This document shows, piece after piece, positions 1 through 47,696 of a DNA stretch of 47,696 bases (positions within the stretch are counted from its first letter, which is position 1; the number at the start of each line of letters is the position of its first letter). Location of the stretch: positions 1 through 47,696 of the forward strand of contig JAHJMN010000155.1 of the NCBI GenBank assembly GCA_018821305.1, given 5' to 3'. The translations under genes were made by a program, and so were the position numbers. The notes beneath the pieces were generated by a model that saw only the letters and a program-made list of their open reading frames with translations, was not told the origin of the DNA and made no database searches. This DNA is from Myxococcota bacterium (lineage in GTDB: Bacteria > Myxococcota_A > Polyangia > HGW-17).

Positions 1-141
1 ACTGTCCTGAAATACCGGAAATCAAAGTTTTCACCGATTTTTTGCTCAGGACAGTAACCGCAAGGTGTTGAATTTATTACTAGTGGCCTGTTAGGATTTT
101 TAATAAAATCCTTCGCGAAGCGAATTACAGGACACGAACTA
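1..141 (+). repeat. Intergenic hairpin element R1 (full-length form)
   Basis: Modular repeat. Hairpin A has arms ACTGTCCTG (1-9) and CAGGACAGT (47-55). A linker follows. Hairpin B has arms GGATTTT (94-100) and AAAATCC (105-111) with loop TAAT. Hairpin C has arms TTCGC (112-116) and GCGAA (120-124). The end is CAGGACACGAACTA (128-141). An inverted, closely similar copy lies at about 1904-2027, so the two bracket the first 2 kb. The left end may extend beyond the window. Confidence 0.85.
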
Positions 142-228
142 AATATTTACGAATTACTTTAATTTAGTCAATAGTTTTTTTAGATGTAGTTCAAAGAGAG
201 GGGAAATCGTTATCGATATCAAAGCGGC

Positions 229-942
229 TCACAAAACAACGGCGGGATCAGGTTTTTGCGAATTTGAATTACTTTTCATGGCAAATTTGTAGTCACTTGT
301 GTTGCTTAGAAGCCCTGCTCTTATAGCTGCACGGCCAGCTGAATATAAATTTCGCATTGTGGTATAGAGCATCCCATCGTACAAGTCGATTTCTTCAGTA
401 TCAATTCTGGCTTTTTCTTTTAAGGTAGTTTGCTTGCCATAAACTGTAGAAAGTTTTTCAACAATGCTGGCTACTTCAGAAAGTCTGGCTTCGACTTTTA
501 CTTCAGGTTCAAATAGAGTTTTTTTCTCACTCAGAATCTCAGCAAATGCCGGAATTGCAGCAAGAAGCTCAGGGTCCTCGGATGGGCTAATCTTCTTTAT
601 TTTTATTGCAAACTCAGCATCGCTTTCGGCAAAATCTCCAAGAACTGATTGAACTTTATCCAGCCATTTCCATGCTGAATTAATAATTCCATTTTTTTCT
701 CTTGTGGAAACCATCTTTGCAATTACGCTTTCAGGTCTTTTTTCGACGAGAATTGAGTGCTTATTGCGGAGTGAATTGAATTGTTCAAGTTTTAAAGGTG
801 TAAACCCATATTCAGAAAGAGTTTCAATATCTCTTGACCATTTTGCCACAGCATTTTGAGCTTCCAACTGGATATCGGATGAACCGTATCTTCTTCCGAT
901 ATTAATAAAATCACTATTAGTTAAATTTTTTCTCGTACGCAT
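229..942 (-). CDS. Hypothetical helical protein (unrecognised family)
   Basis: A 237-residue protein that I do not recognise. It has no signal peptide or membrane segment. It is rich in Lys, Glu and Ala and looks largely alpha-helical, with an unstructured C-terminus rich in Ser, Asn and Pro. I place the start at the ATG at 942 because AAGGA (951-955) lies 8 nt upstream; an ATG at 951 is in frame but overlaps that ribosome binding site. A 6-bp hairpin (958-973) sits just upstream of the Shine-Dalgarno. The gene stands alone between element R1 and the 62-bp tandem array, in a repeat-rich accessory stretch, so it may be recently acquired. That is inference from context. No function is proposed. 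Confidence 0.7.
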   Translation of the reverse strand: MRTRKNLTNSDFINIGRRYGSSDIQLEAQNAVAKWSRDIETLSEYGFTPLKLEQFNSLRNKHSILVEKRPESVIAKMVSTREKNGIINSAWKWLDKVQSVLGDFAESDAEFAIKIKKISPSEDPELLAAIPAFAEILSEKKTLFEPEVKVEARLSEVASIVEKLSTVYGKQTTLKEKARIDTEEIDLYDGMLYTTMRNLYSAGRAAIRAGLLSNTSDYKFAMKSNSNSQKPDPAVVL

Positions 943-957
943 GGTACCCATCCTTTC

Positions 958-973
958 GGAGACTTATGTCTCC
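958..973 (-). promoter_or_regulatory. Small hairpin in the 5' leader of the 229-942 gene
   Basis: GGAGAC-ATAA-GTCTCC read on the minus strand is a perfect 6-bp stem with a 4-nt loop. It sits directly upstream of the Shine-Dalgarno at 951-955. It could affect mRNA stability or translation, or be a short operator. Only the structure is seen. Confidence 0.4.
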
Positions 974-1138
974 AGTTAAATTTATGTCCAGAACCATTCG
1001 GGACACAATGTTTTCGCCGGGCAAAGCCTGCGGTTTCATTTTTTTTTGATTTTTTTTATTCCAGATGAGTATTATCCGTGTACACTATTGTTTTTATAGA
1101 GATATTAAAGAGTACTTTTTTTCGTTTATATCAAAAAT

Positions 1139-1540
1139 AAAACTTTTTGCTCTGCCGGAATTTTCCACATTCTGCCGCTTTTTCCCCCGATACACCAAAT
1201 AAAACTTTTTGCTCTGCCGGAATTTTCCGGATTCTGCAGCCTTTTCCCCCAATCAACCAACTGTTACTTCGTGCTCTGCCGGAATTTTCCACATTCTGCC
1301 GCTTTTTCCCCCGATACACCAAATGTTACTTCAAGCTCTGCCGGAATTTTCCACATTCTGCCGCTTTTTCCCCCGATACACCAAATGTTACTTCAAGCTC
1401 TGCCGGAATTTTCCGCATTCCGCAGCCTTTTCCCCCAATCAACCAACTGTTACTTCATGCTCTGCCGGAATTTTCCACATTCTGCCGCTTTTTCCCCCGA
1501 TACACCAACTGTTACTTCATGCTCTGCAGCTTTTCTTTAG
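1139..1540 (+). repeat. 62-bp tandem array, six units plus a partial
   Basis: Units start at 1139, 1201, 1263, 1325, 1387 and 1449, with a truncated unit from 1511. The core GCTCTGCCGGAATTTTCC is invariant. Two versions alternate: A (CACATTCTGCCGC, then GATACACC) and B (GGATTCTGCAGCC or GCATTCCGCAGCC, then AATCAACC), in the order A B A A B A. The first two units start with AAAACTTTTT and later ones with GTTACTTC. The unit is 62 bp, which is not a multiple of three, and it has no stop codon in any forward frame. This explains the overlapping open frames across it; I do not call them genes. Confidence 0.95.
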
Positions 1541-1548
1541 ACCGCTTC

Positions 1549-1796
1549 ATGAGACACGAACCTGAATCTGTGGTTCATCAGCCTGTGGCCACACAGGCGA
1601 AAGCTTTTCAGCCCGGTTCGTAAGAGCCGGGATCGGCGCCGGGGTAATCACTTAAACGTAAATGACCTCCACCCGTGAATCCGAACACGATATTGAATCC
1701 GCGGTTCATCAGCCTGTGGCCACACAGGCGAAAGCTTTTCAGCCCGGTTCGTAAGAGCCGGGATCGGCGCCGGGGTAATCACATCACTCTGAATGA
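1549..1796 (+). repeat. 130-bp structured repeat, two tandem copies (a and b)
   Basis: Two copies have a 130-bp period (the motif GTTCATCAGCCTG starts at 1573 and 1703). Each holds a GC-rich segment with two strong hairpins: GCCTGTG-GCCA-CACAGGC and CCCGGTTC-GTAA-GAGCCGGG (one G-U pair), followed by GGCGCC. About 65 nt around the hairpins is identical between copies a and b and copy d at 4261-4382. The segment is richer in GC than its surroundings. No open frame is shared, so it may be a structured RNA or DNA element. Confidence 0.85.
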
Positions 1797-1830
1797 CGCC
1801 ACCAGATTTTTCAGAGTTCAGGACGAGTTT

Positions 1831-2027
1831 TAAGACAGGACATAAAGAATGAAATCCTTGAAATTATTGTAGACGCCTGTTAGGATCTATCCGAAAATCA
1901 TTCGCTTCGCGAAGAAATTTATTAAAATTTCTAACAGGCCACTAGTAATATTTTCAACACCTTGCGGTTACTGTCCTGAGCAAAAATTGGGCGAAAAATT
2001 TGATTTTCGGTATTTCAGGACAGTAAC
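1831..2027. repeat. Hairpin elements R2a/R2b, fused in inverted orientation
   Basis: A partial forward copy (CAGGACA at 1836-1842, then the linker TTGAAATTATTGTAG) runs into a nearly complete reverse copy ending CAGGACAGTAAC (2016-2027). In the reverse copy, hairpin B is AGAAATTT/AAATTTCT instead of GGATTTT/AAAATCC, with the loop kept, so both arms changed together. It ends 23 nt before the ankyrin lipoprotein start codon and therefore forms part of its upstream region. Confidence 0.8.
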
Positions 2028-2050
2028 AACTTAACGAAAGATAAGTCAAT

Positions 2051-3802
2051 ATGAAGAGGTTTTCCTTTGTAATTATACTGCTCATTTCATCAATTATCAG
2101 TAGTGGATGTCAATTACTCACTGTATATTATACAGCAAAATCAAAAAGCCGACATCCAGTGAAACCAATGACCCCACAGGATGTTTTTCATAATTACGCC
2201 GAGAATAATAAAGTTGAGTATCTGGATAATCTTCTTGAGAAAAACAAAATTGATGTTGATGCTTATTCCAAATATTCAGGGGAAACACCGCTCTATGTGG
2301 CAGCAAAAAAAGGAAATCGTAAATTTGTAACATGGCTTATCAAGCACGGAGCACTTATCAATAAGAAGACCACTCTCCCCAGTCATGAAGAAGAAACTGC
2401 ACTTCATGGAGCAATCAGGTACGGTCAGCAGGAAACATTTGATGCTCTTTTGGAGTATGGAGCTGATTTATCAGTGAAAAACAAAACCGGTTGGACTCCT
2501 CTTCATACGGCAATTAACTTCGATCGAACTAAAATGGCAATTCGATTAATAAACCATGATATTTCTTTAAATGAGAAAAGCAACCTTGGCTGGATGCCGA
2601 TCCACCTTGCATCCGCCATGGGAAACAATGAAATTATCTCTTTGCTGATCAAAAAAGGAATTTCAGTTAATGAAAAATCAACCGGAAGTTTGCTGACTCC
2701 CCTTTTTATAGCTGTGGCGACAGGGCAAAAAGACGCTGTATCTACTTTGCTTGAAAATCAAAGCCTTGTGGATGCAAAAACAGCATGGGGTGAAACTCCC
2801 ATGAATCGGGCTATTACCGCCAAAAACATCGATATTTCAAAACTTCTTATTTCAGCAACGCCGGATTTAAAGATTGCCGAAACCGATTTAACAAAAGCAC
2901 TAAGAGGCTGCTTCCAGAAAACTCCAGAAGATTGTTATAAAATCATGGGAATGAAGTATGTGCCGTTCGTGAGGCCAATAGTTAAAATACCAATGGAAAA
3001 TCAAAAAAAATCCGTTCTGGTAGGCTGGTTCAAGTTTTCCATTTACAAACACGGGAATTGGGAGAAATTCATTGATTTCATATTGAAAGATCCGGATTTA
3101 GTTAATGTTCTGGATTCAAAGAATGATTCGTTACTATCCTATTTTGCTCAAAACGGAGATATACGAAACGCAAAAAGAATTATCAACATGGGAATCAATA
3201 TCAACACTGCTGGTGATTATAAAGAAACAGCTCTCTACAAAGCCGCAAGCTCTAAAGATTTAGCCATGGTTACCCTCCTGTTGAAACACGGTGCTAAGAT
3301 TGACATAAAAGGCATGAGGTCTCCCCTGGTTGGCTTATTTAGTAACCGATTTGGAGATGATATTACTATATGCAAGTTACTATTGAAAAATAAGGCTGAC
3401 CCTAATGCAATTGACTATGAAGGAAAGACAGCACTGCATATTACGGCGGGCTATATTTACAGAGAGCATGCAATCACTTTGCTTCTTTTTGCTGGAGTAA
3501 ATGTAAATATTCAGGATAACTATGGGAAAACAGCACTCCACTATGCTGCTGAATTCAAAAGAATACCAGCTATTCGAGAGCTTCTGAAATGGAAAACTGA
3601 CGTTCAAATTCGTGACAAGAAAGGAAGAACAGCAATTCACTACGCCGCTAACTCAGGTTCATATGATGCAGTTAAACTTCTTGTTGATGCGGGAGCCAAA
3701 GTTGACGTTAAAGATAACGAAGGCTTCCTTCCCTCATCATTCGCTCACGGGAATCCCCAAATTAAAGACCCAAGAACCCATAAACTCCTCCAGGTAAAAT
3801 AA
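2051..3802 (+). CDS. Ankyrin-repeat lipoprotein
   Basis: A 583-residue predicted lipoprotein. A hydrophobic signal peptide ends in the lipobox SSGC with Cys20. Gln at +2 argues against inner-membrane retention by the enterobacterial rule. Ankyrin repeats fill two blocks, about 77-270 and 355-560. Recognisable units include GETPLYVAAKKGN, GWTPLHTAINFD, GWMPIHLASAMGN, KTALHITAG, KTALHYAAE and RTAIHYAANSGS. The blocks are joined by about 85 residues containing two Cys (287 and 295). Ankyrin repeats bind proteins, so a periplasmic or surface binding role is likely, but the partner is unknown. The ribosome binding site is weak (GAAAGATAAG). Elements R2b and R3 flank the gene, and 130-bp direct repeats lie beyond them, suggesting a cassette-like accessory gene. 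Confidence 0.9.
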   Translation: MKRFSFVIILLISSIISSGCQLLTVYYTAKSKSRHPVKPMTPQDVFHNYAENNKVEYLDNLLEKNKIDVDAYSKYSGETPLYVAAKKGNRKFVTWLIKHGALINKKTTLPSHEEETALHGAIRYGQQETFDALLEYGADLSVKNKTGWTPLHTAINFDRTKMAIRLINHDISLNEKSNLGWMPIHLASAMGNNEIISLLIKKGISVNEKSTGSLLTPLFIAVATGQKDAVSTLLENQSLVDAKTAWGETPMNRAITAKNIDISKLLISATPDLKIAETDLTKALRGCFQKTPEDCYKIMGMKYVPFVRPIVKIPMENQKKSVLVGWFKFSIYKHGNWEKFIDFILKDPDLVNVLDSKNDSLLSYFAQNGDIRNAKRIINMGININTAGDYKETALYKAASSKDLAMVTLLLKHGAKIDIKGMRSPLVGLFSNRFGDDITICKLLLKNKADPNAIDYEGKTALHITAGYIYREHAITLLLFAGVNVNIQDNYGKTALHYAAEFKRIPAIRELLKWKTDVQIRDKKGRTAIHYAANSGSYDAVKLLVDAGAKVDVKDNEGFLPSSFAHGNPQIKDPRTHKLLQVK

Positions 3803-3807
3803 ATATT

Positions 3808-3930
3808 TAGTTACTGTCCTGTAATACAATAAATCAAATTTTTCGCCGATTTTTTGCTCAGGACAGTGACCGCAAAATGTTGAATTTACTATTAGCCAGG
3901 ATTTTTAATAAAATCCTTCGCGAAGCTAAT
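3808..3930 (+). repeat. Hairpin element R3, interrupted at its right end
   Basis: Starts with TAGTTACTGTCCTG (3808-3821), six bases after the ankyrin gene stop. Hairpin A closes with CAGGACAGT (3859-3867), followed by the linker, hairpin B (GGATTTTTAATAAAATCC) and CTTCGCGAAG. At GCTAAT (3925-3930) the expected GCGAATTACAGG end is lost. GCTAATTACAGG resumes at 4024-4035, consistent with an insertion at 3931-4029 bounded by GCTAAT direct repeats. Confidence 0.8.
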
Positions 3931-4029
3931 ATGCCCCTTTCCCCCTTCCTTGCGCCGACGCAGGCGGCGCAAGGAAGGGGGAAAGGGCGGACAGGAACGC
4001 TTAACCCAGAGCTGAAGCACTGGGCTAAT
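3931..4029 (+). repeat. Small insertion with a long perfect hairpin inside element R3
   Basis: The segment begins with a 22-bp stem: arm one 3935-3956, loop GACGCAGGC (3957-3965), arm two 3966-3987. A second hairpin, CCCAG...CTGGG, follows. It is bounded by GCTAAT at 3925-3930 and 4024-4029, which resembles a 6-bp target duplication. It has no coding capacity that I trust. It could be a tiny non-autonomous element nested in R3. Confidence 0.5.
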
Positions 4030-4080
4030 TACAGGCGTTCTTGCGAACGCGGAAAATCCGACGTTTTGTTATCACGCTGA

Positions 4081-4382
4081 CGTGAATGACGCCACCCGTG
4101 AATCCGAACACGACCCTGAATCCACGGTTCATAAAAACCACGGAATTACGCAATCCTGAATTTTCGGTAAACCCTCAAAATAGACACGGAAAAAGAGCTA
4201 CAACGTGGCTCACACACATTAGCGAAGGCATCAAAGATCCCTGGTGGGCGCCGGGGTAATCACATAAACGTGAATGACGCCACCCGTGAATCCGAACACG
4301 ACCCTGAATCTGCGGATCATCAGCCTGTGGCCACACAGGCGAAAGCTTTTCAGCCCGGTTCGTAAGAGCCGGGATCGGCGCC
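4081..4382 (+). repeat. 130-bp structured repeat, copies c (rearranged) and d
   Basis: Copy d (4261-4382) carries both hairpins seen at 1549-1796: GCCTGTG/CACAGGC (4323-4340) and CCCGGTTC/GAGCCGGG (4354-4373), then GGCGCC. Copy c keeps both flanks (4081-4131 and 4247-4260), but its central hairpin segment is replaced by about 115 unrelated bases. These copies and copies a/b lie in direct orientation on either side of the ankyrin gene. Confidence 0.8.
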
Positions 4383-4420
4383 ATCCTTTTACTCCTCAAC
4401 CGGTCTAAAGGGCATAGGCT

Positions 4421-5158
4421 CTACTTTGAACCCCGGGAAAGAATTTTGCGGTAATGCTTCAGGTGGCCGAGGAAGGTATTTTCAAGACCCCAGCGAAGAA
4501 GAAAACCGGGGAGACGGAAGAGGCCATGGTAGCGAACATCGTGAGCTGAAAGAAATGAAATCCTGAGTTCTCCCGGGACAACCTCATAGACATCAAGTCG
4601 GCCGACATCAGAGACAGTACTTGAGTTATCAGACCAGTAAACACGCCAGTAGACGGTCATCCGGTTTTCATGATACTTTATAATTTCCACCTTTGTCATG
4701 TCATTGCCGCCGGATAAAACCATGCGTTCAATCTGGCGCACTTCTTTTCTTGAGGAACTCACTTTAATAATTTCACCACCCTTGTAACCTTCGAGATTGC
4801 GCCCCCAGTTCTGGATACCGATGCGATTCTCAAAATCTTTCAGTGTAGATGCAACAGTAATTATGGAAAGCTCCACCTGCAAAGGTTTTCGTTCTTTTTT
4901 AAAAGGGAAATCGTACTCAATAATTCGGGCACTCCAGGATAATGACACGCCCTTTCGGAACTCAGAAGGCTTGATCAATATGTATTTCTTCAGTATTTCA
5001 TTAGGCATGGTAGGAGAAATGCCATCGACAACTTTTTCCAGATCAACAAAATGATATTTTGTGGGTTTTACCGTGACCCCAAACGACCCCTTTTGTCCGC
5101 AACCCGTCAGCGAAATCATTAATAAAAAAAATAAAGGAAATATCTTACGAATTGCCAT
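4421..5158 (-). CDS. Predicted lipoprotein, unknown function
   Basis: A 245-residue protein with a signal peptide ending in lipobox LTGC (Cys20; +2 is Gly). The rest is a mixed alpha/beta soluble domain with many charged residues and no family that I recognise. The C-terminus (LPGFLLRWGLENTFLGHLKHY) is amphipathic and could touch the membrane. The ribosome binding site is weak (GGGAT shortly before ATG at 5158). The gene stands alone on the minus strand, downstream of the GH9 gene and separated from it by 245 bp filled largely by element R4. It may or may not be co-transcribed with the GH9 gene. Confidence 0.8.
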   Translation of the reverse strand: MAIRKIFPLFFLLMISLTGCGQKGSFGVTVKPTKYHFVDLEKVVDGISPTMPNEILKKYILIKPSEFRKGVSLSWSARIIEYDFPFKKERKPLQVELSIITVASTLKDFENRIGIQNWGRNLEGYKGGEIIKVSSSRKEVRQIERMVLSGGNDMTKVEIIKYHENRMTVYWRVYWSDNSSTVSDVGRLDVYEVVPGELRISFLSAHDVRYHGLFRLPGFLLRWGLENTFLGHLKHYRKILSRGSK

Positions 5159-5253
5159 ATCCCAAATAACGCTCTTTCAAGGAAAATCCCCATCCGGGGT
5201 TTTCAAAAAATTCAATTTTCAGTTTTTTGATCCGTTTTGCCAGCGGTCTGGAT

Positions 5254-5410
5254 TAGTTCGTGTCCTGAAATTCAATTTTTGTCAAAATTGAGCATGTTTA
5301 TGAAAACATGCTATTCAGAACACTACAATAATATCAAGGTTATCACTCTTAATGTCCTGTGTCGAATTTTGGTGAAAACTTGAAAAGATCGTATTACAGG
5401 ACATTAACTA
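5254..5410 (-). repeat. Hairpin element R4 (full length), overlapping the GH9 stop codon
   Basis: A complete 157-bp copy with ends TAGTTCGTGTCCTG (5254-5267) and CAGGACATTAACTA (5397-5410). Internal hairpins are CAATTTT/AAAATTG (5273-5290), AGCATGTTT/AAACATGCT (5291-5312), and TTAATGTCCTGT (5349-5360) with ACAGGACATTAA (5396-5407). The GH9 stop codon TAA (5404-5406) lies inside its terminal repeat, so the element forms the 3' end of that transcript and may act as a terminator or RNA end structure. Confidence 0.85.
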
Positions 5411-8406
5411 ATTAACGTTTTCCGGAGAATGATAATTGAAAGCAGCGTAAACAGAAGGAAAAACGCTGGAGCTTTGCTTTCCCTTGTACCATGTGTTCTA
5501 CAACTGCAGCCTGAATCATCATTTCCACATCCGTTGTCAACGATGCCGTTGCAATCATTATCAAGCTGGTCACCGCATACTTCCTCAGAAGGTAAAACTT
5601 CCTGAGTGCATGGGCCCCACTGACTGTTCTCACAAGTCTGAATTCCAGCACTGCAGACACCAATTCCCGCCGTTTCTGCGGGGCCACTATAACATGCTCG
5701 CTGATTCCCATTGGAGCAATCGCCTCCGCAATATGGAATAGCAGTATTGACGCATGTATTTGTGTCGAGGTTGCAGTTATCTATTGTACACTGGTCATTA
5801 TCTTCGCAATCCTCGTCAGTGTCACAAATCTTCTCAAAGGTAGCTGTCAAATAGGTGGGGGCATTAAGGGTGAGAATGCAGGTTTCCGTTCCGGAGCAGG
5901 CCCCGGACCACCCAGTGAAAATATTATCTGTATCAGATTGAGCGCTGAGCGTGATTTCGGTACCCGTAGTAAAAGCAGCACTGCAGGTCTGGCCACACTC
6001 AATTCCTGCAGGAGAAGATGTCACAATCCCGGAACCAGACCCGGCAGAATAAACAGTCAAAGTTGGATCTGAAGGGCCTGCAGATTGAGACAGGCTATGC
6101 AGATAACCGTAGAGAGCCATTTTGCCCCGCATAGTCTGCTGAGGTGTGAATTCAGAATGAGCCCATACCCATGGAGTATCAAAATATCCTTCAGCTATGG
6201 GCCAATTGCCACTGAATGCCGGATAGCAATGGGCAGCCATATCGGATGGAGATCCCATGCCCATGTAGTTCCAATCATCGAGATTCATGTAGGGTGTGTG
6301 CCCTGGATGACTACCCGGATACCCATCTGCGTTTCCAGATGTGTAAATGTAAAAAGGACTGTTTTTTTCCTGTAAAACAGTTGATTGAGTGGTCATTTGA
6401 ATCTGGTTGAGAGGATTTCTTCCAAGACCCCAGTCGGCTTCAAGGGTCAGAGCCCGCAGGAAGAATTCCTTTTCACCTGCATCATCTGTTATGGCATGAG
6501 CAACAAGTGAAAGATGAACATTTTGAATTGTATGGAAATAAAGAACATAGTCTTGATTGGTAGCCGCCCTCCTAGATGGACGAGATAGAGTGTAATTGGC
6601 TTCAGTCTCCGAAGCCTGATCAATAAAGGCCTGATGGATACCATTCTGAAGATCCGGATAATTGACTGTCTGAGGAGTAAATAAATAGGCAACGCTGCCC
6701 CAAATTTGATTGGTTTCACCCGTCAGTAACGTGTCGTTTGTTGAATTGATTACACTTTCTTCATTAATTACATCTTCATAATCAGTATTACCCGTAAGGT
6801 TATAAAGGTATGCAGCAGCCATCATTTTAAGGTCGCGTCCAGTACCTGCACCACCGGAAGAGTTATCAAGCATTTGATCTGTTTGACTTAGTGCGTGATT
6901 GTAAGCTGATATTGCTTCCGTTGTATAGTAATCAGACAAAGACTGCTGATTTCCAACAAGACGAAGTGCCTCCGCCAGCATTGCACAGTTTGCGGCATTG
7001 GCCCAGGCAGCAACAGTGGTGGCTCCAGCCTGATAAAGAATGTACTGACCGTTATCCTCCATTGGATTGTTAAGTCCGTGTGAGTATCCACCCTGGCTAT
7101 CCCTGAGACGCAGCCAGAAATCAACTTCCCAGGCGGCACTGTCGATAACGTCGGGAATGCCATTTCCACTTTCGGAAATCCCTGTATTATCGTCATTCAG
7201 CGCTCCCTGAGATAAAATTACAGGAAGCAGTAAATCGTAAATAGAGGGTATATGACCAAGGTGCCTGTCCCAATCAGCTGCATCTGAATAGCCACCCCAG
7301 GCACTGTCATTGGTTGGATTTCCCGGAAGCATATATGCGGCCCACTCTGTTGTTCGGTCCCATTTATCGCCACCGGCAAAGGATTCCCAATCCTGATGAT
7401 ATGGATGCATTGAAGTTAGATAAACGATAGTATCGGTTCCCGGTATAAAAAGTGGTGTTCGTGTGGGAGGCGTAATTGATGAGTCTTCGTGCCCGATACG
7501 CATGTAGTAATAACCTCGAAGGGAAACCTCAAATGGTGCACGATATGCGTTGTTGCCAATTACAAAATCTTCGCTGCATCCGACACCTTCGACTACGAGA
7601 CGATAAGTACCGGGAGTTGAAAAAGCGTCAAAGTCGATGTTCCAAACGGTGGAATGCAGCATATTGTAATGATAAACATCAGTTCCATCATCCTGCCAAT
7701 AAACTACAGTGCCAACTGCAATGGATGTCTGGTTGTTAACATCATAAATATATACGGTATTTCCCTCAAAACTGCTGTAATCCCGGGCAGCACCATCTCC
7801 CATCCAGTGGTAAAGGTCGGCGGCTTTCCCCGGAGAGTCGGCAAGATAACCAACCAGATTGGTATGTATTGCGGGAGAGACGCTTGAAAAGATGTCGAAA
7901 GTAATGGAACGCTGGTCTGGGGCATTGGTAGACGAATCAATTGTTACAGTATAATTACTACCCTGAACCAGGGAGTTTGGTAACCGCAGATATAAATAGT
8001 GCTGGAGAGTAACTTCGTAATTATAGTCATTAATCGAGCTGTTCCAGCCAGTTTGTGCGTGTCCACTCAACGTGGTCTTTCGGTACACAAAGTTGGGGTT
8101 GACACCCCCTGCGTAGTTTCCATCGTCATTTGAGGTGATAGTCCAGTTGCCAGTGTCAATTGCTTCGGATATATTTAATTCAGGAGTGAACCGATTGACG
8201 ATGTCGTCCTGATCACTTCCAGATTCAGTGTGTGTGACACTTCCATCGGAAATACGGACAACGATAATATCTTTATCAAGTATCTTGATATCAAGTACTT
8301 GAGCAGAATTGGCCATACGTGGAATAAGCAGAAGAAAGCAGAAAGCAGAAAAAACGAAGAAGCGAGTTGCATAACGCAAAGTGGAGGGATGGTTCAGGTT
8401 AATCAT
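5404..8406 (-). CDS. GH9 cellulase-like glycosidase with MopE-like region and MYXO-CTERM-like tail
   Basis: A 1000-residue exported enzyme. I chose ATG 8406 because GGGAGA lies just upstream and a normal signal peptide (about 1-35, ending ANSA) follows; the longer frame to 8472 only reads into repeat R5. Order: Ig-like CelD_N-type domain (about 180-290); GH9 catalytic domain (about 300-770) with GGYSDAADWDRH (base and nucleophile-region Asp residues), GNGIPDVIDSAAWEVDFW, HPGHTPYMNLDDW and SEFTPQQTMRGKMALYGYL (likely acid Glu). Next come a divergent InlB-type repeat (GWSGACSGTETC), a Cys-rich segment and a MopE-like CGDQLDNDCNGIVDNGC. The tail has Cys967 and Cys969, a hydrophobic stretch and a terminal LRKTLIS, resembling a MYXO-CTERM sorting signal. 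It probably cleaves beta-glucans at the cell surface. The exact substrate is unproven. Confidence 0.9.
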   Translation of the reverse strand: MINLNHPSTLRYATRFFVFSAFCFLLLIPRMANSAQVLDIKILDKDIIVVRISDGSVTHTESGSDQDDIVNRFTPELNISEAIDTGNWTITSNDDGNYAGGVNPNFVYRKTTLSGHAQTGWNSSINDYNYEVTLQHYLYLRLPNSLVQGSNYTVTIDSSTNAPDQRSITFDIFSSVSPAIHTNLVGYLADSPGKAADLYHWMGDGAARDYSSFEGNTVYIYDVNNQTSIAVGTVVYWQDDGTDVYHYNMLHSTVWNIDFDAFSTPGTYRLVVEGVGCSEDFVIGNNAYRAPFEVSLRGYYYMRIGHEDSSITPPTRTPLFIPGTDTIVYLTSMHPYHQDWESFAGGDKWDRTTEWAAYMLPGNPTNDSAWGGYSDAADWDRHLGHIPSIYDLLLPVILSQGALNDDNTGISESGNGIPDVIDSAAWEVDFWLRLRDSQGGYSHGLNNPMEDNGQYILYQAGATTVAAWANAANCAMLAEALRLVGNQQSLSDYYTTEAISAYNHALSQTDQMLDNSSGGAGTGRDLKMMAAAYLYNLTGNTDYEDVINEESVINSTNDTLLTGETNQIWGSVAYLFTPQTVNYPDLQNGIHQAFIDQASETEANYTLSRPSRRAATNQDYVLYFHTIQNVHLSLVAHAITDDAGEKEFFLRALTLEADWGLGRNPLNQIQMTTQSTVLQEKNSPFYIYTSGNADGYPGSHPGHTPYMNLDDWNYMGMGSPSDMAAHCYPAFSGNWPIAEGYFDTPWVWAHSEFTPQQTMRGKMALYGYLHSLSQSAGPSDPTLTVYSAGSGSGIVTSSPAGIECGQTCSAAFTTGTEITLSAQSDTDNIFTGWSGACSGTETCILTLNAPTYLTATFEKICDTDEDCEDNDQCTIDNCNLDTNTCVNTAIPYCGGDCSNGNQRACYSGPAETAGIGVCSAGIQTCENSQWGPCTQEVLPSEEVCGDQLDNDCNGIVDNGCGNDDSGCSCRTHGTRESKAPAFFLLFTLLSIIILRKTLIS

Positions 8407-8422
8407 AACTTTCTCCCGGCTA

Positions 8423-8478
8423 TAGTCTGTGTCCTGTAATTCGCTTTTTGTTAAAAATGAATTACAGGACACGAACTA
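8423..8478. repeat. Hairpin element R5 (short form) in the GH9 upstream region
   Basis: A 56-bp copy with ends TAGTCTGTGTCCTG and CAGGACACGAACTA and a perfect 14-bp stem: GTGTCCTGTAATTC (8429-8442) with GAATTACAGGACAC (8459-8472). It lies 17 nt upstream of the GH9 start codon, so it could influence initiation or transcription of that gene. Confidence 0.85.
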
Positions 8479-8631
8479 AATAAAAAAGACCCTTAAAATT
8501 CTATAAATCAGAAAACATTACAAACATGAGGATATCATGTAAAAATTCACCGGTCAACGTTAATATTCCAATTACGATTTATCCAAAGATACACATTAGA
8601 CCGCTTCATGAATAATCCGATAGTAAGATTA

Positions 8632-8690
8632 TTAATTTCAGGTAAACAGGTAGTCAGCAAAACAGGCAGTCAGGGGACAGGGATGTTTAC
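8632..8690 (+). repeat. Partial copy of the second palindromic repeat family
   Basis: Contains the half-palindrome pattern TTTCAGGTAAACAGG followed by AGTCAG, AACAGG and GGGACAGG, matching the right half of the repeats at 17596-17700, 22343-22537 and 23572-23745. Apart from this, R5 and the tRNA, the gene-free stretch 8407-8970 shows nothing I can assign. Confidence 0.5.
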
Positions 8691-8807
8691 TTTGAAGGTA
8701 AGTGTTTTGTGGCATTAAGATCGCTTTCAATTCAGGATCGCCTGAAATATCCTCGAATTTAAATGCAGGAACGGATGGAAATAAACAATGTTAATTCATG
8801 TAGTTAT

Positions 8808-8883
8808 TGGAGCCAGCGAGGGGACTTGAACCCCGGGCCTGCTGATTACGAATCAGCTGCTCTACCGACTGAGCTACGCTGGC
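8808..8883 (-). tRNA. tRNA-Thr (anticodon CGT)
   Basis: A complete cloverleaf on the minus strand. The acceptor stem is GCCAGCG (8877-8883) with CGCTGGC, discriminator U, and an encoded CCA (8808-8810). The D arm has GCTCAGTCGGTAGAGC. The anticodon stem GCTGA/TCAGC encloses loop TTCGTAA with anticodon CGT at 8848-8850. The T arm contains GGTTCAAGTCC. It reads the ACG threonine codon. No other tRNA is adjacent. Confidence 0.96.
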
Positions 8884-8970
8884 ACGAGCCGGGAAACCCC
8901 GGTTCAAGGGAGGCGATTACCACAAAAGCTCTGCTCCGTCAATGATTTTGTAACGTTCACACTATTAACT

Positions 8971-10671
8971 TCAGTTTGAAAGGGTCTGGGGTGGGAATTC
9001 TTTTTTAAAAATAAATCCTTCACGATAGGTAAGAGTAGATAATTCACCGTAAAACCATACAGTATCGCCTTGTATTTCAAAACCTTTAACAATACGGCTA
9101 CTGTCAATTGTCCAACCATATCGCGTATTTTCGCCTGATGATGATTGTAAATTAAGATAGAAATAACTCGGATTTTCCACAACTCCGAGTGTTCCCTGAT
9201 CCTCCGCTTCAAAGGTTAGCGGGGTCTGAAATGCCCTGATTCGGGACCCGGAAGGGACAATATACCCATATATAAATGGAGTCTGTTCATTTAAAACATT
9301 ACCTGATAAATCCAGAGTATATACCATTAAACCCGTCTCCCCAAAGCAGTACAACATAATTGAAGCATCTCCAGCAACTACCGGTGCAACACCAAGTAAG
9401 TCAGAAACGGCGGCTCCGGTTTCGGGGCAGGAAAATATTTTAATTGAATCCCCGGTATTTCGATTTATTGTAAAGAGTTCTTCAATGCCAGTAAAACTTT
9501 TGGTTGTAACCAGAGCCGTATTTTCATCATAAATGGCAATTGATGTAAGACTGCCTCCCGTCGCTATAACAGGAAAGGCTGTCCACAAGACGGTTCCATC
9601 AAGGGAAATTTCCGCTGCAAATTGACTGTACCACCCCGCCATTCCACCTATTAAAACAGAGTTGTCTGATGAAATCCTCGTACTTATATCAATGTCTGCA
9701 GGTAATCCTTCAACAGGTACAGAACTAACCGTCCCAAATGACTCGTCAATAACTTCTATATAATCAGTCTGATAGTTAATTGATGCACCGTATTCCGGGT
9801 CGCAGCCGTAATAGAATGCCCCTTCTTTACGATGCAGGATAGTAAAACTCCCCTGAGGAGTTTTGTTCAGAAAATAAATCCTGCTTTCCATATTTTCGCT
9901 GTACTGCTTGACTGAACTGACTCTACCGGCAGGTGTTATTTTAACCATTGCGGCATCAAAACAGGGTTGGCAGCGCGTATCTACAACAATTTTATAACCA
10001 TTTTCATCGTAAAAAGGCTTAGTAGTACATTCGTAATCTCCGTTTGTTTCTCCGAAAAGATTCCCTCCGGTATAACCGAAAGTCATAATATTTCCCGCAG
10101 AGTCAAAAGAAATTGCATCCAGTCCATCATAGCGAAGGGATGATAAGTGAAAAAGACCGTCACACCGGGAGTACCTCGGACCGCTGCAGTCGTCTTCGCA
10201 TATATACGGGCCTCCAAATTTGTCATCATCGGCACAGGAGAACTCACCGGAGTTAAACAGGTCACATTCTTCGCCTTCCTGAATTATTCCATCAAGACAC
10301 CGGCCGCAATCTCTGATTAGAATTTTGCAATCGGAAGTGCACGAAAGGTCTCCACCGTAAAAACCAAGACTCTCGCATGTTGCCTCACCGATATCATCTC
10401 CATCACAGTCCTCCAGGGGAGCTTTTATTCCATCTCCGCATTTCCCGTATTCCTCACATTCACTGTAATCAAGAGTGCAGGAATCGGAGCAGCGCAACAT
10501 GCCACCACTGTATTGATACCCCCGGCAGTCAGTATACATAACGCTGGAGTCAAACTTATCGCCGTCACAGATTTCCCCCGGGTCCAGTGTATTATTTCCA
10601 CACAGAGATTCAGCACTGTTTTCGCATCCAATTCCAACGAATAATAACAATACAATCAATAGTTTTTTCAT
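8971..10671 (-). CDS. Cys-rich repeat lipoprotein, paralogue 1
   Basis: A 566-residue lipoprotein with lipobox VGIGC (Cys16; +2 Glu). Residues about 24-170 contain four cysteine-rich units of the myxobacterial type, each with CGDG/CGNN, then GEECD or a variant, and a C-x3-C knot. The remainder (about 175-566) is beta-rich with regularly spaced strands such as ITPAGRVSSVKQYS and IDISTRISSDNSVLIGG. It resembles a beta-propeller that compares logged values and times, but I cannot name a family. Its ATG overlaps the TGA of the upstream paralogue (ATGA at 10668-10671), so the two are translationally coupled. It is probably anchored in the outer membrane as a surface protein. Ligand and function are unknown. 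Confidence 0.88.
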   Translation of the reverse strand: MKKLLIVLLLFVGIGCENSAESLCGNNTLDPGEICDGDKFDSSVMYTDCRGYQYSGGMLRCSDSCTLDYSECEEYGKCGDGIKAPLEDCDGDDIGEATCESLGFYGGDLSCTSDCKILIRDCGRCLDGIIQEGEECDLFNSGEFSCADDDKFGGPYICEDDCSGPRYSRCDGLFHLSSLRYDGLDAISFDSAGNIMTFGYTGGNLFGETNGDYECTTKPFYDENGYKIVVDTRCQPCFDAAMVKITPAGRVSSVKQYSENMESRIYFLNKTPQGSFTILHRKEGAFYYGCDPEYGASINYQTDYIEVIDESFGTVSSVPVEGLPADIDISTRISSDNSVLIGGMAGWYSQFAAEISLDGTVLWTAFPVIATGGSLTSIAIYDENTALVTTKSFTGIEELFTINRNTGDSIKIFSCPETGAAVSDLLGVAPVVAGDASIMLYCFGETGLMVYTLDLSGNVLNEQTPFIYGYIVPSGSRIRAFQTPLTFEAEDQGTLGVVENPSYFYLNLQSSSGENTRYGWTIDSSRIVKGFEIQGDTVWFYGELSTLTYREGFIFKKEFPPQTLSN

Positions 10672-12407
10672 TTTACGACCGTCTTTCCGCTCAATGTTCC
10701 CACTGAGAATTCTTTTTTGAAAACAAAACCTTTTCTGTAATTTGACGCTGAAAACTCACCGTATATGAATATTGTATCTCCTGAGATTTCAATACCTTTG
10801 AACTGCATTAAATTGTCAAGACCCCAGTAAAAACGCTCGACAGCCCCCCCGGCATCGACTTTCTCGAGGTAGAAAAATGAATTACAGAATGATGTTTCGC
10901 AAAATTTACCTTCATAGTTACCGCCCAGTTCGTCGGAAGACGATTTAAAACCACGGAAACGATAACCAGTGGCAGAAGCCTTACCGAACAACCGATAAAC
11001 ACTCTGATTAAGTAAAGCCCCGGTTGTGTCAAGCTCAATCATATTAACTTCGTTGTCTACAAGTGAAAGGAATTGAATAGTATTTCCGGAAATTGTGACA
11101 GGAGAAACCCCCGTGTAGTTTTCGGTTACGGGCTCCGAGGGCAGTGGCGCCATAAAAAATTCTGACATTTCACCTGTGGTACGGTCGATCCGATAAAGAT
11201 TCTCTCTTGTGTTTTCAAAAACTGCGGAAAGAATCACAGTATTACTGTCTAAAACAGTAGCCGATGTAAATCGACCATTCCATAAGTAATCATCACTCCA
11301 TGACCAGATAGTACTTCCAGTTAATAGATCAATTTCCATCGCAAAGCGCAGCCCGTTATAGTCGCGTCCGGCTAGTATTACAGTATCCTGACCTGTCAAC
11401 AGTCTTGCACCGATATAATTCGCATCAGTATACATCTCAACTGAAACTGAATGAACTGATTCCAGATTTTCATTAATTATATCGATGTAACTGTTTTCCC
11501 AATGTATATTCGGTTCATAAGGTTCGAAACTAAAATCGTAATTTACATGGCCATTCTTTCTTGAAAGCACAACATAATTCCCATCGATATTCTTTCCGAG
11601 ATAAATAAAATCTTCATTCGAATTTATGCTGCCGGATTGCAGAACATTTATTAACCGGCCTTCTGTGTCAATTTTAACAATTGTTGAGTCAAAACAGGTA
11701 CTGTAAAAATATTGATAGGGAAACTTATATTCTTCATAACCACCGTGAAAAAACGGTTGTGAAACACAGTCAGGGTCGGCATTTGTTTCACCGAAAAGAT
11801 GTCCGCCCGTATATCCAAAAAGGAGCAAATTACCGTCATTGTCTATGGTAGCAGAATCAATACCGTCATATCGACCGGAACCAATTACAAAAAGCCCATT
11901 ACATTTTGAATAATCAGGGCCGGTGCAGTCGTCGGAGCAGATTGCAGGCCCCCCAAAAAGGGCCTCATCAGCGCAACTGACTTCATAAGGTCCAAAAACA
12001 TCGCATACTTCGTCCTTTTGAATAACTCCATCCCCGCATCTCTCGCAATCGGAGATATCGTACTTGCAATACTCATTGCATGATAACTCTCCATAATGAT
12101 AGCCAATTGCCATGCAGTCGGCATCTTTTAAAAGATTTCCGTCACAATCCTCGTCTTCGGTAATTTTACCGTCGCCACAGGAGGAATACCCTTCACACTC
12201 GCTGTAATCGTATTTACAGTCACTTGTGCACAGAACCATTCCACTGGAATAACCTCTATGGCTACAATACGGATTTATTCTGAATCTATCCCCATCGCAG
12301 TCTTCTCCATCGTTAAGCTCGCCATTACCACATAAATTAATCTTTGCGCTATCTTCACATCCTGCGAAAGATAAGATCATAAATAATATAAGTGAAACTC
12401 TATTCAT
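10668..12407 (-). CDS. Cys-rich repeat lipoprotein, paralogue 2
   Basis: A 579-residue lipoprotein with the same design as its downstream neighbour: lipobox FAGC (Cys17), four Cys-rich units containing CGNGELNDGEDCDG-like and CGDGKITEDEDCDG-like cores, then a long beta-rich region. Both proteins share landmarks in order: FGGP, YDGID or YDGLD, FGYTGG-LFGETN, and a C-terminal RKGFVFKKEF or REGFIFKKEF. This marks them as a tandem duplication that has since diverged. I start at ATG 12407 because GGAG lies 8-9 nt upstream; an in-frame ATG at 12431 would add eight residues before the signal peptide. The gene is first in a two-gene operon with 8971-10671. Function unknown; surface display is inferred. 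Confidence 0.88.
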   Translation of the reverse strand: MNRVSLILFMILSFAGCEDSAKINLCGNGELNDGEDCDGDRFRINPYCSHRGYSSGMVLCTSDCKYDYSECEGYSSCGDGKITEDEDCDGNLLKDADCMAIGYHYGELSCNEYCKYDISDCERCGDGVIQKDEVCDVFGPYEVSCADEALFGGPAICSDDCTGPDYSKCNGLFVIGSGRYDGIDSATIDNDGNLLLFGYTGGHLFGETNADPDCVSQPFFHGGYEEYKFPYQYFYSTCFDSTIVKIDTEGRLINVLQSGSINSNEDFIYLGKNIDGNYVVLSRKNGHVNYDFSFEPYEPNIHWENSYIDIINENLESVHSVSVEMYTDANYIGARLLTGQDTVILAGRDYNGLRFAMEIDLLTGSTIWSWSDDYLWNGRFTSATVLDSNTVILSAVFENTRENLYRIDRTTGEMSEFFMAPLPSEPVTENYTGVSPVTISGNTIQFLSLVDNEVNMIELDTTGALLNQSVYRLFGKASATGYRFRGFKSSSDELGGNYEGKFCETSFCNSFFYLEKVDAGGAVERFYWGLDNLMQFKGIEISGDTIFIYGEFSASNYRKGFVFKKEFSVGTLSGKTVVK

Positions 12408-12606
12408 AATTATTTCTCCAAAGTATAACATAGCATAAATATACGTTTTTCAAGAAAAATCTCGTATAATTTCTGATATGTCTGGAATCTAAACTGATTT
12501 TATCAATTCCCTGGTATAAACATATAGCTTTTTAATTTTTTTCCGTGTAAAGTTCATTTGTAATGATCCTTTTGTTCCTGAAAAATTTCTTTATGGAGGG
12601 TTTAAG

Positions 12607-15600
12607 ATGAAATTATTTCTTTCTTTTTTGTTTTTATTAAGTGCATGCACTTCCTATAAAACCAACAGCAGGAATTTCAAAATTAAAACCCTGACGAAAA
12701 CCGCATATGATCAGAATTCAAAAAATCGGGACTCTGCCGTAAAAGAATTATGTGCACTTCCCCATCCCCAACTCACATCTACTATTTTTACTCTAGCTAA
12801 TGACGCTGATAAGTCCGTTTCAAAAGCAGCAATTTCCTGCATTTTTTCAAATAAAAGTTTCTGGATAGCCCACATCGGTGCATTTCTTTCAAAGACTATC
12901 CCGGAAAAAAGAATTAAATATTTTAACAATCTGTTTTCGCTCAACTGGTCAATTGATGAGAAAGAACTGATTATAAAAGATGCCCTTAAGCGAAATTTTT
13001 TCGATAATAACTACGCTGAACTTTTTGCGGTAACAAAAAAATGGACCATAGAAGAGCATGCGACCTTACTGAGGATTCTTACTCATCATTGGAATAATCA
13101 ACCACATTCAAATAAGATTTTCTCAAATGGCAAATACACTGGTGATTTTGGAGTTTTGGTTTCTCAATATATAAAATTTCTGGATAGTTTTCATGGGACT
13201 CTTTTATTGGAAAAGTATCTTATATCTTTTAAAAATCTACCGGTTTTGTATCAAATCCTCCCGGAGAAACTGCTGATAAAAATAAACGCCGATAAGAAAT
13301 TCTCAACTAAGTGGTTTAAGGATTTCAATTTTGCCGATTCAGAGATGCATGCTCTGGAAAAACATATGTTTATTTTCAAGTTTTCTCCATCAATGTGTAA
13401 AGCAATTGCAAGGAATAAAAGTGTGTTGTCACACCTTTTAAAAACTGCTCTAAAAACGAATTCTGTCATACATTTCAACAATATCATGATGCTTACTTCT
13501 GCATCGGGATCCTGTACAAAACCGTTTTTTAAAAATATTGTTGAGTTCGCACTTAAAATGGGAAAATCCATTCTATATGAAACACCTGATTTTATTGCAA
13601 AAATGGAATCTCCAGAAAATATAACTGTTCTGAAGCAAATTGCGGATAATCTTAATATCTCGGAATCATTTTTCTTTTTGAGATTGTTAGATTATATGAA
13701 GAATCAGGCCCCAGTGCTTTCGGTTTTGCTTAAAAAGAATGATGAAAAGCTTCATTTTGAAATTTTGAGTAAATACAGACCATCTTATGAAGAGGCGGTG
13801 CCTGTTTTAAAACATTTTATTGCCAGCAAAAACAGAAACTATAAAGCTTTTGCGTATCTAGCTATCTTCCATCTATTTTATCCAGTAGATTCTAAATTAT
13901 CCAATGAACTGACACACATCAAAAATAATTATAATTTTTCGGATTATTATAATACCAATCATTACCGGAGTAAGAATTTATTCCTTAATTCGGTTCTATA
14001 TGTACCAAATCTCCTGCCTTTTGAAACCCTATCGAATCCTGTTGATACTGCGTTTATTGAATACTTTCGTAAAGGTCTCGGGGATAGTGAACCCCTGATT
14101 CGCTCAATTTTTGCCACAGTCTTGTCAAAAGGAACAATCCATTACCCTCAGATTCGTGCTGATATAACTACAAGATTGCGAAGTGAGACGGATTATTCCA
14201 TTCTTTCCCAATATGTTAAAATATCAGAGTTTTACGGGGTAAATGCAGATATCCTGACGTCAAAAGCATACGTTCTGTTTAAAAAAACTGGAGAGTTAAA
14301 TGAGGACATGCTGCTATCTGGTGGAATAAAACCTGCTTTCCTTATTGATGTTTTATTAAAAAAACCTGATATCTATATGAGCACCTACCAGGATTATTTT
14401 AATAACCAGAAAAATCTTCCCGACCACCTTCAGGAAAAATTAATAAAGCTCTGCTATAGAGACAAAGCTGCCCCTAACACATGTCTTCTTGAGGCTATTA
14501 ATTATCGTGTAATTAAAGGTAAAAAGGCAATTTCTATACTTGAAAAAATTTTAATGGGGACAAACAGTTACACTTCATTTTCTTATATTTATAACTTGTG
14601 GGTCCGCCTGAGCATAAACGATAAAACTATTGGGCAAAGCAAAGCTTTTGGCGATAAATTTTTTCAATTATGGGCAAAGCATTATCGAATGTGCTCTTTT
14701 AAAAGCGATGACAAATTGAGTAAGAACACGGTAAAATCGCTCATTTCTCAATACAACAGCACTAAAACAAGCCTTCAGTTCTTTACTGCATCTCTTCTTC
14801 CAATGGTGAAAGAACCCGAGCGTTCTGAGTTAATCAGGACTATTTTAAATGGAAAAGATAAACAAGTCGCAGAGAATCTGATATCAGGACTTTTAAAAAG
14901 AGGGATCAATGAACCGGAAGCTGTTAAAATCCTGCGCGAAAGGAATATAAATAGCAAGCCCGATTTGCTCGAACTCGCGTACCTTCTCAAGTTTGGAAAC
15001 CCGAATGATTTCGATCAGATTTTCTCCAACTTAAAGAAATATATTCTATTTAATAGATATCGTATAAGATTTTTCGTGAAATTTGTTAGTACAAATAAAA
15101 ATCTTCACAAATATTCAGATTCAATATTACATTTAATTTCAGTGGATCCAGGCAATTATTGCAATTATATTCGTAAATTTCCAAAATCACCTAAAACTCT
15201 TGAATTTCAGAAGAAACATTGCCCCATAAAAGGCCCCTGTCATATGGAAGACAGGCACTGCTTTGATTATTTGCTTACCACTGCTGATACCAGCACTGTG
15301 TATATAAGTCTAACCAATTACCTTGCTTGGAAAATCAAAAAGGTCCATGCATCAAACATAAAAATTGACGAGCGCCTCGTGCTGAAAGCCCTCAAACAGG
15401 GGAATAATAATGGTTCTCTTTTAAACTACCTTACTCACTTTAAATTTAAAAACCCAACCATACAGCATGAGGTTCGGAAATTTTTAAGTATTAAAAATAT
15501 AGAAAGTATTTACTTTTACAAAAATATGACCACCAAAAATACATCGATTTTATTGAAGAGCCTCGCCGGAAACTTTGATAATGTCTATATAGGTTCAATT

Positions 15601-16338
15601 TTTCGTATCTGGTTTTATTTAACGTCCCGCGTTTCAAATCCTGGAAAAAGGGCAATTGAAATGAGTTTGTACTATTTAAAGTCCCACCTGAATCAGGATT
15701 CATCAAGAATTATTTCCTCAGGACTGAATCAGAAACACTTTAAAGATTTCTTCTTAAGACACCTGAATTCCTCCAGCATAACTGGAACGAAATCAATTAT
15801 TCTGATGTCTTTTCTATTAAACTCAATTGCGGAAAAAAACAGACATCATCAAGCGGAACCATTCAAACTTGAAGATGATTTATTGAAATCAGTGAAAAAA
15901 CTCAGTGGAAATTCTGATGTACCAGGGGCAATTGCGTGTGCCTTCCTTATCAGGAGTTCTGGAGATTTGTCATGCTCCAAATCAATTACAGACTTAATTA
16001 CATCTCAGGATGTATCAAGGCATGCACTTGGCATTCAACTACTCACCTTACTGAAACCGCAGCACGCCAAAATATTCACTAAATCAGTCAATGATGCAGC
16101 AAGGAAAATCTCCGGCCTACCGAGTCTTTTTTCACTCCTGGTTGTTTACTCCATTGAAAAGTCCGAAGCTTCTAAAAACACTTTAGTCAAAGCTATCAAA
16201 AAATGGCAAAAAAATTATGGCCATCGCCTCCCACTATCCACAACTCTTTACTCTTTTATTAAAATCATAGGCATGGATAACTATAGAGAACTACTCAACG
16301 CCGTGGAAAACCCAATAATAACCCCCATGGACAGGTAA
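12607..16338 (+). CDS. Giant helical lipoprotein (HEAT-like), unknown function
   Basis: A 1243-residue predicted lipoprotein with lipobox LSAC (Cys14; +2 Thr) and a strong ribosome binding site (GGAGGG before ATG 12607). The whole length appears to be built of alpha-helical pairs. The N-terminal stretch (about 40-95: RDSAVKELCALPHPQL, ANDADKSVSKAAISC) looks like a degenerate HEAT repeat, and similar helix pairs recur (for example LIRTILNGKDKQVAENLISGLL). No catalytic motif is visible. It diverges from the Cys-rich operon across a 199-bp shared upstream region and ends one base short of the convergent AgmX-like gene. A solenoid scaffold on the periplasmic side of the outer membrane is plausible but inferred. 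Confidence 0.85.
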   Translation: MKLFLSFLFLLSACTSYKTNSRNFKIKTLTKTAYDQNSKNRDSAVKELCALPHPQLTSTIFTLANDADKSVSKAAISCIFSNKSFWIAHIGAFLSKTIPEKRIKYFNNLFSLNWSIDEKELIIKDALKRNFFDNNYAELFAVTKKWTIEEHATLLRILTHHWNNQPHSNKIFSNGKYTGDFGVLVSQYIKFLDSFHGTLLLEKYLISFKNLPVLYQILPEKLLIKINADKKFSTKWFKDFNFADSEMHALEKHMFIFKFSPSMCKAIARNKSVLSHLLKTALKTNSVIHFNNIMMLTSASGSCTKPFFKNIVEFALKMGKSILYETPDFIAKMESPENITVLKQIADNLNISESFFFLRLLDYMKNQAPVLSVLLKKNDEKLHFEILSKYRPSYEEAVPVLKHFIASKNRNYKAFAYLAIFHLFYPVDSKLSNELTHIKNNYNFSDYYNTNHYRSKNLFLNSVLYVPNLLPFETLSNPVDTAFIEYFRKGLGDSEPLIRSIFATVLSKGTIHYPQIRADITTRLRSETDYSILSQYVKISEFYGVNADILTSKAYVLFKKTGELNEDMLLSGGIKPAFLIDVLLKKPDIYMSTYQDYFNNQKNLPDHLQEKLIKLCYRDKAAPNTCLLEAINYRVIKGKKAISILEKILMGTNSYTSFSYIYNLWVRLSINDKTIGQSKAFGDKFFQLWAKHYRMCSFKSDDKLSKNTVKSLISQYNSTKTSLQFFTASLLPMVKEPERSELIRTILNGKDKQVAENLISGLLKRGINEPEAVKILRERNINSKPDLLELAYLLKFGNPNDFDQIFSNLKKYILFNRYRIRFFVKFVSTNKNLHKYSDSILHLISVDPGNYCNYIRKFPKSPKTLEFQKKHCPIKGPCHMEDRHCFDYLLTTADTSTVYISLTNYLAWKIKKVHASNIKIDERLVLKALKQGNNNGSLLNYLTHFKFKNPTIQHEVRKFLSIKNIESIYFYKNMTTKNTSILLKSLAGNFDNVYIGSIFRIWFYLTSRVSNPGKRAIEMSLYYLKSHLNQDSSRIISSGLNQKHFKDFFLRHLNSSSITGTKSIILMSFLLNSIAEKNRHHQAEPFKLEDDLLKSVKKLSGNSDVPGAIACAFLIRSSGDLSCSKSITDLITSQDVSRHALGIQLLTLLKPQHAKIFTKSVNDAARKISGLPSLFSLLVVYSIEKSEASKNTLVKAIKKWQKNYGHRLPLSTTLYSFIKIIGMDNYRELLNAVENPIITPMDR

Positions 16339-16339
16339 T

Positions 16340-16741
16340 TTAAGGACGGGGTCGGAGGGTCCAGGTGTATTGAAGGCCACGATTTTCGGTGTGGGTTCCC
16401 GCCGGGAGTTTCCATGCGCTTTTTATCCAATTACAGGCACATTGACCAACATTTTTATCAGACAGATGTTTTACGATGCGACAGTGTATTGGTTTTCCTG
16501 AAGGAGAAAACGCTACTTCCGCTGTGAGATCCCCTCCAAGCTCGCGATTTTTATCAATCCCACGAGAATAACACATGGCGACGCCAAAACTATTGTTACG
16601 AATGTAGCTTATCACCATTGACAGGTATTGTTGCTCTTCGGAATTGGTAGATCTGAGAGATGATGAACCCGTCGATGTTGTAGATGAGTTCTGTGGGGTA
16701 CATGATAATAAAGTAAATGAAATTAAAAGTAGATTTTTCAT
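16340..16741 (-). CDS. Small lipoprotein with AgmX/PglI C-terminal-type domain
   Basis: A 133-residue protein with lipobox LLSC (Cys14), a Ser/Thr-rich linker (about 17-35), and a domain matching the myxobacterial AgmX/PglI C-terminal pattern. In order: helix ISYIRNN, MCYSRG, LGGDLTAEVAFSPSGKPIHCRIV, then CACNWIKSAWKLPAG. The family is related in fold to TonB C-terminal domains and is common in gliding and envelope proteins of Myxococcota. This example is a minimal stand-alone version. The strand and helix cysteines (108, 116, 118) could form disulfides. It is convergent with the giant lipoprotein gene with a 1-bp gap. No operon partner is visible. Function beyond envelope association is unknown. 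Confidence 0.82.
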   Translation of the reverse strand: MKNLLLISFTLLSCTPQNSSTTSTGSSSLRSTNSEEQQYLSMVISYIRNNSFGVAMCYSRGIDKNRELGGDLTAEVAFSPSGKPIHCRIVKHLSDKNVGQCACNWIKSAWKLPAGTHTENRGLQYTWTLRPRP

Positions 16742-16831
16742 TTATCCTTCTTTCCAGCGTAATGCAGCCTTCAGATTCATCATAAAAAATTTTTTTTCCT
16801 TGTCAATAAGACTTTATCAAAAAAAACACCG

Positions 16832-16859
16832 TTGACCTGATGTTTTTTTGCCATATAAT
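16832..16859 (+). promoter_or_regulatory. Sigma-70-type promoter for the 16915 gene
   Basis: TTGACC (16832-16837), a 16-bp spacer and a perfect TATAAT (16854-16859). The expected transcription start is near 16866, giving a 5' leader of about 49 nt. Confidence 0.75.
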
Positions 16860-16863
16860 ACAA

Positions 16864-16890
16864 TTACCTCAATTTTTATGATTGAGGTAA
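16864..16890 (+). promoter_or_regulatory. Perfect inverted repeat at the transcription start
   Basis: TTACCTCAAT (16864-16873), a 7-nt loop, and ATTGAGGTAA (16881-16890) form a perfect 10-bp inverted repeat at the predicted start. It could be an operator overlapping +1 or a 5'-terminal RNA stem protecting the message. Confidence 0.55.
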
Positions 16891-16914
16891 ACACTTCAAA
16901 CTTAGAGGGTTGTC

Positions 16915-17571
16915 ATGAGGGTATTATTACTTTTACTTTTCAATGTTATACTTCTTCCTTCATTCAGTGCGTCTGCTCAAACCCAATCCTCCGAACAAAA
17001 TTCGTCCAGTGAACCGGATTCATTCTATTCAAAAAAGAAACCGGTTTTAAACGAAATGGATTCGCCCATCAAAAACAGGTGGATATTCAGTCTTTCCGGT
17101 GGTTTTTCTAATAACAATGAAAATAGTTTTGAATACGCTGGAGTATCCGCTCTCGGACTGGTTACAAGACATTTCGGAATTGAAACTGCAATTGAAATAA
17201 ACCCGGGTGATGATACAAAACCTCAATATGAAAGTTATAATCGCATATCCTTTTCTGGGGTCTGGTTCATCGGTGGAATAGCACCCCGCAGTAGTATAAA
17301 TCCATATTTAAAATCGGGTTTTGTTTGGCAGAGCATATGGGATAGTGAGACAGAAACAACGAACAGGGAAGGTCTTACTCTTTCTGCTGGAGGTGGTTTT
17401 AAATTTCGTGTCAGTCAATTCAGTTTCGGATTTGAAGCACTATATATACTGCCAACCGTCGGAGGCACACAAGGTACTGATATCCCCGGTAGTTTCAACC
17501 TAAGTTTTACAATAGGATTTCATGCTTCATCTTCTCTATGGATGCTCCTTTTGCCAATTGCGTTCTTTTGA
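16915..17571 (+). CDS. Outer-membrane beta-barrel-like protein
   Basis: A 218-residue exported protein. The signal peptide (about 1-21, ending SASAQ) is followed by a Ser/Gln/Asn-rich linker to about residue 50. After that come alternating beta strands typical of a small barrel: RWIFSLSGGFS, YAGVSALGLVTRHFGIETAIEI, RISFSGVWFIGGIAP, LTLSAGGGFKFRV, FSFGFEALYILP and FNLSFTIGFHAS. The last residues (SSLWMLLLPIAFF) are hydrophobic and end in Phe, like many barrel C-termini. GAGGG precedes ATG 16915. It is a single gene under its own promoter. The family resembles OmpA-barrel or OprF-like proteins only in general pattern. Role unknown. Confidence 0.78.
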   Translation: MRVLLLLLFNVILLPSFSASAQTQSSEQNSSSEPDSFYSKKKPVLNEMDSPIKNRWIFSLSGGFSNNNENSFEYAGVSALGLVTRHFGIETAIEINPGDDTKPQYESYNRISFSGVWFIGGIAPRSSINPYLKSGFVWQSIWDSETETTNREGLTLSAGGGFKFRVSQFSFGFEALYILPTVGGTQGTDIPGSFNLSFTIGFHASSSLWMLLLPIAFF

Positions 17572-17595
17572 TTTTTTTTCCACTCACTTTGTAAT

Positions 17596-17700
17596 TGAAT
17601 GGTTACGCCCTGCTCTTGTTCCTGTTTGCCTGATTGTCTGAGTCCCTGTTAAAAAAATTCAGATAATCAGGAAATCAGTAGCAGGAACAGGAAAACAAGC
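17596..17700. repeat. Second-family palindromic repeat, copy 1
   Basis: An imperfect palindrome: CTTGTTCCTGTT...CCTGATTGTCTGA on the left and TCAGATAATCAGG...AGGAACAG...AACAAG on the right. It sits between the beta-barrel gene and the convergent aminotransferase gene. Nearby, 17743-17766 (TATTACGCCGCAAGTGGTATAATA) resembles 44939-44960 and the ATACCGC/GCGGTAT stem at 23572-23587. Confidence 0.7.
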
Positions 17701-17796
17701 GGCTCATTCCTGAAGCATTTCTTTAAAATGATTCACAATCGTATTACGCCGCAAGTGGTATAATACACCTTAACCGAGCAGCATCGGGTCTTGTTT

Positions 17797-19017
17797 TTAG
17801 TTTTCGGAGAGTTCTTCGCGGATGGCATCAGCTAAGCGTTTGACGCCTTCTTCGATGAGATTTTTGGCAGTATAGGAGAAATTAATACGCATGGTGTTGT
17901 TTCCAAGACCGTTTGAGTGGAAAGCACTTCCTATAACGTAGGCGACTTTTTTATCAATAGCTCGCATAAACATCTTCTGGGTATCGATGTGCTCGGGAAG
18001 TGTTAAAAACAGGAATAAACCACCTTCGGGTTTAACCCAGGTGACACCCTCGGGCATGTATTTTTCGAAGGCACTGAGCATGATGTCACGTTTTTCCCTG
18101 TACATTTCAACAATGGAATTGATATGCACATTCATGCTTTCCCTTTCAAGGAAGCGAGCGGCAATTCGCTGAGTGAACGGTGATGTACAAAGGTCCGTGG
18201 CCTGTTTAGCCATAACAATTTTGTCGATTATTTTCTCATGAGCAATTACCCAGCCTATGCGGAAGCCAGGACAGAGTATTTTTGAAAAAGTTCCCAGTGT
18301 TACTACATGCCCTGTGTTATCCATTGAATATATCATCTGCTGATGTTCGCCTTCAAACCGCAATTCCCTGTACGGGCTGTCTTCAATGATGAGAACATCA
18401 TATTTAATTGCAATATCAAGAATTTCTCTGCGACGATAATCAGGCATTGTTATGCCCGTGGGATTCTGAAAATCCGGAATAACATAGATGAACTTCGGTT
18501 TTTCACCGTTAGCCTGCATAACTTTAAGAGTTTCTTCGAGTTTATCCGATCGCATACCGTGGTCATCAAGTTCGATGCCTACCATGTCCGCGCCGTAAGT
18601 ACGAAACGCACTTAAACCACCAAGGTAAGATGGAAGACCAACTATGATTTTATCCCCTCGGTTTATGAATATCTTGCCAATCAGGTCTAATGCCTGCTGA
18701 GAAGCTGTTACAATGATCAGGTTCTTCTCAGTGATGTCCATTTTCTCAACGGTAACATACTGATGATTAACCAGTCGATTGCGAAGGATGGAATCACCTT
18801 CTGTTGTGCCATACTGAAGGACGAAATCTGCTTCTCTGGCCATTACTTCGGCCATTACCTGAGCAATTTCATCTTTTGGAAATGAATCAGGAGATGGAAG
18901 GCCGCCGGCAAATGAGATTATGTCCGGTTGTGAAGTCAGTTTCAAGAGCTCACGTATAACCGAACGCTTCATCGAATTCGCTGCGTCAGAATAAATCTGT
19001 TCCAAATCAGAAATCAT
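17797..19017 (-). CDS. PLP-dependent aminotransferase, class I/II (2-aminoadipate/aromatic type)
   Basis: A 406-residue fold-type I aminotransferase, cytoplasmic. Landmarks: FAGGLPSPDSFP (35-47), QYGTTEGDSILR (69-80), QNPTG with Asn185, Asp213 and Tyr216 in EDSPYREL, and the PLP lysine Lys246 in GTFSKILCPGFRIGW. These fit the LysN/KatB-like group that acts on 2-aminoadipate, aromatic or branched amino acids; the true substrate is unresolved. It lacks the N-terminal HTH of MocR regulators. I start at ATG 19017 because GGAGGATTGTC directly precedes it; the longer frame upstream adds 38 unconserved residues. It follows mraY on the same strand after 158 bp and may or may not share its transcript. 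Confidence 0.92.
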   Translation of the reverse strand: MISDLEQIYSDAANSMKRSVIRELLKLTSQPDIISFAGGLPSPDSFPKDEIAQVMAEVMAREADFVLQYGTTEGDSILRNRLVNHQYVTVEKMDITEKNLIIVTASQQALDLIGKIFINRGDKIIVGLPSYLGGLSAFRTYGADMVGIELDDHGMRSDKLEETLKVMQANGEKPKFIYVIPDFQNPTGITMPDYRRREILDIAIKYDVLIIEDSPYRELRFEGEHQQMIYSMDNTGHVVTLGTFSKILCPGFRIGWVIAHEKIIDKIVMAKQATDLCTSPFTQRIAARFLERESMNVHINSIVEMYREKRDIMLSAFEKYMPEGVTWVKPEGGLFLFLTLPEHIDTQKMFMRAIDKKVAYVIGSAFHSNGLGNNTMRINFSYTAKNLIEEGVKRLADAIREELSEN

Positions 19018-19175
19018 GACAATCCTCCAGTTTTTGAGCCCCGAAATTAGAGCCCTGAAGGGCACAATATAACGCGAAATTAATTTGTCCAGCGGATTTT
19101 TGCCCGTAACCAGCGGTTTTTTGCAGGCCAAAGTGTAATCAGACGCACACAGAGATTGGATTTTTTCTGTCGTTT

Positions 19176-20300
19176 TCAGTGAAGTTTAAGGGTGACTATG
19201 GCAAGGAGGCTTAAAATAAAAGAAATAACCCAGAAACGTACAATAACTTTGGGCTCAGCCCAGCCCTTTTTTTCAAAATGATGGTGTATTGGCGCCATGA
19301 GGAATATTCGTTTTCCTCCAGATATTTTAAAGTAACCCACCTGAATGATTACGCTCAATGCTTCCATTACAAAGATACCGCCGCTTAAAAGAAGTACATA
19401 TTCACTTTTTGTGAGCACTGCCAGGGTTCCGATTCCGCCACCCAGGGCTAAAGACCCCACGTCCCCCATGAATACTTGAGCCGGATATGTGTTATACCAC
19501 AAGAACCCGACTCCGGCCCCTATGACTGCCCCACAGAAAATAATCAGTTCCTCCACTCCGGGTACATGCATGATTTTCAAGTATTCAGCTACGGGTTTTC
19601 CGTAGAAAACTGCCCCGTGAGCATAAGCAATAATCATAAAAACAAATGCATTCAGAATTACAGGCCCAATGGCAAGACCGTCAAGGCCGTCTGTAAGGTT
19701 TACGGCGTTGGATGTTCCTACGACAACAAACACGGCGAAAAACAGAAAGAGGAAAAACGGCAGGACAGGATAGGAATCAGTACTGATGAATGGAAGGGCA
19801 ACTTTAAATTTTGTGGCATCCGCCATTCCCGTAGCATTGGTTTTATAGAGGTAGAAGAAAACCCCCGTTGCAACAATAATCTGAAAAATCAGTTTGAAAC
19901 GGCCATGGAGACCTGCAGTATTTTTCCGTGAAATCTTTAAATAATCATCAAGGAAACCCAGAACACCGTACAGAGTCGTAACTGTGAGAACGACCCATAT
20001 GTACATATTACTGAGATCCGCCCATAGAATCGTCGGTAAAACCAGGGAAAAAAGTATGAGCGTTCCACCCATTGTCGGTGTTCCCTGCTTTTTCAAGTGA
20101 GTTTCGGGTCCGTCATCCCGTATTGGCTGAGCGAGCTGCTGACTCTGAAGCCTCTTGATAAACCATGGACTTAACAAAAATGATATTATGAGAGCGCTGA
20201 GTGTAGCTAAAACCACACGAGTGGATGTGTATCGGAAAACGTTCAGCCAGGTGAAACTGTCCGTTATCTCACGAAGCCAGATGGATAAATGAAAAAACAT
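19176..20300 (-). CDS. mraY: Phospho-N-acetylmuramoyl-pentapeptide-transferase (MraY)
   Basis: Transfers phospho-MurNAc-pentapeptide to undecaprenyl phosphate to make lipid I, on the cytoplasmic face of the inner membrane. 374 residues, slightly longer than the usual 360. Clear MraY signatures: KKQGTPTMGG, GFLDDYLKI, NAVNLTDGLDGLA, FMGDVGSLALGGG and APIHHHFEKKGWAEPKVIVRFW. About ten hydrophobic segments are visible. The start ATG 20300 has GGAG at good spacing. It lies 54 bp downstream of murF, the canonical murF-mraY order, but murE, murD, murG and fts genes are not next to it. Confidence 0.98.
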   Translation of the reverse strand: MFFHLSIWLREITDSFTWLNVFRYTSTRVVLATLSALIISFLLSPWFIKRLQSQQLAQPIRDDGPETHLKKQGTPTMGGTLILFSLVLPTILWADLSNMYIWVVLTVTTLYGVLGFLDDYLKISRKNTAGLHGRFKLIFQIIVATGVFFYLYKTNATGMADATKFKVALPFISTDSYPVLPFFLFLFFAVFVVVGTSNAVNLTDGLDGLAIGPVILNAFVFMIIAYAHGAVFYGKPVAEYLKIMHVPGVEELIIFCGAVIGAGVGFLWYNTYPAQVFMGDVGSLALGGGIGTLAVLTKSEYVLLLSGGIFVMEALSVIIQVGYFKISGGKRIFLMAPIHHHFEKKGWAEPKVIVRFWVISFILSLLAIVTLKLH

Positions 20301-20354
20301 CTTTTTCTCCAGTTTCTGCCGATACTACAAACCTTCGGCAGTTATTACCTGTCA

Positions 20355-21716
20355 TTATTTCGCTTTTATCAAACGCACTAATTTTTCATGGACCTCGGAA
20401 AGTCCCGTTCCGTGGGATGCTTTAATGAGCAGTAAATCACCACTCTTCAGATAGTCGCTCACGGTTTTTGCGGCATTTTCGCCCCGCAGATGCATCAAGC
20501 GTTCGTCACCGTATCCGGTTTTAAACTCTTCAAAAAAGCCTCCCACCCAGAAAACAAAGTGCGGTCTTATTGCGGCGGCATCTTTCCCGGCCTGCCGGTG
20601 TAAATATCCACTTTGCTCTCCAAGTTCAAGCATTTCACCAATAAGCAGGATTTTTCGATTGAATCCTTCAAGTCCATTAATCATTTCCATAACGCTCTTC
20701 AGAGAGGAAGGAGATGAATTATATGAATCATTAAAAATAGTTATACCATTTATTTCAGATACTGAATTACGCTCACCGGGAAGTGAAATCCTCTCTGAAG
20801 CAGATTTACAGGATTTGATATCCAGACCAAGAGAATGCACCGCAGCCAATGCCGCAGCGGTGTTCAGAGCCTGATGTGTCCCTGCAAGGGAAAGCTTTAT
20901 GTACATTTCCCCTTCGGGCCATTTCAGGGTGAACCTTGTGGAAGCAAGTCCCACCCAAACCTCCGAAACGGCAAAATCACCCTTTCCAAGGCCGAAAGTG
21001 ACAACACAGATACCTGAATTTTTCGCCTTTTCAATAATCCAGCTTTCGGATTCCGGGCATACGAGGATTGACCCTGACGCCATGTGATTTATTATTTCTG
21101 CCTTGGCACTTCTCACACCCTGTATATCCCCTACTCCCTCAAGGTGAACCGGGGCTATGGAGGAGATAATTGCAACTTGAGGTCGCGAGATTGACGACAG
21201 ATAGTCGATTTCACCGGGGTGATTCATGCCCATTTCAATTACTGCATGTTGCGTATCAGGTTCAAGACGCCCAAGGGTTAATGGAACACCTAGGTGATTA
21301 TTGAAATTTCCTTCAGTCTTCTGAGTTTTGCGAAACACAGACAGGAACGCAGCGAGAATTTCTTTCGTGGATGTCTTCCCACAGGATCCCGTTACACCGG
21401 CAAAAATTGTCTCTGTCATTTCCGCGCGTTTAAGCTTGGCACAGGTACCAAGAGCACCGATGACATCATCAACTAGAACGCAGAAATCATTGCGTTTTTC
21501 CATAAAAGTATTGTCAGAAATGAAACATAAAGCAGCGCCTTTTTGTCGAACTTCGTCCAAAAAATGGTGCCCGTCACTTCGCTGTCCTGAAAGGGCAAAA
21601 AAAACAGTCCCCTGACCCGCTCTTCGAGAGTCGGTTTCAAGGCCAGTTACATGAACTTCGCGAAGGTTTTCTAAACCATTAACTCCGAACGCATCAAGAA
21701 TCTGTGATACTTTCAT
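20355..21716 (-). CDS. murF: UDP-N-acetylmuramoyl-tripeptide--D-alanyl-D-alanine ligase (MurF)
   Basis: A cytoplasmic ATP-dependent ligase that adds D-Ala-D-Ala to the UDP-MurNAc tripeptide, the last soluble step before MraY. 453 residues, normal for MurF. N-terminal UDP-sugar binding domain (ETDSRRAGQGTVFFALSGQRSDGHHF), ATP-binding P-loop GVTGSCGKTSTK (107-118), EMGMNHPGEI and SIAPVHLEG, then the C-terminal ligase domain with FNDSYNSSPSSLKS and GEMLELGE. GGAG lies five bases before ATG 21716. It is first in the murF-mraY unit; the 580 bp upstream hold an unrelated small membrane gene. Confidence 0.97.
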   Translation of the reverse strand: MKVSQILDAFGVNGLENLREVHVTGLETDSRRAGQGTVFFALSGQRSDGHHFLDEVRQKGAALCFISDNTFMEKRNDFCVLVDDVIGALGTCAKLKRAEMTETIFAGVTGSCGKTSTKEILAAFLSVFRKTQKTEGNFNNHLGVPLTLGRLEPDTQHAVIEMGMNHPGEIDYLSSISRPQVAIISSIAPVHLEGVGDIQGVRSAKAEIINHMASGSILVCPESESWIIEKAKNSGICVVTFGLGKGDFAVSEVWVGLASTRFTLKWPEGEMYIKLSLAGTHQALNTAAALAAVHSLGLDIKSCKSASERISLPGERNSVSEINGITIFNDSYNSSPSSLKSVMEMINGLEGFNRKILLIGEMLELGEQSGYLHRQAGKDAAAIRPHFVFWVGGFFEEFKTGYGDERLMHLRGENAAKTVSDYLKSGDLLLIKASHGTGLSEVHEKLVRLIKAK

Positions 21717-21844
21717 AAAAACTCCGGATCATCCCGGGGACTTTTATACACCGGATCACGCCCATGTGCCAGAAACGGCCCTTCTCAATGAAAATATTGA
21801 ATTTAGAGGGAAAGATTCGGAAAATTAGTTCAGGTGGTTAGGAG

Positions 21845-22264
21845 TCAGGGATTTTCGGAACTTTTTGGGGGGTACAATAGAAGACTCAGGATGGCAAAGG
21901 ACCACAGCATGTAAAAGTCATAGCGGTTTCCGCCTAAAAACCCAGCTACAACGCCGTATATCGCACTGGCTGATGCAACAGCCCAGGTCACTATATTAAC
22001 GTTGAATCTCGTGCGACTGATTTTCTTTTCTTTATTAACATCATCCGAGTTTCTAATCCGTTCAATAGCTAAATCACCGGCAACTTTTCTGAAAAAATGA
22101 ATGAATACCATTTCGATGATTGCAATTGCGAAGAATACATAAATTATGATTCTTGATTGAGATTTCGCAGCTTTGAAAATTCCTGTGAGGGGAAGAATTC
22201 CTAAAATAGCCGTTTCAACCATTATTACGAGATAAATAAGTTTCTGTTTTTTTTCGTTATCCAT
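21845..22264 (-). CDS. Small four-helix membrane protein, unknown
   Basis: A 139-residue protein with about four transmembrane helices (about 10-30, 38-60, 92-110 and 115-133), a charged cytoplasmic loop (residues about 65-88, RIRNSDDVNKEKKISRTR), and no signal peptide. I do not recognise a family. The ribosome binding site is poor (AGGA about 12 nt upstream of ATG 22264). It lies between the NlpC/P60-like gene and murF on the same strand with gaps of 342 and 128 bp, so co-transcription is uncertain. Confidence 0.72.
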   Translation of the reverse strand: MDNEKKQKLIYLVIMVETAILGILPLTGIFKAAKSQSRIIIYVFFAIAIIEMVFIHFFRKVAGDLAIERIRNSDDVNKEKKISRTRFNVNIVTWAVASASAIYGVVAGFLGGNRYDFYMLWSFAILSLLLYPPKSSENP

Positions 22265-22342
22265 TTGTGTTCTAAATCCTTTGATATGATTACTTTACAT
22301 TTTAAATCGCGCAAATACAAGTCGTTTTTAAGGACCGAACCA

Positions 22343-22537
22343 TACCGCTTCCTGAGTAAAAGGATCGAAATCTAAAAAGTGAATATTTGCTTCAATTTTT
22401 TGTAATTTTACATTGAGATTAGATGTTTATGACCTGACCCTGTTACCTGTTACCTGTTTACCCGAGTCCCTGTTAAAAAATTTCAGTTAAACAGGAAATC
22501 AGGAGCAGTAACAGGAAAACAGAAAAACAGGTTCAGG
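22343..22537 (+). repeat. Long intergenic repeat, copy downstream of the NlpC/P60-like gene
   Basis: Shares with 23572-23745, in the same orientation, the string ATACCGCTT, AAAGGATCGAAA, AAAAGTGAAT, TTTGTAATT, ATGTTTATGACCTGA and CCTG, followed by a second-family palindrome (CCTGTTTACCCGAG...TTTCAGTTAAACAGG, then AACAGG). These copies bracket the 22607-23485 gene. The gap 22265-22606 holds nothing else I can assign. Confidence 0.75.
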
Positions 22538-22606
22538 ATCAGCGGTTAAACATATAATATCAATTAATAAAAAGAACGTAAATTTTTTCAATTTCCCGAT
22601 TTCGAT

Positions 22607-23485
22607 CTACTCGGGGTACCAGCGGCGGACTGCGTATTTTCGGGGTGAAGCAATGGGCGATGAGTAAAAATCATTTACGGGCGTTCGGTATGTGGATAAT
22701 CGCCGAAGATTTTTCTCCAAGTCACGAATTAATACTCTTCCCACGTGCTTTTTACCATCGAAGTTTACGGCGTCGATTGTCTGGGAATTGTCCAGGACTA
22801 TAATAACATGGCCGGGCCAGACAATGAGATCCAGTGGTTTCAGCATCCCTGCGATGGTTTTTGGAGATTTACCCTGTACAGGTACTTTCTCTCCGTATTT
22901 GATCATATCAATGGAGTTTCTGGGTGTATAACTGTCGGTAGCTTCATATAAAAGGCCACTGCAATCCAGCCCTTCAAAGCGCCACATCCAGCTATCAGTT
23001 TTCAGTTTGTAAAATTTAGAAATTTGCGGAATTCCTTGTGAGAGATTACATCCCCAGCAATAGCGTTGATTTGCAGTTTTTCTCAGTCTACTTAAGATAT
23101 CATTTTTACCTGGTATTTTGGGTTCAGTTTCAATTTGGGAAGTCAGAGAAACGGCTCTTGAATCAATCCAGCAGGATTTGCACGGATATCGATTTGATGA
23201 TACTTTAAAAAAGAAATATTTACCTGAAGATTTCACAACACTGAATTTTAAGATATCCCCCTTTAGTGCAATATAATCAACCCCTTCAAAAATACGTTTT
23301 TCACGATTATAAGAGCCATTTTCAAGGGATATGTGAGCAGAAGGTGTTGAGAATACAGGAAAGTCTCTATTTACTTTTAGACTTTTATAATTGTTTTCTA
23401 CCCAGACAGCTGGTGGCCCTGAAGTAATAAAAAAAAGTAGAAAAAACATTACAGCCAATATTTTCGTTTTAAACAGATTTGTCAA
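22607..23485 (-). CDS. Exported NlpC/P60-like peptidase or amidase
   Basis: A 292-residue protein with an N-terminal signal sequence (about 1-27). An SH3-like beta region follows (about 40-115, with CKSC at 102-105), then an NlpC/P60-type domain: catalytic Cys175 in GLDCSGLLYEAT and His226 in WPGHVIIVLD, with a third residue likely in the following strand. The family cleaves peptidoglycan stem peptides or related amide bonds. Extra cysteines (143, 146) could form a disulfide. The only start in frame near the signal peptide is TTG at 23485; two nearby ATGs are out of frame, and Met13 would truncate the signal. The flanking direct repeats suggest a mobile or duplicable unit. Confidence 0.85.
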   Translation of the reverse strand: MTNLFKTKILAVMFFLLFFITSGPPAVWVENNYKSLKVNRDFPVFSTPSAHISLENGSYNREKRIFEGVDYIALKGDILKFSVVKSSGKYFFFKVSSNRYPCKSCWIDSRAVSLTSQIETEPKIPGKNDILSRLRKTANQRYCWGCNLSQGIPQISKFYKLKTDSWMWRFEGLDCSGLLYEATDSYTPRNSIDMIKYGEKVPVQGKSPKTIAGMLKPLDLIVWPGHVIIVLDNSQTIDAVNFDGKKHVGRVLIRDLEKNLRRLSTYRTPVNDFYSSPIASPRKYAVRRWYPE

Positions 23486-23571
23486 TAACCATATGACATC
23501 GCCTGTTAGATGTGTGGGCTTTTTTAGAACTATTGTAGACCACTTTCGGTGTATTACTTTTTTAAATTATC

Positions 23572-23745
23572 TATACCGCTTGCGGTATAAAAGGATCGAA
23601 ACGGGAAAAGTGAATGTTTTCATCCTTCTATTTGTAATTATGCTTTGATGTTGAATGTTTATGACCTGATCCTGATCCTGTTTGCCTGACTACCTGATTT
23701 ACTGTTTAAATTTCAGGTAATCAGGGAAACAGAGTCACGCTCTGT
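23572..23745 (+). repeat. Long intergenic repeat, copy upstream of the NlpC/P60-like gene
   Basis: Begins with the perfect stem ATACCGC-TT-GCGGTAT (23572-23587), continues with the string shared with 22343-22537, then the palindrome CCTGACTACCTGATTTA...TTTCAGGTAATCAGG and a small hairpin ACAGAG/CTCTGT (23729-23745). The rest of the gap 23486-23820 holds the terminator described next. Confidence 0.75.
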
Positions 23746-23779
23746 TAAAGACATTTTAATTATTGTTTTATGTATGGGA

Positions 23780-23809
23780 GGAAAAAGAAAGGGCGCGCTG
23801 AGCGCGCCC
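23780..23809 (-). terminator. Rho-independent terminator of the metalloprotease operon
   Basis: On the minus strand GGGCGCGC-TCA-GCGCGCCC (23791-23809) is followed by TTTCTTTTTCC. It lies just after the stop codon of the metalloprotease gene (23821). Confidence 0.9.
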
Positions 23810-23820
23810 GGGTGTTTTAC

Positions 23821-26800
23821 TTATTTTGCGGGGGGCTGGAATTCAGCGAATTCGAGGATGCGGGTGAGACCACGAACCATTTCGAGGTTATCGACGTAGT
23901 TCTTGAGGTTTCTTTCTGCAGCAACGAAGACTGTGTATTCATCCGGCGCGGTTTCAGGAGTACCACCAGCTGCTGCATAATCAGTTTCAGCAGTTGTGTA
24001 GATGTCGAGAAGTTCGTTGGCGAATACTATCATTCTTGAACCGATTGATGTGTCACGACCGGGTTCCTGCTCGTATCTGTAGGAATAGAATTCTTTCAGA
24101 GAGAACGGGTCCACGAATCTTTCAATACAGTTTTCAGTGATAAGAGCGTCGCATTCGTCTGTGGTGGGGAAGGTGATGCCTTCGCCTTCGCCAAGGACGT
24201 AGATGCGGGATTTGTCAATGAATTCCTGTGAGTAGTTCATGGGGAACATGGACATACCCATTACAGCTGCATATAACTGAACGGAGAATGTGTTGTTCGG
24301 ATCGAGGTAATTCTCAAATCCAGTACTCCATGCAGGACAATTACCTTCTGGTGTATCAGCAGCATAAGGATGAGCCACAACTGGTTCTCCGAATGTTGGA
24401 CTTTCAGGTCTTGTGTCAGTACCACAGTATTTAGGAGCGATTTTTGACCAGTCGTTAGTCTGAATACCGGCAAAGAGATCGGAAATCTGTTTGGGATAGA
24501 TTCTAGCGAAGTTCAGAGTGTATTTACGGAAGTCTTCCTGAGTATCGCGACCGAGGAAGTTATTGGTAGCTTCAGCCATCATCTGGATAGCTAAGGGGCG
24601 ATCAAAGAACTGACCGCGTCTGGTCATTTTGAGATACCATTCATATCCGTAATCGAAATCCCAGCTGTCATCAATGAATTTACCAGCGATGAGCGGTACA
24701 AACTTGTCACCAGGTTCAGCATACCGATCTTCTTCAGTATTGAATTTGAGATATGTATTTCCCATCGGGTCTGTAGCTTCAGTGAAATAACCAGCCTGAG
24801 GCATGGTGATAACACGCATGAAGGTTGAGAAAATGTCAGCTATTGCCTGAGTCCACCAACCCCAGCCATTAATGTCGTCAGCGAAGAAGTCTTCAATTTT
24901 GGCTACGCCATAATATTCAAGGAAGTAGTCATTGAAGATACCGAGCCACAGCATGTAGTACTGAGCGTGGTTCTGGAGGATATCAAAGTATCTGGAAACA
25001 ATACGTCCCTGATATGATCCGGAATCCCAGCCCCAGGTGTAACGACCACGGGAGAAGTTGTTAAACAGATAGTTGGTTTCATATTTTTCAATAATGTACT
25101 GGGTGATTTCGTAAAGATCAGCACCCTGATCGAAGAGGTTGCAACCAAGAGAAAGGTTACGGAACTCGTCTGAGCAGTACATATAAGGAACCATGAACCG
25201 GCTGTTTCCAGTGGGATCAACGTCGGCGTCTGTTACCCACAGATCGTTATTAGAAATAGTGCGTTTCTGAATCCATGCATTGGGAACCCAGGTTCTGTTT
25301 GCATCAGTGAGGTCAGCAAAACTCGGGAACTGAGTATAGTGAACGGATGCAGGAGCATCGTTATAAAGCATGAGAGGAGCGGGGTATGAGAACTCCACGA
25401 AGGACTGCATGGTAGCAATACCGCTCTGGTCATTGATGGAAGTAAATACCTGACGGAGTTTTGCATAACCGTAGTTAATGGCAGCATCGTCATATTTACC
25501 GAGTTTCATCCAGTCACCGGACCATGCACCGTTATAGTCCATGATGGAGGTGTAGGCGTAATCAGGCATACGGTTTTCGAGTTCGTACTGTGTTACAGGA
25601 TCAGATGTTCTTGGACCCATGGTTCCGTCATGATTACGGATTTCCCAGTAGGGTTCAAAGAAGTTCATTGCATCGTAAGTACCTTTGAAGTTGTGACGCA
25701 GACCCATGTTGTGGCCCATTTCGTGAATGGTAACACCAACGAAGGTTTCGTCTCTTACGTAGTCATAAACTTTCTGAGAACATTCACCGTCAACACCTTC
25801 GCCGCCCCAAGTGCCGCCGCAAAGGGTGTCAACGATCATTTTTGCAGTACCGTATGAACCACTGTCAGTGTAGGGAACGTCAGCATAAAGAACTGTGTTT
25901 TTCTGATGACGAACCTTGGCTTTTTCAATGGCGCGGAAATAAGCTACGTTCATGGAAGTGAACGGGCTTATTTTAGCACGGATGTTGGAACCATAAGGAA
26001 GAAGACTTGCATCGATTGAAAGAGGATCAAAACCGGCTTCCTGAATGGCCTGTGCATTAGCAAGAAGAACCTGAGTATTGAGCATTTTGTCTTCAATGGG
26101 GGTGTCGCGGAGTAAATTAAGTTTTGAGTATCCGGTGTATACGCCGGTTCCGTCGCCGAAGGCACCGGAATTGGACATGGCTTTTACACGACGTTTAATG
26201 GATTCATTGAAGGCTTTGGCTCCGCCATTGGTTACGAGGGGAGCTTCTTTAGCAAGGCCCACGGACCAGGATGTATCCATCTGACGGAAACGGTTTTTAA
26301 TTTTATCTTTAGTGATAACCTGCCCACCGCGCTGCCAGTTGTAAAGACGACTGGGCATAACGAACTCGCCGTTTTTGCCTTTTTCACCGTAACGGGTGAT
26401 TTTCGTCCAGGTTTTCTGATAGTCACCGAGGAGGTATTCAGACCATGGGAAATCGTCGTCCGTAAGAACGCGAACCATATCTCTTTCGTATGCGCTGTAG
26501 CCGTCGAGAGCATCGCCGTAGATGTTGGCAACAACGGAGATGGATTCACCGGTACGGGGATCCGGAAGAGGAGGACCGTAACCAAGGGGTGATGACTGCT
26601 GAGCTTCGTCAACCCAGTTGATCTGTGCTTTACGAATGTCACCGCGGCGGATGTCGCGTTCGCAAACGATGGCGCCATTGGAGCCGTAGGCTGTGGGAAG
26701 GTCGGCGTCCGGAGTATCAGCAGGAACGTAGGGGCATACACAAACGGAATTTACTTCAACTTCAAGACCGTTGGAAGCTGTCATGTTACGGTTTACACCG

Positions 26801-28209
26801 AGAATATCAAGCCATGTGTTGTGTGCTCTTGCCCAGTCATCAATGGTAAGGGCGATAGCTGAATTGGGAGCGGGCTGAGGAAGTTTATTTCCATTTTCAT
26901 CAACGCCCCAGAGGCTGTCCGGGAAGCTCTTATTGAGGTAATAAACCAGCGGGCGGAGCTTACGGGTGTTGTAACGCGTTGCAAGGGGCTTGCGATTCCA
27001 GCGATCTTCAAGCCAGTTGGGGTCTTCCACAAGGTAGGTCTGACCATCGTTTTTCCAGTAGCAGGGTTTCAGAGCATTGAGTTCATCTGAACCGGGGCAA
27101 GCTACGTTTGGACGGTCTGCCGTGGGAACTTCCGTGGACTGGAAGACTTCTTTAGCCATGATGTAAACTTTGGTGTTGTCGTCAACATAGCGGCAGGGTT
27201 CATTTCCACCATCGCAGTAAACGATTTCGCCGTTAATAGCATTGTGGTTTTCGGTATCAGCGTAGAGTTCAGCTGTAACCATATCCGTTGCTTTAACAAA
27301 GGATTCCTGGAAGAAGTTCCAGCGGTTGGCATACTGTCTGAGTTCCTGAATAAGAACACCATACTGTCTGTTATAGGAAAGAACTTTGGTATCAAAGAAA
27401 CCGAAACGATCCTGATCAGTCATTTCATATTTCATGGGTTCATATTCATGATCCATGTCTTTCTTCCAGAAAGCATGTCTCATGGTGATCTGAGAAGCGT
27501 TACAGGAAGTTGTTGTTCCATAGAAGAAACAGTCGGGGATAGCGGTGAGGCCCATGAAATCCCAATCGTCGAGTTGACGCATTTCGGGAGCCATGATTAC
27601 AACATCCGTTACACCGATGTAGGTGAGTTCGTTGTTTGCATTACGAACATATTTTGGATAGAGGGGATCAGTTGGATCAGTTGAACTGAAGCCAACGGAA
27701 TCAATTTTTGTGTACTGGGGCCAGAAAAGAGCCCAGCTTGTGGCCAGGTTTTTCGTCCAGTCAACACGAATGAATTCTCGCTCATACCAGGGTCTTTCCG
27801 TGGATTCACGGATGACGTTGAGTTCTTCACCGGTAGATGAGTTATAATCACGAATAATATCAAAGTGATTAATGGCCCATGCACCAAGAATTTCACCAGC
27901 CCATGCTTCGTGGGTACCGGTTTCGGCGCCTTCGATGCGGTCATAGGCAAGACGGGCAAACAGGTGTTTTTCCTGAATTTCCCAGGTGATGAGAGCAACA
28001 TCCATGGATGTTTCACCAATGAATGTTACGGTTGAAGCATAACCGATATCAACGGTGGTGGGTACATAGTACCATTCACCGACAAAGTCAGTTTTTGCCA
28101 TTACGTGTGGTTGTACGTAGGATCGCGGATCGCGTTCCTCTGCACATCCCAGCACCATTACGAATGCTGCGAGCATTGCTAAAATAAAAGGTTTTTTAGA
28201 TCGGTACAT
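23821..28209 (-). CDS. Large lipoprotein zinc-dependent metalloprotease (metzincin type)
   Basis: A 1462-residue lipoprotein with lipobox MVLGC (Cys22; +2 Ala). The zinc site HEMGHNMGLRH (about 828-838) fits the metzincin pattern HExxHxxGxxH, and YTSIMDYNG (about 885-893) supplies the Met-turn. A long region before the site (about 30-800) has no motif I recognise; a large C-terminal region follows. Large metalloproteases of this kind are seen in Bradymonadales and other Myxococcota and in Bacteroidetes. A role in degrading external protein or prey is inferred. GGAGGAACTCGTT precedes ATG 28209. It is second in an operon behind a beta-barrel gene (22-bp gap) and ends at a strong terminator. Base composition here seems slightly richer in GC than the neighbours. 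Confidence 0.92.
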   Translation of the reverse strand: MYRSKKPFILAMLAAFVMVLGCAEERDPRSYVQPHVMAKTDFVGEWYYVPTTVDIGYASTVTFIGETSMDVALITWEIQEKHLFARLAYDRIEGAETGTHEAWAGEILGAWAINHFDIIRDYNSSTGEELNVIRESTERPWYEREFIRVDWTKNLATSWALFWPQYTKIDSVGFSSTDPTDPLYPKYVRNANNELTYIGVTDVVIMAPEMRQLDDWDFMGLTAIPDCFFYGTTTSCNASQITMRHAFWKKDMDHEYEPMKYEMTDQDRFGFFDTKVLSYNRQYGVLIQELRQYANRWNFFQESFVKATDMVTAELYADTENHNAINGEIVYCDGGNEPCRYVDDNTKVYIMAKEVFQSTEVPTADRPNVACPGSDELNALKPCYWKNDGQTYLVEDPNWLEDRWNRKPLATRYNTRKLRPLVYYLNKSFPDSLWGVDENGNKLPQPAPNSAIALTIDDWARAHNTWLDILGVNRNMTASNGLEVEVNSVCVCPYVPADTPDADLPTAYGSNGAIVCERDIRRGDIRKAQINWVDEAQQSSPLGYGPPLPDPRTGESISVVANIYGDALDGYSAYERDMVRVLTDDDFPWSEYLLGDYQKTWTKITRYGEKGKNGEFVMPSRLYNWQRGGQVITKDKIKNRFRQMDTSWSVGLAKEAPLVTNGGAKAFNESIKRRVKAMSNSGAFGDGTGVYTGYSKLNLLRDTPIEDKMLNTQVLLANAQAIQEAGFDPLSIDASLLPYGSNIRAKISPFTSMNVAYFRAIEKAKVRHQKNTVLYADVPYTDSGSYGTAKMIVDTLCGGTWGGEGVDGECSQKVYDYVRDETFVGVTIHEMGHNMGLRHNFKGTYDAMNFFEPYWEIRNHDGTMGPRTSDPVTQYELENRMPDYAYTSIMDYNGAWSGDWMKLGKYDDAAINYGYAKLRQVFTSINDQSGIATMQSFVEFSYPAPLMLYNDAPASVHYTQFPSFADLTDANRTWVPNAWIQKRTISNNDLWVTDADVDPTGNSRFMVPYMYCSDEFRNLSLGCNLFDQGADLYEITQYIIEKYETNYLFNNFSRGRYTWGWDSGSYQGRIVSRYFDILQNHAQYYMLWLGIFNDYFLEYYGVAKIEDFFADDINGWGWWTQAIADIFSTFMRVITMPQAGYFTEATDPMGNTYLKFNTEEDRYAEPGDKFVPLIAGKFIDDSWDFDYGYEWYLKMTRRGQFFDRPLAIQMMAEATNNFLGRDTQEDFRKYTLNFARIYPKQISDLFAGIQTNDWSKIAPKYCGTDTRPESPTFGEPVVAHPYAADTPEGNCPAWSTGFENYLDPNNTFSVQLYAAVMGMSMFPMNYSQEFIDKSRIYVLGEGEGITFPTTDECDALITENCIERFVDPFSLKEFYSYRYEQEPGRDTSIGSRMIVFANELLDIYTTAETDYAAAGGTPETAPDEYTVFVAAERNLKNYVDNLEMVRGLTRILEFAEFQPPAK

Positions 28210-28231
28210 AACGAGTTCCTCCAGTATCGAG

Positions 28232-29461
28232 TTATTTGGCTATTACCTTGTTATAGAATGTGTCAAACGAATAACTTACTTTAAACATTACACTACTGTA
28301 GTTGTTGCGATTAAGACTGAGGAAAGGCTGCTGAAATTCCTCAGTATTTGGTTTCAATTGAGGTGTGAAGGTGGAAAGTGTCAGACTAAGTGAAAGATAA
28401 TCAAGCACTTTGTAAGATGCACCTAAACTGAACATCTGGTAGTCACGACGACCGCGACCGCCATCGTCGTATCCACGAACGGCATTTGTCGTATCGCAAA
28501 CATTGACGACGAGGCCATCGGGAGTTGTATAATTACAGTCAGTGTAATTGTAGGACCTCATGGTGAGAATACCGTACATAGCTGAAAAACTCAGGTTTTT
28601 CATGGGAGAGAACATTACACTAAGGCTGTTTGTAAAACCGAATTCTGTATTGCGTACAGCACTCTGATTTACTGCATATCCGTCAATTTCACTGCCATTT
28701 ACATAAATGGGTTGATCGAGGGATTCATAGGAAGCAGTTTCATAATCAAATAGATAATGAGTGAAACCGAAACCGTATTCGATCCCGAGGCTCATGGAAC
28801 CGATTTTAAAACTTCTTGAAAAGCCAAGGCTGTAATCAAGTTTGGTTTTGAGACCGGTATTTCTTGAGGTAAGGGATGTTGGTAAAGTAACGGCGAAAGA
28901 TCCGCTGATGTCGATTTTGGCCCCGGGGATTTTAAAAATCGTGGGCTGTACGAGGGTCAGCACGACATCGCTGTAGTCCGGGCGTTTCTGAGCACCGGAA
29001 ACAACTCGAGGAGTGTTGGCGGATTCCGTCCGGGAGTAAACGCTGTCATAAAGAGCCAGAGTAGACATATCAGCGGTATAGAGTCCTGTAGATGAAAAAT
29101 AAGGACTACGATACCGCGGGTCATTACCCATGAGCTCGTTGGAGAGGGAAAATGAGCCGCTCAATGAAACGGGCTTCATCCAGCCTTTTCCAAACAGTTC
29201 CTGCCCGAGTTTGTACCCGAGATTGAACTGGTAACTGGAAACCCACTGGGCATTTTCCGGTTCCAGATTCAGTCGGTGGGTAGACCCGAGACCGATACTG
29301 AATGTTAATCCTTTGAGCGCGTCTTTTTTCACTTCTTTTTTCGCAGTCACATCGGATTTTTTGTCTGTTCCGGAAATAGAATCCACAGCTGTGGGGTTAC
29401 CGAAAACAGCAGTTGAGTAAAGCATGAAGATTGCAATAACTAAAGCCTTCATAGTTTTCAC
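28232..29461 (-). CDS. Outer-membrane beta-barrel protein, partner of the metalloprotease
   Basis: A 409-residue exported protein. I start at GTG 29461 because AGGAG lies 7 nt upstream; ATG 29452, three codons later, is the alternative. The signal peptide ends near VFGNP. After a Lys/Asp/Ser linker come many amphipathic beta strands, for example GLTFSIGLGSTHRL, SYQFNLGYKLG, FAVTLPTSLTS, SFKIGSMSLGIEYGFGFTHYLF and YLSLSLTLSTFTPQLKP. The C-terminus, SVMFKVSYSFDTFYNKVIAK, reads like the last barrel strand. It is the first gene of the two-gene operon, so it could be the export or display channel for the metalloprotease, or simply co-regulated with it; this is inference. Confidence 0.85.
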   Translation of the reverse strand: MKTMKALVIAIFMLYSTAVFGNPTAVDSISGTDKKSDVTAKKEVKKDALKGLTFSIGLGSTHRLNLEPENAQWVSSYQFNLGYKLGQELFGKGWMKPVSLSGSFSLSNELMGNDPRYRSPYFSSTGLYTADMSTLALYDSVYSRTESANTPRVVSGAQKRPDYSDVVLTLVQPTIFKIPGAKIDISGSFAVTLPTSLTSRNTGLKTKLDYSLGFSRSFKIGSMSLGIEYGFGFTHYLFDYETASYESLDQPIYVNGSEIDGYAVNQSAVRNTEFGFTNSLSVMFSPMKNLSFSAMYGILTMRSYNYTDCNYTTPDGLVVNVCDTTNAVRGYDDGGRGRRDYQMFSLGASYKVLDYLSLSLTLSTFTPQLKPNTEEFQQPFLSLNRNNYSSVMFKVSYSFDTFYNKVIAK

Positions 29462-29514
29462 GACCAGGCTCCTTCTTAGGGGGTGACAAAATAAGCCTTT
29501 TCGGGGCAAGTATA

Positions 29515-29543
29515 GAAATAGGTTACTTAAACTTTTCAGTCAA
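29515..29543 (-). promoter_or_regulatory. Candidate proximal promoter of the barrel/metalloprotease operon
   Basis: On the minus strand TTGACT (29538-29543), a 17-bp spacer and TATTTC (29515-29520). The -35 box is good and the -10 box weak. Leader about 45 nt. Confidence 0.35.
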
Positions 29544-29629
29544 GCACAAAGTCCACCGCTTTTTAGCCATATACCGCTTTTTAACATCGCGCAAGGGACC
29601 GATCCTGTTAATTTACAACTATAAAAACA

Positions 29630-29711
29630 ATTATCTACAGATTTTTTTACTATTCAATTTCTGTTAATTTTCTGTGATATAAAGCACATTCCATCGGTGA
29701 TTTGTGTCACA
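29630..29711 (-). promoter_or_regulatory. Candidate distal promoter with two CRP/FNR-like sites
   Basis: On the minus strand TTGAAT (29652-29657), a 16-bp spacer and GATAAT (29630-29635). Upstream are two dyads with CRP-like spacing, read here on the plus strand: TGTGA-N6-GCACA (29673-29688) and GGTGA-N6-TCACA (29696-29711). Their centres are about -57 and -80 from a start near 29623, a class I activator geometry. The rest of the gap 29462-29814 shows nothing more. Confidence 0.45.
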
Positions 29712-29814
29712 GAATTACCCCCTGTTTTTTAAACACACCTTTAAACGACTGTTTTTTCAGAAAAAATTTTCCTGAATTTTGGAATTGATTCTGGATTACC
29801 CTGCGGAAACCAGA

Positions 29815-30771
29815 TCATTCCTTTATGATGTTTTCCCAAATCTTAATAATCTCATTTTCATCAATTATTTCATCTCTATAAGCGAGTTCTTCAATGCGAT
29901 TGATTACTTCCGGAGGAGGAATAGCTGCTTTAAGAGCTTCACGGGGAGTAAGGAAGGGTGCCTTTTCTGGCAAATGCTTTTTAATTAACTGCATGAGAAG
30001 ATCCAGAGCATACTCCCTCAAAGACATCAGTTGTACTTTGAGAAAACCACCGTTTTTAAGAGCATGTGTCGCTGTTTTAAAACCTTCAAGTTGAAAAACA
30101 GCCTTCCGATAATGTCCAGAAAAAGCAAAATTTCCCTGCGAGTCTGAACTTATTGTAGTCTCTGAGCCATTTGAATCAGTTAGTTTAATGATCACGTTAC
30201 TCAATGCATTCAGGGATCTATAGTTTGTTATATTTCCCCGCCATCTTGGCTGTCCGAAAAGATCCCGTACACTGAAACCAGAACTTTCAAGGCGAATCAA
30301 CTCATTGTCACCGGAAACATCCTTGATGACCTTCCTCCGGTACATTCGGAACCGGCGCAGAATCACTGCAATCAGGAGGATTAAGGAAACCACCAGCAAT
30401 AACACCGTCCTCCAGGGTACCTTCCATTTTTTTCTCGCCGTGACGGGTTTTATATATAACTTCACGGAACATTTTTCATATACCAGGTCATCTTCAAGAC
30501 TGGCGGAAATATTACCTCTTAATTCAATGAGGAAAGTTCCATCTTTTCGTGTTTTTACTTTTATTTTTTTTCCGGAACTTACCAGAGTTATCTCTTTTCC
30601 CGATATAGGGGCAGAGTCAAACTTATCCATCAGGGCCGGTTTGGGATCCAACCGGAAAAAGCATGTTCCACGAATTGTCACGGGAAGATCCATGGATTTT
30701 TCCGGTATTGCATCGGGATTATTATCTGACTGCTGCCAGAAAACTGTTATTGCAACTATAAATAAAATCAT
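29815..30771 (-). CDS. Single-pass membrane protein with two small beta domains, unknown
   Basis: A 318-residue protein. An N-terminal hydrophobic segment (1-13) is followed by a periplasmic beta domain (about 30-115: PISGKEITLVSSGKKIKVKT, DGTFLIELRG), a transmembrane helix (about 121-141: VLLLVVSLILLIAVILRR), then a beta domain resembling carboxypeptidase-regulatory-like folds (about 185-250: SNVIIKLTDSNGSETTISSDSQGNFAF). The C-terminal helical part, with FLTPREAL, recalls DUF4129-type tails. Its ATG overlaps the stop of the CPBP gene (ATGA at 30768-30771), so it is the last gene of a coupled unit. Function unknown. Confidence 0.8.
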   Translation of the reverse strand: MILFIVAITVFWQQSDNNPDAIPEKSMDLPVTIRGTCFFRLDPKPALMDKFDSAPISGKEITLVSSGKKIKVKTRKDGTFLIELRGNISASLEDDLVYEKCSVKLYIKPVTARKKWKVPWRTVLLLVVSLILLIAVILRRFRMYRRKVIKDVSGDNELIRLESSGFSVRDLFGQPRWRGNITNYRSLNALSNVIIKLTDSNGSETTISSDSQGNFAFSGHYRKAVFQLEGFKTATHALKNGGFLKVQLMSLREYALDLLMQLIKKHLPEKAPFLTPREALKAAIPPPEVINRIEELAYRDEIIDENEIIKIWENIIKE

Positions 30772-31328
30772 TTTTTATGTTTCTTGTACCTGCGTAACTG
30801 CATCATGGAATAAAAATTAATCGTAAAATGGATAGCAATAGCTGACCACAGGGTTTTCGTAAAATATGTTATATAACCAAGCATTACGCCCATAAAAAAA
30901 GCCCAAACCGGCCATATGTACATGTTTTTTTTCCGTGGCCAGTGGGCCAGACCGAATAAAATGCCCTGCCCCCATATCCCAAGAAAATATAATCCAACCC
31001 CTCGAAAAACAAGTTCTTCTGCAATACTGCTTGAAAATGCCAGAGAAAACGGGTGAACATCGCGCATTTCACGAAGAGCTCTGTGAAAACTACCGGGAAG
31101 GTGCCCGAAACGCTTCGTGTGTTCAATAACATACGTTGATAAGAAGGAAACAAATAGACCTGAACTCGTAAATGAAAGAAAAATCCCCACGGAAACGGGT
31201 CCGAGAAGATTCGCCATGGAAGCAGCCCACAGCGTTGACGAAAAGAAAAATACGGCGGAAGCAAAAACAAGAGAAATGAAGGCATAAAACGCTACGGCAA
31301 TATGTCCTGCAGAATATCGTGTCTTCAT
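30768..31328 (-). CDS. CPBP-family intramembrane glutamic protease
   Basis: A 186-residue multi-pass membrane protein with all three CPBP (Abi/Rce1-like) motifs: EELVFR (Glu104-Glu105, Arg109), F-x3-H in FGLAHW (Phe125, His129), and H-x3-N in HFTIN (His167, Asn171). Such enzymes cut prenylated or sorted substrates within the membrane; some process C-terminal sorting signals. It is 24 bp downstream of the YihY-family gene and overlaps the next gene by 4 bp, so the three form an operon. A role in sorting MYXO-CTERM-like proteins such as the GH9 enzyme is possible, but it is a weaker candidate than the homologue at 41380. Confidence 0.88.
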   Translation of the reverse strand: MKTRYSAGHIAVAFYAFISLVFASAVFFFSSTLWAASMANLLGPVSVGIFLSFTSSGLFVSFLSTYVIEHTKRFGHLPGSFHRALREMRDVHPFSLAFSSSIAEELVFRGVGLYFLGIWGQGILFGLAHWPRKKNMYIWPVWAFFMGVMLGYITYFTKTLWSAIAIHFTINFYSMMQLRRYKKHKK

Positions 31329-31352
31329 GATTGGCTGGCAGAAATCCTGCTC

Positions 31353-32729
31353 TCAGGCTTTTTCATTGAGATCATTTTCTGGTGAATTATCTGTTTTCTC
31401 GGAATTATCTGTCGATTCCTCAACGGTGGGAATGGACTCATAGGAAATGCGCCGGAAAGATTCGGTGTGTAACTCCCGGGTATATCTTTTTATGGAAAAA
31501 TCCCCCGGTTCAAATTTAGCGGAATCTTCCAGGGTTATGGTTTCGCCAATTTCGACGAAATAATCACTCATTTCCTGCCAGACGTAAGTTGATTTCCCTG
31601 CCTCTGCCGGAACAACCCTTGAAAAAATCCGCGCGATCATAGCAAGATTGATTTTTCGCCCGTTTTCAATGGCCAGACCCCATCGACCTGCAACGCGGAA
31701 AACGATGTTTTCTTCAGCTAAACGCTGACAGATCAAATCGACCATATCCCCGCTTTCCCCCGTAACGGCAGAAATTGCTTGAGTATCATGAAGTTCCCTG
31801 TGCATATACATATAATCGAGAATAGTCCATGCCCTCCAGGCAATGGGTTCCCCGGGGAATACCGCCCATCGGGATTCCGTAATGCGACGATCCTCGAGAT
31901 ATGAAAATCGCTGAGTGACAAAGGCTGCGATGGCACCGAATATTACAACAAGCCATATATAATAGATCCATACGAGCATGAGGAAAAGAACACCGATTTC
32001 CCCATAGATCCCGAAATACTTGGATGAAAAATAAGTTGAGAACAGGATGCGGGCAACCTGAAAAAACACAAATGTGAAAAGTGCTCCGACGAAAGCAGGC
32101 CAATTGTTTACGGGCGTATTGGGAACAAGTTTATTAAGGAGGAAAAACATAAAAAGCAAAATGGCATGGGAAGTATACTGGCTTGATATTATGGGATAGT
32201 CCGCCCTTCGGAGAAATACTATAAGTCCGATAAGGGGAACAAGAGAAGATAATGTCCAGTATGTGCTGAACTGACTGAAAAAACCACGACGTTTTTTAAC
32301 TTCCCATATTTCATTGAGAGCTTTTTCTATACTGAGAAAAACGAGAATACTGATTAAAACTGTAGCTACAGCTCCAACGGTGCCAAGGTAATCGCCCTTT
32401 ATTCTTGAAGCCAGTTTTGTAATCATGTTTACGGCATCAGGGCCAAAGGAAGGAAATAACTGACGACCAATATAATTACTGAGTGCTTTTACCTGAACAC
32501 TCTGGCCCGCTGCATCAATAAGCCACAGGGCAAGGGCCACTAAAGGAACAAGAGAAAATAAACTTTCAAAGGCAAGAGCTGAAGCTATGCGGAAGGAATC
32601 ACGCACATTCCAGATTTTCAAAATATGCCGAAAATACCTGAATGTAGCCGTAAACCACCGGGTATGAGCCGGAAGATGTGAAAGTGGTTTGCCCAGGCGT
32701 CTTTTAAATCTGGCAATGGTCCGCTTCAA
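31353..32729 (-). CDS. YihY/BrkB-family membrane protein
   Basis: A 458-residue inner-membrane protein with six predicted helices and the family landmarks SALAFESLFSLVPLVALAL (about 47-65), LSIEKALNEIWEVKKRRG, and VGALFTFVFFQVARILFSTYFSSKYFGIYGEIG. A cytoplasmic C-terminal extension (about 290-458) contains a winged-helix-like part (ITESRWAVFPGE, DMVDLICQRLAEENIVFR) and ends in an acidic, Ser/Asn-rich tail. The family was once called RNase BN, but that activity is not credited to it. The first available start is TTG 32729 (an in-frame TAG lies six codons upstream). It is first of the YihY - CPBP - 29815 operon. Confidence 0.9.
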   Translation of the reverse strand: MKRTIARFKRRLGKPLSHLPAHTRWFTATFRYFRHILKIWNVRDSFRIASALAFESLFSLVPLVALALWLIDAAGQSVQVKALSNYIGRQLFPSFGPDAVNMITKLASRIKGDYLGTVGAVATVLISILVFLSIEKALNEIWEVKKRRGFFSQFSTYWTLSSLVPLIGLIVFLRRADYPIISSQYTSHAILLFMFFLLNKLVPNTPVNNWPAFVGALFTFVFFQVARILFSTYFSSKYFGIYGEIGVLFLMLVWIYYIWLVVIFGAIAAFVTQRFSYLEDRRITESRWAVFPGEPIAWRAWTILDYMYMHRELHDTQAISAVTGESGDMVDLICQRLAEENIVFRVAGRWGLAIENGRKINLAMIARIFSRVVPAEAGKSTYVWQEMSDYFVEIGETITLEDSAKFEPGDFSIKRYTRELHTESFRRISYESIPTVEESTDNSEKTDNSPENDLNEKA

Positions 32730-32832
32730 GTTTGATCCCGTTTTCTAAGGTGCTCAGAATTCATTAAAAACTGAGCCAAGCGTTAACTGAACATCTGAAA
32801 CATCAGGACGGCAACTGTTTTCGTAGAAAACA

Positions 32833-32894
32833 TTGAGTGTCCTGTGTAAAAATTTAGTGTAAACTTGAAAAGTCGTATTACAGGACATGAACTA
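32833..32894. repeat. Hairpin element R6 (short form)
   Basis: TTGAGTGTCCTGTG (32833-32846) and ACAGGACATGAACTA (32880-32894) enclose AAACTTGAAAAGTCGTATT, closely matching hairpin A of R4. It sits in the 250-bp gap downstream of the AtpZ-like gene and upstream of the YihY gene, and could serve as a terminator for the gyrA operon. Confidence 0.8.
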
Positions 32895-32979
32895 CATATT
32901 TCATTATATTACATTCAATTGCAACCAGTTCGTGCCACCCTGTGTAATTTTTTACCTGAATTATATTCCGGAGAAAATG

Positions 32980-33219
32980 TTATTCTTCATCACCGGATTT
33001 ATCCTTTGTCGCCTGCTCCTGCTTTTCAATTCGCTTTACTGCCTTCCACAGGCTCCGCCCGGCTCCCCCAACCCCGAATATAAAACCAACTATAATACCC
33101 CAGGGTTCCGTATGCCATCGGCCATCAACCCAGTACCCGATTAAAAATCCTGCAGCTATTGAAATTCCCATTTCAATGCCAAGAATTGATAACCCGAAAT
33201 CCTGAAGATTACTCTTCAT
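32980..33219 (-). CDS. AtpZ/AtpI-family small membrane protein
   Basis: A 79-residue protein with two transmembrane helices (about 8-30 and 38-60) joined by a short loop, and a charged C-terminal tail. The pattern LGIEMGISIAAGFLIGYWVDGRW, then WGIIVGFIFGVGGAGRSLW, is typical of the AtpZ/AtpI family, which helps assemble the F0 c-ring or transports Mg/Ca for it. No ATP synthase genes are in the window; it follows gyrA by 30 bp and is the last gene of that operon. The ribosome binding site before ATG 33219 is weak, suggesting translation depends on gyrA. Confidence 0.85.
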   Translation of the reverse strand: MKSNLQDFGLSILGIEMGISIAAGFLIGYWVDGRWHTEPWGIIVGFIFGVGGAGRSLWKAVKRIEKQEQATKDKSGDEE

Positions 33220-33248
33220 CTGCCATCACTGTTTCTATTAAGGCGATG

Positions 33249-35996
33249 TTACTCTACTTCCGGTTCATTTGGTTCATCGGAAGAAGGCTCTTCGGTAACT
33301 GGCGAATTTTCACTTGAGGGTTCGCTCTCGGAAATAACCGGTGCCGTAGCATTGGTGGAATCTATTGTTTCTGTTTCAATTACAGAAACATCAGGGGATT
33401 GTTCGAGATCCTCTTCGTCATCCAGTCCATCATCTGCGCGATCTTCACCATCAGCAATCACAGCGATATCGCGGATCCGATCATCATCAAAACGCATGAG
33501 AGTAACACCCTGAGTGTTGCGGCTCTGAACAGAGATATCTTTAACAGCAAGACGTATAATCTGACCTTTTTCAGTGAGTACGATTAGGTGATCCTTGTCA
33601 GAAACGACCATAAGGCTTGCCATTTTTCCGTTTCGCTCATTTGTCACAATGGAAATCAAACCCTTGCTGCCTCGACGGTGAGGTGAATACTCACTCAGCG
33701 GAGATCTCTTTCCGAAGCCCCGTTCAGAAACACTGAGTACTGTGGCTTCTTCATCATTCGGATCCACAACGGAAAGCTCAACAAGATAGTCATCATTTCG
33801 AAGACCGATGCCACGAACACCGCGGGAAACACGACCCATGGATCTAACGTCGTTCTCATTGTATCTTGCGGCCAGACCGGAGCGGGTTCCCATGAGAATG
33901 TGTTTTGTTCCATCAGTAACTCTTACGTTAAGCAACTGATCTCCCTCATCAATCTTGATAGCTATAATTCCGTTCTGATTAATGTTAGCGAACTGGCTGA
34001 TTTCTGTCTTTTTAACTGTTCCATATTTTGTTGCAAAGAAGAGATATCCTTCATCTTCAAAACTGCGAATGGGAACAAATGCAACTATTACTTCATTTTC
34101 CTGCAGACCAAGGAAGTTTATAAGAGCCTTACCCTTGCTCTGAGGACTTGATTTGGGCAAGCTGTATACTTTTGACTTAAATACGCGCCCGGTGTTTGTA
34201 AAGAACAGCAAAGTACTCAAAGAACTTGCCGTAAGAACATGGGTGACGGTATCTTCCTCATCGACGGTTTGAGCTCCCCTCTTACCTTTTCCACCACGAT
34301 TCTGAGCCTTGTATAAAGCTGCAGGAGTGCGTTTTATATAACCTGAACTCGTCATGGTTATAACCATTTGTTCATCTTCAATCAGATCTTCAACGCTGAG
34401 TTCACCACTTTCTTCAATGATGGTGGTGCGGCGATCATCTCCGTATTTTTCCCGGAGTTCGGTGAGTTCTTTAATGATTTCCTCGCGAAGACGCTCATCG
34501 CTACCAAGAAGATCCTCAAGCCAGCGAATTTTTTCATGGAGATTACGGTATTCATCGGCAAGCTTATCCTGCTGAAGACCAGTTAATCTCTGCAGCCTCA
34601 TATCCAGAATTGCTTGAGCCTGAAAATCTTTGAGCCTGTAATGCTTTTCCGCCTTTTCAGCTTCCTCTTCGCTTATGCCAGCCCGGAGAAGGAATGACCC
34701 AAGACCAGTAAAATCATGTTGCGTCAAACGGGCTCTCGCTTCGTCGGGATCCCTGGATGATTTTATCATTTCAATTACTTCAGTAATATCAAGTGAGGCA
34801 ACACCAAGACCCTTGACTAGTTCTGAACGATGAAGTGCTTCACTGAGTTCGTGTTCACTGCGCCGGATAATAACCTGACGACGATGCTCATAAAAGATAA
34901 TGAGAAGTTCTTTCAGAGTAAGAAGTTTCGGCCTGCCATCGACAATTGCGATCATGTTGACGCCGAAAGTACTCTGAAGTGCAGTCAATTTGTAAAGCTT
35001 ATTGATTACGATCTCAGGAACTGCATCCTTTTTCAGGAAGATAACCACGCGCATACCCTGTTTATCCGATTCATCGCGGATATCAGAGATCTCTTCCATG
35101 ATTTTATTTTTAACAAGATCGGCAATTTTTTCAATGAGGAGGGCCTTATTTACCTGATACGGAATCTCACTGACTACAAGCACCTGACGGTCATTTTTCG
35201 TTTGTTCTACATCAATAATTCCTCGAACAATAACGCGACCACGTCCTGTTGTATAAGCGTCAAGAATGCCCTTTCGACCGTAAATCGCCCCACCTGTGGG
35301 GAAATCAGGGCCCTGAATAAAACGCATAATCTCAATGGCCTGAGCGTCACGATTTCTAATCAGATGTATAAGACCATCGATGACTTCTCGAATATTATGA
35401 GGGGGAATATTAGTTGCCATACCTACGGCAATACCGCTGGCCCCATTAATCAGCAGGTTTGGAACCCGTGTAGGTAAAACCGCCGGTTCAAGCTCCTTGT
35501 CATCATAATTGGGAACAAAATCGACTGTTTTCTTTTCGATATCCTGAAGGAGTTCAACACAGATCTTATCCATGCGAACTTCCGTATACCTCATTGCCGC
35601 GGCGGGATCCCCATCAATGGATCCGAAGTTTCCCTGTCCGTCAACGAGGGTATAGCGCATGGAGAATTCCTGGCTGAGCCGCACAAGAGCATCATAGATT
35701 GCCTGATCTCCGTGTGGGTGAAAACGACCCATGGTATCACCTACGATACGGGCAGATTTCTTATATGGAGCTCCAGGCGTATTTCTTAGAATATGCATTG
35801 TGTAGAGAATGCGCCGATGAACTGGTTTTAAGCCGTCTCGGGCATCCGGCAGGGCGCGGGAGACTATAACGCTCATGGAATAATCAAGGAATGATTTCTT
35901 CATTTCCTCGGATATGTTTATGGGCACTACATTTCTTGGTTCGTCAGAATCGATGACATCGTCATCGTTATTTTTATCATTATAATCCGTCGTCAT
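33249..35996 (-). CDS. gyrA: DNA gyrase subunit A
   Basis: The DNA-cutting and religation subunit of gyrase. 915 residues. The winged-helix part has [18 protein letters not shown] and the quinolone-resistance region [21 protein letters not shown]. The catalytic tyrosine is Tyr137 in AAAMRYTE. The C-terminal pinwheel carries the GyrA box QNRGGKG, which marks it as gyrase rather than Topo IV. The residue aligned to E. coli Ser83 is Gln98 (offset 15, consistent with Tyr122/Tyr137); Asp87 is kept as Asp102. A long acidic tail (about 845-915) follows. The start at ATG 35996 lies within the end of the upstream regulator gene (17-bp overlap). Confidence 0.97.
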
Positions 35997-37500
35997 TAAA
36001 ATCCTCTATGCCACTTTTTTCGAGTGCAACAAGAAAAGCCCGGACAATATCCGGATCAAACTGGGTTCCTGAATTGATTTCCAGCTCGTGAATCGCCACT
36101 TCCCGGTTCAGGGCCTTCCGGTAGGAGCGATCCGATGTCATTGCATCGTATGTGTCAGCTACAGCAATAATTCGCCCCATAAGGGGAATTTCGTCTCCGG
36201 CAAGTCCTTGAGGATAGCCGGTTCCGTCGTATTTTTCGTGATGACAGTAAACCCCGGAAATCAGATGTCTCATAAAGGGAATCGGTTCCAGGATGCGTTT
36301 ACCCATCTCGGGATGTTTACGGAACATGCGAATTTCAGGAGCATTTAACTTGCCAGTTTTATTAAGTTTTTGAGAACTGATACCTATTTTTCCAATATCG
36401 TGAAGTTGCCCGGCAAAAGTAATATCTTCAACAAATGAAAGGGGCAAATCCAGTTGTTCTGCAATAAGTCGTGAAAAAACAGCAACACGATCGGAATGAC
36501 CGCGCGTGTATGGGTCATTCTGTTCAATGGCTCGTGCAAAGCCGACAATTGTCTGCCTGAAATTTTCTTTTATTGTCCTGTTCGCTTCCGTCAACTCATT
36601 GTTTGTATCTTTTAATTCGCTGAAAAGCCTTGCGTTTTCGTATGATGTAGCTGCGCGACTTCCGAGAATTGAAAGAAACTTACGGTGTCCTTCCCGGAAA
36701 AAAATCTTCCGAGTGAAACTCACAACCAGAAGAAATCCGAGATGTCCTCCGGGGACTTTAAGGGGAACACAGCATAAACTTCGGGGAATAAGTACAGTGG
36801 GCAAATCATTAAAGTATTGTTTTATTTCATCATTTTCAAGAAAAACACCATCATCGGTGAGAATAGAACTCAGACCGTCAACGTTGATTTTGATAGTTTC
36901 TTTCTGTTCTTTAACTCGAGCACTGAATCTTTGAAGACCTGAAAAGCCGTCCATGGAGCGGTCTCCAAGGTACAATAGAATATAATCCGCATCCGTTTCA
37001 ATTTCCGTTGCATCAAGAATCGTCCCGAAAATTGAGTCAACTTCTCTGGATTTGGCAATAGTTTCAGAAATCCTGTATAAATTCAGAGTTTCTTTGAGAT
37101 TGACGTTTTCCTGCTGGAGTCGTAATCGTTCGAAAGATCTGTCAAGAACCGACAGTACCTCATCCATTTTAAATGGTTTGAGAATGTAGTCGAAAGCGCC
37201 GCTTTTCATTGCAGCAACCGCTGTTTCAATTGTACCGTAGCCGGTCATGATGATGGTGATAATTTTATAACCACGATTATTAATTTCGGCAATGAGTTCA
37301 AGACCCGTCATTTCCGGCATCATGAGATCACTCAAGACTGCATCGTAATGATCGCTCTCCAATTCGTTCAGAGCCGAATGGCCGTTACTTACGGTAACAA
37401 CATCATAGCCCTCGGAAGAAAGAAAATCTTCCAGAACATCGCGAATTACCATTTCGTCATCAACAATCAGTATAGTTTTTCTGGTACTCTGTGAGGTCAT
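35980..37500 (-). CDS. Response regulator with GAF and HD-GYP domains (c-di-GMP phosphodiesterase)
   Basis: A 506-residue cytoplasmic regulator. Receiver domain 8-122 with phospho-acceptor Asp58 ([12 protein letters not shown]), Thr86 and Lys108. A linker helix and GAF-type domain follow (about 145-290). The HD-GYP domain runs from about 325 to 495 with HD at 367-368 (HDIGKIG) and [11 protein letters not shown] (420-430), which supports hydrolysis of cyclic di-GMP to pGpG or GMP. Start ATG 37500 has GAGGA five bases upstream; the longer frame adds 66 residues rich in Phe and Ile from the promoter region. It is first in the operon, overlaps gyrA by 17 bp, and has its own good promoter. Its sensor kinase is not in the window. 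Confidence 0.94.
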
Positions 37501-37525
37501 ATTTATCCTCAATTTTGCCGCCGGA

Positions 37526-37554
37526 ATCTTACAAGAAACTAGCAAAAGGGTCAA
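37526..37554 (-). promoter_or_regulatory. Sigma-70-type promoter of the HD-GYP/gyrA/AtpZ operon
   Basis: On the minus strand TTGACC (37549-37554), a 17-bp spacer and TAAGAT (37526-37531). The predicted start is near 37519, giving a leader of about 19 nt that contains the GAGGA ribosome binding site. This is the only strong promoter seen for gyrA, so the regulator and gyrase appear to be co-expressed. Confidence 0.65.
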
Positions 37555-37979
37555 CTTGTGTTTGGAACGTATAAGAAACAGAAATCGGCATTTGAAGATC
37601 TCAATAAAAAATTCTTCCCATAAGATATTGTATTTCAATGTGTTGAAGCCAGTAAGAGGGGAAATATAACTGAACAAAAAAATTGAAATAAGATCCAAAT
37701 TTGGACACTGCAGAATTGATGGCTTTGTTTACATTTTTTATTACACTGTAATAACTGAAAGTTATAAAAAGTCGTTTTTTCTTTTGAAACGTTCTTTAAA
37801 TTTGTACTTTTTTCTGGCAAGGCTTTCACAGGATTGTATAATGACGAAATTCGCCGGCTATGACCGATTGGCAGTTGACCAAAATTAGTTTGAGCAAATA
37901 CCAGTATTCAATTTTTTTGAAATTATGTTATTGTCCGGCAAATATTTACCGAAGTACTATCAGTGTTACACGAAATACT
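37555..37979. other. AT-rich gap, no gene seen
   Basis: Between the divergent promoters of the gyrA operon and the PP2C operon. It contains a perfect TATAAT (37837-37842) on the plus strand without a convincing -35, and a TTGACC (about 37875). I see no supported gene here. Confidence 0.5.
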
Positions 37980-38036
37980 TAGTTACTGTTCTGAATACGA
38001 TCTTTTCAAGTTTGTGACGAATTTGGACACAGACAC
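37980..38036 (+). repeat. Hairpin element R7 (decayed short form)
   Basis: TAGTTACTGTTCTG, then AATACGATCTTTTCAAGTTT, and ending TTTGGACACAGACA. This matches the reverse complement of hairpin A in R4, but the right arm has decayed. It lies directly upstream of the PP2C start. Confidence 0.65.
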
Positions 38037-38072
38037 AAACAAATTTACTGACCTGAATATGGGTGATATATT

Positions 38073-39095
38073 TTGGGCTCTGATGTAATTAAAACAGTTA
38101 AATCCCTCACAGATATTGGAAAAATGAGGGAAGAAAATCAGGATTCTCTCGGCTGGAAAGAGCTGGCCCCTGATCTGCATGTTTTAATTGTTGCTGATGG
38201 CATGGGAGGTTATGCCGGAGGCTCCGTTGCATCAACCACTGTCACTGAGATCATGCTCAAAGAATTTGAGTCTACTCCCGCGGATGCTATCAGGGAAAAA
38301 CCTTCCCTTCACATGAGAAAAGCAATTAACGCAGGCAACGCAGGAGTTAATACAAAAGCTGAAAAAAATCGTGAACTCAAAGATATGGGGTCCACAGTCG
38401 TCTGCTGTCTGGTAATCGGAAATCAATTACATACTGCTCATGTGGGGGATTCCAGAGCATATCTTTTGCGGGAAAACCAGATAAGACTCATTACCGAAGA
38501 CCACACGGTGGTTCAGGATCTTGTCAGAGGTGGCTATGTTTCCCCTGAGGATGCATCCTATCATCCATCCAGTGGCATTCTCACAAAGTGTCTGGGACAA
38601 ATGGAAATCTCAGATCCGGAGTTCAGTCCAGTTATCGAACTTGAAGAAGGCGACTGCCTACTACTATGCAGCGACGGTTTGAGTGGAATGCTCGACGACG
38701 ATGAACTTGGTGAGATTATTCTTCATGAACCTGATTCAAAAGCTATTAATATTCTTGTTGATTTTGCTAACGAAGCAGGCGGTTTCGACAATATTACTGC
38801 GATTCTCTTTTATTATGGACCAAGACCTGCGGATGCCAGATCCATGAACATTCGAGTGGGAAATCCTTTTTATGAAGATATTCACACGCCGGAAACAAGT
38901 GAACCGACTATTCCATACCGAATACAGCAAAAAGGTCGGGAAAAACTTAGAAATACAATGTTCATAACAACTGAGGATCCCGAAACTAATAAAAGGCCTG
39001 CGATAAAAAACAACTGGGTCCTTCCGGTTATCATTACATTTATAATACTGCTGCTGGGTTTCCTGATCTGGCTTGCGGGAGGAATTCCTTTATGA
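38073..39095 (+). CDS. PP2C-family serine/threonine phosphatase, membrane-anchored
   Basis: A 340-residue protein. Metal-dependent PP2C signatures in order: GKMREENQDS (17-25), ADGMGGYAGG (41-50), STVVCCLVIG, AHVGDSRAYLLR, LLLCSDGLSGMLDDDE and DNITAIL. A linker follows, then a C-terminal transmembrane helix (about 314-336) that tethers the enzyme to the inner membrane with the catalytic domain in the cytoplasm. It reverses Ser/Thr kinase phosphorylation. The start is TTG 38073, preceded by GGTGAT at 6-7 nt; an in-frame stop at 38064 rules out anything longer. The stop codon overlaps the next ATG (ATGA). No partner kinase is in the window. Confidence 0.93.
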   Translation: MGSDVIKTVKSLTDIGKMREENQDSLGWKELAPDLHVLIVADGMGGYAGGSVASTTVTEIMLKEFESTPADAIREKPSLHMRKAINAGNAGVNTKAEKNRELKDMGSTVVCCLVIGNQLHTAHVGDSRAYLLRENQIRLITEDHTVVQDLVRGGYVSPEDASYHPSSGILTKCLGQMEISDPEFSPVIELEEGDCLLLCSDGLSGMLDDDELGEIILHEPDSKAINILVDFANEAGGFDNITAILFYYGPRPADARSMNIRVGNPFYEDIHTPETSEPTIPYRIQQKGREKLRNTMFITTEDPETNKRPAIKNNWVLPVIITFIILLLGFLIWLAGGIPL

Positions 39096-41383
39096 TTCCA
39101 TTGTTAATTTTTGTTTTTGTGGGGCAATTGAGTAATAATCATACTCCCGAATTAAGTAATAAACTTCTACTTACGCAGACAAAATCCTCAAGTTATTTTG
39201 ATAAAAAGTTTTACAAAATCAAATTGCTTACCCTCACAAGGTTATTGGGCAGCGAAAGCTGGCAGGACAATCTTGAAGGAATACGTTCATCTGTTGATTT
39301 CGACTGGGATGAAGTAAGGGCCCTGGTTTTACCATTGATCTACAGCATAAATCCTGATGTAGCCAAGGCTGCTCTAAACAAAGCTATTATTCATAAGGAA
39401 GAGATTGCCAGTTCTATTCTGAGACAGTACATTGCATCAGAGCATGATTTCAAAAAGAAGTCAGTTCTGCTGAGACAGTTAACCTCCATTGGTAATACAG
39501 ATGATCATAACTATTTCGTCGGACTGCTGAAGCATGAAAATCTTGAGTTCCGGGTAACTGTAATTGATATAATTGGACAACAACGTATTTCAAACGCTGT
39601 AAACCCTCTGATTAAACTTCTCACAGACAGCAGGGATGCAGTTCGGATTAAAATCATTGAAACTCTTGGAATAATAGGCGGCGAACAGGTTACAATTCCA
39701 ATAATTGCCCGCCTTTCTGACTATTCAAAGCATGTTCGAGCCGCGGCAGTAAGAGCTGTGGCAAAACTTCCGTCAGAAAAAACAAAAGAACCTCTTTTAA
39801 AAATACTCCGAACGGGTTCTGTTCTCGAAAAACTCAGTGTTATCGAGTTACTGCCCAAAACACCTGAGTTAAACGCCCACCTTGAAAAGATAATAATCTC
39901 CGGTAGTAAAAACGAAAAAATTACGGCAATCCAATTGCTTAATGGCGAAATCAGTGATTCCCTGTTTCTCTACCTGTTTGTTCTTGCACGGGAATATTTT
40001 TATGACAAAGCACTGAGTGATTCCGCTGGAACCAAATTTTATTCAAAAAACCTGACCCTTCTGGAAAAGTTTTTAAAACAGTCGGTACTTACATGGTATC
40101 AGAAGAAATTTCTTGGACTCATAGCTGGCAGCGTTCATACAGGGGGAAAAGGTCTTCCCCTTATAGAACAGGCATATAGAAACAGAATAATTGATTACAA
40201 CAGTATGATTACAATTTTATCTGGCTCAAATTCCTCCAATTCCATTCGAATACAGATCGAATTGTTTAAAAACTCCAATAATCTGGTTCGTGGCAAGATT
40301 TTGCAGAATTTTATTTCAACTCGTGATGACTCAATTATCCCTGCCCTGTTAGATACCGCATCAAAACAATCTGGCTTATCCAGCATCATTCTAAACTTTG
40401 CCCAGCAGGTCCCCAGCCCTCTGTTCAAGAATTATTTATTGAACCTGATCGAAAAAGATACTGATGCGGATCTGGTTACAATTATTGGTATTCTTGGGAA
40501 CTTTCCTGACCCTGATATAACTGATGTAGTATTGAAACTTCACTCAAGAATCCGGGAAAATGAACTCAATGAGTGGAGCAACTTCATTGTTCGGGTCTTA
40601 TCTCCCGGTGTTGTTAAACTTATTAAAAATATCGAAAAACCATCTGCCGCAATAGCCAGTGAACTGAAATTTCTTAAAACAATCGCAGTTTTAAAAGGAA
40701 TTGAAAAACCTCAAGTCTCTTCTTTTTCTGATTTTCTGGATTTAGTAGGAGCTTCGCAAAAACCCAGTCTTGCCGTCTTTCGTCGGATTTCCCAAAGCAG
40801 GAAAAATACATATCTCGAACTTTCTTCTCCGTTCTGGAATCCGGATAAATCAATAATTTCAAGTGCTCAAACTGCGGTTAAAGCATTATACATTCCACAG
40901 TCACTTATGAAGTCCTGGGGAAATCTTGATACCTGCACAAAACTGAATCTTACCTGGAAACTGAAAAATCTTTCAAAAGAAGATGCGACTGAATTACTCG
41001 CTCTGGAAAAAGATCCTCGAATTGCTTACAATATTCTCCTGAAGTCCCCATATTCCGCAAAACTGAAGAGAAAAATGACCACCGTCAGGGCCAGCAGTTC
41101 TTCAATCGATCCTGTTTTCTGGGATTGTCTGGAAATGAAATTATCCGGAAAGAAAATGTCGGATCTTCGTAATAAAGTGACCTTGAAAAAAATGTGCAGC
41201 TCAAAGGGTTTTGGAACAGAGTTTCTTCGCTTGCGCTTTCATTCGGTACCTTCTGATCTTAAATGCGTTGCGTATGGTGTACCAGGAAACGGATATCGCG
41301 CAGCCTTTGTTCACGAAAAAAACAATCTTCTCTTGATAAACCTCCCTGAAACGGAGATTTCCGTTGTCCCAGTACTTCAATGA
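39092..41383 (+). CDS. HEAT-repeat protein
   Basis: A 763-residue protein. A short hydrophobic N-terminus (MIPLLIFVFVGQL) suggests export or a membrane anchor, though the signal peptide is short. HEAT-like helical repeats are clear at about 130-280, for example EFRVTVIDIIGQQRISNAVNPLIKLL, DAVRIKIIETLGIIGGEQV and KHVRAAAVRAVAKLPSEKTKEPLL. The rest is also helical, ending in a small beta-rich segment (about 705-763). HEAT arrays bind other proteins. Its ATG overlaps the PP2C stop and its stop overlaps the CPBP ATG, so translation of all three is coupled and their products may act together; the function is unknown. Confidence 0.88.
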   Translation: MIPLLIFVFVGQLSNNHTPELSNKLLLTQTKSSSYFDKKFYKIKLLTLTRLLGSESWQDNLEGIRSSVDFDWDEVRALVLPLIYSINPDVAKAALNKAIIHKEEIASSILRQYIASEHDFKKKSVLLRQLTSIGNTDDHNYFVGLLKHENLEFRVTVIDIIGQQRISNAVNPLIKLLTDSRDAVRIKIIETLGIIGGEQVTIPIIARLSDYSKHVRAAAVRAVAKLPSEKTKEPLLKILRTGSVLEKLSVIELLPKTPELNAHLEKIIISGSKNEKITAIQLLNGEISDSLFLYLFVLAREYFYDKALSDSAGTKFYSKNLTLLEKFLKQSVLTWYQKKFLGLIAGSVHTGGKGLPLIEQAYRNRIIDYNSMITILSGSNSSNSIRIQIELFKNSNNLVRGKILQNFISTRDDSIIPALLDTASKQSGLSSIILNFAQQVPSPLFKNYLLNLIEKDTDADLVTIIGILGNFPDPDITDVVLKLHSRIRENELNEWSNFIVRVLSPGVVKLIKNIEKPSAAIASELKFLKTIAVLKGIEKPQVSSFSDFLDLVGASQKPSLAVFRRISQSRKNTYLELSSPFWNPDKSIISSAQTAVKALYIPQSLMKSWGNLDTCTKLNLTWKLKNLSKEDATELLALEKDPRIAYNILLKSPYSAKLKRKMTTVRASSSSIDPVFWDCLEMKLSGKKMSDLRNKVTLKKMCSSKGFGTEFLRLRFHSVPSDLKCVAYGVPGNGYRAAFVHEKNNLLLINLPETEISVVPVLQ

Positions 41384-42102
41384 CTTCTGACTCTTCTAAA
41401 TCGGGACTTCCCGTTAATTCACTGACAAAGATTTCTGTTTTCTTTTTGCTTTTCACCGGTGTTTTATCCGCTTTTTACTGGATTGGTAGAGTTACATTTA
41501 TCGGTGGATTTCTCGTGGAAATTTACGCAGTCCTGTTTCTATTTTCACCACTTTTGTACATTAAACTTTCCGGTGGGAGCGAAGAACATGACAGTTCACC
41601 TTTATTAAAGCAAGTCCTAATCGGGTTTGCTGTGTCCATTATAGTTCTTGGATTATTTGCAATACTTTACAGATTCTACTTTGAGAGCGCATGTAGTGGA
41701 AAACTTCCACTACTAGGCCGTGATTGTAGATCATTTCATTCTTTTGCCTGGCCTGAGAACACACGGACCTTTTTGAATATTCTGGCTTTTAATCTCATTG
41801 CTGTTGCACTTCCAGAGGAATATTTTTACCGGGGTTTTTTACAACCGCTTATTTTGAAATCCTCATCGTTTACTGACTGGGCTTTAAAAAGAAAGATGCT
41901 GGCGGCGGTTTTAATTCAGGCAGTTTTCTTTGCTGCTGGCCATTTTCTGGTGGATTTTAATCCTCTTCGTCTTGCAGTTTTTTTTCCCGCAGTCATTTTT
42001 GGTTTTCTTGCATTCAAATCCGGTGGCATAACAGCGGGGATTATTTTTCACGCCCTTGCAAATCAAGTATCGTGGATTCTTGAAAAAGGATTTTTCGGTT
42101 AA
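41380..42102 (+). CDS. CPBP-family intramembrane protease, myxosortase-like candidate
   Basis: A 240-residue membrane protein with about seven helices. It has the CPBP motifs EEYFYR (Glu146-Glu147, Arg151), F-x3-H in FAAGH (Phe184, His188), and H-x3-N in HALAN (His224, Asn228). Myxosortases (MrtC, MrtP, MrtX) are CPBP-family enzymes that cleave MYXO-CTERM signals. The nearby GH9 enzyme has such a tail, so this gene is the better sorting-protease candidate of the two in the window; that assignment is inference. It is last in the PP2C - HEAT - CPBP operon, and element R8 starts within two bases after its stop codon. Confidence 0.88.
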   Translation: MTSDSSKSGLPVNSLTKISVFFLLFTGVLSAFYWIGRVTFIGGFLVEIYAVLFLFSPLLYIKLSGGSEEHDSSPLLKQVLIGFAVSIIVLGLFAILYRFYFESACSGKLPLLGRDCRSFHSFAWPENTRTFLNILAFNLIAVALPEEYFYRGFLQPLILKSSSFTDWALKRKMLAAVLIQAVFFAAGHFLVDFNPLRLAVFFPAVIFGFLAFKSGGITAGIIFHALANQVSWILEKGFFG

Positions 42103-42103
42103 T

Positions 42104-42261
42104 GAGTCACTGTCCTGAAATACAATCTTTTTCCATTTTGCACTCAATTTTTGCACAGGACATAAGAATAAAGAGTTTGAAATTATTGTAGTGTTCTGAA
42201 TTGCTTCTTTTCGTAAACATGCTCGATTTTGATTAAAATTGAATTTCCTGATCGCGGACTA
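42104..42261 (+). repeat. Hairpin element R8 (full-length, partly decayed)
   Basis: Starts GAGTCACTGTCCTG (42104-42117), directly after the CPBP stop. Hairpin A closes with CAGGACAT (42156-42163), followed by linker GTTTGAAATTATTGTAGTGTTCTG, a damaged AGCATG-type hairpin, the CGATTTT/AAAATTG hairpin, and a decayed end (42244-42261). It separates the PP2C operon from nadC. Confidence 0.75.
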
Positions 42262-42359
42262 AAAAGAATAATTCAAACAGACTTCTTGACTTATTCAATA
42301 ATATTAAATATTTCTTTTTACACTTAAACGCATTTAAACGCGTCTTAGAGGTTTTAAAA

Positions 42360-43208
42360 TTGTTGATAAAAACACCTGCTGTTGCTGAATTAATTGAACT
42401 TGCGCTTAATGAAGATCTCTGTGGCGGGGATCCGACAAGTGAGGCTCTTTTTGATGAGAATTCCAAGGCAAGAGCTGTAATTAAAGCAAAATCAGATCTG
42501 ATTATTTGCGGACTTCCTCTCATAAGCATGGTTTTTCAGAAAGTAGATCCTCAGGTAACCATTGTACTTAACAAAAAAGACGGTGATTTCTGCCCAGCTC
42601 AAACTTCGGTAGTTGAACTGAATGGCAGAGCACTCTCTATTCTTGCAGCGGAGCGAACTATTTTAAATTTTCTCCAGAGAATGAGCGGAATCGCAACAAG
42701 AACCCGGAAAACCAGTTCTCTCACTCCACTGGGTATTCTTGATACAAGAAAAACAACTCCCGGTCATCGCATTCTGGAAAAGTATGCAGTTAAAATTGGC
42801 GGAGGACGAAATCATCGACTTAATCTCAGCGGCGGCATTATGATAAAGGATAATCATATTGATGCCTTCGGCTCAATTACAAATTGTGTAAAAAGAATAA
42901 AAAGCAAAGTACCACACACTTTAAAGATTGAAGTTGAGGTCAGAAACTTTGACGAAGCCCGGGAAGCGGTGGATGCGGGAGCAGATATAATTTTATTGGA
43001 TAATATGACCACCGAAGCTATGAAAAGAATCTGCAATGAACTGAAAGGGCTTGCAATTTTTGAGGCATCTGGCGGTATTACCGAAAGCAGACTTGCTGAA
43101 CTTACGGATTGCGGATTAGACTTCGTCTCCATGGGAGCGCTTACACATTCAGTAACCGCAGCAGATCTAAGCATGACTATTGCTTTTGAAACTCAGGACA
43201 AACTATGA
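42360..43208 (+). CDS. nadC: Nicotinate-nucleotide pyrophosphorylase (carboxylating), NadC
   Basis: Converts quinolinate and PRPP to nicotinate mononucleotide, CO2 and pyrophosphate in NAD synthesis, in the cytoplasm. 282 residues, typical length. Signatures: ALNEDLCGGDPTSEAL (15-30), RTILNFLQRMSGIAT, DTRKTTPGHRILEKYAVKIGGGRNHR (about 123-148), IMIKDNHI, VEVRNFDEAREAV, and DIILLDNM, with a GGIT near the C-terminus. Start TTG 42360 (a second TTG follows) lies 8 nt after AGAGG. nadA and nadB are not in the window. Its stop overlaps the next gene (ATGA at 43205-43208). Confidence 0.97.
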   Translation: MLIKTPAVAELIELALNEDLCGGDPTSEALFDENSKARAVIKAKSDLIICGLPLISMVFQKVDPQVTIVLNKKDGDFCPAQTSVVELNGRALSILAAERTILNFLQRMSGIATRTRKTSSLTPLGILDTRKTTPGHRILEKYAVKIGGGRNHRLNLSGGIMIKDNHIDAFGSITNCVKRIKSKVPHTLKIEVEVRNFDEAREAVDAGADIILLDNMTTEAMKRICNELKGLAIFEASGGITESRLAELTDCGLDFVSMGALTHSVTAADLSMTIAFETQDKL

Positions 43209-44914
43209 GAATCTTGTTACTTTCAGTTATTATTGCTTTTTCAGGATGCGCAGATAAAACTGCAAACTTTGAGACACTTATTGCTCGCGGTAAAGAAACT
43301 GAACTCCGCAGTTTTATTGCACAAAGCTCAGACACTGACCATATCCATGCAGCAAGGGTACGACTTGCAGGTATTATCTACAATAATGCCGCTAATGCCA
43401 CGGGAATTGCTCCATTGATTACTTTCCTTAATGAATTCGGACGTTCTCCTTTTGCGGGAAAAGCGAAAGAGCTTCTTGCAGAACGTCGTGCCATAAGAGC
43501 AATTGAATCAAATCAGATCTGGCCACTTATGAGATTTCTCCATATCCACGCAGATTCCCCCAGTGCAAAAAAAATTCGCAGCCTGCTTGAGACAAGATGG
43601 TTCAATAATATCAAGAAGGACTCCTCACCACTTAAAGTAAGAAAATACATTGATTTTTTTCCTGATGGAAAATTCAGAGTTGAAGCTATTGAGCTACTCG
43701 CCGAACTGGAATACAAGGCTCTTGGTAGTCATCCTCACCCCGCAAAACTCCGACAACTTGCCATCGCCTTTCCGGACACAATCTGGGGGAAAAAAGCTGC
43801 GTTGAAAATTCAACATCTGATTGATATGGAACAAATTCTAGGGGGATCCCTTTCTGGTATTCAATCAATTATCGAGAAAAAACGATCCTTTGACAAAGCG
43901 ATTCTAAAATACGCCCTTAACAAACTTCTGAAGAAGGCAATCTATAACATTGATATTATTGAAATAAGAATTATATGTCGCATAGATAAAAGTCTGTGTA
44001 ACTCATCTTTGATCCTTGCCGTTGAAGCATGGAACAAGCTTTCTCCCACTGCAATAAAGAATTTGCGTCAGATTTCTGTAAAAGCTGCACCTTTTGCACC
44101 CACAATGCCCATCAATTCCCTTGAAATAGCCATGGATGGTGATGATTTATTAACCTCATGGACATCTATGACCTGGCTCTCAAGTATACATACGCCCAGA
44201 GTTTTTTATATGCTTTTAGAAAGAACAGGTAGCATAGATCCCGCCATAGCCTGGGGTGCTGAAAATGCTTTAATTCGGTGGATCCAGACTGCGCCTTTTT
44301 GGGCAACCCAGATAATAAATATTGAATACCAGAGACTTTCAAACAATCTACATGAAGTTGTAAATACTGTTAAATTGAATATTCTCTCTCGTGCATTGAA
44401 GCGTAAATCACCAGTAAAAGTCAGTCAATTATATGATATCAAATACGATTTGGAGACTGTAGAGATGCTTGTTTTGAGTGCCGGGGTACTCTCTGGTTTT
44501 GTTACAAGCACTACTGATGACAAACTCAGGAAACTCTTCGGCAGAGAATTTGAGAAATTGAGTTCTGGATTTCCTTCTGCTGTAAACCGTGAAAACTATT
44601 TACTTGCAAGAAAACTGGCTCGTCGTTGCTGGATTCTACACAAACGGATTGAATCTGTTTATGATGCTCTTTCTGTTCCTTCAGATCAATTAAAAGTCTT
44701 GAGAGATCAGGTCAAATCAAGATTTTCACTAATGAATTCAAGACTTTCAGTTATGAAAAACTGGGTCTCTCCCGATTCAAACCCCGTGGAATTTACTGTC
44801 AATATGTGGAACCGCAATCGCATTGAAGCTATCAATAAACTTGAAAAAGGAAACATTACTCGTAACTTCTGGAAAGAGTTCTTAAAATCAAATCCTGTCT
44901 CTGTTTCCAAATAG
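43205..44914 (+). CDS. Helical lipoprotein, TPR/HEAT-like, coupled to nadC
   Basis: A 569-residue lipoprotein with lipobox FSGC (Cys15; +2 Ala). The N-terminal half (about 30-200) resembles tetratricopeptide-like helix pairs: ARVRLAGIIYNNAANATG, FLNEFGRSPFAGKAKELLAERRAI, YIDFFPDGKFRVEAIELLAELEY. The rest is helical with no motif I recognise. Translation is coupled to nadC, but a functional link to NAD synthesis is not evident. Its TAG stop (44912-44914) is part of the element R9 terminal sequence TAGTTCGTGTCCTG, so the element probably altered or created the 3' end of this gene. Confidence 0.83.
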   Translation: MRILLLSVIIAFSGCADKTANFETLIARGKETELRSFIAQSSDTDHIHAARVRLAGIIYNNAANATGIAPLITFLNEFGRSPFAGKAKELLAERRAIRAIESNQIWPLMRFLHIHADSPSAKKIRSLLETRWFNNIKKDSSPLKVRKYIDFFPDGKFRVEAIELLAELEYKALGSHPHPAKLRQLAIAFPDTIWGKKAALKIQHLIDMEQILGGSLSGIQSIIEKKRSFDKAILKYALNKLLKKAIYNIDIIEIRIICRIDKSLCNSSLILAVEAWNKLSPTAIKNLRQISVKAAPFAPTMPINSLEIAMDGDDLLTSWTSMTWLSSIHTPRVFYMLLERTGSIDPAIAWGAENALIRWIQTAPFWATQIINIEYQRLSNNLHEVVNTVKLNILSRALKRKSPVKVSQLYDIKYDLETVEMLVLSAGVLSGFVTSTTDDKLRKLFGREFEKLSSGFPSAVNRENYLLARKLARRCWILHKRIESVYDALSVPSDQLKVLRDQVKSRFSLMNSRLSVMKNWVSPDSNPVEFTVNMWNRNRIEAINKLEKGNITRNFWKEFLKSNPVSVSK

Positions 44915-44960
44915 TTCGTGTCCTGAAATTCAATTCGTATTACTCCGCAAGCAGTCTAAT
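44912..44960 (-). repeat. Hairpin element R9 (truncated), supplying a stop codon
   Basis: TAGTTCGTGTCCTG (44912-44925) followed by AAATTCAATTCGTATTAC and CCGCAAGCAG. The first three bases are the stop codon of the preceding gene. The trailing TATTAC-N-CCGCAAG string also occurs at 17743-17755. Confidence 0.7.
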
Positions 44961-45023
44961 AGTGCTCCCTTGGTATTTTTTCATATAAAATATTACTCAA
45001 AGTGGATCTTCACTTAAATACGT

Positions 45024-45039
45024 TGTATATGTATATACA
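45024..45039 (+). promoter_or_regulatory. Candidate operator palindrome upstream of the 45134 gene
   Basis: TGTATAT-GT-ATATACA is an inverted repeat, nested inside TTCACT (45009-45014) and AGTGAA (45039-45044). It overlaps a possible -35 (TTGTAT). About 95 nt separate it from the start codon. Only the dyad is seen; the regulator is unknown. Confidence 0.35.
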
Positions 45040-45133
45040 GTGAATACTCTTTACTGATTTTTTTATGGAATCCATTGTTCTTTCAAAATTTTTCCAATCT
45101 TAAGACCGAAAGCGGTTTGAATGGAGGAAATTC

Positions 45134-46900
45134 ATGCGTTATTTAATAATTTCTGTTTTGTTTTCTGCTTTCATCTATGGGTGTACTTTTGACAGTTCCG
45201 GGAAAAAGGAAACTTCTTCCGAATCCTGTTCTGATGGAATAAAAAATGGAAACGAAACCGACTTGGACTGCGGTGGTACAGACTGTAATCCATGTGGACT
45301 TGGGTTTGACTGTATTACCGGGGATGATTGTACCAGTGGTTTTTGCAATGAAAACAATCTCTGCAGTATTCCGGAAGGCTGCAATGATGGAGAACTTGGT
45401 GGATCAGAAACGGACGTTGATTGTGGTGGTGGAGAATGCAGCCCATGTGGTCTGGGAAAACACTGCGAAACCGGTAATGACTGCGTCTCAGGGTTTTGCG
45501 ATGAAAACAGCCTTTGCGCTGTTGCAGCATCATGTACTGATGGCGAAAAAAATATTAATGAAACGGACATTGACTGCGGTGGACAGGAATGTAATCCCTG
45601 TGTTGATGGCTTAGATTGTCTTGTTAATTCAGACTGTGTTTCTCAATTCTGCAATGGAGAAGGAATCTGTGCAACTATCTCCTGTGAAGACAATGAACTG
45701 AACGGAAATGAAACGGATATCGATTGCGGTGGCGACACTTGCAATCCTTGCGAAAATGGTGAAACCTGCATTGACAACACAGACTGTATTTCTGATTTCT
45801 GCGATTTAACTGGAGTATGTACCGATGCTCCGACCTGCACGGATAATCAGGAAAATGGAAGTGAAACGGATGTCGACTGCGGTGGACCCGATTGTTCGAG
45901 ATGCAGCCCTGGTCAGGGATGCCTTACAGGTTCTGATTGCACAAGTGGGGTATGCGGTTCAAACAATATCTGCGCTCAACCAGCCTGTAACGACAATGTT
46001 CTAAACGGAAACGAAACCGATGTAGATTGTGGTGGAAATACCTGCGGTCCCTGCGAAGGTGGAGAGCACTGCATCGTCGGAACAGATTGCGAAAGTCTAA
46101 TCTGTGACACTGATAACCGATGTACATACTCTGACTGTTTCGATGGAATCAAAAACGGAACGGAAACGGATATTGACTGCGGAGGGCTTTGTGCGGGCTG
46201 CAGTACTGGTGAGAATTGTAATAATCACGATGATTGCGGTACGGGAGTATGCAATGTCACTTGCCAGATTCTTCCTTCCTGTAAAGCAATTTTTGCTTTA
46301 AATTCAGGGATGCAGGATGGATATTATCAAATTCAAACGGTGTCCATGGATCCTGAAGTCTACTGTACGGTTGTGTCAGGGACGGCCTGGACCCTTAAAT
46401 ATATTTCCGCGGGAACTTCCACCAATAAAACCTCAGATAATAACTCATGTAAAGATAATGGGCTTATTATCTTTACACCCACAACGCAGGCTCACTATAA
46501 TATCGGTCGTGATTTTGCTCTTGCACTGGGTGCTGACACAACGGATGATTTTATGGGGCCCCTCGGTATTTACAACACTTCTGATGGGGATGACTTTGGA
46601 CAGGATCAGTGGTGTGGTTCTTGGTCAACTGGTACCGATAAATGCTGCCATCGGCGCATTGCCGGTGGTGGTGGCAATGATACAATATCCGGCGGAGATT
46701 GCGGATTTACTTCTCTCGCAGGCACAAATTTCTGGGCAAGTGACCTTACAACAATCGGTGAACCCTCCGGCGATTATGATGCAACCTGCTGGCTCGGATT
46801 TTCCTGGGATACCTCGGGAAATGTTACTCATTTAAATGACGAAAACTGCAATTATTCATACTCATCTTACCTATGTATGGCTACGGATGATGCCCCCTGA
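45134..46900 (+). CDS. Seven-repeat Cys-rich lipoprotein with fibrinogen/lectin-like C-terminal domain
   Basis: A 588-residue lipoprotein with lipobox IYGC (Cys17) and strong ribosome binding site GGAGG. Residues about 30-375 consist of seven units of about 47-50 residues, each with C-x-D-G/N-x3-N/G-G-x-ETDxDCGG, a C-x2-C, then C-x4-DC-x-S-x2-C. The spacing of cysteines is regular and suggests disulfide-bonded modules. The C-terminal domain (about 378-588) begins SCKAIFALNSGMQDGYYQIQ and has VYCTVVSGTAWTLKYIS and further Cys pairs; it resembles fibrinogen-like or related lectin folds, but I cannot settle which. A stalk carrying a binding domain on the surface is likely. It is a single gene. 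Confidence 0.87.
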   Translation: MRYLIISVLFSAFIYGCTFDSSGKKETSSESCSDGIKNGNETDLDCGGTDCNPCGLGFDCITGDDCTSGFCNENNLCSIPEGCNDGELGGSETDVDCGGGECSPCGLGKHCETGNDCVSGFCDENSLCAVAASCTDGEKNINETDIDCGGQECNPCVDGLDCLVNSDCVSQFCNGEGICATISCEDNELNGNETDIDCGGDTCNPCENGETCIDNTDCISDFCDLTGVCTDAPTCTDNQENGSETDVDCGGPDCSRCSPGQGCLTGSDCTSGVCGSNNICAQPACNDNVLNGNETDVDCGGNTCGPCEGGEHCIVGTDCESLICDTDNRCTYSDCFDGIKNGTETDIDCGGLCAGCSTGENCNNHDDCGTGVCNVTCQILPSCKAIFALNSGMQDGYYQIQTVSMDPEVYCTVVSGTAWTLKYISAGTSTNKTSDNNSCKDNGLIIFTPTTQAHYNIGRDFALALGADTTDDFMGPLGIYNTSDGDDFGQDQWCGSWSTGTDKCCHRRIAGGGGNDTISGGDCGFTSLAGTNFWASDLTTIGEPSGDYDATCWLGFSWDTSGNVTHLNDENCNYSYSSYLCMATDDAP

Positions 46901-46929
46901 AACAACTGATTTTATTATTCTTTTCTAGA

Positions 46930-47433
46930 TTATTGAATTACAAATTCTTCAATAAAAACACGACTGATTCTACCTGACTGCAGTTCAGCATTCATGCGGG
47001 ATTTGACGTTTGTCTTAATCTTTTTCTTGGCTTCTACGGATTGAGTTTCACTTAAAGTAAGGGACGAAAGATACATTATAAGGCTGTCCCGGATAGGAAT
47101 CATTTTCTTTTTTAATTCCTCTTCAATGCTTTTATTACTCACCTCCAGATTAAACTTTACTTTGAGATATCGTGTTCCACCTGGTTCATTCAAATTTACA
47201 ATGAGAGTGTCAAAAACAATCGTATGCCCAAGGGCTTGTGCATTTCCTCCGTGATTTACGGGCCCGGACTGTTGACCTGAAGCAGAAGTCTGTTTTTTAC
47301 CACCCCCGAGAGCGCCGCTCATGAAAAACACGCCCAGAACCACAACTATTAAAATCACAAAACCCGCAATGACTACTATAATCAGGGTTTTATTTCCCGC
47401 TGGTGCTGCCTGAGTTTTTTCTTCGTCTGCCAT
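46930..47433 (-). CDS. fliL: FliL-family flagellar basal body protein
   Basis: A 167-residue protein with one N-terminal transmembrane helix (about 16-40, TLIIVVIAGFVILIVVVLGVFFM), a Gly/Ser/Gln-rich linker, and a periplasmic FliL domain (about 70-167): FDTLIVNLNEPGGTRYLKVKFNLEVS, IPIRDSLIMYLSSLT and a C-terminal RISRVFIEEFVIQ. FliL sits near the MotAB stator and supports flagellar torque. The ribosome binding site GGAGTGAT is strong. No other flagellar gene is in the window and the next gene downstream is convergent, so it is either the last gene of an operon starting outside or an orphan. Confidence 0.88.
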   Translation of the reverse strand: MADEEKTQAAPAGNKTLIIVVIAGFVILIVVVLGVFFMSGALGGGKKQTSASGQQSGPVNHGGNAQALGHTIVFDTLIVNLNEPGGTRYLKVKFNLEVSNKSIEEELKKKMIPIRDSLIMYLSSLTLSETQSVEAKKKIKTNVKSRMNAELQSGRISRVFIEEFVIQ

Positions 47434-47454
47434 TATATCACTCCTTCTGACCTC

Positions 47455-47473
47455 AGTTCATTCTTCATGAACT
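47455..47473 (-). promoter_or_regulatory. Perfect inverted repeat in the FliL leader
   Basis: AGTTCAT (47455-47461), spacer TCTTC, ATGAACT (47467-47473). It lies 21 nt upstream of the FliL start and could be an operator or RNA hairpin. Confidence 0.35.
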
Positions 47474-47502
47474 AAAAATTTCAGGTCATATCCTGTGCGT
47501 GG

Positions 47503-47557
47503 CCGGATAGGATTTTTAATAAAATCATTCGCGAAGCGAATTTCCGGACACGAACTA
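47503..47557 (+). repeat. Hairpin element R10 (right half)
   Basis: GGCCGGATAGGATTTTTAAT, hairpin B/C sequence, then CCGGACACGAACTA. It lacks hairpin A. Its last bases overlap the start of R11 through ACTAGT, so the two copies are joined head to tail. Confidence 0.8.
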
Positions 47558-47696
47558 GTTAATGTCCTGTAATACCAAGTTTTCAAGTTTAGGCCAAATT
47601 CCTGCACAGGACATTAAGAATGAAGACCTTGAAATTATTGTAGTGTTCTGAATAGCATGTTTTCGTAAACATGCTCAATTTTGATAAAAATTGAAT
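47556..47696 (+). repeat. Hairpin element R11, runs off the window
   Basis: TAGTTAATGTCCTGT (47556-47570), closing arm ACAGGACATTAA, linker TTGAAATTATTGTAGTGTTC, hairpin AGCATGTTT/AAACATGCT and hairpin CAATTTT/AAAATTG. It is the reverse-complement relative of R4 and its right end lies beyond the window. Confidence 0.85.

Follow-up and report, generated by a model that had tools for sequence, protein, structure and literature searches.

The window, a stretch of 47,696 nt from a Myxococcota bacterium, contains two arrays of structured repeats on either side of a gene (2051..3802, + strand) encoding an ankyrin-repeat protein of 583 aa with a lipoprotein-type signal, ISSGCQ, recognized by eye. 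An earlier note on this DNA had described structured direct repeats with an identical core that flank the ankyrin gene; this description holds, with the identical stretch in copies a, b, and d measuring 66 nt. It consists of TCATCA, hairpin H1 (GCCTGTGGCCACACAGGC), a 12-nt spacer between the two hairpins, hairpin H2 (GCCCGGTTCGTAAGAGCCGGG), and ATCGGCGCC. Copies a and b are spaced by 131 bp and copies b and d by 2611 bp, identity from copy to copy is 90-95%, well above what chance would give, and the core has a G+C content of 58-60% vs 41.7% for the window. Folding of the 131-nt copies on the + strand gives z = -2.3, and the advantage over shuffles is smaller on the minus strand.

The first array, entirely on the + strand, starts with a copy of what we call module A (copy a, 1571..1632, 85.8 bits with model R1), which is made of a leader, H1 (1581-1598), the 12-nt spacer, and H2 (1611-1631). 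It continues through a linker, GGTAATCAC...TGAATCCGCGGTTCATCA, that joins array modules (1633..1701), into copy b (1702..1763, 87.2 bits; H1 1712-1729, H2 1742-1762), and is truncated within the start of another linker (1764..1804). The second array opens with P and B (3935-4049): a long palindrome P, CCTTTCCCCCTTCCTTGCGCC...GGCGCAAGGAAGGGGGAAAGG (3935..3987, assigned to neither strand), which in complete units lies between modules A and B, and module B (4005..4049, + strand), a double hairpin CCCAGAGCTGAAGCACTGGG-CTAATTACAG-GCGTTCTTGCGAACGC. These are followed on the + strand by a linker without module A (about 4068..4132), module C (4190..4244), a further mosaic block with a GAGCTACAACGTGGCTC hairpin and GGCATCAAAGATCCC, a linker leading to copy d (4245..4312), and module A copy d itself (4313..4374, 89.4 bits; H1 4323-4340, H2 4353-4373). 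The two strong hairpins reported by the earlier note are thus present as H1 and H2, but its account left out the third module at 3935-4049, and of its four copies a, b, and d carry the hairpins while c, likely the linker at about 4068..4132, has none.

Other repeats occur in the window as well. A 62-bp tandem repeat of about 6 units (1073-1568) lies immediately upstream of the first array. Another dispersed hairpin family, ACTGTCCTG...CAGGACAGT with TTCGCGAAGCGAA, is found at 1-125, 1900-2024, 3813-3895, 5267-5413, and 47499-47696; it also surrounds the ankyrin gene and occupies both ends of the contig, and is therefore probably an assembly breaker. Two further repeats (22342-22478 and 23573-23710) consist of ATACCGCTTCCTGAGTAAAAGGATCGAAA and a CCTGTTACCTG-rich block, and sequence related to these is found at the edges of several other hairpin arrays.

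A genome search with the core had been proposed to look for further copies, and these are abundant: within the 5.22-Mb genome (216 contigs) BLAST gave 69 matches and the covariance model about 80, many close to contig ends. Outside this genome module A was not recovered, with no DNA match in 38 relatives, only noise-level covariance-model matches among 58 relatives, and 0 matches to its exact IUPAC pattern over 85,000 genomes. Every array examined is intergenic, with overlapping ORFs that are either spurious or made of repeat sequence, and many arrays begin a few bp after a gene. The arrays are mosaics of modules A (H1+H2), B (with hairpins CCCAGAGC... and GGCGTTC...), C, and palindrome P, connected through a linker of about 70-78 nt and almost always on one strand. 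Copies of module A follow each other head-to-tail at a spacing of 123-137 bp. Where a unit runs from A to B, 23 of 25 have a centre of 85-92 bp with a single long palindrome, variable in sequence but conserved in its pairing.

This distribution bears on the suggestion that the direct repeats are a device for excising or amplifying the ankyrin lipoprotein gene. Identical 66-nt stretches in direct orientation flank the gene, and RecA-dependent deletion between them is possible in principle, but the gene is single-copy in the genome (the other matches are ankyrin proteins of about 30% identity), and many other genes are flanked by the same repeats. A genome of the same genus, with 68-70% DNA identity, is not syntenic, and we saw no empty site or excision product. 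The ankyrin gene is not the only one with such a repeat pair: arrays of the same elements lie between many unrelated genes. The gene appears to be a bystander, incidental to the repeats, and we regard its excision or amplification through them as unsupported and very improbable. The approximately 130-bp repeats resemble attC/VCR sites in length and hairpin folding, as would fit an integron cassette array. Each repeat, however, forms two distinct hairpins and shares a linker with the others, where attC would form a single long imperfect dyad. Inspection by eye revealed no RYYYAAC/GTTRRRY core sites, the would-be cassettes are irregularly spaced, and only 3 tyrosine recombinases are present in the genome, none assigned as IntI, so that this reading is extremely improbable.

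The two hairpins of module A are maintained by compensatory change. In alignment A2, which consists of model hits and leans toward the structure, 98.1% of cells are paired and both stems covary strongly, with 134 double-change cells vs 29 in shuffles and 0 of 500 shuffles as high; we quote covariation from A2 because the pattern used to select alignment A1 fixes the outer stem letters. Among divergent copies, H1 appears at the same place as GCCTGTG/CACAGGC, GTCC/GGAC, or GCCCATT/AATGGGC. Such pairing also bears on whether these are ordinary tandem and dispersed repeats, produced by recombination and replication slippage and now inert, with only a historical link to a transposase. Local duplication fits the head-to-tail A copies at their spacing of 123-137 bp, and also the finding that a, b, and d resemble one another more closely, but slippage cannot carry units to about 40 contigs, and it keeps neither compensatory hairpin pairing nor the layout of A, palindrome, and B. 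We consider inert repeat DNA unlikely.

Rfam at its gathering threshold returned only a tRNA. At a relaxed threshold, Acido-Lenti-1 (AL1, RF01687) matched both modules below the gathering threshold of 37, with 28.0 bits for module B (+ strand) and 18.1 bits for module A (minus strand). The latter match covers 1602-1631 of copy a, which read on this strand is a divergent AL1-like double hairpin. The same family gives 49 matches in the whole genome, scoring 18-34 bits with a best of 33.9, all below 37. The match is specific, as the family is found in 5 of 58 relatives and 0 of 14 control genomes. Across the phylum 24 of 377 genomes are positive, often with many copies and some as inverted pairs. 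A model (R2) of 31 elements from elsewhere, none from this genome and with 12 of 13 pairs covarying, recovers modules A and B of this genome with up to 38 bits (E 4e-9), including module B in the window (22.2 bits, E 2e-4). Like Acido-Lenti-1, the modules have a tandem double hairpin with a conserved GGCU after hairpin 1 and similar spacing, and the loop CTTACG is common to module A and planctomycete Acido-Lenti-1 copies. Unlike Acido-Lenti-1, module A is without NTAG, its second hairpin is longer, and the copies in this genome form arrays with a linker of their own. Module A read on its minus strand is a divergent relative of Acido-Lenti-1, and module B is also related. Two other candidates were rejected: a hammerhead ribozyme, hinted at by GTCCGCGAGGACGAAA in some copies, for which the core bases are unconserved and no such Rfam match was found, and miRNA families, whose matches on the long palindrome are chance matches to a perfect hairpin. 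Acido-Lenti-1 came from a screen that described it as 'probably RNA, not cis-regulatory' (Weinberg 2010, PMC2864571), Rfam has filed it since 2010 with its function given as unknown, and a 2026 paper suggests that it regulates proteases in Tannerella forsythia (PMC13298647).

The genome contains 3 Y1 transposase genes, none of them on the window contig. An AL1-like element of the module B type lies on each side of two of them, on contigs C8 and C84 (the latter encoding a TnpA of 142 aa), and the elements point outward, giving the order AL1(-)-tnpA-AL1(+); the third gene, on contig C131, has no adjacent AL1. A Deltaproteobacteria MAG of the same class but another family has a tnpA with outward AL1 on both sides, and its protein is 40% identical. 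To this we added 80 tnpA loci from named genomes, fetched by protein alone; one was the Deltaproteobacteria MAG again, leaving 79 further loci, which come from other phyla. Relatives of the transposase include one from the cultured Desulfoferrobacter suflitae. In Rfam scans of 40 of the tnpA loci, most genes proved to have AL1 next to them, with up to 57.9 bits. With R2, whose 31 elements flank tnpA genes, AL1 lies within 200 bp at 66 of the 79 loci, on both sides at 42, and in the outward layout at 36; the 13 loci without AL1 are mostly from Bacteroidota. The upstream AL1 is on the minus strand in 43 of 50 cases and the downstream AL1 on the plus strand in 52 of 58. Its distance is mostly 45-70 bp from either gene end, with few matches beyond 500 bp. 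Some of the 79 loci had gone into R2, which leaves the Rfam scans and 39 held-out loci as the only data free of circularity; AL1 was found in 28 of these held-out loci, with 37 of 44 flanks outward (p = 3e-6). At control loci R2 gave no off-centre match below E 0.5. NTAG, mostly ATAG or GTAG, stands just 5′ of hairpin 1 in 26 of the 31 flanking copies; in its place module B has TAG and module A has CAG.

Starting instead from AL1, a Y1 gene was found within 1.5 kb at only 1 of 56 loci, probably because most AL1 copies are tnpA-less. Co-occurrence at the genome level is modest, with any Y1 gene in 17 of 24 AL1-positive vs 8 of 24 AL1-negative genomes (p = 0.02). No Y1 gene was detectable in the other 7 AL1-positive genomes of the phylum, and MAG gaps may explain some of these. 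One of the Y1-less genomes, G059, has at least 15 near-identical RF01687 copies; either the gene is absent from the MAG, or another enzyme moves the copies. Two side observations concern individual loci. The C8 tnpA element (L061:1028-2627) adjoins a CRISPR array with repeat ATTTCCGCTTCTGAAAAGAAGCGGCTCCATTGAAGC, and degenerate copies of this repeat flank the upstream AL1 copies, as if the element had inserted at the array end. Similar Y1 genes are also found as pairs, 1-2.5 kb apart or less, at G118:C77 and G224:C183.

The earlier note had allowed for an undescribed structured RNA. Structure, about 80 copies, strong covariation, and kinship to an RNA-annotated Rfam family all stand, but we replace the RNA reading with a DNA reading because related elements flank Y1 genes in a fixed geometry across phyla. 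A genuine structured RNA would be a transcribed double hairpin, acting as a small RNA or an mRNA 3′-end element, that the transposase merely uses as an insertion site. It would fit the covariation, the + strand that folds better than shuffles with the minus strand less so, the many arrays that begin just past a gene, and the filing of Acido-Lenti-1 as RNA in Rfam. Single-stranded DNA hairpins would also covary, however, the gene context is varied, and the copies sit in long repeated arrays and inverted pairs; flanking of tnpA outward on both sides at 45-70 bp suits element ends rather than an RNA gene. We therefore consider an RNA quite improbable.

The Y1 proteins of this genome fit the signature of TnpA-Y1 subclass 1.2 (DH[IV]H, WQ, and Y---Q--HH, about 148 aa, low copy number; Quentin 2018, PMC6006769), and across the transposases considered here the Y motif is present in 79 of 82 proteins and all three motifs, counted with WQxGY, in 52 of 82. 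Subclass 1.2 has been described mainly from Cyanobacteria and Bacteroidetes, with no associated repeats or REP listed (PMC6006769), whereas here most of the genes have AL1 and the hosts are Planctomycetota, Acidobacteriota, Verrucomicrobiota, Lentisphaerota, and Deltaproteobacteria. Class 3 TnpA-Y1, known from Planctomycetes and Acidobacteria with atypical structures in high copy, about 600 in Solibacter usitatus (PMC6006769), was rejected since its signature (NHVH, W[TA], foot CnGA, 178 aa) differs from that of the transposases here. NCBIfam NF033573 (IS200/IS605) names the two Y1 proteins scanned, those of C84 and C131; in contrast to IS200/IS605 (subclass 1.1), we noticed no tnpB beside the genes, the flanks are inverted double hairpins, and the elements far outnumber the gene. 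RAYT (NF047646) scores 23-25 bits against a cut-off of 80.

Altogether, the repeats are probably REP/BIME-like palindromic mobile elements, kin to Acido-Lenti-1, with a short Y1 (HUH, single-tyrosine) TnpA as their cognate enzyme. As in REP/BIME systems (PMC2817692, PMC3116915, PMC8266576), many palindromic copies with compensatory changes are intergenic and occur as inverted pairs, here the A-palindrome-B units, and as mosaic clusters. As in a REPtron, a Y1 gene lies between two inverted copies (C8, C84, the MAG of the other family, and the 36 outward loci). The A-to-B unit, organized as AL1(-)-palindrome-AL1(+), corresponds to the C8 and C84 elements minus the gene and resembles a REPIN; the NTAG 5′ of hairpin 1 in most tnpA-flanking copies resembles the REP foot (PMC8266576). 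The systems differ in that REPs have a single hairpin and a foot that is strictly GTAG, whereas here the hairpin is double and the foot is ATAG/GTAG or none; a long central palindrome, a linker of about 70-78 nt, and an enzyme outside the RAYT class also distinguish the elements here.

We infer that the elements transpose as single-stranded DNA. When a strand becomes single during lagging-strand replication or transcription, its two hairpins would fold, and TnpA would bind the hairpins on that strand, cut nearby, and paste the element in trans into other single-stranded sites. The full element is AL1(-)-tnpA-AL1(+), as on C8 and C84, and the tnpA-less unit comprises module A (AL1 minus), a palindromic centre of about 90 bp, and module B (AL1 plus). 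Single modules would then be amplified into arrays, head to tail and joined by a common linker, and copies a, b, and d in the window would be tnpA-less array members beside an unrelated gene.

For the family as a whole, Acido-Lenti-1 is likely the DNA recognition element (REP) of TnpA-Y1 subclass 1.2, suggesting one more REP/transposase system, in which the substrate is a double hairpin, in Planctomycetota, Acidobacteriota, Verrucomicrobiota, Lentisphaerota, Deltaproteobacteria, and some Bacteroidota, with multi-module mosaics in this lineage. We found no link between Acido-Lenti-1 and subclass 1.2 TnpA in the literature, subscription papers being outside the search. The Acido-Lenti-1 "RNA" is most likely the DNA end-piece of the transposase's element, which would provide a function for an orphan Rfam family and a substrate for an orphan transposase subclass. 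Acido-Lenti-1 matches should then not be taken as regulatory RNAs (cf. the Tannerella forsythia proposal, PMC13298647), and RNA discovery based on covariation can also catch the ends of single-stranded-DNA transposons.
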